Positions 1 through 32,400 of a DNA stretch of 32,400 nt are shown here, one piece after another. Each line of letters starts with the position of its first letter. Positions within the stretch are counted from its first letter, which is position 1. A program made the position numbers and the translations under genes. The stretch is from a virus. The notes beneath the pieces are model-generated. The model was not told the DNA's origin and did not search any database. It was given only the letters and a program-made list of their open reading frames with translations. The stretch is taken from the IMG/VR virus record IMGVR_UViG_3300042111_000159, positions 1 to 32,400 of that record. One strand, given 5' to 3'.

Positions 1-68
1 CCGTCGGCGAGAAACTCCCGCCAGCGGCTTCGTAATGCGGCCTTATGGTGTGGCTTCTTCTTCGCCAT
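1..68 (-). CDS. Partial phage gene of unknown function (5' end only)
   Basis: The ATG at 68 shares one base with the TGA of the primase-helicase gene (TGATG), the same coupling used elsewhere in this genome, so it looks like the next gene of the replication operon. Only about 22 codons are inside the window. They begin MAKKKPHHKAALRSRW, a basic N-terminus. The product cannot be named from this much sequence. Confidence 0.6.
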   Translation of the reverse strand, partial: MAKKKPHHKAALRSRWREFLAD

Positions 69-1819
69 CAGTTCACCGACCAGTTCACGTTGTTGAACTC
101 TGGGAACTCGGGAATGGCGGTCGCGTCTTCAAACTCTTGGTACTTCCCGAAGAACCAGAGATCGACATCCGCCATCTGCCCTTGCCGGATCTTCTTCGCC
201 TTGAGCTGCACCTTGATTTCACCGTCGCCGCCAACCTCGCCGACCCGGTAGGCGAACAGCAGATTGTCAACGTCAAAATCGATCTGGTTCGAGCCCTTCC
301 CGATGTTCCCAATCTCAGTGTTCTCGTCGCAGCCCTTGGCGACATTGGTCACGAGTAGCGTGGCGATATTCCGGGTTGTCGTGATCTCGCGAAGTTTCAG
401 CAGGCAATCGTTGATTTCGCCCGTCTTGTCTTGAAAGTGGCGAGTCGCGCGAACTAACTGAAGGTAGTCCACGATCAGCAACGTCGGGCTGTCCTTGATC
501 ACGGCTCGCTCGATCTTGTCGATCACGAGCGGAGTCTCGACAAGTTTCAGCCTAGAGCCGATCGATCTCTGGAGTTGTTCGCCAACTTCGCGAGACGGCG
601 GTCGCTTGTGAATCACGTCTTGAAGCGTGAGCCCGTGTTCGCGCCCTGCAAAGTTGCAGATCGCGCGAGCCGCCAGTGCCGCCCTGGTCATCTCGCCAAG
701 ACACCAAACCGCGACGGTCTCTTGATTGTTCTCTATGCACTGGATTGCGAGTTGCAGGGCGAGAGCCGACTTGCCAACGCCGGGGGCCGCGGCGAGCGCC
801 GTCATCTGCCCGAGCGGAAGACCACCGTCGAAGAGCTTGTCGAGAGCAGGGATGCCGGTGGCGATCGCAGGCGTCTCTTCCTGCTTGATCCATGCGTCGA
901 TCGCATCCACTAGCGTCGGTGTCGGCGTCTCGTCGATAGCATCCGCAACCGGCACCGCCTCTTCGGCCTTGCCGAGCACCGGAAGCCGGGCACGCTTCCA
1001 AGCGTTCGCGATCTGTCGCGGGCAGTCTTCAAGGTCATCCGACCGCAGCCCAACGCGCCGCATCCGCTCCATGATCAGCGAGGTCGCCTCAGCAACACCC
1101 CACCCTCGGGCCGCGAAGTCGCAAGCCACCGTGAACATCGTCTGCCGCCGGCCGGCTGGGAGCGTGAATCCTTCCTCGAGGAATCGCCTCGTGAGGTCGC
1201 TCATGCTCTTGGGTGTCACCACAACCGACTGCGCCGCCTGGCCGGCGAACCGCGCAAGCGGGTAGACCCGCGTCGGGTCGCAGTCCTTCAGCACCGAGTA
1301 CGGTCGCTGCTCGTGCTTCCAGTTGATAAACCCGGGGAGCCTCATGATTCTCGGCCAATCGCAGATCGAGAGATCCGATCCAAGCGCCGCCGCGATCGCC
1401 TTCATGCGCACGTGCCACGCGTCGGCGTCGGTCATGGGCTGATCGAGCCGCCACCAGGCGTGAATGCCACCGCCGCTCTCTAGCGTCGCCGTAGGCCACG
1501 GCAGCCCGGCCGCCTTGATGCGGCTCATCGCCCCTTCAAAGTCGGTGCCACCATCAAAGTCGGCGAACAGGCACCTCGCGAGCTTCACGCCTCCGGCTTG
1601 CGAGGCACCCTTCGCCGTCCTCGGGTTGCCGCCGAAGTATGCGTGAACACGCTGTGTCTCGTCGGCGTTGAGTTTTTGCAGCCACTGAACGATGTCTGGA
1701 ATCTCGGTTAGCGGAGACCACCGGCGGCCGGCTGCCGGCGGGAGCGGCCGGAACTCGATGATGTCCTCGGGCTCGAAGATCGCGCCGAGGAAGTCAATGC
1801 ACTGAGAGAGCGTATCCAT
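68..1819 (-). CDS. Primase-helicase: RepB/AEP-like primase fused to a RecA/DnaB-like helicase
   Basis: A 583-residue two-domain replication protein expected to prime and unwind phage DNA. The N-terminal half carries archaeo-eukaryotic primase motifs: the acidic pair in ADFDGG (D87, D89), the SGGGIHAWW loop (about 115-123) and RIMRLPGFINWK (157-168). The C-terminal half is a RecA/DnaB-type ATPase with Walker A APGVGKSA (about 345-352) and Walker B LLIVDY (447-452), followed by an 'LQLVRA' segment typical of DnaB-C folds. Its ATG shares one base with the TGA of the upstream nuclease gene (TGATG), implying translational coupling. Domain assignment is from motifs I can see; the family names are from knowledge of phage and plasmid replication proteins. 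It could equally be called a DnaB-family helicase with a RepB-like primase domain. Confidence 0.85.
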   Translation of the reverse strand: MDTLSQCIDFLGAIFEPEDIIEFRPLPPAAGRRWSPLTEIPDIVQWLQKLNADETQRVHAYFGGNPRTAKGASQAGGVKLARCLFADFDGGTDFEGAMSRIKAAGLPWPTATLESGGGIHAWWRLDQPMTDADAWHVRMKAIAAALGSDLSICDWPRIMRLPGFINWKHEQRPYSVLKDCDPTRVYPLARFAGQAAQSVVVTPKSMSDLTRRFLEEGFTLPAGRRQTMFTVACDFAARGWGVAEATSLIMERMRRVGLRSDDLEDCPRQIANAWKRARLPVLGKAEEAVPVADAIDETPTPTLVDAIDAWIKQEETPAIATGIPALDKLFDGGLPLGQMTALAAAPGVGKSALALQLAIQCIENNQETVAVWCLGEMTRAALAARAICNFAGREHGLTLQDVIHKRPPSREVGEQLQRSIGSRLKLVETPLVIDKIERAVIKDSPTLLIVDYLQLVRATRHFQDKTGEINDCLLKLREITTTRNIATLLVTNVAKGCDENTEIGNIGKGSNQIDFDVDNLLFAYRVGEVGGDGEIKVQLKAKKIRQGQMADVDLWFFGKYQEFEDATAIPEFPEFNNVNWSVN

Positions 1820-2382
1820 CAGCGGCTACCAACCTTTCCACCGCACGATAAGTTGGCAGCGATGCCGACGCGCATCTCGCCCGTGTCATATGCGTAGTCA
1901 AGAAGTGACGTGTGATTCAGCGTGAGACACAGCCGCCCGCGCCGCTCACCAACAAACCCGATTCGTCGCTGGGCAAGAATCGACGCGGCGATTCCAGCGG
2001 CCGGGAATGCAGGCCATAGAAAAACCGAGTTGAGCACTACGGAAATGCCTGAAGAGAACGTGAAGACCGACTGCATGTAGTCTTCTGCCTGAGCAACCAT
2101 CGGCCCTGCAGGGTGTCCAGACTTTTTGATTTCAATACCGACCACGCCGCTCCTCCATCCGGCATCGAGGAGCTTTCGTTTCGGATACAGAACACGGTCG
2201 ATTCGGACTCCGATCTTTTGCTGACCAGGCCGCGGCGAGATGTGCGTTCCTTCAACTTCGCGACTGACAGCAAACAAGTCTGCGGCAGACTCAATGAGGC
2301 CGTCGAGATATTGGGCAGCCTCTTCTTCGGTGGCGAAGTCACCACCCGTTCGCTCTGCATCCATTGCAGGGTGATCCTCCAT
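1819..2382 (-). CDS. PD-(D/E)XK superfamily nuclease (RecB/Cas4-like motif set)
   Basis: 187 residues from the first ATG. The motif order fits a PD-(D/E)XK nuclease: an aspartate in RIDRVL (D62), a GIEIKKSG strand supplying E84 and K86, and a QAEDY helix (Q98-x3-Y102), the QxxxY signature of RecB/Cas4-type nucleases. It probably acts as the exonuclease or resolvase partner of the recombination and replication genes around it. An ATG at 2364 lies 11 nt after a GGAGG and is a better-supported start than 2382, which has no clear Shine-Dalgarno sequence. Its base composition is a little poorer in G+C than the flanking genes. The superfamily call is moderately secure; the exact role is inference. 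Confidence 0.65.
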   Translation of the reverse strand: MEDHPAMDAERTGGDFATEEEAAQYLDGLIESAADLFAVSREVEGTHISPRPGQQKIGVRIDRVLYPKRKLLDAGWRSGVVGIEIKKSGHPAGPMVAQAEDYMQSVFTFSSGISVVLNSVFLWPAFPAAGIAASILAQRRIGFVGERRGRLCLTLNHTSLLDYAYDTGEMRVGIAANLSCGGKVGSR

Positions 2383-2455
2383 GAAATTCTGCCCCGCCGC
2401 GTCGAAGCGGCTCCGTGCCTATCACGAGGGCGGCGTTAATCAGACTGCGGACGGG

Positions 2456-2770
2456 TCATGCCTTCACCCTCCACTCCCTTTCCCGCCGCCCGCTCGCACT
2501 CTCGACGAGCCGCCCCGTCTCCTCGATCAGCCCGGCCTTCGCGAGCTCGTGCAGCCGCTTGCCGACTTGATGGGCGACCAGGCCGCAGCGTTCCGCGATC
2601 GCCGACGCGCCGCCTGGTGCCGCGCGAAGCGCCTCGAGGATCGCCCGGTGATGCTCGCCGGCGAACTCGCGCACACGGGCCGCAGCCGCGCGGCTCGTCA
2701 CCGGGTTCGACTGCCGGAAGAGCGGCAGATCGGCGACGCGGGTGATGGTGTCGAGGTAGTAGTCGGACAT
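2456..2770 (-). CDS. Small winged helix-turn-helix DNA-binding protein
   Basis: 104 residues. The segment from about residue 38 to the end reads as a winged helix: helix (HHRAILEALRAAP), a turn-helix pair (ASAIAERCGLVAHQVGKRLHELAKAGLIEE) and a basic wing ending REREWRVKA. This is the MarR/ArsR-like architecture used by many small phage regulators and some replication accessory proteins. AGGAGG sits 6 nt before the ATG, so expression is likely strong. It follows the second recombinase by 25 nt in the same operon. It could regulate this operon or assist replication initiation; nothing here decides. Confidence 0.65.
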   Translation of the reverse strand: MSDYYLDTITRVADLPLFRQSNPVTSRAAAARVREFAGEHHRAILEALRAAPGGASAIAERCGLVAHQVGKRLHELAKAGLIEETGRLVESASGRREREWRVKA

Positions 2771-2795
2771 GAAAAGCCTCCTTGCTTCCGATGAA

Positions 2796-3620
2796 TCACA
2801 TGAGGGCAGGCGTCTTCGGCGTCTTCGTCCTCAACTGTGCCCAATCGCAATACGCCTGCTCGAACAACGCGGGCGAGCGGTGCCCCAGGTGCAGCCGCCC
2901 AGCCCCGGCCCGTTCCATCTCGACGTGTGTCGCGCCGCTGCGGCGGAGAAACTTCGACGTTCCGCCGATGCCGATGCTGTCGATCAGCACCCGCATCCAC
3001 CGCATCGCCATTCGCCGCCGGCAGGCCCAGCCGAGAATCCGCCCGTCAGGTGATTTCGCGAGCATCGCGTCGATCGCCGTAAGACACGCCGGCGTGAGCG
3101 GTCGCGTCAGCGGGTCGCCCGTCTTCGACTGCACCCACGCGAGAGCATCGTCGCGGAGGTTGTCCCGCGTGAACGCCATGCAATCGCCGAAGCGGCTGCC
3201 CGTCTCGTAGCAGATGAGAATCCAGCAGCGGAGGAAGAGCCCGAGATCCGCACCGCTGCGAAGCCGCTTGCCGTCGTGTGCCTTGGTCGCATCGAGCAGC
3301 TTCTTCAGTTCGGGAACCGTCCATGCCTTCGTCGGGCGGCGGCGGATCTTGATCCGCATGATGCCGCGCGGGGCTTCATCGACCACGCGGCTGTCATACG
3401 CCCACCGCCAGAGCGAAAGCAGGATCGTCCGCTCGCTCCTGGCGGTCGTGCTCTCGACGCGCTCGGCCCGAGCTCGGAGGTGGCGGTTGAGATCGTCGCA
3501 CGTGACGAGCCCAGCACGGGCCGCGACGCGGGTCACGTTCGCTTCGTAGGTGCGCGAGACGCGCCGCTGGGCGAGGTAGAGCGGCGCGAGGGCGGCGAAG
3601 GTGGTGGGCTTTTTCTTCAT
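2796..3620 (-). CDS. Tyrosine recombinase with variant box II
   Basis: 274 residues from the ATG at 3620, which is preceded by GGTGA nine bases upstream; an in-frame GTG at 3629 is also possible. Catalytic residues are recognisable: R143 in GSRFGD, K166 in SKTG, R226 in KFLRRSGATH, H247 in HLGH and the nucleophile Y257 in EQAYCD. The usual HxxR of box II is KxxR here (K223). The protein is short, with a compact SAM-like N-terminal domain. It lies inside the recombination and replication operon, not next to the regulatory switch, so it may resolve phage multimers or be a replaced older integrase rather than the primary integrase (the plus-strand gene at 7527-8459). Confidence 0.8.
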   Translation of the reverse strand: MKKKPTTFAALAPLYLAQRRVSRTYEANVTRVAARAGLVTCDDLNRHLRARAERVESTTARSERTILLSLWRWAYDSRVVDEAPRGIMRIKIRRRPTKAWTVPELKKLLDATKAHDGKRLRSGADLGLFLRCWILICYETGSRFGDCMAFTRDNLRDDALAWVQSKTGDPLTRPLTPACLTAIDAMLAKSPDGRILGWACRRRMAMRWMRVLIDSIGIGGTSKFLRRSGATHVEMERAGAGRLHLGHRSPALFEQAYCDWAQLRTKTPKTPALM

Positions 3621-3622
3621 GG

Positions 3623-3982
3623 CTACCACTCACCCCCAAATCTGCTGCGCATCCTGTCGATGTATTCCTCTTCCCGCCCCGCCTTGAACGCCGCCTTCGC
3701 CGCCGCATTCCCGGGCCGCAGAAAGTCGCCGCCCGCCGGCGGAGTCCCGTAGTTCTGCATCGAGGTCGTGATCCGCGTGCCGTTCGCGTAGACGCGGACG
3801 CGGTAGCGGAAGCCGTCGAGATCCTTGATCTCGTCGCTCACGAGGTCGCTGGCGGGCTTCGCCGGTGCGTCGAGCACCTTGCCGATGTCGGGCTCGAACG
3901 TCGACCGGCCCGCAGCATCGCGAGCGAGTCGCTCGCGGAACTCTTCAATCGACTCGAAGTCGCGCCTGAATGTGTCCTTCAT
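3623..3982 (-). CDS. Phage protein of unknown function
   Basis: 119 residues, not recognised. The start is well defined: AAGGAGGTGAG lies just before the ATG. The protein is mixed charged, with a central beta-rich stretch (FRYRVRVYANGTRITT) and a C-terminal helix (AAKAAFKAGREEEYIDRMRSRFGGEW). It ends three bases before the ATG of the downstream recombinase, so the two are very likely co-translated. Confidence 0.6.
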   Translation of the reverse strand: MKDTFRRDFESIEEFRERLARDAAGRSTFEPDIGKVLDAPAKPASDLVSDEIKDLDGFRYRVRVYANGTRITTSMQNYGTPPAGGDFLRPGNAAAKAAFKAGREEEYIDRMRSRFGGEW

Positions 3983-4031
3983 CTCTCACCTCCTTGTGTA
4001 TTGGCCCCGTGAGGTGGGGCATCCCGCGAAG

Positions 4032-4199
4032 TCAGCCAGCGGCTGGAGGCTTGGGTTGCCGACCCTTCGCTGCGGTGGTTGGTTTCGCTACTCCCGCGGA
4101 GCGTCCGCTTCGCCGCGATGATCGGCGAGTCTGGCCCTGCGGCTGGGCCTCTGTTCGTTTCTGCTTCAAGCCACGCCATCCACAGTCGTGCCACGGCAT
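4032..4199 (-). CDS. Small, highly basic protein of unknown function
   Basis: A 55-residue reading frame starting MPWHDCGWRGLKQK and ending QPKPPAAG. AGGAG is placed 8 nt before the ATG, and the frame starts 11 nt after the stop of the SSB-like gene. The product is rich in Arg, Lys, Ser and Pro, with no predicted hydrophobic core, and could be a nucleic-acid-binding peptide. Support comes from the ribosome site and the operon position only. Confidence 0.5.
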   Translation of the reverse strand: MPWHDCGWRGLKQKRTEAQPQGQTRRSSRRSGRSAGVAKPTTAAKGRQPKPPAAG

Positions 4200-4210
4200 T
4201 GATGTGTCTC

Positions 4211-4747
4211 CTAAGCAAAGAAGGTGGCGACCGTTGCCGTGACGAACGGCACCAGCCAGAGGAACGGGATGTCGTCATCCGGCGTGCTGGCAAGCACCGC
4301 CCGCCTGGTCGCCGCCGTCGGGCTCGCGGCCCGTGCAGCCTTCGGTGTGGCGACCGCCGGCACGTACTTCTTCACGACCGCCGAGACCTTGCCGACCTTC
4401 GACGTGTAGTGCGTGATCTCGACCGTCACCTTCTGTCCCACGAGCTCGCTGGGCTCGAGGTCGAGAGCATCGCCCGCCGGCACGATCGCCAAGGCGGCGG
4501 CGAACTGACGAGCCCGCCACGCGAGGTGCTGCGGGATGTCGTCGAACACGAACTTGTGCCCGCCGTCGGTGCCCAACCGCAGCTTGAGGCAGAGCCCCTC
4601 CGGGTTCTCGTCCGAACGCTTGTATTCGTTCGGGCCTTCCTCGGCATGAACGATCGTCAGCACGTGCGTGCCGGGCGGCACGAGCGGGCGCTCCGCCGTC
4701 TCGACCGGGGCGGGGGCGTTGTCATCTTGGGTCATGTCGAATCGCAT
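4211..4747 (-). CDS. SSB-like phage protein (DUF669-type)
   Basis: 178 residues from the ATG at 4747 (AGGAGA upstream); longer readings start inside the ATPase gene and are not supported. The middle matches the pattern of DUF669-type proteins: EGLCLKLRLG, then FVFDDIP, then a WRARQFAAAL helix, and a LVGQKVTVEI strand pair near residues 113-145. Residues 157-162 are DDDIPF, identical to the C-terminal protein-interaction tip of bacterial SSB. Unusually, the chain continues for 16 hydrophobic residues (LWLVPFVTATVATFFA). It follows a Sak4/AAA_24-like ATPase, the usual neighbour of such proteins, so a single-strand-binding role in recombination or replication is likely. Confidence 0.65.
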   Translation of the reverse strand: MRFDMTQDDNAPAPVETAERPLVPPGTHVLTIVHAEEGPNEYKRSDENPEGLCLKLRLGTDGGHKFVFDDIPQHLAWRARQFAAALAIVPAGDALDLEPSELVGQKVTVEITHYTSKVGKVSAVVKKYVPAVATPKAARAASPTAATRRAVLASTPDDDIPFLWLVPFVTATVATFFA

Positions 4748-4773
4748 GGAATCTCTCCTGGGGTGTTGTGGGT

Positions 4774-5712
4774 CTACTTGTCGGAAACGGTCGCCGGCTC
4801 GATCTCGTCGTGCCGGGCGTTGACTTCGTCGGTGAGCGTTGACCACTCGTTGCCGTCGATCTTGCCTTCACTGACAAGGGCATCGAGGCGGTCGGTGATC
4901 GCGCCGAGTTTCTTCACGGTGGTCGCCGCCGCGATCGTCTCGCGGATCTTCTCGACGAGCGGAGGCGTCCCCTGTGCCACGGGTGTGGCTTTTGCACGTG
5001 CTGCCGGCAGCACGACAGGGGACGCGGTTCCGCCCGACAGCCACTCGGCAAGACGCTTGCCGGTGTCTGCGGTGATCGGCTTGGGATCGCCGGCGAAGAG
5101 CCCGGTGCGATCCTTGCTCACCGTGGCGTAGTGCCCGTCGTGGATGATGTCGAGAACGCAAGTGAACTCAAACTCCAGCCCATCGCGGGCTTCGAGTTTC
5201 ATCCCGAGCTTCGCCACCTTCTTCTTCCCGTGATCGTCCACCTGGGCGGTCTCGGTTTTCGAACGACCGCAGCAGATGACGTGGGCCGGCGAGCGCAGGA
5301 GCTTGTCCACGAACGCCCGCCATCGCGGCGTGATCACGCTGAACGCCGACCACGTGTTGCCGCGGAACTGTGCCTTGGCAACGTCCTCGAGGATTTCCAG
5401 GCAGCCGCCCGGGCCGCTCCAGCAATGCGTCACCGAATCGACGATGATGATCTCGTAGCCCGCCTGCTCGGCTGCGTTGATCGCCTCGATGTACGCTTCA
5501 GGCGAAAACGGCGGGCGGAGGTCGATCACGTCGAACTCGTGGAGGTGATCGTAGAGGTCGGATGATCCTTCCTCGGTGTCGATCACCACACACTTGCCGC
5601 CGATGCCCTTGGCGATCTGCAGGGCACCCCAAGTCTTTCCGCTGCCGCTCGGCCCGGTCAGCAACAGTCGCAGTTTCGTGGCACTGCGGCGGGCCTTTCT
5701 GATCTGAATCAT
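4774..5712 (-). CDS. AAA_24/Sak4-like P-loop ATPase
   Basis: 312 residues from the ATG at 5712, which has AAGGGA seven bases upstream; an in-frame TTG at 5718 is less likely. Walker A GPSGSGKT is at 20-27 and Walker B IIIVD at 88-92, in the RecA-like order of phage AAA_24 proteins. Family members include Sak4 single-strand annealing or recombinase proteins, which work with an SSB. The gene order here (ATPase, then an SSB-like gene) fits that pairing. A C-terminal helical region from about residue 245 follows the ATPase core. Role in homologous recombination or replication is inferred from family and neighbours. Confidence 0.75.
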   Translation of the reverse strand: MIQIRKARRSATKLRLLLTGPSGSGKTWGALQIAKGIGGKCVVIDTEEGSSDLYDHLHEFDVIDLRPPFSPEAYIEAINAAEQAGYEIIIVDSVTHCWSGPGGCLEILEDVAKAQFRGNTWSAFSVITPRWRAFVDKLLRSPAHVICCGRSKTETAQVDDHGKKKVAKLGMKLEARDGLEFEFTCVLDIIHDGHYATVSKDRTGLFAGDPKPITADTGKRLAEWLSGGTASPVVLPAARAKATPVAQGTPPLVEKIRETIAAATTVKKLGAITDRLDALVSEGKIDGNEWSTLTDEVNARHDEIEPATVSDK

Positions 5713-5804
5713 GGTCAAGTCCCTTTGCTTTCTGTCGGTTCCGTTCGTCTGAAAAAGCCGCTTCCCGATCCATCAGTCCGCGGCACGATGCGTCCTTGCG
5801 TTCG

Positions 5805-5819
5805 GCGTCTCCGACGCCT
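5805..5819. other. Short perfect hairpin upstream of the ATPase gene
   Basis: GGCGTC-TCC-GACGCC forms a 6-bp stem with a 3-nt loop in the 118-bp gap between the 94-residue gene and the ATPase. There is no T-run, so it is more likely a processing or stability element than a terminator. The rest of the gap holds no credible gene. Confidence 0.35.
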
Positions 5820-5830
5820 CTCCTGTTGAG

Positions 5831-6115
5831 TTAGAAAGGCCGGAAAGCGTCGATGTGGGCGGCGATGACTTCCTGCCCGCCACCGATGAGGTGGCATCGC
5901 ACGAGGTAGAAGTCGCCGTCCTGGGCTTCGATCACGTAGCCGCGGCGGGGCTCGCCGAGTTCGTCAGTGAACTCCACGTAATCGCCGACCGCGTGGGTGT
6001 CCACGAGGCACCCGGCTCGCATCGTGGTGGTCGGCGGCGTCAGCGGGCGGCCGTAGGTTTCATTCATCGCCGCGGCAGCGGCGGCGTATTCGGCGGCGTG
6101 GGGGTCGCAGATCAT
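5831..6115 (-). CDS. Small phage protein of unknown function
   Basis: 94 residues. AAGGA is placed 8 nt before the ATG. The second half is rich in beta-strand (GDYVEFTDELGEPRRGYVIEA, then GDFYLVRCHLIGGG), suggesting a small barrel, perhaps SH3-like. It is the first gene after the promoter at 6170-6197 and so heads the recombination and replication operon. No family was recognised. Confidence 0.6.
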   Translation of the reverse strand: MICDPHAAEYAAAAAAMNETYGRPLTPPTTTMRAGCLVDTHAVGDYVEFTDELGEPRRGYVIEAQDGDFYLVRCHLIGGGQEVIAAHIDAFRPF

Positions 6116-6169
6116 CGGTCGAGTCCTTTCGAGTGATGGGGAACAAATGTTTAGCGGTCGAGGGGCGGT

Positions 6170-6197
6170 AATGTATCGGGAGTCCGGGGGGTGTCAA
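6170..6197 (-). promoter_or_regulatory. Sigma70-type promoter for the recombination/replication operon
   Basis: On the minus strand TTGACA (6197-6192) and TACATT (6175-6170) are separated by exactly 16 bp, followed by about 55 bp to the ATG at 6115. The spacer is C-rich and lacks the inverted-repeat operator seen in the three other promoters, so this one is probably not under the same control. Confidence 0.65.
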
Positions 6198-6253
6198 GCA
6201 GGCGAGCGAGAAAATCGCAGGGGCTTGGATTTGAGGTGTTTTCTGAATCCGCT

Positions 6254-6269
6254 GTAGCAGCAACGCAAC
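6254..6269. promoter_or_regulatory. Second copy of the 16-bp operator
   Basis: On the minus strand it reads GTTGCGTTGCTGCTAC, differing at two positions from the copy at 6275-6290. The two copies start 21 bp apart, about two helical turns, so two repressor dimers could bind one face of the DNA. It lies just downstream of the -10 element of the 6272-6299 promoter. Confidence 0.55.
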
Positions 6270-6271
6270 AT

Positions 6272-6299
6272 AATGTAGCAGTATCGCAACTATTGTCAA
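6272..6299 (-). promoter_or_regulatory. Operator-bearing sigma70-type promoter
   Basis: TTGACA (6299-6294) and TACATT (6277-6272) with a 16-bp spacer. The spacer holds the operator GTTGCGATACTGCTAC (6290-6275). The -35 overlaps the stop codon of the 47-residue gene. It would add to the promoter at 6170-6197 in driving the operon that begins at 6115. Confidence 0.65.
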
Positions 6300-6439
6300 C
6301 CAAGAATCTGCGCGGCGAGCCGGATGCTCCAATCGATCCCGGCTGCGATGTTCTGCGCGAGATCCGAGTCAGTGCCGAGCTCCTGGCCGACGCGGACCCA
6401 GATCAGCGTTTCAAGCAGGCGGTTCCATGTGCGTTTCAT
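6296..6439 (-). CDS. 47-residue protein of unknown function
   Basis: The reading frame MKRTWNRLLETLIWVRVGQE...LAAQILG starts with an ATG that overlaps the stop of the preceding 55-residue gene by four bases (ATGA) and has GGAGG seven bases upstream. It is predominantly helical and amphipathic. Length and coupling support it as a real small early gene; no function can be assigned. Confidence 0.6.
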   Translation of the reverse strand: MKRTWNRLLETLIWVRVGQELGTDSDLAQNIAAGIDWSIRLAAQILG

Positions 6440-6603
6440 TGGGCTGCCTCCATGGCTCGCAGGATGTCACGGGCTTCGTCCCTCGTATCGCACACGGCTA
6501 CGATCTCGGTCGTGCCGGTGGCGGCGTCGCGGGCCTCGATCTCCCACCAGCGGAAGCCGGGAGTGCGAGGGTCTTTGATCGTGATGATGCGGTAGGTGGT
6601 CAT
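6436..6603 (-). CDS. 55-residue protein of unknown function
   Basis: MTTYRIITIKDPRTPGFRWW begins the product, which ends EARDILRAMEAAQ. An AAGGAA lies shortly before the ATG at 6603. The pattern of strands followed by one helix suggests a small alpha/beta protein. It is coupled by ATGA to the 47-residue gene downstream and follows the hairpin at 6623-6647. Confidence 0.6.
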   Translation of the reverse strand: MTTYRIITIKDPRTPGFRWWEIEARDAATGTTEIVAVCDTRDEARDILRAMEAAQ

Positions 6604-6622
6604 GGGGTTCCTTTTCGATGGT

Positions 6623-6647
6623 GCCCGCCGGCCCTGTGCCGGCGGGC
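6623..6647. terminator. Strong GC hairpin between early genes (possible attenuator)
   Basis: GCCCGCCGGC and GCCGGCGGGC form a perfect 10-bp stem around a 5-nt loop, between the 83-residue gene and the 55-residue gene. No T-run follows on either strand, so it may be an RNA stability element or factor-dependent attenuator rather than a full intrinsic terminator. Confidence 0.45.
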
Positions 6648-6657
6648 GGGTGGTCGG

Positions 6658-6909
6658 TCAGGCTCCGATGTAGTGGTAGTAGCCGTGGCTGCTCACGACG
6701 TAGACGGTCTCGCCAGCGTCATTGACGTGCGAGGTCATCTCATGTCCGCCGTAGTAGAAGTCCATGGCGGCGGCGACCTCAAAGGCGAGGTGCTCCTGCG
6801 TGAACCGCTGGGCAGCAATCGGATACTTCCAACCGCGGTCATCCTCGAACGTCTTGAGCAGAGCCTTGATGATCTCGCGGGGCTCTGTGATGGTGAAGGC
6901 GGCGTTCAT
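6658..6909 (-). CDS. 83-residue protein of unknown function
   Basis: The start at 6909 (MNAAFTITEPREIIKALLKT) is chosen because GGGAG lies eight bases upstream, whereas the first in-frame ATG at 6963 falls inside the -10 hexamer of the promoter at 6962-6989 and cannot be on that transcript. The product has an N-terminal helical part and an aromatic C-terminus (MDFYYGGHEMTSHVNDAG, then VYVVSSHGYYHYIGA). Not recognised. It is probably controlled by the shared operator. Confidence 0.6.
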   Translation of the reverse strand: MNAAFTITEPREIIKALLKTFEDDRGWKYPIAAQRFTQEHLAFEVAAAMDFYYGGHEMTSHVNDAGETVYVVSSHGYYHYIGA

Positions 6910-6961
6910 CGTTTCGTCTCCCTTGCTTGCGGCTGCGAGTCTCAATCGCTCGCACATCCCC

Positions 6962-6989
6962 ATAGTAGCAGTATCGCAACTACAGTCAA
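6962..6989 (-). promoter_or_regulatory. Operator-bearing sigma70-type promoter of the 83-residue gene
   Basis: TTGACT (6989-6984) and TACTAT (6967-6962), 16-bp spacer. The operator GTTGCGATACTGCTAC occupies 6980-6965, identical to the copy at 6290-6275, and overlaps the -10. The transcript would begin near 6955 and run into the small early genes. Confidence 0.7.
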
Positions 6990-7033
6990 GGGGACTTGAA
7001 AGATTTTTCAGAAACAGGCTTTTCGCCCGAGAA

Positions 7034-7372
7034 TCAGCGGCTTTTCTTCCGCTTGGCGGCAGGCCGCTTGGCCCGCTTCTGGACCGCCGCGCCGGCTTTT
7101 CTGGCTGCCCGAGCCGGGGCGTGAATCGCCGCCCTGGTGGAAAGCGTCTCGCGGAGAGCTTGGGCCGACGCCACGCTCACCATCCACGCGCGGCCGTTGA
7201 CGAGCCAGCCCTCCAGCCGCCCGCCCGTCGTGCGGTCAGAGGTGGGCTTTTCCTTCTCGTCGCGAGGAAGGTGTTCGAGCAGATCCCGCCGGATGTATTG
7301 CTCACTGCAGCCGGCGATTTTTGCCGCTTTCGGCACCGATACCCACTCGTCTTGAACAGCCATTGCAATCAT
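7034..7372 (-). CDS. Helix-turn-helix protein with a basic tail; likely regulator or excisionase-like
   Basis: 112 residues from ATG 7372, or 109 from ATG 7363. Near the N-terminus WVSVPKAAKIAGCSEQYIRRDL is a helix-turn-helix of the excisionase/MerR (HTH_17) type, followed by a short wing-like strand (RLEGWLVNGRAWMVS). The last 30 residues are strongly basic, Ala/Lys/Arg-rich and histone-tail-like. It diverges from the integrase, the usual place for a lysogeny regulator or excisionase. Its own promoter contains the only perfect copy of the operator, so autoregulation is likely. The 7372 ATG is about where transcription should start, so the message may be leaderless. Confidence 0.65.
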   Translation of the reverse strand: MIAMAVQDEWVSVPKAAKIAGCSEQYIRRDLLEHLPRDEKEKPTSDRTTGGRLEGWLVNGRAWMVSVASAQALRETLSTRAAIHAPARAARKAGAAVQKRAKRPAAKRKKSR

Positions 7373-7378
7373 GCCCCT

Positions 7379-7406
7379 ATCGTAGTTGCGGAAATGCAAC
7401 AGTCAA
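7379..7406 (-). promoter_or_regulatory. Operator-bearing promoter of the helix-turn-helix gene
   Basis: TTGACT (7406-7401) and TACGAT (7384-7379) with a 16-bp spacer. The spacer is a perfect inverted repeat, GTTGC-N6-GCAAC (7400-7385). It is the most symmetrical of the four operator copies in this window. Confidence 0.7.
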
Positions 7407-7474
7407 ACGGCCCGCCCGGGCTATCCCGGTAAAATGGGCTGCCCGTCTACTATTAGCGGAGGGCATGGTAGTAG

Positions 7475-7503
7475 TTGACACTCGTACACTGCCTTCGTGT
7501 ACG
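7475..7503 (+). promoter_or_regulatory. Integrase control region: -35-like element and 7-bp inverted repeat
   Basis: TTGACA (7475-7480) is followed by a perfect inverted repeat CGTACAC-N7-GTGTACG (7483-7503). A convincing -10 is not obvious: TGTACG at 17 bp and TACGCT at 19 bp are the candidates. The symmetry differs from the early-operon operator, so a different protein, perhaps the integrase itself or a repressor, would bind here. Confidence 0.45.
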
Positions 7504-7526
7504 CTACAGAAAGGACAGAAAGGGCC

Positions 7527-8459
7527 ATGGAACTACAGAATCTTCTCACAGAACGGTACGCGATCCTGCACAATCTCTGCGGTCGGTCGGTCATCCTCTT
7601 CACTCACTCCATCGACCGTCTCTCGGATTTTCTTGGGCGACCCGCCCAGGTGTCCGATTTGGACGATCTTACCGTCAGCCGCTTCGTCCGGTGGCGGGCC
7701 GTCACGCCGCACAGGGGCAGGATCGCAGCCCCCGCGACCGTCCGAAAGGATCTCGCGCAGTTGGTCTCGCTTTGGAACCACGCCGCCAAGAAACGGATGC
7801 CCGGGGCGAACGGCGAGCCGTTGGAGTTCCCAGATCTGCCCAGGAACCTCATACGCGTGCCCACAAGGCCGCCACGCGGCTACACGGCAGACGAGGTGGC
7901 TGCCATCGTCAGAGAGGCCAGGAAGCGGTGTAGGCCCATCGGGCCGGCCAAGGGGGCGTGGTTCTGGGAAACCCTCGTGCTCGCCGCCTGGTTCACCGGC
8001 GAGCGAATCGGTGGGCTGCTCCGCGTTCGCTGGTCAGAGGTCGATCTGGAGGCGGGGGCGATCACGTTTCTCGGGGAAACCCGGAAGGGCGGCATTGAGA
8101 CGATCAGCAGGGCGATACCGGCAAGCCTCTGCGAGCTCCTCGCCCGCCACCGCCGGGCTCCGAACGATTACGTGTGGCCGTGGCTGTCGCACCGCAAGAA
8201 ACAGGACACGATCTACCAATCGCTTCGCCTGCTCTGCGAAGACGCTCGGGTTCAGCCGCGCGGGTTCCACGCGATCCGCAAGGCATCCGGCTCCTACGTG
8301 GCAAAGGCAGGCGGCGACGCCACCGCTCATCTATCGCACGCCGACAGCAAGACCACGCGGAAGCACTACCTCGACGAGACGATCACGGGCAAGCAGTCGG
8401 CTCTCGACTACCTCCCGCCCTTGAACCTCGACGAACCACCGCCCCGGAAGCCCCGGTGA
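7527..8459 (+). CDS. Phage integrase, tyrosine recombinase family
   Basis: 310 residues from the ATG at 7527; a GTG at 7497 would extend it but lies in the inverted repeat of the control region. All catalytic positions are present: R160 in FTGERIG, K187 in TRKGG, H248 and R251 in HAIRKAS, H271 in LSHAD and Y281 in RKHYLD. An N-terminal SAM-like core-binding domain covers about residues 10-110. It is the only clear plus-strand gene and diverges from the helix-turn-helix gene, the arrangement expected for a lysogeny module. Phage genes lie on both sides, so either attP is nearby and the phage is not integrated here, or the integrase is internal. No att core could be identified. Confidence 0.88.
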   Translation: MELQNLLTERYAILHNLCGRSVILFTHSIDRLSDFLGRPAQVSDLDDLTVSRFVRWRAVTPHRGRIAAPATVRKDLAQLVSLWNHAAKKRMPGANGEPLEFPDLPRNLIRVPTRPPRGYTADEVAAIVREARKRCRPIGPAKGAWFWETLVLAAWFTGERIGGLLRVRWSEVDLEAGAITFLGETRKGGIETISRAIPASLCELLARHRRAPNDYVWPWLSHRKKQDTIYQSLRLLCEDARVQPRGFHAIRKASGSYVAKAGGDATAHLSHADSKTTRKHYLDETITGKQSALDYLPPLNLDEPPPRKPR

Positions 8460-8470
8460 CGGCAAGCGGC

Positions 8471-8513
8471 GAGCGGCGGCTCGGGTAAAGGGATGAAACC
8501 CCGGCCGCCGCTC
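8471..8513. terminator. Bidirectional hairpin between convergent genes
   Basis: GAGCGGCGGC (8471-8480) and GCCGCCGCTC (8504-8513) form a perfect 10-bp stem, with further CGGG/CCCG pairing possible in the loop. It sits between the 3' ends of the integrase and the 70-residue minus-strand gene. There is no T-run, so terminator function is inferred from position and stem strength. Confidence 0.55.
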
Positions 8514-8725
8514 TAGCCGCCGCCCGGCTCCGGGTGTGCGATGTTCTCTCTGGCCGCGATGATCGCCATCAGCCGCTCCCGCTCCTCGAGGAGCCGCCCG
8601 ATCATGCGGGCCGCCGTGCCGTTGGTCGCGGTCCAACTGTTGCTCGGCCCGTAGCGTCCGACGAAATGCCACGCCTCGTCTGCTTCGTCTTCCGAGTAGG
8701 GCACACGATCACTCAATCCACTCAT
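8513..8725 (-). CDS. 70-residue protein of unknown function
   Basis: Acidic N-terminus (MSGLSDRVPYSEDEADEAW), then a helical region including RMIGRLLEERERLMAIIAAREN. AGGAG stands nine bases before the ATG. The 5' end overlaps the end of the 39-residue membrane peptide gene by 17 nt in another frame. Last gene of this operon before the convergent integrase. Not recognised. Confidence 0.55.
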   Translation of the reverse strand: MSGLSDRVPYSEDEADEAWHFVGRYGPSNSWTATNGTAARMIGRLLEERERLMAIIAARENIAHPEPGGG

Positions 8726-8828
8726 CTGCTCGATCTCCTACCCACTCGGCGAGAAACATGAGGCACTGCGCGGGGATCGCAATCGCCGCTGCGAAGATCG
8801 TCAGCGTCCAAGCGATTGCGTCACGCAT
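8709..8828 (-). CDS. 39-residue single-span membrane peptide
   Basis: The reading frame MRDAIAWTLTIFAAAIAIPA...EWVGDRADEWIE has GGGAGG six bases before its ATG. Residues about 6-28 are hydrophobic enough to span a membrane once, and the C-terminus is acidic. It overlaps the genes on both sides, as is common for small phage membrane proteins. A holin-like or superinfection-related role is possible but unsupported. Confidence 0.55.
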   Translation of the reverse strand: MRDAIAWTLTIFAAAIAIPAQCLMFLAEWVGDRADEWIE

Positions 8829-9291
8829 TTCTTTCCTCCCGATGCAGCAGCAACGCAAGCAACGCATATGAAGCGAGGTCAACGAGATTGTCTTCGAGGC
8901 TCTCGTTCTCCAGCCGCCCTGTGGCGTTGTATGCGGCGAGCCGCGTCACCTTGTCGGAGAGACGCACCATCGCGCCTTTCCACGCGGGGATGCCCACGAA
9001 CGCCGCCCCGTTGCGAATGTTGGCGAGCGGATCTTCGCCGCTCGGGCATCCGTAGTCTCTCGACTTCCGGCGGTGCATCTCCTTTAGCGAGTCGCACAGA
9101 TCGAAGAACTGCTGCGAGGTGGGATGCACGTCGCTCGATGTGAGCAGCGAATCCCCGATCAGCGGCGGCGGCGAGTCCTCGTCCTGCGGGTCATACCACT
9201 GCTCCGCCGGGCGGCCCGCGGCGACGGCGGCGACGCGGTCGGCTACGGCCTTGCGGAGTTCGGCGTTGGCTACCTCGAATGTCGTGGTCAT
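8821..9291 (-). CDS. Nmad1/DUF1599-like protein
   Basis: 156 residues. The C-terminal two thirds carry the pattern I associate with DUF1599 (nucleotide modification associated domain 1): KSRDYG near residue 76, a DPLANIRN segment, RLSDKVTRL at about 110 and an acidic helix ESLEDNLVDLASYALL at about 129-144. Proteins of this group are proposed to act in nucleotide metabolism linked to base modification; the reaction is not established. AAGGGA precedes the ATG, which overlaps the end of the metallophosphoesterase gene by ATGA. Confidence 0.65.
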   Translation of the reverse strand: MTTTFEVANAELRKAVADRVAAVAAGRPAEQWYDPQDEDSPPPLIGDSLLTSSDVHPTSQQFFDLCDSLKEMHRRKSRDYGCPSGEDPLANIRNGAAFVGIPAWKGAMVRLSDKVTRLAAYNATGRLENESLEDNLVDLASYALLALLLHREERNA

Positions 9292-10367
9292 TTGGTTCCC
9301 TTTCTCAAGTCTCGGTCACAAAACAACGGGTACGCTCTCGTCACTTCCTGCCTGCCGTGATCGACGATTGCCATTCCCTGACACGGCCGCTCTGGAGAGG
9401 CTACTCGCTCAGCGTATGGGGAATGTCCAATCACGCTTCCGTTCGCGATGTACCGCGCCCCGCGGAGCCAGCCCCACGAGTGGTAGTGCCCGAAGATCGT
9501 CAGGCTCGCACGCCGCCCCGCGTCCCACCGGGCGATCGCCTTGCTCGCCGGCAGCGCGAGCCCGTAGACGCCCCCAGCGAAGCGAATGGAATGACCATGG
9601 GTCGTGCGAACGAGAAAGCCGTCGAGGTCAACGTAGCCGAGGTGCCCTTCGGCGATCTGCCACCGCACGTTCTTGTTCTGCTCTTCGCGGGCGAGCGTGA
9701 AGTACATCAGTTGCTCCCACGAGTGTTCGAGCTCGGTGGCGATCCGATTCTTCTCGGTGCTCCGGCCGTGGTTCCCGGCGTTCGTGCAGACGATCACTTC
9801 GCCAGCCTGTGCGGCGATTGCGTCGATCATTCGCCGCAGCCGCTCCGCAATCCACCGCGTCGCGTTCATCGGCGAGAGTTGGGCCACCTCGGCACAGTCA
9901 GGGTGGATATGCCCTGTGATGAAGTCTCCGCCGAGCCAGATCAGCACACGGCGAACGTCGGCCTGGTTGCGTTCGTGCTCTAGGCAGTCGAGGAACCGCT
10001 GCTCGAGTTCCTGCATCCGCTGCTCGCAGACGGCGAGCGAGTAGTCGTTCTCGCCGTTGACCGTCTCGGGCAGCACGCGCTCCTCGGCGTGAACGTCCGA
10101 GAGCATGAGGATGGCGGTCGCGGCGTGCTTCTTCCGCCCCTTGACACTACTGGTCAAGGGCTTCGCCGGCGTCGCCTTGATGCCCTGAAGGCTCACGAGC
10201 GCATCCGCCCGCTCGCGTTCGCGGTCGATCTGCTCCAGGGCGGCGGTGTACCTTTTTCGGTACGAGGCGATTTCCGCCCGCAGCCGCGCGAGTTCAGCGT
10301 CGGCGGCAAGTTGCGAGGCGGCGTCGAGAGACGCGGTGACTTCCTCGGCTATTGTCTTTCGAGCCAT
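9288..10367 (-). CDS. Calcineurin-like metallophosphoesterase
   Basis: 359 residues from the ATG at 10367 (AGGAG seven bases upstream). The metal-binding motifs are in order: DVH (91-93), GGD (146-148), GNH (198-200) and GHYH near residue 305. An N-terminal coiled-coil region (about 10-60, rich in Ala, Glu and Arg) precedes the catalytic domain. Such phage enzymes hydrolyse phosphodiester or phosphomonoester bonds; the substrate is unknown. It is coupled to the Nmad1-like gene, so a role in nucleotide or DNA metabolism is plausible. Confidence 0.85.
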   Translation of the reverse strand: MARKTIAEEVTASLDAASQLAADAELARLRAEIASYRKRYTAALEQIDRERERADALVSLQGIKATPAKPLTSSVKGRKKHAATAILMLSDVHAEERVLPETVNGENDYSLAVCEQRMQELEQRFLDCLEHERNQADVRRVLIWLGGDFITGHIHPDCAEVAQLSPMNATRWIAERLRRMIDAIAAQAGEVIVCTNAGNHGRSTEKNRIATELEHSWEQLMYFTLAREEQNKNVRWQIAEGHLGYVDLDGFLVRTTHGHSIRFAGGVYGLALPASKAIARWDAGRRASLTIFGHYHSWGWLRGARYIANGSVIGHSPYAERVASPERPCQGMAIVDHGRQEVTRAYPLFCDRDLRKGTK

Positions 10368-10603
10368 CGCAGCACTCCTAAAAAGCCGACCGTCACGCCG
10401 CGCGGTTGCAGTGCTGCGGAGATGAGTTTCGCCAACGTAGTCTTGGTGGTCTGCAGTTTTCCAGCGCGCCACTGAGCCTTGATGTCGGCGAGCTCACGGG
10501 CCGTGTCGGCTTCGAGCAGATCAAACCACGTCGCGCTGCGTTTGCGATCGCGCTCGGCGATGCCCGCACGAACGTCATCGAGAAGAGACTTCGCCTTCGC
10601 CAT
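10349..10603 (-). CDS. 84-residue protein of unknown function
   Basis: Begins MAKAKSLLDDVRAG with GGAGGAG just upstream, sharing one base with the stop of the HExxH gene (TGATG) and overlapping the metallophosphoesterase start by 19 nt. Mostly helical and basic (ELADIKAQWRAGKLQ, then TLAKLISAAL). Its last residues (GFLGVLRWLERQ) are amphipathic. Not recognised. Confidence 0.6.
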   Translation of the reverse strand: MAKAKSLLDDVRAGIAERDRKRSATWFDLLEADTARELADIKAQWRAGKLQTTKTTLAKLISAALQPRGVTVGFLGVLRWLERQ

Positions 10604-10872
10604 CACTCCTCCTTCCTTCGATACCTGAGCGTCGAGTACAGCAGCCGCCGCAAGTCCCTCGCCCCGTTGGTGACCGACTCCTCCGAGAGATCCGGGTAGA
10701 GGCAGTGCAACGCCTCGTGAAGTTCCACCTCGAGCCGTCGCTGCGGCGGGAGCCTGTCGTGGATGAGCACGGTGCCGTTGTCGTTCGCCCAGCCGTCGGC
10801 AGAGCCACGCAGGCGGGTGTAGCACCAGTGCCAGACTCGCCCGGCAAGTTTCACGCGGTGGCGGATTCCCAC
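10603..10872 (-). CDS. Small zincin-like protein with an HExxH motif
   Basis: 89 residues from a GTG at 10872, supported by AAAGGGA upstream. A helix RRLEVELHEALHCLYPD contains HEALH (52-56), the zinc-binding and catalytic motif of metallopeptidases, followed by a helix with conserved-looking acidic residues (DLSEESVTNGARDL). The protein is much shorter than ordinary zincins, so peptidase activity is uncertain. It lies just after the tail module; a role in particle maturation or cell-wall passage is possible but not shown. Confidence 0.6.
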   Translation of the reverse strand: MGIRHRVKLAGRVWHWCYTRLRGSADGWANDNGTVLIHDRLPPQRRLEVELHEALHCLYPDLSEESVTNGARDLRRLLYSTLRYRRKEE

Positions 10873-10908
10873 GGGCGGTCCCTTTCGCCCGCTACTGTGC
10901 CCGGGCTG

Positions 10909-11391
10909 TCAAGCGGAAGCGGAACGCTTGGCCTCCGCTTTGCGGGCGTTGGCGATCGCGCGCCGCACGAGGAGGCGGGCGGCGGCGTGAAGGAACGGCA
11001 GGCCGCGCTCTTCGGCGGCCTCACGCAGGAACGCGAGAATCTCGGCCATGCCCTCGGGCGACTCGCACCAATCGCAGCCTTTTTCGTCCATGTAGCGGGC
11101 GCGAGCGTTGCACTTGCAATCGGGCGACGCAACGATGCGGAACGGCCAGCCGGCGAGCAGGGCTTTGAGTTCGGTGCCTGGGCCGTGCGATGGTGGGGGC
11201 GGGGCTTGGAGTTGCGATTCTAACTCAACGCCACCCTGGTTACTTACAGAACGCATTGCATCTTCGCACTCGTCTTTGATCTCTACTTGAAAGCCTATGT
11301 TACGAACAAGGCAATGCTTTATGTCGGAGAATGTCAACTTGCTGTCAGCAAGCCATCTGTGCAAATCGGAAGCGTTTATTAGGCGACTCAT
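10909..11391 (-). CDS. Cys-rich-domain protein, apparent mosaic gene
   Basis: 160 residues. The C-terminal part (about 69-155) begins GPGTELKALLAGW and has four cysteines at 92, 94, 106 and 109 (CKC and CDWC) suited to metal binding, then an ERGLPF segment and a helical basic tail. I have seen this module in phage-like proteins but know no function. The N-terminal 60 residues are encoded by visibly A+T-richer DNA joined at about 11215 through a Pro-rich linker (APPPPSHG). No clear ribosome site precedes the ATG; translation may be coupled to the gene that stops five bases upstream. Confidence 0.6.
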   Translation of the reverse strand: MSRLINASDLHRWLADSKLTFSDIKHCLVRNIGFQVEIKDECEDAMRSVSNQGGVELESQLQAPPPPSHGPGTELKALLAGWPFRIVASPDCKCNARARYMDEKGCDWCESPEGMAEILAFLREAAEERGLPFLHAAARLLVRRAIANARKAEAKRSASA

Positions 11392-11395
11392 ATTA

Positions 11396-12046
11396 CTAAG
11401 AAATTGTAACTACCATTAACTGTTCTGCCGGGTTGCCACAGCCGGGGAATGTCAACCAAGGAACGTCAGGAGTTAGGGTATAGGAGCCGGATATGTCGGC
11501 GGGGCATCCGCCGGAAAGATCGACCGACTTTGTGCCAGAAAACCTGTTGTAGTTACTGGCACCGTTAATGGCGTTCTGTGGGCCAAGGACGGTGATAGTA
11601 ATGCTTGCAAGCTGCGCTGCTACGTCTACGCTGGCTGAAATAAAAAAAAACGGGCCATATGCGATTGAGCCGCAAGTTACTGGTGCGCCAGATGCGTTTA
11701 AATTAACAAGTGCGTTGATATTAGACAATACGCCTTCGTAATTTCCGCACCCGACTGTCGTCATTGCATATGATCCGCACCAATCGTCGGCCTTGTTCGC
11801 GCCCCAGCCGCCAGAAAATCTAAGAGCGCACGAAGCCTGCCTCAGAATGAACTGGTCAGACGGTTTTGGGCAACTTTCAGTCCACGGCGCACCGTTAATA
11901 GACAGCACTGGATCCCATCGCGGCGCAATTGGGGATCCGTCAATGCACGCAAAGCACCCATGAACCCAGTACCCGCTAACGCCTGAAATGGCTGCGTTTA
12001 TGGTCGCCGGCAAACAGCACTGCGGACCACAACACGGACACGCCAT
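11396..12046 (-). CDS. Probable distal tail/host-contact protein, Cys-rich
   Basis: 216 residues from the ATG at 12046 (AAGGTG upstream; the preceding gene stops two bases earlier). It starts MACPCCGPQCCLP and contains further cysteines spread through Gly/Asn/Ser-rich, beta-prone sequence. The DNA is clearly poorer in G+C than the rest of the tail operon. Position at the distal end of the tail genes and the foreign composition fit a receptor-binding or fibre-like protein, but no fold is recognisable. Confidence 0.5.
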   Translation of the reverse strand: MACPCCGPQCCLPATINAAISGVSGYWVHGCFACIDGSPIAPRWDPVLSINGAPWTESCPKPSDQFILRQASCALRFSGGWGANKADDWCGSYAMTTVGCGNYEGVLSNINALVNLNASGAPVTCGSIAYGPFFFISASVDVAAQLASITITVLGPQNAINGASNYNRFSGTKSVDLSGGCPADISGSYTLTPDVPWLTFPGCGNPAEQLMVVTIS

Positions 12047-12048
12047 CT

Positions 12049-12690
12049 TTACACCTTGAACCGCAGGAACGTGGAAGTAAACGTCGCTTGCGCCATCGCA
12101 AACGTCTGTGTGCCAGACATCGACACTGACACCGCGGTCTGGGTGCTGCCGGCTGTGAGAATGGTCATCGTTTGAGTGGATAGCGTGATGCCGATTGTGC
12201 ATGCCGCAGTATTGAGCACAGCCGTCACGCCTGTTACGTAGCTGCCTTGGCTAGTGCTAGCAGTTCCGTAGAACCTCGTGATCGCAGTGCTGCCGGTTCC
12301 AAAGAATCTTCCGACGCTCGCCGCCGCAGCAAACACCGCCGTCGCCGTCTCAAACGGCACGTCGATCAAGAACCACGCCGTGCCGTCCTTGGCGATTCCG
12401 CAGTCGGTGTTGCCTGCCGCCGTAGACGTGACGGGGAAAAAAAGATTCGTTGCCACCACCGTGTTCGGCGTGCTCGTCTGGTACTTGAACGTCACCGTCT
12501 TTACGGTTCCGGTCGCCCACGCGCCGGTAAAGGTGCAGACGCGGAAGACCTTTTGCTTCCGCGCGTCGAATAGCGGCTCAAACGATAGCGGCCGCGCCTC
12601 GGGCGTCGCGAGCTCCGCCGCCCGCACGACGTTGGCGATCCGCTCGGCGCTCTCTCGCGTGAACTGCGTGGGATCGAGCGGCTGCGTCAT
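12049..12690 (-). CDS. Probable tail structural protein
   Basis: 213 residues. After a charged N-terminal helix (residues 8-40) the protein is Thr/Ser/Ala-rich beta sequence with repeated short motifs (FFGTGSTAITRFYGTAST and similar), typical of extended tail proteins. ATGA overlap with the upstream gene. Function is inferred from position and composition. Confidence 0.55.
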   Translation of the reverse strand: MTQPLDPTQFTRESAERIANVVRAAELATPEARPLSFEPLFDARKQKVFRVCTFTGAWATGTVKTVTFKYQTSTPNTVVATNLFFPVTSTAAGNTDCGIAKDGTAWFLIDVPFETATAVFAAAASVGRFFGTGSTAITRFYGTASTSQGSYVTGVTAVLNTAACTIGITLSTQTMTILTAGSTQTAVSVSMSGTQTFAMAQATFTSTFLRFKV

Positions 12691-13598
12691 GGGGGCGTGC
12701 CGAAAGTTGCGAAGCTGGCTCGCGGGTTCACGCGCAGCCCGAACGTGCCGGGCGGCTCAGAGCGAATCGCAGGAGCCCCGAGCGTGAGCCCGCCGGTGTT
12801 GTCGAGCCCCACGGGATTCGGGCTCGCCACCCATTCCGCGTTCTGAAAATCAAAGACCATCGCGCGACGCTTTTCGAGCGGCGATTGGTTGATGAAGTTG
12901 AACCCCACATCGGGCACGAACAGCCGATGCGACGATTGACGATACGCCAGCGTGGCGGTTGTGGCGTAGTAGTTCACGAGCGTGTTGTTGAACTCCTCGG
13001 TCGTGTATTGCGAGTCAACGCCGATGACCTTCACCGTGTCGATCGCACACCCGAGAAACAGTGCATCGTTCACACAGTTTTGCAGCCCGAGCCACGCGCT
13101 TGGATATGAAGAAAAGTTTTTCCGAATCGTGATCTGCACCAGGCTTTCGTCGGTGGTCAGCCCAGGGAAATAATCGAAGGCTGAGTTGGTCAGCGGGCGA
13201 ATGTCGTTGTTCCCCGAGTGATAGTATGCGAATGCTGGGATCGACCCGGGCTTCGACTCAAACGACCACACCGCCGCCCTGGCCGTCGGCGTCAGCAGTT
13301 CGTCGGCGGTGACGAGCCCGTACTCGCCGATCACTTCGATCGCGTACGGGTTGTCATCGAATCGCTCGTTGACGCTCACCTTCCGCAACCGCAGGATCGT
13401 GTGAACAGGATGGTATGCGCCAAACGACGTGCCGGCGGTCGCCGTCAGAATCGTGTTGATGTCGGGCGGGCCTTGGTTCTGGAGCGTGTCGTCGCTCAAC
13501 ATGCACACCCAGCGGCGCTTCGCTACGCCGCCGGTCGAGCCGACTTCGTTCTCGAACGTGCGGGCAAGTTCTTTCGTGCTGACGATAGTCCCAGCCAT
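12687..13598 (-). CDS. Probable distal tail protein
   Basis: 303 residues directly after the tape measure gene, sharing one base with its stop codon (TGATG). Genes in this place normally encode distal tail or baseplate components. The sequence is mixed alpha/beta with aromatic-rich stretches (NSAFDYFPGLTTDESLVQ); I could not match it to the Dit or Tal families. Confidence 0.55.
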   Translation of the reverse strand: MAGTIVSTKELARTFENEVGSTGGVAKRRWVCMLSDDTLQNQGPPDINTILTATAGTSFGAYHPVHTILRLRKVSVNERFDDNPYAIEVIGEYGLVTADELLTPTARAAVWSFESKPGSIPAFAYYHSGNNDIRPLTNSAFDYFPGLTTDESLVQITIRKNFSSYPSAWLGLQNCVNDALFLGCAIDTVKVIGVDSQYTTEEFNNTLVNYYATTATLAYRQSSHRLFVPDVGFNFINQSPLEKRRAMVFDFQNAEWVASPNPVGLDNTGGLTLGAPAIRSEPPGTFGLRVNPRASFATFGTPP

Positions 13599-16500
13599 CA
13601 GCCAAACCCTCCGAGACGGGCACCGCCGACGATCGCGACCGGGGTGTTGAAGTAGTTCGCCGCGGCTTGGCTGATGCCTTGCGCGATGATTTGCAGTTGC
13701 TTCGTCTGCAATCTCGCCTCGATCAACGCCGGGTCTTGCGCGTTGGCGGCGAGCCCGAGCACGAGATCTTGACCTTCCTGCGTGCGGATGTCTGCGGTCT
13801 GCACCGTGCGCGAGCCGAGGGTGTTCAGTTCGCGGATGCGCTCGGATTGGCGGTTGAACTCGGCTTCTTCGGCCTTGCGGCGTTCTTCGGCAAAGCGGGC
13901 TTGTTCCTGGGCGATCGCCTGCTGTTGCTTCGCGTACTCTGCCTGTTGCTGCTGAATCAACTGTTGCTGTTGCTTGACCGCTTCTTCCGCCTGCTTCACC
14001 GCCTGGGCTTCGGCCTGCTCGCGAAGCCTGGCGTTCTCTTGAATCTTCTGCTTCCGCAGTTGGTCAGTCTTTTCGAGATTTGCAACTTCCTTATTGAACA
14101 CCTCTTGCTGTCGGGCGACTTCCGCGTCGAACGCCTCTTTGTTGAGGATGCCAGCTCGGGCCTGCTCTTGGGCGCGGGCGATGCCCTCTTGTAGACGCTG
14201 GGCCGCCTCTGCCCCGGCGTTGCCGAACTCCGCCGCCTTGTTGATGACCTCGCCGATGTTCTGGTCAACCGCTGCGAACGCTTGGGCGAAACCGTTGCCA
14301 AAGCCCTGTTCGGCCGCTTGCTGCGACTCTTCGAGCGACGCCTGCAACTGGTCGAGCTGGGCGAGTCGGGCGGCGGCGGTGTTCGCCGCCTCTTCGTTGC
14401 CAGCCAGCCGTGCGGCAGCGAGCTCTTGGGCGGTGCGTGCCTGCACCCCCTGAACGTCGGCAATCTGCTGCTCGAGTTGCGTCTGCTCACGACCGGCGTT
14501 CAGGAGAGCGTTGACCCGCTGCTCTTGATCGGCGAGCCGCTGGGCTTCGTCGGCTGCCGCCTTAGCGGAGCCGTCGGCAATCGCCTGCTGTTCTGCCTTG
14601 ATCCGTTCTAGTTGGGTGATCCGCGTCTCGCCGTTCGCGACCGCTTCCGCGTCTCCGCCATCGCGAGCCGCAGCGACCTCTTCTCGCACGCGGGCAATCT
14701 CGCGCTCCACTGCGAGCGCGTCCTCGGCAGCCTTCGCCCGCGTGTTGTCGCCGCCGAACTCGCGAGCGATGCGGGCTTGCTCTAGGAGCGCGTCGGAGAC
14801 TTGCCGATCCGCATCAACGCGACGCTGGGCCTCTTCGGCAGCCTTGCGTGTCTCTTCCTGCACTTGCCGCAGCGACTCGACTTGTTTGTCAAACTCCGCC
14901 GTCGCGAGAGCCACGCCGCGGCTGTATTGTTCGGCGTTCAGTTCGTTGTTATCCGCTTGCTCCTTCAAGTCGGCGAGCGCGTTCTGGAACTCCAGGGCGG
15001 CGTTGAAGCCAGCCTGTCCAAACTCGCCAGCCTTGGCGATCGCGTTGTCGAGGGCTTGCCCGCTGCCGGCGATCGCTTTCTGAACTTCGGCGTAGCCCTT
15101 CTGTTGCTCCGCCGTGAGTTGCTGCGTGCTCTGCGCGACGGCGTTCACGCCTTCGGCTGCCTGCCTTGCGGATCTGTCAATTCCAAGAAAACCTTCGGCG
15201 GTACTTAGAATGTTCGACACGAACCCGCCGACGCCTCCGGCGACGCCAGCAAAAAACTCGCCTATTCGACCGAAGATGCCCGCGACAATGTTGGCAATTC
15301 CTTGAATCGCAGCGCCAAGCCCCGTGAACTCTAGGAACTGCGAGACCATCTCGCTCACGTTTCCGACGGCGTCAGAAACAGTTCCCGCAATCACTTCGCC
15401 CAACTGGCCGAAGGCTGTCGTGACGATGGTTGCGAGTCTCTCGACAGTCTCGGCAACGGCCGCGATTGTGCCGCCAAACTGCTTGGCCGTTCCATCGAAT
15501 GAAAAAAGTGAGCGAAACCCGAGAACAGCATCGTTCACCCTGCCGAAAACAGCGGTCATCGACTGACTGATGAAGTCAATCGTCTGGCCGACCGATCTGC
15601 CGACGGCGGCGAAGGGCTCCAGGGCGGTGCCGATGAGATTGCCGAGTGTTGATCCAAGCTGAAGAAATCCATTGACGAGCAGGCCAATCGCACTTGTGAG
15701 CGGGGAAAACGTGTCGAGCACCGCCCCGATATTTCTGCCGAACGTGGCAATCGCAGGGGCGAGCCCTTCGGAGATCGACTGCGTGACGCCGATGAACGGA
15801 GTAAGCAGTTCACGACCAAGCCCGAGGATCGACCGCTGCACATTCTCGAAAGCACCGTCAAGCGCGAGCAGACGATTCGCATCGAGTTCCGAAATCGCTC
15901 CGCCGAAGCGTCGCACGGCCAGCGTTGACCCTTCGATCTCGCCGAACGCTCGCACCAGGCTCTCGCCACCGCGCCCGAGAATGTCGATCTGGAGTTGAGC
16001 ACGCTTCGCTGGCTCGGGGATCGTGTCGAGTGCGGCAGCCACGCGGCCCGCAAACGCGGTCGGGTCGTTCTGTGCGGCTTGGATTTCTTCCAGCGAAAAG
16101 CCAAGTTGCTGCAACGCCGTAAAAGTCTCGCCGCTGCCCTTCGTCGCATCGGCTAGTCGAGCTCCAAACTTCTGGATGCCGGTTGCCAAGGCTTCGACAG
16201 GCACGTTCGCACGCGTAGCCGCCTCTTCAAGAATCTGAATCGTCCCGAAATCGACGCCTGCCTGCCGGGCCGCGAAGCCGAGCTCTTCGACTTTGCCGCT
16301 GAGTTGCGTCAGCCCACCCACCACCGCGGTCGCGGCGGCTCCTAGCCCAGCCACGGCGGCGACGCCGGCGGTAAATGGATTCACGAGGGCAGCAACGCTT
16401 GTGCCTACGCTCGTCAGTCCGCCCGCCAAGCCGCCCGAGAACACGCGAGCCAGCCCTTCGCCGGCAGACGAGAGCCCCGAGAGCCGGCCAGCCACGTTGC

Positions 16501-17059
16501 CCAGCGGGCCGGGGAGGGCCGAGAGGATGCCGGATAGTTCGTTGAACTGGAGGTTGCCCTTGCCCGCACCGGCGAGCGCGTCACCGTAGCCTTGCGCAGC
16601 GGCTTCCGCTTTTGTGAACGTGGCGGTCGCCTTTGCGACGGCACGGTCAAATGTCTCTTGGTCGATCCGGCCGGCTTCGAGGTCTTGGGAGAGAACCCGC
16701 ACTTCAGCGTCATACCGCTCCAGCGGCGTGCGATTCGCTTCGATCGTGCGGGCGGCACGCTCGAATGACGCGACTTCGGCATCGACCGCGTTGCCAAGTT
16801 CCTCAAAAGCCTTCGCGTACTCTGGGGCGGTGATCGCTCCCGCTTGGAGTTGCTTCGTCAGCAGATCGAGATCGGCAGCCGCTTTCGCTTGTGCGGCGGC
16901 CGCGGCGGAGCTCGATCCGGCAAAGCGGTCGAATGAACTCGTGATCGTCTTCGCCTGGTCATCGAGCTTCGCAAGAGCTCGCTCTACGGGCGTAAGGGAT
17001 TTCTGAACGCCAGTAGCGTCCGCAGAAATCTTCATCGCCAGCCCGAGGATCGTCGCCAT
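13598..17059 (-). CDS. Tail tape measure protein
   Basis: 1153 residues, the longest gene in the window. The N-terminal 160 residues are helical and Ala/Lys-rich. Hydrophobic, Gly/Ala-rich segments follow at about 205-255 and again near 590-635, and residues from about 640 to 1110 form long Gln/Glu/Ala coiled-coil stretches (for example VKQQQQLIQQQQAEYAKQQQ). It starts two bases after the frameshifted chaperone reading ends, the classical position. By the usual 0.15 nm per residue, the tail should be about 170 nm long. Confidence 0.9.
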   Translation of the reverse strand: MATILGLAMKISADATGVQKSLTPVERALAKLDDQAKTITSSFDRFAGSSSAAAAAQAKAAADLDLLTKQLQAGAITAPEYAKAFEELGNAVDAEVASFERAARTIEANRTPLERYDAEVRVLSQDLEAGRIDQETFDRAVAKATATFTKAEAAAQGYGDALAGAGKGNLQFNELSGILSALPGPLGNVAGRLSGLSSAGEGLARVFSGGLAGGLTSVGTSVAALVNPFTAGVAAVAGLGAAATAVVGGLTQLSGKVEELGFAARQAGVDFGTIQILEEAATRANVPVEALATGIQKFGARLADATKGSGETFTALQQLGFSLEEIQAAQNDPTAFAGRVAAALDTIPEPAKRAQLQIDILGRGGESLVRAFGEIEGSTLAVRRFGGAISELDANRLLALDGAFENVQRSILGLGRELLTPFIGVTQSISEGLAPAIATFGRNIGAVLDTFSPLTSAIGLLVNGFLQLGSTLGNLIGTALEPFAAVGRSVGQTIDFISQSMTAVFGRVNDAVLGFRSLFSFDGTAKQFGGTIAAVAETVERLATIVTTAFGQLGEVIAGTVSDAVGNVSEMVSQFLEFTGLGAAIQGIANIVAGIFGRIGEFFAGVAGGVGGFVSNILSTAEGFLGIDRSARQAAEGVNAVAQSTQQLTAEQQKGYAEVQKAIAGSGQALDNAIAKAGEFGQAGFNAALEFQNALADLKEQADNNELNAEQYSRGVALATAEFDKQVESLRQVQEETRKAAEEAQRRVDADRQVSDALLEQARIAREFGGDNTRAKAAEDALAVEREIARVREEVAAARDGGDAEAVANGETRITQLERIKAEQQAIADGSAKAAADEAQRLADQEQRVNALLNAGREQTQLEQQIADVQGVQARTAQELAAARLAGNEEAANTAAARLAQLDQLQASLEESQQAAEQGFGNGFAQAFAAVDQNIGEVINKAAEFGNAGAEAAQRLQEGIARAQEQARAGILNKEAFDAEVARQQEVFNKEVANLEKTDQLRKQKIQENARLREQAEAQAVKQAEEAVKQQQQLIQQQQAEYAKQQQAIAQEQARFAEERRKAEEAEFNRQSERIRELNTLGSRTVQTADIRTQEGQDLVLGLAANAQDPALIEARLQTKQLQIIAQGISQAAANYFNTPVAIVGGARLGGFG

Positions 17060-17061
17060 CG

Positions 17062-17381
17062 CTACTGCCCTAGTACGCCAAGCTGTTTCGCCAGTTCTCG
17101 AATCACGTCCGCCGCCTGGCTCTCATGCTGCGGCGGCTTTTCCAGCGGTATGAAATCCTTTGCGGTCGGTGCCTTGCCTCGTGCCGAGTATTGAATCGAC
17201 GCCAGTGAGGCGAGCAGTCCTGTCTCCGCCCATGAATCTGGAATCGCTTCGTAGTACCTCGTGTACGCCCGCCACTCGGAAAGTTCCGTCGAGTCCATCC
17301 GCTGAAACAATTCCTTCACCGTCATCTTCAAGTGTCCCGCCAACTGGAAGGCGAACCTTCGAGTCGGCGAGACGTTCAACC
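17062..17381 (-). CDS. C-terminal (T-like) part of the frameshifted tail assembly chaperone
   Basis: This -1-frame segment adds 106 residues (RLNVSPTRRFAFQ...LGVLGQ) to the chaperone when ribosomes slip at 17382-17388, giving a 219-residue fusion. It is followed at once by the tape measure gene. Internal initiation at the ATG of MTVKELFQRM (near 17321) is possible, but it has only a weak ribosome site, and the perfect slippery heptamer makes frameshifting the better explanation. The fusion is expected to bind the tape measure during tail assembly. Confidence 0.75.
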
Positions 17382-17720
17382 TTTTCCCAGCTCTTCCACG
17401 TCCTCCTCGCTCATCGCGTTGTGCTTCATCGCCCGCTCGAACAGCCGGCTCATCACCGCTGCGCTCTTCTTCCCCAACTGCTCGATCTGCTCTCGCGTGA
17501 AGAGCAGCTTGCCCGCCTCGTCGCAGAGCACTCGCTGCAGATACTCCGTGCGGAAGTTCTCGATGCCCGTTTCCTTCTTCCCGATCCACATCCGCTCGTA
17601 GGCGTCGCGCTCGCCCACGCTCATCACGCGGATGAACACCGAGCCCTTCCACTCCTTGACCTTCACCTCGAGGAGCCCGAGATCATCCGCCGCCAAAATC
17701 TGTTCTGCCGAAAGAGCCAT
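17376..17720 (-). CDS. Tail assembly chaperone (G-like)
   Basis: 114 residues from the ATG at 17720, which lies four bases after the stop of the upstream gene. Acidic and helical (LGLLEVKVKEWKGSVFIRV, then REQIEQLGKKSAAVMSRLFE), as in lambda gpG-type chaperones. The gene ends in EELGKG, with the slippery heptamer four codons before the stop. Position between tail tube and tape measure genes is diagnostic. Confidence 0.75.
   Translation of the reverse strand: MALSAEQILAADDLGLLEVKVKEWKGSVFIRVMSVGERDAYERMWIGKKETGIENFRTEYLQRVLCDEAGKLLFTREQIEQLGKKSAAVMSRLFERAMKHNAMSEEDVEELGKG
17382..17388 (-). promoter_or_regulatory. Programmed -1 ribosomal frameshift site GGGAAAA
   Basis: On the minus strand the codons CTG GGA AAA GGT TGA contain G-GGA-AAA, a perfect XXXYYYZ heptamer read in the zero frame. 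A -1 slip gives GGG AAA AGG and continues for 106 codons. Lambda uses G-GGA-AAG at the same place in its G-T pair. Confidence 0.8.
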
Positions 17721-17724
17721 TGCT

Positions 17725-18045
17725 TCACTCCATGACGATGCGATAGGAGACGTTGTACCGAGCAACGTCGTTGACCTTGCCCGCCATGGTGAGCGTCTGA
17801 AAGACCGCTTTCGTGGAACACGTCAGACCGCCGCCGGTGAAGGCGAGGGTCTTCTTCAATCCACGCTCGGCCAGCCCGATGTTCGCCGTGGCAAGGCACG
17901 CAATCTCTATAGTGCCTGCGTCAAGCGAAATGACGCTGTCGCGGCCGATCGGCAGAGAGCCGCCGGCGTTGATCTTGATGTCAGTCACCTCTTGAAGTGA
18001 CTGACCGCCCCATGTGACCGTCACTCCCGCGCACGCTGTTGCCAT
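17725..18045 (-). CDS. Small tail protein, tail-tube-like
   Basis: 106 residues, beta-rich throughout (VTVTWGGQSLQEVTDIKI at the start, VARYNVSYRIVME at the end), a pattern found in small tail tube or tube-associated proteins. It lies between the main tube candidate and the chaperone. May be a second tube subunit or a terminator protein. Confidence 0.5.
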   Translation of the reverse strand: MATACAGVTVTWGGQSLQEVTDIKINAGGSLPIGRDSVISLDAGTIEIACLATANIGLAERGLKKTLAFTGGGLTCSTKAVFQTLTMAGKVNDVARYNVSYRIVME

Positions 18046-18065
18046 GACGGGCCTCCGTCACGGCA

Positions 18066-18464
18066 CTAGACGCGAGCGATGCGGAGCGTGGCCTGGCCTC
18101 GGATCGCGTCGTTCGTGGCGAGCGTGAGGGTCGAAGCATTCACCGTGTAGGCGAGCGACGAGAACCCGGTGAGCGCCGTGCCGCCGACAGTGATCGAGCA
18201 CGTGCCCGTCGAAGCGTCGGCGATCACGGTGCGGCCAAGGTAGTCGAACTGAATCGTCCGACCAGTATCGCTCACCGAGCCTTGGAGGGGACGGTCGAGC
18301 GTCTGAATCGAGTTGCCGGCGGACAACCCGAGGTGCGAAACATCGATCTTTTCGGCGTCAGCCGCAGGATCGGTGAACTGAATCACGATGTTGGTGACGG
18401 TGTATTGCGTGCCGCCCACGTTGAGGACGGTGCCCGGCCCGGCATGGGGAGTCGTGATCGACAT
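18066..18464 (-). CDS. Probable major tail tube protein
   Basis: 132 residues. The segment DAEKIDVSHLGLSAGN resembles the loop-strand region of siphoviral tail tube proteins, where an 'I-D-V-S/T' strand precedes a helix. The rest alternates strands (GTQYTVTNIVIQFTD, then STLTLATNDAIRG). Position before the tail chaperone pair supports the call; the fold itself is inferred. Confidence 0.6.
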   Translation of the reverse strand: MSITTPHAGPGTVLNVGGTQYTVTNIVIQFTDPAADAEKIDVSHLGLSAGNSIQTLDRPLQGSVSDTGRTIQFDYLGRTVIADASTGTCSITVGGTALTGFSSLAYTVNASTLTLATNDAIRGQATLRIARV

Positions 18465-18468
18465 TTGG

Positions 18469-18885
18469 CTATGTCTCCTGCCACATGATTGAGAAGGTCA
18501 TCGTCACGCTATACACCGGCGGGGCGTCGCCGCCCGCCAGTTGCACGAACCCGTCGGCCTCGGTGTCGAGGCTAACGTGCTCTACCTCTATTCCTAACTT
18601 CGTCTCCCCCCAGCCGTCCAGAACGCGGCGAATCTTGTCTGCCAGGTCTCTTACTGCCTCGTAGGTGAGGGCATAGCAGTCGATCGCGAGCACGACGGTC
18701 GGCATTCCCATCGGGCCGGAAAGCGTGTGCGACCGCTGTACGGCTTGCCGCCGCCACGTGACGAAGGGAATGTCCGCGGTCGCCGGGGCGAGCACCGGGT
18801 AGATCCGGTCGCCTACGGCGAGGGCCACGGCCGGGTCTTGCAGGAGGGCGGTGGCGACGGCTTGCTCGGGGGCTTGCAGGGGCAT
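18469..18885 (-). CDS. Tail completion protein (DUF3168/SPP1 gp17-like)
   Basis: 138 residues with the family pattern: an N-terminal helix, GDRIYPVLAPATADIPFVTW (about 25-44), a strand giving VVLAIDCYA (about 64-72), then the helix EAVRDLADKIRRVLDGW and paired C-terminal strands. It acts at the head-tail joint. The call also fits the gene order HK97 gp10-like, then this, then tail tube. Confidence 0.7.
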   Translation of the reverse strand: MPLQAPEQAVATALLQDPAVALAVGDRIYPVLAPATADIPFVTWRRQAVQRSHTLSGPMGMPTVVLAIDCYALTYEAVRDLADKIRRVLDGWGETKLGIEVEHVSLDTEADGFVQLAGGDAPPVYSVTMTFSIMWQET

Positions 18886-18924
18886 ACCCGCAGGATGCCA
18901 CGCCGCCCCCGGAGGCTTGCAGGC

Positions 18925-19707
18925 TCAGAGGGTGTCGGTGCCGGTGATTGAGCCCGACTCGCGGAAGCGGAGGGCGGCCCAGGCTTCGGCGAGCCGCAGC
19001 CCGAGCTCCCGCTGGAGGTAGCGTGCAACCTCCGCCTGCGTCTGATCCCACGCGGTCTGCACCGGGGGCTTGCCGGCGACGCCGCCCTCGGGGGTCGGAG
19101 GAATGACGATTGGCTCCGAACTCGCCTTGAAGAATGCTTTCGGGTAAGCCGGGTCGGTCTGAACGCGATTTCGATTCAGATCGCGGATCATCTTGAACGG
19201 GCCGAGCCGATTGAAACTCGAAGCGATGTATTTTCCCTGTCCCTTTTGCACCACGTGGGGCTTCACTTCCGTTGTGACTCCGCTCGGCATGCGGCGGGTG
19301 TGTCCGCGTCGGCTATAAGGCTTGGTGCTTTTCTTTTGGATCACTCGCTGCTTCGTTCCGAACTCAAGCCACCATTGGTGGAACGCACGATCCGGGCCAA
19401 CCCGAACAGTACCACCCTGAGCCTCAACCGAACCGGCTGCCCCCGCGCGGCGATACCCAATGAGCCCGACCGCACCGCCGTTCTGCGGATACTTCTTCAC
19501 CTTCATCGACCGAGCACGGTACAGATTCAGCGTCGGCCCGCGGGGCGTCACCTCTCCCAGCCGGCGAAACGCCGGGAAGATGGCGATCTCGATTGCCTCG
19601 CCAAGCACTTCCGACGCCTCTTTCGGCGGGAAGAATGCCTTGATGCGGTCGCGGAGATCGCGCAACTGCTCGGTGTTGATGTTGAGCGAGATTCCCGCGA
19701 CAGCCAT
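18925..19707 (-). CDS. HK97 gp10-like neck/tail protein, extended
   Basis: 260 residues. The core signature HQWWLEFGTKQR (about 110-121) is the 'EFGT' motif of HK97 gp10-like proteins, usually followed by a short C-terminal helix. Here the protein is about 100 residues longer than usual, with a proline-rich insertion near 200-215 and a long C-terminal helix (VARYLQRELGLRLAEAWAAL). Confidence 0.65.
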   Translation of the reverse strand: MAVAGISLNINTEQLRDLRDRIKAFFPPKEASEVLGEAIEIAIFPAFRRLGEVTPRGPTLNLYRARSMKVKKYPQNGGAVGLIGYRRAGAAGSVEAQGGTVRVGPDRAFHQWWLEFGTKQRVIQKKSTKPYSRRGHTRRMPSGVTTEVKPHVVQKGQGKYIASSFNRLGPFKMIRDLNRNRVQTDPAYPKAFFKASSEPIVIPPTPEGGVAGKPPVQTAWDQTQAEVARYLQRELGLRLAEAWAALRFRESGSITGTDTL

Positions 19708-20025
19708 CTATGTCGTCTCCTGGCAGATGACTTCATGCTCGCTGCGATTCGCGTGCTCGAGGAGCGACACGATCTCCAGCGTTCGCCCCCGCCACGAGGC
19801 CCGCATCTGTTGCGTCAGCCCAGGCACATAGCGGCACCGGATGCGGTGACTCATCTCGATCTGCTGCTGCCCGGCGAGCAGGAACTCGCGGGCCGACACG
19901 CCTTCGACGCTCGCCCACACGGTCTTGAAATCCGCCCACGTCGAGACGCTCTCGCCGAGCGCGTTCCGAGTCTCGGTCGGCGATTGCCACGTCACACGCT
20001 CGCGGAGTTTGCCAGCGTCGATCAT
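19708..20025 (-). CDS. Head-tail adaptor (SPP1 gp16-like)
   Basis: 105 residues from the ATG at 20025, which overlaps the previous stop by ATGA. MIDAGKLRERVTWQSP, followed by a conserved-looking WASVEGVSAREF and RIRCRYVPGLT, matches the beta-barrel pattern of phage head-tail joining proteins (PF05521-type). It closes the connector after DNA packaging. Confidence 0.75.
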   Translation of the reverse strand: MIDAGKLRERVTWQSPTETRNALGESVSTWADFKTVWASVEGVSAREFLLAGQQQIEMSHRIRCRYVPGLTQQMRASWRGRTLEIVSLLEHANRSEHEVICQETT

Positions 20026-20450
20026 GAGCCGTAGAGAACCAGCGTGTAGGAGGCGGTGCCGGCGGTTGCCAAAACTTGCACCAAAAACTCCTCGTCTTCT
20101 AAGCAATCTGCTATCGAAACTGAGTTATCCTTGGAATACACGATAGGATTTTCGTAGCCCGAGGCGTTTGCGAGGTTCTGATCAGACCGGCATCCAACCA
20201 GCAAGCTGCCGGAAGCAGAGAAGGCGAATCTGGTCACTGACGAAAAACCAACCGCGTCGCCGCTGGCGTTTTTGTAACTTAGATTATTTTCGATGTCTAT
20301 GTTGACCTCTGTCGTGCCCACCGTCCCTGTCACGATCGCCACCTTGCCCGTCGTGTAGTTCTGATGATCCGCCAACTGCACCACCTTGATCCGGCTGCCG
20401 GCCCGGTCGTGAAACACGACATTGACGCCGAAAGAGCCGTCGATGCTCAT
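20022..20450 (-). CDS. Tandem-paralogue structural protein, copy 2
   Basis: 142 residues beginning MSIDGSFGVNVVFHD. It parallels its upstream neighbour (MSLDGRFNSDVIVHD): both have TGK followed by TGTVGT near residues 35-46 and end in a SYTLVLYGS/TYSLLVVGT strand. Its 5' half is G+C-rich but the 3' half is visibly poorer, suggesting that part was replaced. Probably a beta-structured virion component; function unknown. Confidence 0.55.
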   Translation of the reverse strand: MSIDGSFGVNVVFHDRAGSRIKVVQLADHQNYTTGKVAIVTGTVGTTEVNIDIENNLSYKNASGDAVGFSSVTRFAFSASGSLLVGCRSDQNLANASGYENPIVYSKDNSVSIADCLEDEEFLVQVLATAGTASYTLVLYGS

Positions 20451-20854
20451 GTGCCCACCACCAAGAGCGAATAGGTCGCCGTGCCTGTCGTGGTTCGCAC
20501 CGCAAAGGAAGTATTCGTCCGCTCGGTGCCGGTCATCTCGTAGATGCCGACGCGGCTGCCGCTGGAGAAGTACGTTTTGCCGGCGGCATTCGTCGTCAGT
20601 TCCGCGTGCGGATTCGCGGAGAATGCGACACGCTCCGTGAATTGAAACGTGACGTTTGTGCCATCGGCTGCGGTGTACGGAAACGGCTGCCGAGAGATGA
20701 AGATCGCCTGCGTGCCCACGGTGCCGGTCGTGAATGCCGCCTTGCCGGTCGATGCGACTGCGTTGCTCGATTCCAGCGACAAGACGTTCAACGCCGTCGT
20801 GCCGTCGAGGTCGTGAACGATCACGTCAGAATTGAATCGCCCGTCGAGGCTCAC
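20447..20854 (-). CDS. Tandem-paralogue structural protein, copy 1
   Basis: 135 residues from a GTG that overlaps the upstream connector stop (GTGA). Beta-rich, with the same N-terminal, central and C-terminal motifs as the gene that follows it. The neighbourhood of connector genes suggests a head-tail joint or head decoration role, but the family is not recognised. Confidence 0.55.
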   Translation of the reverse strand: MSLDGRFNSDVIVHDLDGTTALNVLSLESSNAVASTGKAAFTTGTVGTQAIFISRQPFPYTAADGTNVTFQFTERVAFSANPHAELTTNAAGKTYFSSGSRVGIYEMTGTERTNTSFAVRTTTGTATYSLLVVGT

Positions 20855-21429
20855 GCGTACTGCCCCCAGGAGACGCTATCGAGCAGAGCCTTCGCCCCCG
20901 GTGGCAGTTGGGCATCGCCCCGCTTTTCGTAGAGTTCAAGCACGGTCATCAGGATCGCGTTCTTCACCCGCTGCGGCACGCTCGCCGCGGCACCGTAGCC
21001 CGCCCACCACGTGACGCTGATCGAGTTCTGGTCGTCGCGGTTGCTCGGCCACGTGCCGCCGTAGAGGTTGCGGATCGCCCCCGGCGTCGAGTCGCGATCG
21101 ACGCGGTACTCGCTCGTCGAGAGCGTTGCGGTCGCCCCGGTGTCGTTCAGCGTGTACGTGACCACGACCGCCGTCGTAGTTCCGCTGCCGCTCATCGGCG
21201 GGCGGGGCACCTCGATCTCCGGCGGAAACTGATCGAGCCGCATCACGTACTGCTGGGTGACGAGAGCTCGGTCGAGGTAGTCCTCGCAGAGTTCGCGGGC
21301 GGCAGTGATGTAGCCCGTGATCAGCGAATCGTCGGTGTCGATGTCGACGCGACAGTGTGCCTTTGCTTCCGCCAACGTCACGGGCTCGACGCTCGGGGCG
21401 GTGAGGCGTTTCAGGCTGCGGTATCGCAT
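20851..21429 (-). CDS. Head-tail connector (HK97 gp6/phiE125 gp8-like)
   Basis: 192 residues with an excellent start (GGAGG six bases before the ATG). The N-terminal pattern VTLAEAKAHCRVD..DDSLITGYITAARELCEDYLDRAL is the helical hallmark of this family, and the C-terminus carries VPQRVKNAILMTVLELYEKRG, the terminal helix of the ring-forming adaptor. Usually sits on the portal as a dodecamer or 13-mer ring. Confidence 0.85.
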   Translation of the reverse strand: MRYRSLKRLTAPSVEPVTLAEAKAHCRVDIDTDDSLITGYITAARELCEDYLDRALVTQQYVMRLDQFPPEIEVPRPPMSGSGTTTAVVVTYTLNDTGATATLSTSEYRVDRDSTPGAIRNLYGGTWPSNRDDQNSISVTWWAGYGAAASVPQRVKNAILMTVLELYEKRGDAQLPPGAKALLDSVSWGQYA

Positions 21430-21432
21430 TGC

Positions 21433-21600
21433 TTACCTCCGCTCGGCTTTTGGCTGGGCGACCGCCTTCTCGACCTTCGGTTCGTCGCGGTACTCGACGG
21501 CGTAGCCTTCCTCGATCAACTGCCGGGCCGGCTTCTCGTCGATGTCGTGAACCGTGCCCTCCGCCATCTTGCAGAAGCGTTGAATCATGCGAATCTTCAT
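21433..21600 (-). CDS. Small protein, second member of a tandem pair
   Basis: 55 residues beginning MKIRMIQRFCKMAEGTVHDI; coupled to the preceding gene by ATGA. It matches its neighbour at the start (MKIRM) and at the 'QLIEEGYAVEY/SLIAWEYAKRA' helix. A 'KIRM...G..V.LPE..A..LI..G.A' pattern is common in small phage proteins near the head-tail connectors; function unknown. Confidence 0.6.
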   Translation of the reverse strand: MKIRMIQRFCKMAEGTVHDIDEKPARQLIEEGYAVEYRDEPKVEKAVAQPKAERR

Positions 21601-21773
21601 GGCTGCTTCCGCTTGGGCTTCGGCGTGTCGAGGAGCGGCTGATCGGCGTCGGCGGCCCGCTTCGCGTACTCCCACGCGATGAGCGATTCCGCCTGGCGTT
21701 CCGGCAACTCGACGATCTCGCCTTTCTTGTAGGCGGCGTAGGGCTTCACCATCCGTATCTTCATCATCCTCAT
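21597..21773 (-). CDS. Small protein, first member of a tandem pair
   Basis: 58 residues from the ATG at 21773, which overlaps the stop of the glycosyltransferase-like gene (ATGA); ATGs at 21767 and 21764 are alternatives. The core is KIRMVKPYAAYKKGEIVELP followed by an ERQAESLIAWEYAKRA helix and a basic Pro/Lys tail. Related to the next gene. Confidence 0.6.
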   Translation of the reverse strand: MRMMKIRMVKPYAAYKKGEIVELPERQAESLIAWEYAKRAADADQPLLDTPKPKRKQP

Positions 21774-22504
21774 TGCGGCACGCTCCATGCAGATCCGGGA
21801 GGCTTGCGGGTGTTCTGCCATTCGGTCGTGTATTGGTAGACCGGGCCGGAAAGGTTCTTCCCGGGCCACGTGATCACGTATTCGCCGTGCCCGATCACCA
21901 CGCGCGGCGTTACGTAGAGGCGGTTGCCGGATGCCTTGAAATTGCTCCAGAAGGCAATGTCGGCGTCGCGGCGACCTTCGCCCCAGCCGCCTGTCGGATC
22001 TGGCGTCTCTTGGAACCACGGCTTTGCCATGCGGCGGAGAGCCCGAGTCGAGATGATCGTGCAGCCGAAATGCGCGGTGTCCACTTGTTGCACCGGAGCA
22101 CCGAACCACCCGACCGGCACTTCTGTGACGCCGCCTTCGGGCGGATTGTCCAGCGTGTCGAGGAGCGTCAGCATCGGGCGGCCGTCCTCTCGCTTCGTCT
22201 GGAGCGGCGCGAGCGCGTCGCACTGGAATGTGAGTGCGAGAGCGAATAGATGTTCGATCGACTCGCGACTCACGAAGGAATCCATGTCGAGCGTAATAAT
22301 GAACTCCGTCGAGGGCTCGAACTGTTCGAGCATTCGCGTGAGCACTTGGCTCCAGTAGGCACCCTGCCCGAGCGTCGGGCGGATGTGCAGCGGCATCATC
22401 GCTTCGATGAAGCCGAAGATGTTGATCAGCGGGCCGAATCGCGGGCCGGATAGAACCGCCTCGCACCGCACCTCGACCTTCGTATCGCCAACTTGAACCA
22501 GCAT
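21770..22504 (-). CDS. Glycosyltransferase-like (GT-A type) protein
   Basis: 244 residues from the ATG at 22504 (GAGGT upstream). The segment EFIITLDMDSFVS contains a DxD motif (D73, D75) after a hydrophobic strand, and GWGEGRRDADIAFW supplies a second acidic site (D180, D182) as in GT-A sugar-nucleotide enzymes; FGCTIISTRALRR in between fits the acceptor region. It stands among head genes, directly after the capsid terminator, which suggests modification of virion or host-surface glycans. No signal peptide or membrane segment is evident. Confidence 0.65.
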   Translation of the reverse strand: MLVQVGDTKVEVRCEAVLSGPRFGPLINIFGFIEAMMPLHIRPTLGQGAYWSQVLTRMLEQFEPSTEFIITLDMDSFVSRESIEHLFALALTFQCDALAPLQTKREDGRPMLTLLDTLDNPPEGGVTEVPVGWFGAPVQQVDTAHFGCTIISTRALRRMAKPWFQETPDPTGGWGEGRRDADIAFWSNFKASGNRLYVTPRVVIGHGEYVITWPGKNLSGPVYQYTTEWQNTRKPPGSAWSVPQ

Positions 22505-22515
22505 GGGCACCTCGC

Positions 22516-22557
22516 AAAAAGAAAGCGGCGGGTGTGACGCGTGCCACACCCGCCGCC
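22516..22557 (-). terminator. Intrinsic terminator after the capsid genes
   Basis: Perfect 12-bp inverted repeat (GCGGCGGGTGTG, 22526-22537; CACACCCGCCGC, 22546-22557) around an 8-nt loop, followed on the minus strand by TTTCTTTTT (22525 to about 22517). This is a textbook Rho-independent terminator. It ends the capsid and decoration transcript immediately before the ribosome site of the glycosyltransferase-like gene. Confidence 0.9.
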
Positions 22558-22582
22558 TAGATTGCACTGCTTGTCAAGCCGA

Positions 22583-23038
22583 TCAGCCGACCGACTGCGT
22601 GTTCACGCCCTTGGCAGCCGCGCCCGTCGGGCCGACTTCGCCCTTCGAGAGACGAGCGACCGTCACGATGCCGACCGTCGAGACGGGCGTGGCGTACACG
22701 GTGAGATACCGCTTCTTGCCCTTGAGATCCACGTCGAAGCGGTGGGAGTAGCCCACGTTCGCTCCGGTCGTGCTGCCGGCCGCAACCGTGAAGTCGGTGC
22801 CCGACACGAAGCCCGTGATGTTCGACTGAGCAGCGGTGCCCGTCGAATCGGAGTGGGCCAGCCGGATCACCGTGGCCGCCGCCACCGAAGTGCCGGCAGC
22901 GGAGGTAAACGGCGAGAACGCCAAGTCGATCGACGCGTGGTTGAAGCCGAGCGTGTCGATCTCGAGCGAGTGAGTCGCGGTCGCGCCGACCGTCACCTCG
23001 ACCTTCTCCACGCTCTTGGAAGCCGCAACGTGATTCAT
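22583..23038 (-). CDS. Probable head decoration/accessory protein
   Basis: 151 residues directly downstream of the major capsid gene and before a strong terminator, the position of high-expression decoration proteins. Ala/Thr/Val/Ser-rich beta sequence (VEKVEVTVGATATHSLEID, then KRYLTVYATPVSTVGIV). AGGAG lies about ten bases before the ATG. Function is inferred from position and composition. Confidence 0.6.
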   Translation of the reverse strand: MNHVAASKSVEKVEVTVGATATHSLEIDTLGFNHASIDLAFSPFTSAAGTSVAAATVIRLAHSDSTGTAAQSNITGFVSGTDFTVAAGSTTGANVGYSHRFDVDLKGKKRYLTVYATPVSTVGIVTVARLSKGEVGPTGAAAKGVNTQSVG

Positions 23039-23069
23039 CTGTCAGATTCTCCTAGGGGAAGGTTGAGGA

Positions 23070-24455
23070 TCAGCCGAACTTGAGGGCGACCACCGGGCCG
23101 GCCTTGCTAGTGCTGCCGAGATCGTGCACGACCATCGCGTTGCGAGTGGTCGCAAACGTGAGGGTCTGATCGAACTCGATGTACCGCTCGGAAGCGGTGC
23201 GGATCGAGATGGCCCGACGCTCGCCGAAGGTCGCAGCCTGCGAGAGATCGCCGAACAGGGCGGCCACCTTGCCGGTCGTGCCGGTGAGGTTGGCTTCCAT
23301 GCTGTGCACGAGGCGAACCGGGTAGCCGAGCCAGGTCTCGCCGAAGCCCGCAGCCACGTTGTCGGCGTTCGTCCCGCCGGCACCGATCGTCGCACCCGTC
23401 GAGCCGGGCAGCATTGCGAGCCGCAGCATCGCGGCACCCCAGCCAACCGGGCTCACGTACCACGCCGCGTTCCGGCGAGCGTAGAGCGGGAGCTTCGCGA
23501 TCACGTCGGTGAAGTTCTTCAGCGAGAGATCGTCGAAGGTGTCGTTGCCGCTCGCCGTCACGACCGAAGCCGAGTAGTCGGAGAGCAGGATCTTCGGGCA
23601 GATGCCCTGCACACCGTGGTAGGCCGACGTGCCGTCACCGATGAAGCCAGCATTGTCGAAGGCTTCGGCGAACGCCTGGGCCGTCTCGACCGCCATTGCA
23701 TCGGCAAGGTCGATGATCGAGTCTTCAAGCAGGCTGTTCGGAACGCGGTTCGCCACGCCCCAGATCTTCGCGTTCAGTTCGATGTTGTCGAACGTCACGT
23801 CGCTGGGAGTCACCTCGACGTTCTCACCGACAGGGCGAGCGGCGAGGCCACCCGTCCGACGAGCGATCACGAGCGTGTCGCTGTTCATGTTCACCCGGCG
23901 AGCGTACTGCGGAAACGCGCCGTATTCCTCGACCAGACGCACAATCTCCGTGGCATGTTCCGGGGCCAAGAGGACACCGCCGAGCGAGTTCACGCCAGAA
24001 GCCTGGACGCGAGTCTCGACGTTGTGATCCTTGCACCACCGGCGGGCTTCGGCGTCGCCGAACAGGAAGCCCTTGAGGGACATTCCGAAGCGGTAGGCCG
24101 TCTCGTTGTCGCGGAAGGCGCGGAGGTTGTGGTTGGCCTTCGGGATCGCGTACTCGGTTCGCTTCTCCACGTCTGCGGTCTCCTTCGTCTCGGGGGCGGG
24201 GGCGACAGCCTTCACCGGAGCGGCACGCTCCAGAACGCTGCGGAGCTCGAGCTCCTTGGTCTGGACTCGCTGCAGGAACTCGATCCGCTCGCGGAGCTTG
24301 TCGGCCTTGCCTTCGAGCGAGCGAAGGGAAGCCTCCTGCTCTTCGGTCATCGGGGCCGCCTCTTCGCCCTCGGGGGCGTCCTCGGTCATCGCTTCCATCT
24401 CAGCGACAACGGCGGCCAACTCGTCCAGCAGAGCCTTGAGCTTCTCGACAGCCAC
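23070..24455 (-). CDS. Major capsid protein, HK97 family
   Basis: 461 residues from a GTG with AGGAG seven bases upstream. The first 105 or so residues are a charged coiled-coil scaffolding-like delta region (LDELAAVVAEMEAM, then LRERIEFLQRVQ). The mature part starts near KANHN and holds HK97-fold features, such as VPNSLLEDSIIDLADAMAVE (spine helix region) and an E-loop-like LVIARRTGGLAARPVGE. The upstream protease would remove the delta region. Confidence 0.88.
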   Translation of the reverse strand: MAVEKLKALLDELAAVVAEMEAMTEDAPEGEEAAPMTEEQEASLRSLEGKADKLRERIEFLQRVQTKELELRSVLERAAPVKAVAPAPETKETADVEKRTEYAIPKANHNLRAFRDNETAYRFGMSLKGFLFGDAEARRWCKDHNVETRVQASGVNSLGGVLLAPEHATEIVRLVEEYGAFPQYARRVNMNSDTLVIARRTGGLAARPVGENVEVTPSDVTFDNIELNAKIWGVANRVPNSLLEDSIIDLADAMAVETAQAFAEAFDNAGFIGDGTSAYHGVQGICPKILLSDYSASVVTASGNDTFDDLSLKNFTDVIAKLPLYARRNAAWYVSPVGWGAAMLRLAMLPGSTGATIGAGGTNADNVAAGFGETWLGYPVRLVHSMEANLTGTTGKVAALFGDLSQAATFGERRAISIRTASERYIEFDQTLTFATTRNAMVVHDLGSTSKAGPVVALKFG

Positions 24456-24570
24456 GGGCGATCTCCTCGTGTTCGGGGTCGCGGCGGCTTCATCGCCGTC
24501 GCTCTACACCGAACCTATGGAGACAGCCCCGCACCCTTGCAGCACTAGAAAGGCGGGCAGTAAAGAAGCC

Positions 24571-24744
24571 CTACGCCGCGGGCTTCACGCGCCGCACTTC
24601 GGCGGATGGCAAAACGTGCTTGTCGGTGTTGCCACACCGGCACCGCAAGTACCGGATCTGGTACTCGCCCTGGCGTTGACTCGACGCGACGAGCAACTTC
24701 CCGATCTTGCAATTCGGGCACGAATCGCCGGATTTAGCGGCCAT
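24571..24744 (-). CDS. Small zinc-ribbon protein
   Basis: 57 residues, MAAKSGDSCPNCKIGKLL...YLRCRCGNTDKHVLP. Two cysteine pairs, CPNC and CRC, make a compact zinc ribbon. The ATG lies inside the last codons of the protease gene (11-nt overlap) with GAGGT close upstream. A role in capsid assembly or DNA binding is open. It is followed by a 115-bp gap containing only the ribosome site of the capsid gene and no credible gene. Confidence 0.65.
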   Translation of the reverse strand: MAAKSGDSCPNCKIGKLLVASSQRQGEYQIRYLRCRCGNTDKHVLPSAEVRRVKPAA

Positions 24745-25750
24745 GCGACCTCAGATACTCGCGGAACTCTGCCGCCTTCGCGGCCGACTGCACACGCTTG
24801 GCGACCACCGCCTCGCGCTGCTGCCGGAACTGTTCGAGCGACCGCTGGGCGACTTCGAGCCCGCCGTCGCCGTAGGCCGGGTAGGTGCAGGGGCCGACAT
24901 CCAGGAGCGAGTCCACCGACCGGATCGTCCTCACGCTCTGCCCGTCCTCGATCGCCCACTCATCGCCACCAGGGGCGACGGTGAACGCGAAGGAACTGCC
25001 GAGCACGATGCCGTCGCGGATGTTGTTCGCCAGATCCCGCCCGTAGGACGAATCTGGCACCGGGAACTCGTACCGCAGCCCGACTTCGTCCACGGTCAGC
25101 GAGAGCGTTCGTGGATACCGGGCGAGCGGGTAGTTCGAGTCGTGATTGAACAGGGCACGCGTTTCGAGCTTTTTCTTGCGGCCGCGCCGCTCCGAGACGA
25201 TCGAGAACGCCGCCGGGTCGATCCGCTCGTAGAAATCGCCGAGCAGGAGCGACCGCACGCCGAAGCGGGCCGCGTAGCCGACGATGTATTCGCGCTCGGC
25301 TTCGCCTTCGACGCTCCGCGTCTCGACCGCGAGCATCGGCACGGCGGTGTCGGTGTTCTCTTCGATCAACAGGCTGCGGCGTTCAACTGCGTTGCTCATC
25401 GTTCTCTCCTCGTCTGCGGCGTCGATCTGACGCGTGAGTTTGCTGGCCCATGCTTGCCCGGGGTCTCCGCCCCACAATGCCCAGGCGATCCGGCCCGCGC
25501 TCGGAAAGCCGTTCTCGCCGGGGCTCCACCCTTCGCCCTGCTTGTCAACCTCGTGGCGGGCGAAGTACGAAGCCATACGCTTCGCAGTGTCGGGGCTGAT
25601 GTTCGTGCCGTTCGACAAGTCGCGTGCCCGGGCGACGCCGACCGCGGTGCCGCCACGGTTGAACTCGTCGCGCCACGCGAGCCCCTTCGCCGCTTCCTTG
25701 CGAACGCCAGCCGGGGGCGTGAAGTCGATGTGGTCGTACTTAGCCGCCAC
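24734..25750 (-). CDS. Prohead protease (HK97 type) with an N-terminal phage module
   Basis: 338 residues from a GTG at 25750 (AAAGGGG upstream, 11-nt overlap with the portal gene). Residues 1-113 form a module with WSPGENGFPSAGRIAWALWG (75-94), known to me from other phage proteases but without known function. The protease proper follows, with YIVGYAARFG (155-164), catalytic His in LFNHD (H203) and Ser in LGSSFAF (S252 or S253). A strong internal site (GAGGAG before ATG 25399, residue 118) could yield a protease-only form of 221 residues. The enzyme should cleave the capsid delta region. Confidence 0.85.
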   Translation of the reverse strand: MAAKYDHIDFTPPAGVRKEAAKGLAWRDEFNRGGTAVGVARARDLSNGTNISPDTAKRMASYFARHEVDKQGEGWSPGENGFPSAGRIAWALWGGDPGQAWASKLTRQIDAADEERTMSNAVERRSLLIEENTDTAVPMLAVETRSVEGEAEREYIVGYAARFGVRSLLLGDFYERIDPAAFSIVSERRGRKKKLETRALFNHDSNYPLARYPRTLSLTVDEVGLRYEFPVPDSSYGRDLANNIRDGIVLGSSFAFTVAPGGDEWAIEDGQSVRTIRSVDSLLDVGPCTYPAYGDGGLEVAQRSLEQFRQQREAVVAKRVQSAAKAAEFREYLRSHGR

Positions 25751-27899
25751 GCTTTCGCCCCTTTCGCTTCGGCTTGCTGTATGCCTTCTCCTCGATCGGC
25801 GGCTCGGGCAGCGGGTCGATCTTCGTGAGCGTCGCGACCTTGTGCCCGACTTGCGTCTCGGTTGCACGCCATCCGCCCGCCACCTCTTCGTACAGCGTGA
25901 TGAGGGCGGCAGGGTCTTCCTCGGTCGCGTCGATCGTGAAGTCGGTGCCCGGCACGTCGAGTGTGCCGTAGTCCATCACGTGATCGACACGCCCGCGGGC
26001 ACGACCGCCGGATGAATCCCACGAGACGAAGTCGCCTTCGGCCACGGTGCCCGGCTCGGCACGCTGCTCTGCGGAGCGAATGAACTGCGGGCTGTCATCC
26101 ACCCACACATCGACCTCGATGCCAGCCGCCTGGGCGGCGTCTGCCTTCATCGTGTCGCCGCCCACGAGCAGCACTTGCGAGAACGCATCGGCGTATTCGC
26201 CAAGCGTCTCAGTGACGGTCTGCCGATCTTCCTCGGGGCGGCGCGAGATCATCACGACCGTGTTTCCTTCGGCCGCCGATTTGCGGGCGAACTCGCCCCA
26301 CAACTGCGGATCGGCGGCGAACGTGCGGTCGAAGTCGATGCTGATCGTGAGGGCACGAGACTCGGGGAGCGAGCGGGCGGCCGGGGGCAGCGGTGCAGGC
26401 GGGGCGGGCGCGGGCTGTGCTGCCGCTTGGTTCTCGGTCACGCCTGCGAGGATCGCTTGTACGGCGGATGCGTTGATGCTTGGGAACGATGCGGCAATCA
26501 AAGCCCCGGCGGCGTCTTTTGAGATCAGCCCGGCGGGAATCTGTTGCAGGATTGCGATCAGTCCCGTGATCTGGGCACCATTGAGACTTACGTCGGCGAC
26601 TTGTGGCGTCGCCTGCTCCACCGGCCCCGCCTCCGCCGCCGCCGCCAGCCCGCCTTCGACCGCCTGCCCGTCGATGCCGCTCCCGGGCTGCTGCTGCGCG
26701 AGCACGTCGGTCGCCGTCGGCTCCTGGCCGAGCGTGCCCATGTTCAGCGGGCGGTAGCGAACGTCGCCGCCGTCCACCGGGTTCATGCCTTCCTCGGTGC
26801 GGATGTCGTTCGTGTTGAACACGCCGAGATCCCACATCTGTCGGTAGTACGTTGACCGGCTCGCGGAGTCGGCCCGTAGCATGAATCGAGTATCGAACGA
26901 CACTTCGTAGCGATCGTCCTCGACGATCAAATCGCGGGTGAACGCCGACTCGAATCGACGCAGCCACGGCATGATCGTGTCGGTGAGGAACTCCTGCGAC
27001 GAGGTCTCCAGCGACCCGGGCGGCATCGCGCCTTGGGCTTGAATCTTCCACGCCGGCACGCGCCAGAGTCGGCAGATTTCCTCGATCTGGAACCGCCGCC
27101 CTTCGAGCCACTGGCTGTCGGTGTTCGTGTTCTGAGGCAAGGCGTGCGGCTTCAGCCCGCCCGTGAGTACGGCGGTCTTGTGGCTGTTGCCGACGCCGGC
27201 GTGCTTCCGGTCCCACTGGTTCGCAAGAGTCTCCCGGGCTTCGGCGTTGAGTTGCCCTTCGGTCGAGAGTACGAAGCCGGGCCGGGCACCGGCGGCGAAG
27301 TACCGAGCACCGTGGAGTTCGTAGGCTCGCGCCAAGGCGATCGCGTCCTTGCACGTCTCCACCGGAGACAGCCCGTTGATGCCGTCTTCGGTGAGCCCGC
27401 GAATGGCGAGAATCTGCTCTTGGTTGTAGACCGTCTCCTGGCCGCGCTCCTCGCGATACTTGTAGCGCAGCTTGCCGTTCTCCAGCCGCTCCACCTTCAT
27501 CCGCGACGGGTGTAGCGGAATGAGTTGATCCACCGCTCCCGACTGCCCGGGCACGATCTCGCAGTAGGCGACGTTGTAGAGACCGGCGTGAAGCATCAAC
27601 TGGCAACGCCACTCGAACGAGGTCTGCCACCCGTTCGGCTGGAGGTTCAGTTTCCGGTACAGCGGGAGCTCTGTCGCGCGACGCTTGCCGCCGTCGCCCA
27701 TCCGCTCGAGCACGTGGAGAGCCGGCGTCGCCACCGCCTCCGCGAGCACGCGGATGCACGCGAACACCGTCGAGACCATGAGCGCGTTGTCGGGGCTGAT
27801 TCGCACGCCGGCAGAGGATCGGGAGCCGGCGTCCTCGTCCCACATGCGTTCCTCGCCGGGAAGCCAGAGGATGCGGTGCTGCTGGTTGGCTGCGATCAT
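25740..27899 (-). CDS. Portal protein fused to HAD-like and Tudor-like domains
   Basis: 719 residues; HK97-type portals are usually around 400-450. Residues 1 to about 400 are a clear HK97-family portal (DNALMVSTVFACIRVLAEAV, then RRFQIEEICRLWRVP). Residues 436-486 hold a helical segment often found at portal C-termini. After an Ala/Pro linker (about 492-510), residues 517-605 look like a HAD hydrolase: IDFDRTF (D522, D524), VVMISRR (S552), a candidate motif III lysine (K585) and DVWVDDSP (D601, D602). Residues 620-690 resemble small Tudor/DUF2945-like phage modules (GDFVSWDSSGGRARGRV, then VGHKVATLTKI). The terminase stop overlaps its ATG (ATGA). No frameshift or internal start separates the domains. 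Confidence 0.85.
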   Translation of the reverse strand: MIAANQQHRILWLPGEERMWDEDAGSRSSAGVRISPDNALMVSTVFACIRVLAEAVATPALHVLERMGDGGKRRATELPLYRKLNLQPNGWQTSFEWRCQLMLHAGLYNVAYCEIVPGQSGAVDQLIPLHPSRMKVERLENGKLRYKYREERGQETVYNQEQILAIRGLTEDGINGLSPVETCKDAIALARAYELHGARYFAAGARPGFVLSTEGQLNAEARETLANQWDRKHAGVGNSHKTAVLTGGLKPHALPQNTNTDSQWLEGRRFQIEEICRLWRVPAWKIQAQGAMPPGSLETSSQEFLTDTIMPWLRRFESAFTRDLIVEDDRYEVSFDTRFMLRADSASRSTYYRQMWDLGVFNTNDIRTEEGMNPVDGGDVRYRPLNMGTLGQEPTATDVLAQQQPGSGIDGQAVEGGLAAAAEAGPVEQATPQVADVSLNGAQITGLIAILQQIPAGLISKDAAGALIAASFPSINASAVQAILAGVTENQAAAQPAPAPPAPLPPAARSLPESRALTISIDFDRTFAADPQLWGEFARKSAAEGNTVVMISRRPEEDRQTVTETLGEYADAFSQVLLVGGDTMKADAAQAAGIEVDVWVDDSPQFIRSAEQRAEPGTVAEGDFVSWDSSGGRARGRVDHVMDYGTLDVPGTDFTIDATEEDPAALITLYEEVAGGWRATETQVGHKVATLTKIDPLPEPPIEEKAYSKPKRKGRKRGG

Positions 27900-29302
27900 A
27901 GGAAGAAGATTTCAGGGGTGCCGCTCGGCTGTTGTTCGGCACCCATCCAGCAGGCGATGCCTTCACACAACGCCACGATGCCGTCGATCCGCTCGGTGCT
28001 GTTCGCCTTGCTCGGGTACACGTTGCCGTGCCGGTCTTCGGCCACGGCACAGTTCGATGCGTTCCACGAGAGCACCGGATGCCCGGCGTGCCGGGCTTTG
28101 CCGGCGAGCACGAGGGCATCCAGTGATCGCAGGGGGGCCGACATCGCGCGGCCTCCCTGTGGGTATCCAACCACTTCCACCCCATCCCCTTGCAGCATGT
28201 TCGCCAGCATCTGCCCGTTGAACTTCAAATCCACGGCCAGTTTCCGCACGCGGTACTGATCGCAGATCTGCACGATGTCGCGGTGCAAAACCGTGTAGTC
28301 GGTCACGTTTCCATCGGTCACGCGGATGTGCCCGTCTCGAATCCACCCGAGATAGTCCACCTTGTCACGCTGGGCACGCTCGGCTGCGTTCGACTCGGGA
28401 ATCCAGAAGAACGGCAGGATGTCGAGGGAGTTGTCGGACGGGTCGGGGCAGACGAGCACCAGGGCGGTGAGGTCATACGTGCTCGCAAGATCGAGCCCGG
28501 CGTACACCGGGCGATCGCCGAACTCACGCAGTGGCCCGCAGCACGCAGCCCACGCATCCGGCTTGAAGAATCGTGTGTCTTGGGTTGTCCAGACATTGAG
28601 CCGGTATCGCAAGAAAGAGTTCAGCTTCGTCGGCGACTGCTCCGCTTCGCGGGCATCGGCGGCAAACGAATCTTCGGTGATCGTCTGCCCCAGCGACGGG
28701 TTCGCAATCTTCCACACCTTCGGCGTCTTCCACGTGCCGTCGGTCGCACAGTCCGGCGGGGCGGCGTAGATGCAACCAAAGAACGTCGGGTCGAACGCAG
28801 GGTCGGCGATGCACTTCTCCGCGTAGGCGTGCTGCTCCCAGCAGATGCTCTTGCGGTCGAAGCCCGCCGTCGTGATCGACAGGATGAGCGGCTGCCGCCG
28901 GGCCGCGCCGCCGTACCGGAGAGCATCCCAGAGCCGCCGATCCCGCTGGGCATGGAGCTCGTCGAAGAGGAGCATGTGAATGTTCAAGCCTTCCGCCCGG
29001 AAGGCGTCGGCGGAGAGCACCCGATAGAAGGAGTTCGTGGTGCGGTCGATGATCGTCTTCCGAGAGTCGATCACCTCGAGACGCTTCGACAGGGCAGGAG
29101 ACGAGCGAACCATCGACGCCGCCTCGCGGTAGATGATCCCGGCTTGTTCGCGATCACTAGCAGCGCCGTAGATTTCGGCACCAGGCTCGTTATCACAGAC
29201 GAGACCGTAGAGGGCCACGCCGGCGAGCGTAGTGCTCTTTCCTTGTTTCTTTGGCGGATACTTGCTGGAGAGTGCCCCCGCTCTATTACGAAACGAGGGC
29301 AC
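27896..29302 (-). CDS. terL: Terminase large subunit, 3' (main) part, out of frame with its 5' part
   Basis: About 468 codons open from 29302, but the natural start lies upstream in another frame. It holds the P-loop KKQGKST, Walker B LLFDELHA, the coupling motif SITTAG, and nuclease acidic residues in YAGLDLAST, LAVDLKFN and TERIDGIVAL. This is the Terminase_1 order of ATPase then nuclease. No ribosome site precedes the GTG at 29302, so independent translation is unlikely. Making a working TerL requires a +1 shift or a hop across the 29265-29309 hairpin; otherwise the gene is broken. Confidence 0.8.
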   Translation of the reverse strand: MPSFRNRAGALSSKYPPKKQGKSTTLAGVALYGLVCDNEPGAEIYGAASDREQAGIIYREAASMVRSSPALSKRLEVIDSRKTIIDRTTNSFYRVLSADAFRAEGLNIHMLLFDELHAQRDRRLWDALRYGGAARRQPLILSITTAGFDRKSICWEQHAYAEKCIADPAFDPTFFGCIYAAPPDCATDGTWKTPKVWKIANPSLGQTITEDSFAADAREAEQSPTKLNSFLRYRLNVWTTQDTRFFKPDAWAACCGPLREFGDRPVYAGLDLASTYDLTALVLVCPDPSDNSLDILPFFWIPESNAAERAQRDKVDYLGWIRDGHIRVTDGNVTDYTVLHRDIVQICDQYRVRKLAVDLKFNGQMLANMLQGDGVEVVGYPQGGRAMSAPLRSLDALVLAGKARHAGHPVLSWNASNCAVAEDRHGNVYPSKANSTERIDGIVALCEGIACWMGAEQQPSGTPEIFFL

Positions 29303-29309
29303 GCCCCAG
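29265..29309. repeat. 45-nt imperfect palindrome inside the terminase gene
   Basis: Its ends are CTGG and CCAG. On the coding (minus) strand CTGGGG pairs with CTCCAG, GTGCCC with GGGCAC, and TCGTTT with GAGCGG around the loop CGTAATA: about 18 pairs including G-U, with one internal mismatch. Two zero-frame stops (TAA TAG) lie within the loop and inner stem. It lies exactly where the strand before the P-loop should run into the P-loop. Confidence 0.8.
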
Positions 29310-29525
29310 TTCGATGTATGCGGTGCGGTATTGCCGCGTTCCGTCCTGCTTGACTGTTGCGAAGATTTCGCCCAGCACCTTCTTCTGCCAATCCATCAGC
29401 AAGAACTGCTGGCCGGCCTTTTGCCCCTTGCTGTGCCGAAGAACTCTCTCAAAAAAACGATAAACCCTACCGGCTAATGCGTCGTCATAATGCGACAGTT
29501 TGTGGCTTTTCTTTTGAGTTTTCAC
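29286..29525 (-). CDS. terL: Terminase large subunit, 5' part
   Basis: 79 codons from a GTG at 29525 with AGGAGG seven bases upstream. It encodes the N-terminal region of Terminase_1-type TerL: a helix YRFFERVLRHSKGQKAGQQF, the MDWQKKVLGEIF segment and the strand RTAYIELGR that should lead straight into the P-loop. Instead it reads ALVS and stops at 29286. The rest of TerL continues in the +1 frame. The start overlaps the end of the HNH gene by 41 nt. Confidence 0.75.
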   Translation of the reverse strand: MKTQKKSHKLSHYDDALAGRVYRFFERVLRHSKGQKAGQQFLLMDWQKKVLGEIFATVKQDGTRQYRTAYIELGRALVS

Positions 29526-30408
29526 GCAGCGCCCTCCTTGCACTTGAAACAAGACGACTGAAAAGTTCTAACGCTCGCTGCGTCACAGCGTCCTTTTTTG
29601 CCATATTTTCTTCTGGCGTAAGTGGCTGATAGTTGCGATAGTTTGCCACGGCCAAGAACTGAGCGCGGTCGCTCAAATCTGCCTTGCTCAGTGGATAGAT
29701 GTGATCAAGCTCCCACGCCTCTCCGTAGTTGCTCCAATTCATTTCGCAAGAGAACTGTTTTTCGATGTAGTCCATGAAAGCGCTTATTGAAATTCCAAGA
29801 TCTCTAACCAACGATCCGCCAGCAGATCTTGACTTGATGGCAGATGTCATCCTTGCCCTCAAAACTGTTGCGATCCTGTGGTTCATGTTTGTGCTGTATC
29901 TCTTGCGCTCTCTTTCTCGAACTCCATCTGGGTCGAGTTGCCGCTGAAGCCTTATCTTTCTGGCTTTCTCGTCCTTGAGCGATTGCGGCAACTCTCGCGA
30001 TTTCTTTAAGACAGAATCGCGATTATCTCGATAGTATTTCAATGCTTGCTGCCGGCCGTATGCACGATATGAATCCGCATGTTTTTCATAGCAGCGCCTT
30101 TTGTAGATTTTTACTTTTTCGGGGTTTGCCTTTGCCCTCTCGTTGCATTGCTTTGCGTGATTAGCTTTTGCGCAAGGCGCACATCGCGTTGGAACTGGCC
30201 CCTTTTTCTTTACGGCGATTTTGCTTCCGCAATCAACGCAATCAACATGAGAGGGCCTCGGATCTCGCCCAGCCTTCATTCTGCTTGCATCGCTGGCGGC
30301 CTTTAGGCTCCTTGCTTTCGCGCAGTCTTTGCATCGCTTTCGCGCCGGCCCCTTCTTGGCACACATTCCGATTGTTGAACAATCGGCGCACACGTACTGC
30401 CTGCACAT
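29485..30408 (-). CDS. HNH homing-type endonuclease with two zinc ribbons
   Basis: 307 residues from the ATG at 30408 (GAGG seven bases upstream); a GTG at 30426 has no ribosome site. Two tandem zinc-ribbon repeats occur near the start: cysteines 7/10 with 26/29, and 57/60 with 76/79, with identical spacing. A long basic helical linker follows. The C-terminal HNH domain has ELDHIYPLS (D235, H236), ANYRNYQPL and EENMAKKD. The DNA is visibly poorer in G+C than both terminase genes, which it separates. Free-standing homing endonucleases commonly invade this interval. Confidence 0.8.
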   Translation of the reverse strand: MCRQYVCADCSTIGMCAKKGPARKRCKDCAKARSLKAASDASRMKAGRDPRPSHVDCVDCGSKIAVKKKGPVPTRCAPCAKANHAKQCNERAKANPEKVKIYKRRCYEKHADSYRAYGRQQALKYYRDNRDSVLKKSRELPQSLKDEKARKIRLQRQLDPDGVRERERKRYSTNMNHRIATVLRARMTSAIKSRSAGGSLVRDLGISISAFMDYIEKQFSCEMNWSNYGEAWELDHIYPLSKADLSDRAQFLAVANYRNYQPLTPEENMAKKDAVTQRALELFSRLVSSARRALRENSKEKPQTVAL

Positions 30409-30467
30409 TGATTTGCCTCGTGACACAGGGTCTGCATTGTCACAGCAAAACTTGAACTAGGCAACAA

Positions 30468-30935
30468 CTACCCGTGAGCTTTCAGCAAGTCTTCTAGTTC
30501 GTCGGTCGGCTGTTCTTGCTTCGTGCCAAGTCGCACTCTCGATGACGGTGTGAGCCCGAACTCGGTCATGAGCGAGGCTTGCAGGCTCACGAGCCCCTTG
30601 TAGAGCGGGCCGGCCGGGTTCGGTTTTATGCCGCCCAAATCTGTCTTCATCACCGGGCCGGTCGCGCGGAGCTCGAGCAGGCACGCTTGGGCCGCAGCAT
30701 AGACCTCGCATAAAGTCGCGAGGGCTTCACCGTCCCCGGTCGTGAGCACATTCATGCCGAGCAAAATCGGAACCAGTTCCTGCCACTTCTCGACGGCGAG
30801 CGGTTCGACGTTCAGCCGCTTCGGCATGGGCGGAGCACCAGGCGGAGCGCTCGGCTCGCGTTTCGGCGCGCCGCGTTGCGTGCCTTCGAGGATCTTTAGC
30901 GGCGTTGGTTTCGGTTTTCGCCCGCGGGTTGCCAT
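30468..30935 (-). CDS. terS: Terminase small subunit, P27 family
   Basis: 155 residues from the ATG at 30935. The basic N-terminus MATRGRKPKPTPLKILEGTQ with following Pro-rich linker and the helical part (WQELVPILLGMNVLTTGDGE) are characteristic of P27-type small terminases. No Shine-Dalgarno sequence is visible before this ATG. It recognises packaging-initiation DNA and delivers it to TerL. Confidence 0.85.
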   Translation of the reverse strand: MATRGRKPKPTPLKILEGTQRGAPKREPSAPPGAPPMPKRLNVEPLAVEKWQELVPILLGMNVLTTGDGEALATLCEVYAAAQACLLELRATGPVMKTDLGGIKPNPAGPLYKGLVSLQASLMTEFGLTPSSRVRLGTKQEQPTDELEDLLKAHG

Positions 30936-31042
30936 GTGATTATTTCGTAGGCACAGACCGGAAAAACGAACGGCTATTCCGCCGCACACGCGAGCGGCAG
31001 CACTGTTGGTTTTCCTCAGACGGTCGTTTTCGTGCGCGCCCC

Positions 31043-31072
31043 CTAGGCGGTGGGTGCCCACAATCTAGGCGG
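31043..31072. repeat. Paired CTAGGCGG repeats around a palindrome, upstream of terS
   Basis: CTAGGCGG occurs at 31043-31050 and 31065-31072, 22 bp apart, and between them is the inverted repeat GTGGG-TG-CCCAC. This lies in the 141-bp gap between the HNH gene and terS, otherwise without a credible gene. Packaging sites are often next to terS, so a TerS-binding or cos-type site is possible. Confidence 0.35.
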
Positions 31073-31076
31073 CGTG

Positions 31077-31418
31077 TCAACCGGCTCGCACTCCGCGTGC
31101 CTCCGCGTTGGTCTTCCGCTGGTGGCAGGCAGAGCACAGGCATTGACCAGCGTCAACGTCATACCTCGATCGCCCATCAGCACACACATCAGTGCCGGCG
31201 ACAACAGGGCTCACGTGGTCAGCATGCGCCTCGCCCTTGCGACCGCAGACCCGAGAGCAGTGCCGGCACGTCCAGGCGTCACGCTCCAGCACAGCACGCC
31301 GCCACGCTCGGTGGCGGCCATCTGTATACCCTCGCCGGTATGCGTTGGGTCGCGACTCCGCAATGCGGATCTGATGCTTGGCCCGAGGTGGCCGCCACAT
31401 CTCGATACGCTGCGGCAT
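31077..31418 (-). CDS. HNH endonuclease of the phage packaging type (HK97 gp74-like)
   Basis: 113 residues. A compact HNH domain: RRAVLERDAWTCRHC (C51, C54), HADHVSP (65-71) and CSACHQRKT with C95, C98, H99 and K102. Proteins like this lie next to terS in many phages and assist terminase cleavage. G+C matches the surrounding phage, unlike the longer HNH gene, so this one looks like a resident gene. Confidence 0.8.
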   Translation of the reverse strand: MPQRIEMWRPPRAKHQIRIAESRPNAYRRGYTDGRHRAWRRAVLERDAWTCRHCSRVCGRKGEAHADHVSPVVAGTDVCADGRSRYDVDAGQCLCSACHQRKTNAEARGVRAG

Positions 31419-31421
31419 AGC

Positions 31422-31778
31422 CTAGCTCTTCAGGCTCACGATCCCGACAATCCCGGTGCTGTTCGTGGTCGCACTCACGATCCGCAGGAAGGGCACCGCA
31501 AACACCTCGTCGGGCAGGGCATACATGCGGCGGTCGGCGGTCGATGGTGCGAGCGTCACGTCGGCCACGCTGCCATCGGTTTTGTAGAGGCGGCTGTAAG
31601 GCCCGGTGTCGGTCGAGGCTCCCCACATCTGCAGGCTCGTGGAGTTGGTGCTCATGGTGCCGAGCTCGACCACGCCGCCCGCGAAGTCTTCCATACGAAT
31701 GGTGGTGACAGATCCGGTGGCAGTGAACAGCGTGATCGACAGATCACGCGAGCGTCGGCGAATCTTGACTTCGGACAT
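31422..31778 (-). CDS. Beta-rich protein of unknown function
   Basis: 118 residues from the ATG at 31778 (GGAG eight bases upstream). Ser/Thr/Val-rich strands (RDLSITLFTATGSVTTIRM, then VPFLRIVSATTNSTGIVG) resemble small virion proteins of this phage, such as the probable decoration protein, but detailed relationship is not clear. It stops three bases before the HNH gene starts. Confidence 0.5.
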   Translation of the reverse strand: MSEVKIRRRSRDLSITLFTATGSVTTIRMEDFAGGVVELGTMSTNSTSLQMWGASTDTGPYSRLYKTDGSVADVTLAPSTADRRMYALPDEVFAVPFLRIVSATTNSTGIVGIVSLKS

Positions 31779-31996
31779 TAGGGGAACTCCTCGAGGTGGC
31801 ACGGGTCCAGGCCCGCAACGCGGCCGTCTGCCTCGATCCTAGGGCGAGGGGCTGGCAGGCTTGCAGCCCGGGGCGGCGTCTCTCGCCGCAAGAGCGCACC
31901 GGGGCGGCCGTCCCTTCGCTCAGTAGTGTCACAGCGTGTCACAGCGTCCCGGCGGGCGATTTCAGCGTTGGCGTCCACGATTTGTTCCCAATCCAT
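31778..31996 (-). CDS. Possible 72-residue protein
   Basis: An open frame starting MDWEQIVDANAEIARRDAV ends with TAA overlapping the ATG of the next gene (TAATG), as other real junctions in this genome do. The second half is Arg/Pro/Ala-rich, and there is no Shine-Dalgarno sequence. The coding DNA contains two adjacent copies of a 10-nt unit, CGCTGTGACA. Could be a real short regulator or leader; evidence is thin. Confidence 0.35.
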   Translation of the reverse strand: MDWEQIVDANAEIARRDAVTRCDTTERRDGRPGALLRRETPPRAASLPAPRPRIEADGRVAGLDPCHLEEFP

Positions 31997-32033
31997 ATCA
32001 CAACGGAAAATGTCACTTTTCGCCAGTTTGTGT

Positions 32034-32252
32034 TCAGTGCAGCAGCCCCGTCAACTCATGCGGGATCAGCGCCCGCACCGCCTCTAGGGCGTGCGTCTCG
32101 TCTGCACCAGGCTCGCCGTATTTCAGACGCGACCGGCAGTGCTGCTCAATCTCCTCTAGGGCTATCAGCGCGTCCCGCCCGGCGAGTGCGTAGCGGTGCA
32201 GCCGCTCGTCCTCCGGGTCGGACAAATCAAATCGTAGGGTGGCGATCGGCAT
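32034..32252 (-). CDS. Small conserved-looking phage protein
   Basis: 72 residues. The pattern MPIATLRFDLSDPED, then a helix, then a helix ending HCRSRLKYG is shared by a small family of phage proteins I recognise by look but for which no role is known. No ribosome site is obvious. Upstream is a 148-bp region with imperfect repeats and no credible gene. Confidence 0.5.
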   Translation of the reverse strand: MPIATLRFDLSDPEDERLHRYALAGRDALIALEEIEQHCRSRLKYGEPGADETHALEAVRALIPHELTGLLH

Positions 32253-32261
32253 TATCGGTGC

Positions 32262-32335
32262 TGCGTAATAGCGGCGTTTTGCGTTTCGCGGCGGTTATGC
32301 GTCGAATCTGCGGTGCGTTATGCGGCGAGGTCGCG
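32262..32335. repeat. Three imperfect direct repeats at the right edge
   Basis: Related units GCGTAATAGCGGCG, GCGGTTATGCGTCG and GCGTTATGCGGCG occur in a row, the last two about 22 bp apart. The core is GTTATGCG or close variants. Such iterons could bind a regulator of the late operon or a replication or packaging protein. Confidence 0.4.
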
Positions 32336-32400
32336 ATTACCGGGAACTGTAGAAACACTGGTTCTCTTTCCGCTCATCGCGGCTCTCTGATTTTCTTCGG

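Follow-up and report, generated by a model that had tools for sequence, protein, structure and literature searches.

Short hairpin inserts in phage terminase genes: a probable family of mobile translational-bypass elements

To our knowledge, efficient bypassing of a long gap in a coding sequence has been established for one gene of a bacterial virus, gene 60 of phage T4, and for the mitochondria of one yeast group. The gene 60 gap is 50 nt long, the take-off codon is contained in a take-off stem-loop and is matched by the landing codon, and the processivity of bypass is high for gaps of up to 56 nt (PMC5009743, PMC11194080). In the mitochondria of Magnusiomyces capitatus, 81 cases of byp elements have been described, and imperfect matches between take-off and landing codons are known among them (PMC5009743). 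The only terminase case mentioned in a 2016 review is a putative bypass in the Streptomyces phage Hau3, which involves a much shorter gap and a UUA codon and has been proposed to serve regulation (PMC5009743).

The DNA analysed here is the 32.4-kb virus record IMGVR_UViG_3300042111_000159 of IMG/VR (positions 1 to 32,400; hereafter the window), in which the terminase gene terL lies on the minus strand in two parts. The 5′ part (29307-29525) runs from a GTG at 29525-29523 through the putative take-off codon, aligns with residues 27-90 of uninterrupted relatives and ends in TAYIEL; its translation is ...RTAYIELGRALVS (in a fuller reading, TAYIELGRALVS), after which the frame meets TAA TAG. The 3′ part (27896-29254) extends from the P-loop sequence PKKQGKST to the end of the gene and encodes the remainder of the ATPase and the nuclease domain (PF03354, PF20441), with reading restarting in the +1 frame as PPKKQGKST. 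A sequence-only reading of this DNA had reported that the TerL frame is broken by a palindrome just before the P-loop, with the TAA TAG and the +1 restart, and that about 52 nt look inserted there; all of these points were confirmed. In uninterrupted relatives, some of them as much as 98% identical at the protein level over the 3′ part, YIEL runs straight into PKKQGKST or PKKMGKST, and the extra DNA in the window is therefore exactly 52 nt, from 29306 down to 29255 on the minus strand, which puts the 3′ part in the +1 frame. The alignment with uninterrupted TerL homologues, which had been proposed as a check, thus places the insertion exactly at one junction. The window element is missing at 146 loci that cover this site, and an identical insert occurs in a second IMG/VR contig, the twin of the window (L003).

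The long hairpin described in the sequence-only reading is real, but its 45 nt (29265-29309, minus strand) are not all inserted DNA, as the span includes the CTG codon before the insert. The helix has 18 bp and is closed by the loop CGTAATA, and the putative take-off codon, CTG at 29307-29309 (the Leu of YIEL), is base-paired in the 5′ foot with CAG at 29265-29267. A linker of 7 nt, CAAGTAT (29258-29264), leads from the hairpin to the putative landing triplet, CCG at 29255-29257; at the same site this triplet is CTG in L019 and CTT in L084. The coding-strand fold of the segment together with the upstream CTG has a calculated energy of −31.1 kcal/mol (z = −4.3), and none of 200 shuffles was as stable. 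The element matched the covariance model R1 with 45.8 bits (E = 2.8e-10), and a search of the whole window with this model found no second copy in it. Elsewhere in the window we noted a portal protein of 719 aa (25743-27899) with a long C-terminal extension that contains a Hva1_TUDOR match and a stretch, DFDRTF...DDSP, judged HAD-like by eye, as well as two genes of the tyrosine-recombinase (integrase) family, at 2799-3629 on the minus strand and 7497-8456 on the plus strand.

The window element is a member of a family. Hairpin inserts of 46-52 nt were found in phages with related TerLs at five positions in TerL and once in another gene. Together these six sites yield 32 distinct inserts, distributed over more than 60 contigs. 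Site A is the YIEL/PKKQ junction, where three different alleles occupy the same position: the 52-nt insert of the window and L003, a 49-nt insert in L019 and L086, and another 52-nt insert in L084 and L085. Site B, the RRLW/DALRY junction, is represented by 66 loci with 23 distinct sequences of 50, 51 or 52 nt, a locus number that is not a frequency because some of the loci were chosen by pattern and some derive from the cutting of a single contig. Site C is the FDEL/HAQR junction (L261 and L300), site D the AADR/EQAS junction (eight loci) and site E the AEGL/NIH junction, found in L095, which carries site B as well. On the reverse strand of L095, at about 5380-5560, a single terL thus holds two hairpin elements (E and B) some 60 coding nucleotides apart. 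Sites B to E were shown by gapped-pattern and homology scans. Site F came from a search with a covariance model built from the TerL elements and lies at the GAFW/DQCMERV junction of a non-terminase gene in the phage of L120, as a 51-nt hairpin at about 1846-1896 on the minus strand of L354 (G007:C1). This gene is conserved, lies downstream of the capsid gene and has no Pfam match; homologues that align across the point in other phages are continuous, among them the one in the window (21770-22567, minus strand).

In a TerL set that had not been selected for inserts, 7 of 80 loci carried one. A pattern for the TGAG core, run over 2.9 million contigs, located the core at terL sites B and D only, and GTDB genomes contained no exact match to site B. 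A loose core pattern gave a flood of matches, none of which was a family member by a scan for long hairpins, and a pattern for the UUCG loop with one base off gave only unrelated hairpins, seemingly intergenic. Covariance-model matches in three Planctomycetota genomes were symmetric hairpins with a poorly paired foot and were not counted as elements; the agreement of L083, L087 and L088 with the site A pattern was fortuitous. We found no earlier report of this hairpin family in the open-access literature. The closest genome-borne TerLs are in Planctomycetota MAGs, and the TerLs of the isolate phages searched have less than 60% identity; the host of these phages is probably a member of the Planctomycetota. 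A side observation concerns L314 and L321, in which an in-frame insert of 1077 nt beginning ALAVDTPIPTPAGW lies at about TerL residue 96 (PKKQGK/S); it resembles an intein placed in the P-loop of this TerL family.

All elements share one architecture. Each forms a helix of 18-22 bp with a loop of 4-7 nt, and the 5′ foot of the helix is the codon that precedes the insert. In each of the 31 terL elements that were folded, the start of the helix coincides with the take-off triplet or precedes it by at most three bases, and the take-off codon lies inside the stem-loop, as in a bypass element of the T4 gene 60 type. The distance from the end of the helix to the junction, where the homologous protein resumes, is 7-11 nt in all elements. 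In an alignment of 22 elements, 98.9% of the cells are standard pairs and 13 of the 20 pairs show double changes, covariation values that were reached by none of 500 shuffles; sliding the helix by one column lowers the pairing to about 60-63%. The helix is confirmed by covariation.

The reading frame of the inserts is irrelevant to the gene around them. Insert lengths of 46, 49, 50, 51 and 52 nt were seen, and site B alone covers all three frames. When the flanks were joined, no stop codon occurred in 205 TerLs, 79 of which carry an insert, and the median dN/dS among the site-B TerLs was 0.130 upstream and 0.137 downstream of the insert. The insert is thus a non-coding gap within an intact, selected coding sequence, and the stop-free joins together with purifying selection on both sides imply a product with both halves under selection, whatever the length of the insert. 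In several alleles the linker cannot be decoded, because a stop lies close to the point of resumption. L084 has a TAG two triplets ahead of the junction, the final triplet in L108 and L333 is TGA, and site D has a TGA three triplets ahead of the junction. Frameshifting or readthrough was rejected, since a different event would be needed for each length and the linker stops near the resume point would be left unexplained. No stop follows directly after the take-off codon, as it does in gene 60; the first stop in the 5′ frame is the second codon after take-off at sites C and F and the fifth to eighth codon at site D, in the window, in L084 and in several B alleles, and the inserts of L019, L095 and L092 contain no 5′-frame stop. 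The sequences themselves show exact insertion, a conserved helix, independence of frame and selection on both halves.

We compared the triplet at the junction with the take-off codon. The two are identical (CTG/CTG) at site A in L019 and at sites C and E, and at each of the six sites at least one allele shares the first two bases with the take-off codon; the two-base matches are CGG/CGA, CTG/CTT, TGG/TGA and TGG/TGC. At ten other linker offsets (1-10), no element showed even a two-base match. Matching is not compulsory, because the window pair is only partly matched (CTG/CCG) and most site-B alleles are mismatched, with TGG at take-off and AGA, CGC or CGA at landing. The triplet matches fit re-pairing of a peptidyl-tRNA, as judged from the sequences; an alternative source would be a codon-aligned duplication of 3 nt made at insertion. 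The sequence-only reading had offered CTC/CTC and GGG/GGG as take-off and landing pairs. We set these aside, since either pair would lengthen the protein between YIEL and the P-loop; the relatives, and the linker stops of other alleles, oppose this, and the relatives imply a passage from CTG at 29307-29309 to 29255-29257. At site B, Shine-Dalgarno-like AAAGGG and AGG flanks looked conserved, but L333 lacks them and L339 lacks the downstream AGG; they are therefore more likely relics of conversion tracts. Given the differing distances from the start codon, a nascent peptide (of the KKYK type) common to all sites is unlikely.

We think it probable, from sequence and by analogy, that these elements constitute a mobile family of programmed translational-bypass elements like that of T4 gene 60. 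The element sits exactly between two codons of an essential phage gene and would be skipped when the gene is expressed. The ribosome would decode the take-off codon (CTG, TGG or CGG) in the 5′ foot of the 18-22-bp hairpin, the peptidyl-tRNA would then detach from this codon, and the hairpin would be passed over; the tRNA would re-pair 4-8 nt past the hairpin on a matching or partly matching landing triplet, and decoding would resume at the next codon to give an uninterrupted TerL. The idea of a gene-60-like bypass element in a terminase, already put forward for the window, is strongly strengthened by homologous, covarying and frame-independent elements at six sites, and is carried further by the exact junctions, the matched take-off and landing triplets and the gene-conversion-like spread. 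Some points count against bypassing: a G+C-rich helix of 20 bp probably far exceeds the T4 take-off stem-loop in stability, and the landing triplet is mismatched in most site-B alleles and only partly matched in the window.

That it is the ribosome, rather than an event at the RNA level, that makes the skip is something we infer, and the main rival is an RNA-level mini-intron, in which the hairpin would be excised from the transcript and the exons ligated by enzymes of the host or the phage. Such excision would fit the exact junctions, the frame independence, the conserved hairpin and the selection on both halves equally well, and it would not call for landing triplets that always match. We nevertheless regard it as unlikely. 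An element of 46-52 nt is far below the size of self-splicing introns, and no catalytic RNA core was recognised, as Rfam gave no match to the elements at E values up to 1. A bulge-helix-bulge needs pairing with the downstream exon, whereas the 5′ end of the element pairs with its own 3′ arm. In addition, the 3′ junction has no nucleotides in common among the elements, a Pfam scan of ten window proteins revealed no RNA ligase, and the matched triplet at the junction is in every case aligned with the codons, which splicing would not require.

One could also envision removal at the DNA level, or a phage population with mixed inserted and empty copies, in which the empty gene is the functional one. 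Closely related empty alleles do exist, but the inserted alleles are diverse and old, both their flanks are under purifying selection, and the helix shows compensatory changes. We saw no direct repeats long enough for excision, and mixed copies would leave the conserved hairpins unexplained, so that this explanation appears very improbable. We give slightly less credence still to a split gene with two polypeptides, the second made by re-initiation past the hairpin. A GTG in the 3′ frame does lie inside the site A insert of the window and of L019, but the inserts of site B, site D and L084 contain no 3′-frame start codon at all. In those alleles a start first becomes possible 12-158 codons downstream, at a position that is not conserved, and re-initiation is unlikely because no conserved 3′-frame start codon is near the junction; moreover, such a split would fall within the P-loop strand or the Walker B region. 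Finally, a dead or mis-sequenced terminase, whether by an inactivating insertion, a one-base error in the GGGG run or a simple +1 frameshift, possibilities that the sequence-only reading had raised and that the TAA TAG in the reading frame favours, is contradicted by the comparative data and scarcely credible, as the inserts occur in more than 60 contigs at six sites in genes with no other disruptions and a dN/dS of about 0.13, a one-base change cannot account for 52 extra nucleotides, and the site-B inserts occur in all three frames.

The distribution of the elements points to mobility. Inserted and empty alleles are interleaved in the TerL tree, which requires the site-B insert to have been gained or lost at least 22 times. 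Where inserted and empty alleles are nearly identical, their differences lie mainly at the insert and in about 45 nt on each side of it. In the pairs L134/L297, L104/L289 and L089/L284, the bins that flank the insert (15 codons on each side) are 24-27% divergent, whereas most other 15-codon bins near the site are 0-7% divergent. Differences between pair members are mostly synonymous (dN 0.002-0.009 over the regions compared), and the contigs of L104/L303 and L124/L304 are collinear over kilobases apart from the insert. The flank divergence is the trace left by a short conversion tract of the kind seen in homing, and the two marks of homing-type movement, transfer into empty alleles and short co-conversion of the flanks, were both found. 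Like the matched triplets, the presence/absence alleles with short conversion tracts are shown by the sequences themselves. Spread between phage genomes would be by gene conversion with short flanks, as after homing-type cleavage, and we infer that a nuclease drives it; from these data, homing by a free-standing enzyme is plausible.

An HNH/endonuclease VII-like gene (29485-30426, minus strand), whose weak matches are annotated as endonuclease VII, lies between terL and the terminase small subunit gene terS (30468-31061, minus strand; PF05119, phrog_83). As the sequence-only reading had noted, it is richer in A+T, with a GC content of 0.494 against 0.628 for the window. The proposal that such a gene forms a cassette with the element did not generalise: the gene is confined to the window and its twin L003, no other element was seen to have it as a neighbour, and a fixed element-plus-HNH cassette is therefore not the general rule. 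No nuclease gene adjoins or travels with the site-B elements compared, and a cognate nuclease was not found for most of the elements. For the window itself, the HNH-type gene is a possible partner of the element. A second HNH gene (31077-31418, minus strand), upstream of terS, is present in relatives with and without inserts. As a separate observation, the 5′ part of the window terL (29307-29525) has a GC content of 0.507, near that of the HNH-type gene and unlike the remainder of terL (0.631), and it is far more divergent from the nearest empty relative than is the 3′ part; these sequence features suggest recombination near the insert.

With a little less assurance than for bypassing as such, we consider it likely that phages harbour a hitherto unknown family of ribosome-bypass elements that moves horizontally. 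Such elements would be minimal parasites of some 50 nt in need of neither a protein nor a ribozyme, as any ribosome reading the host gene would hop across the hairpin, and they would invade by conversion the catalytic motifs of terminases and sometimes other genes. If this is true, the 32 distinct elements, spread over six sites and offering three gap lengths at one of them, would make the requirements for hopping comparative and testable, and the range of matched and mismatched landing triplets would be a natural series for the study of ribosome hopping. Bypass elements would then be mobile in phages, which would explain how gene 60 could have arisen, and phage genes annotated as broken may in part be intact.

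Compared with T4 gene 60, the elements share a gap of about 50 nt in a phage gene, a hairpin with the take-off codon, triplets that are matched at least in part, and a likely link to a homing endonuclease, and their lengths of 46-52 nt fall within the processive range of gene 60. Unlike gene 60, they make up a family with alleles at six sites, which lie in two genes; their helix is longer (18-22 bp) and ends 7-11 nt before resumption, the landing triplet often agrees in two of three bases or fewer, and a stop directly after take-off is lacking. With the mitochondrial byps they have in common that many short inserts are skipped in translation (putatively so here) and that matching is not always perfect; they differ in residing in phage genomes, in being read by a bacterial, probably Planctomycetota, ribosome, and in having one hairpin architecture conserved by covariation. 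The Hau3 case likewise concerns a terminase gene, although no long hairpin family is described for Hau3. Finally, like group I introns and inteins, the elements are inserted at the most conserved motifs of essential genes and have presence/absence alleles and short conversion tracts, but unlike them they measure only 46-52 nt and carry neither a ribozyme nor a protein.
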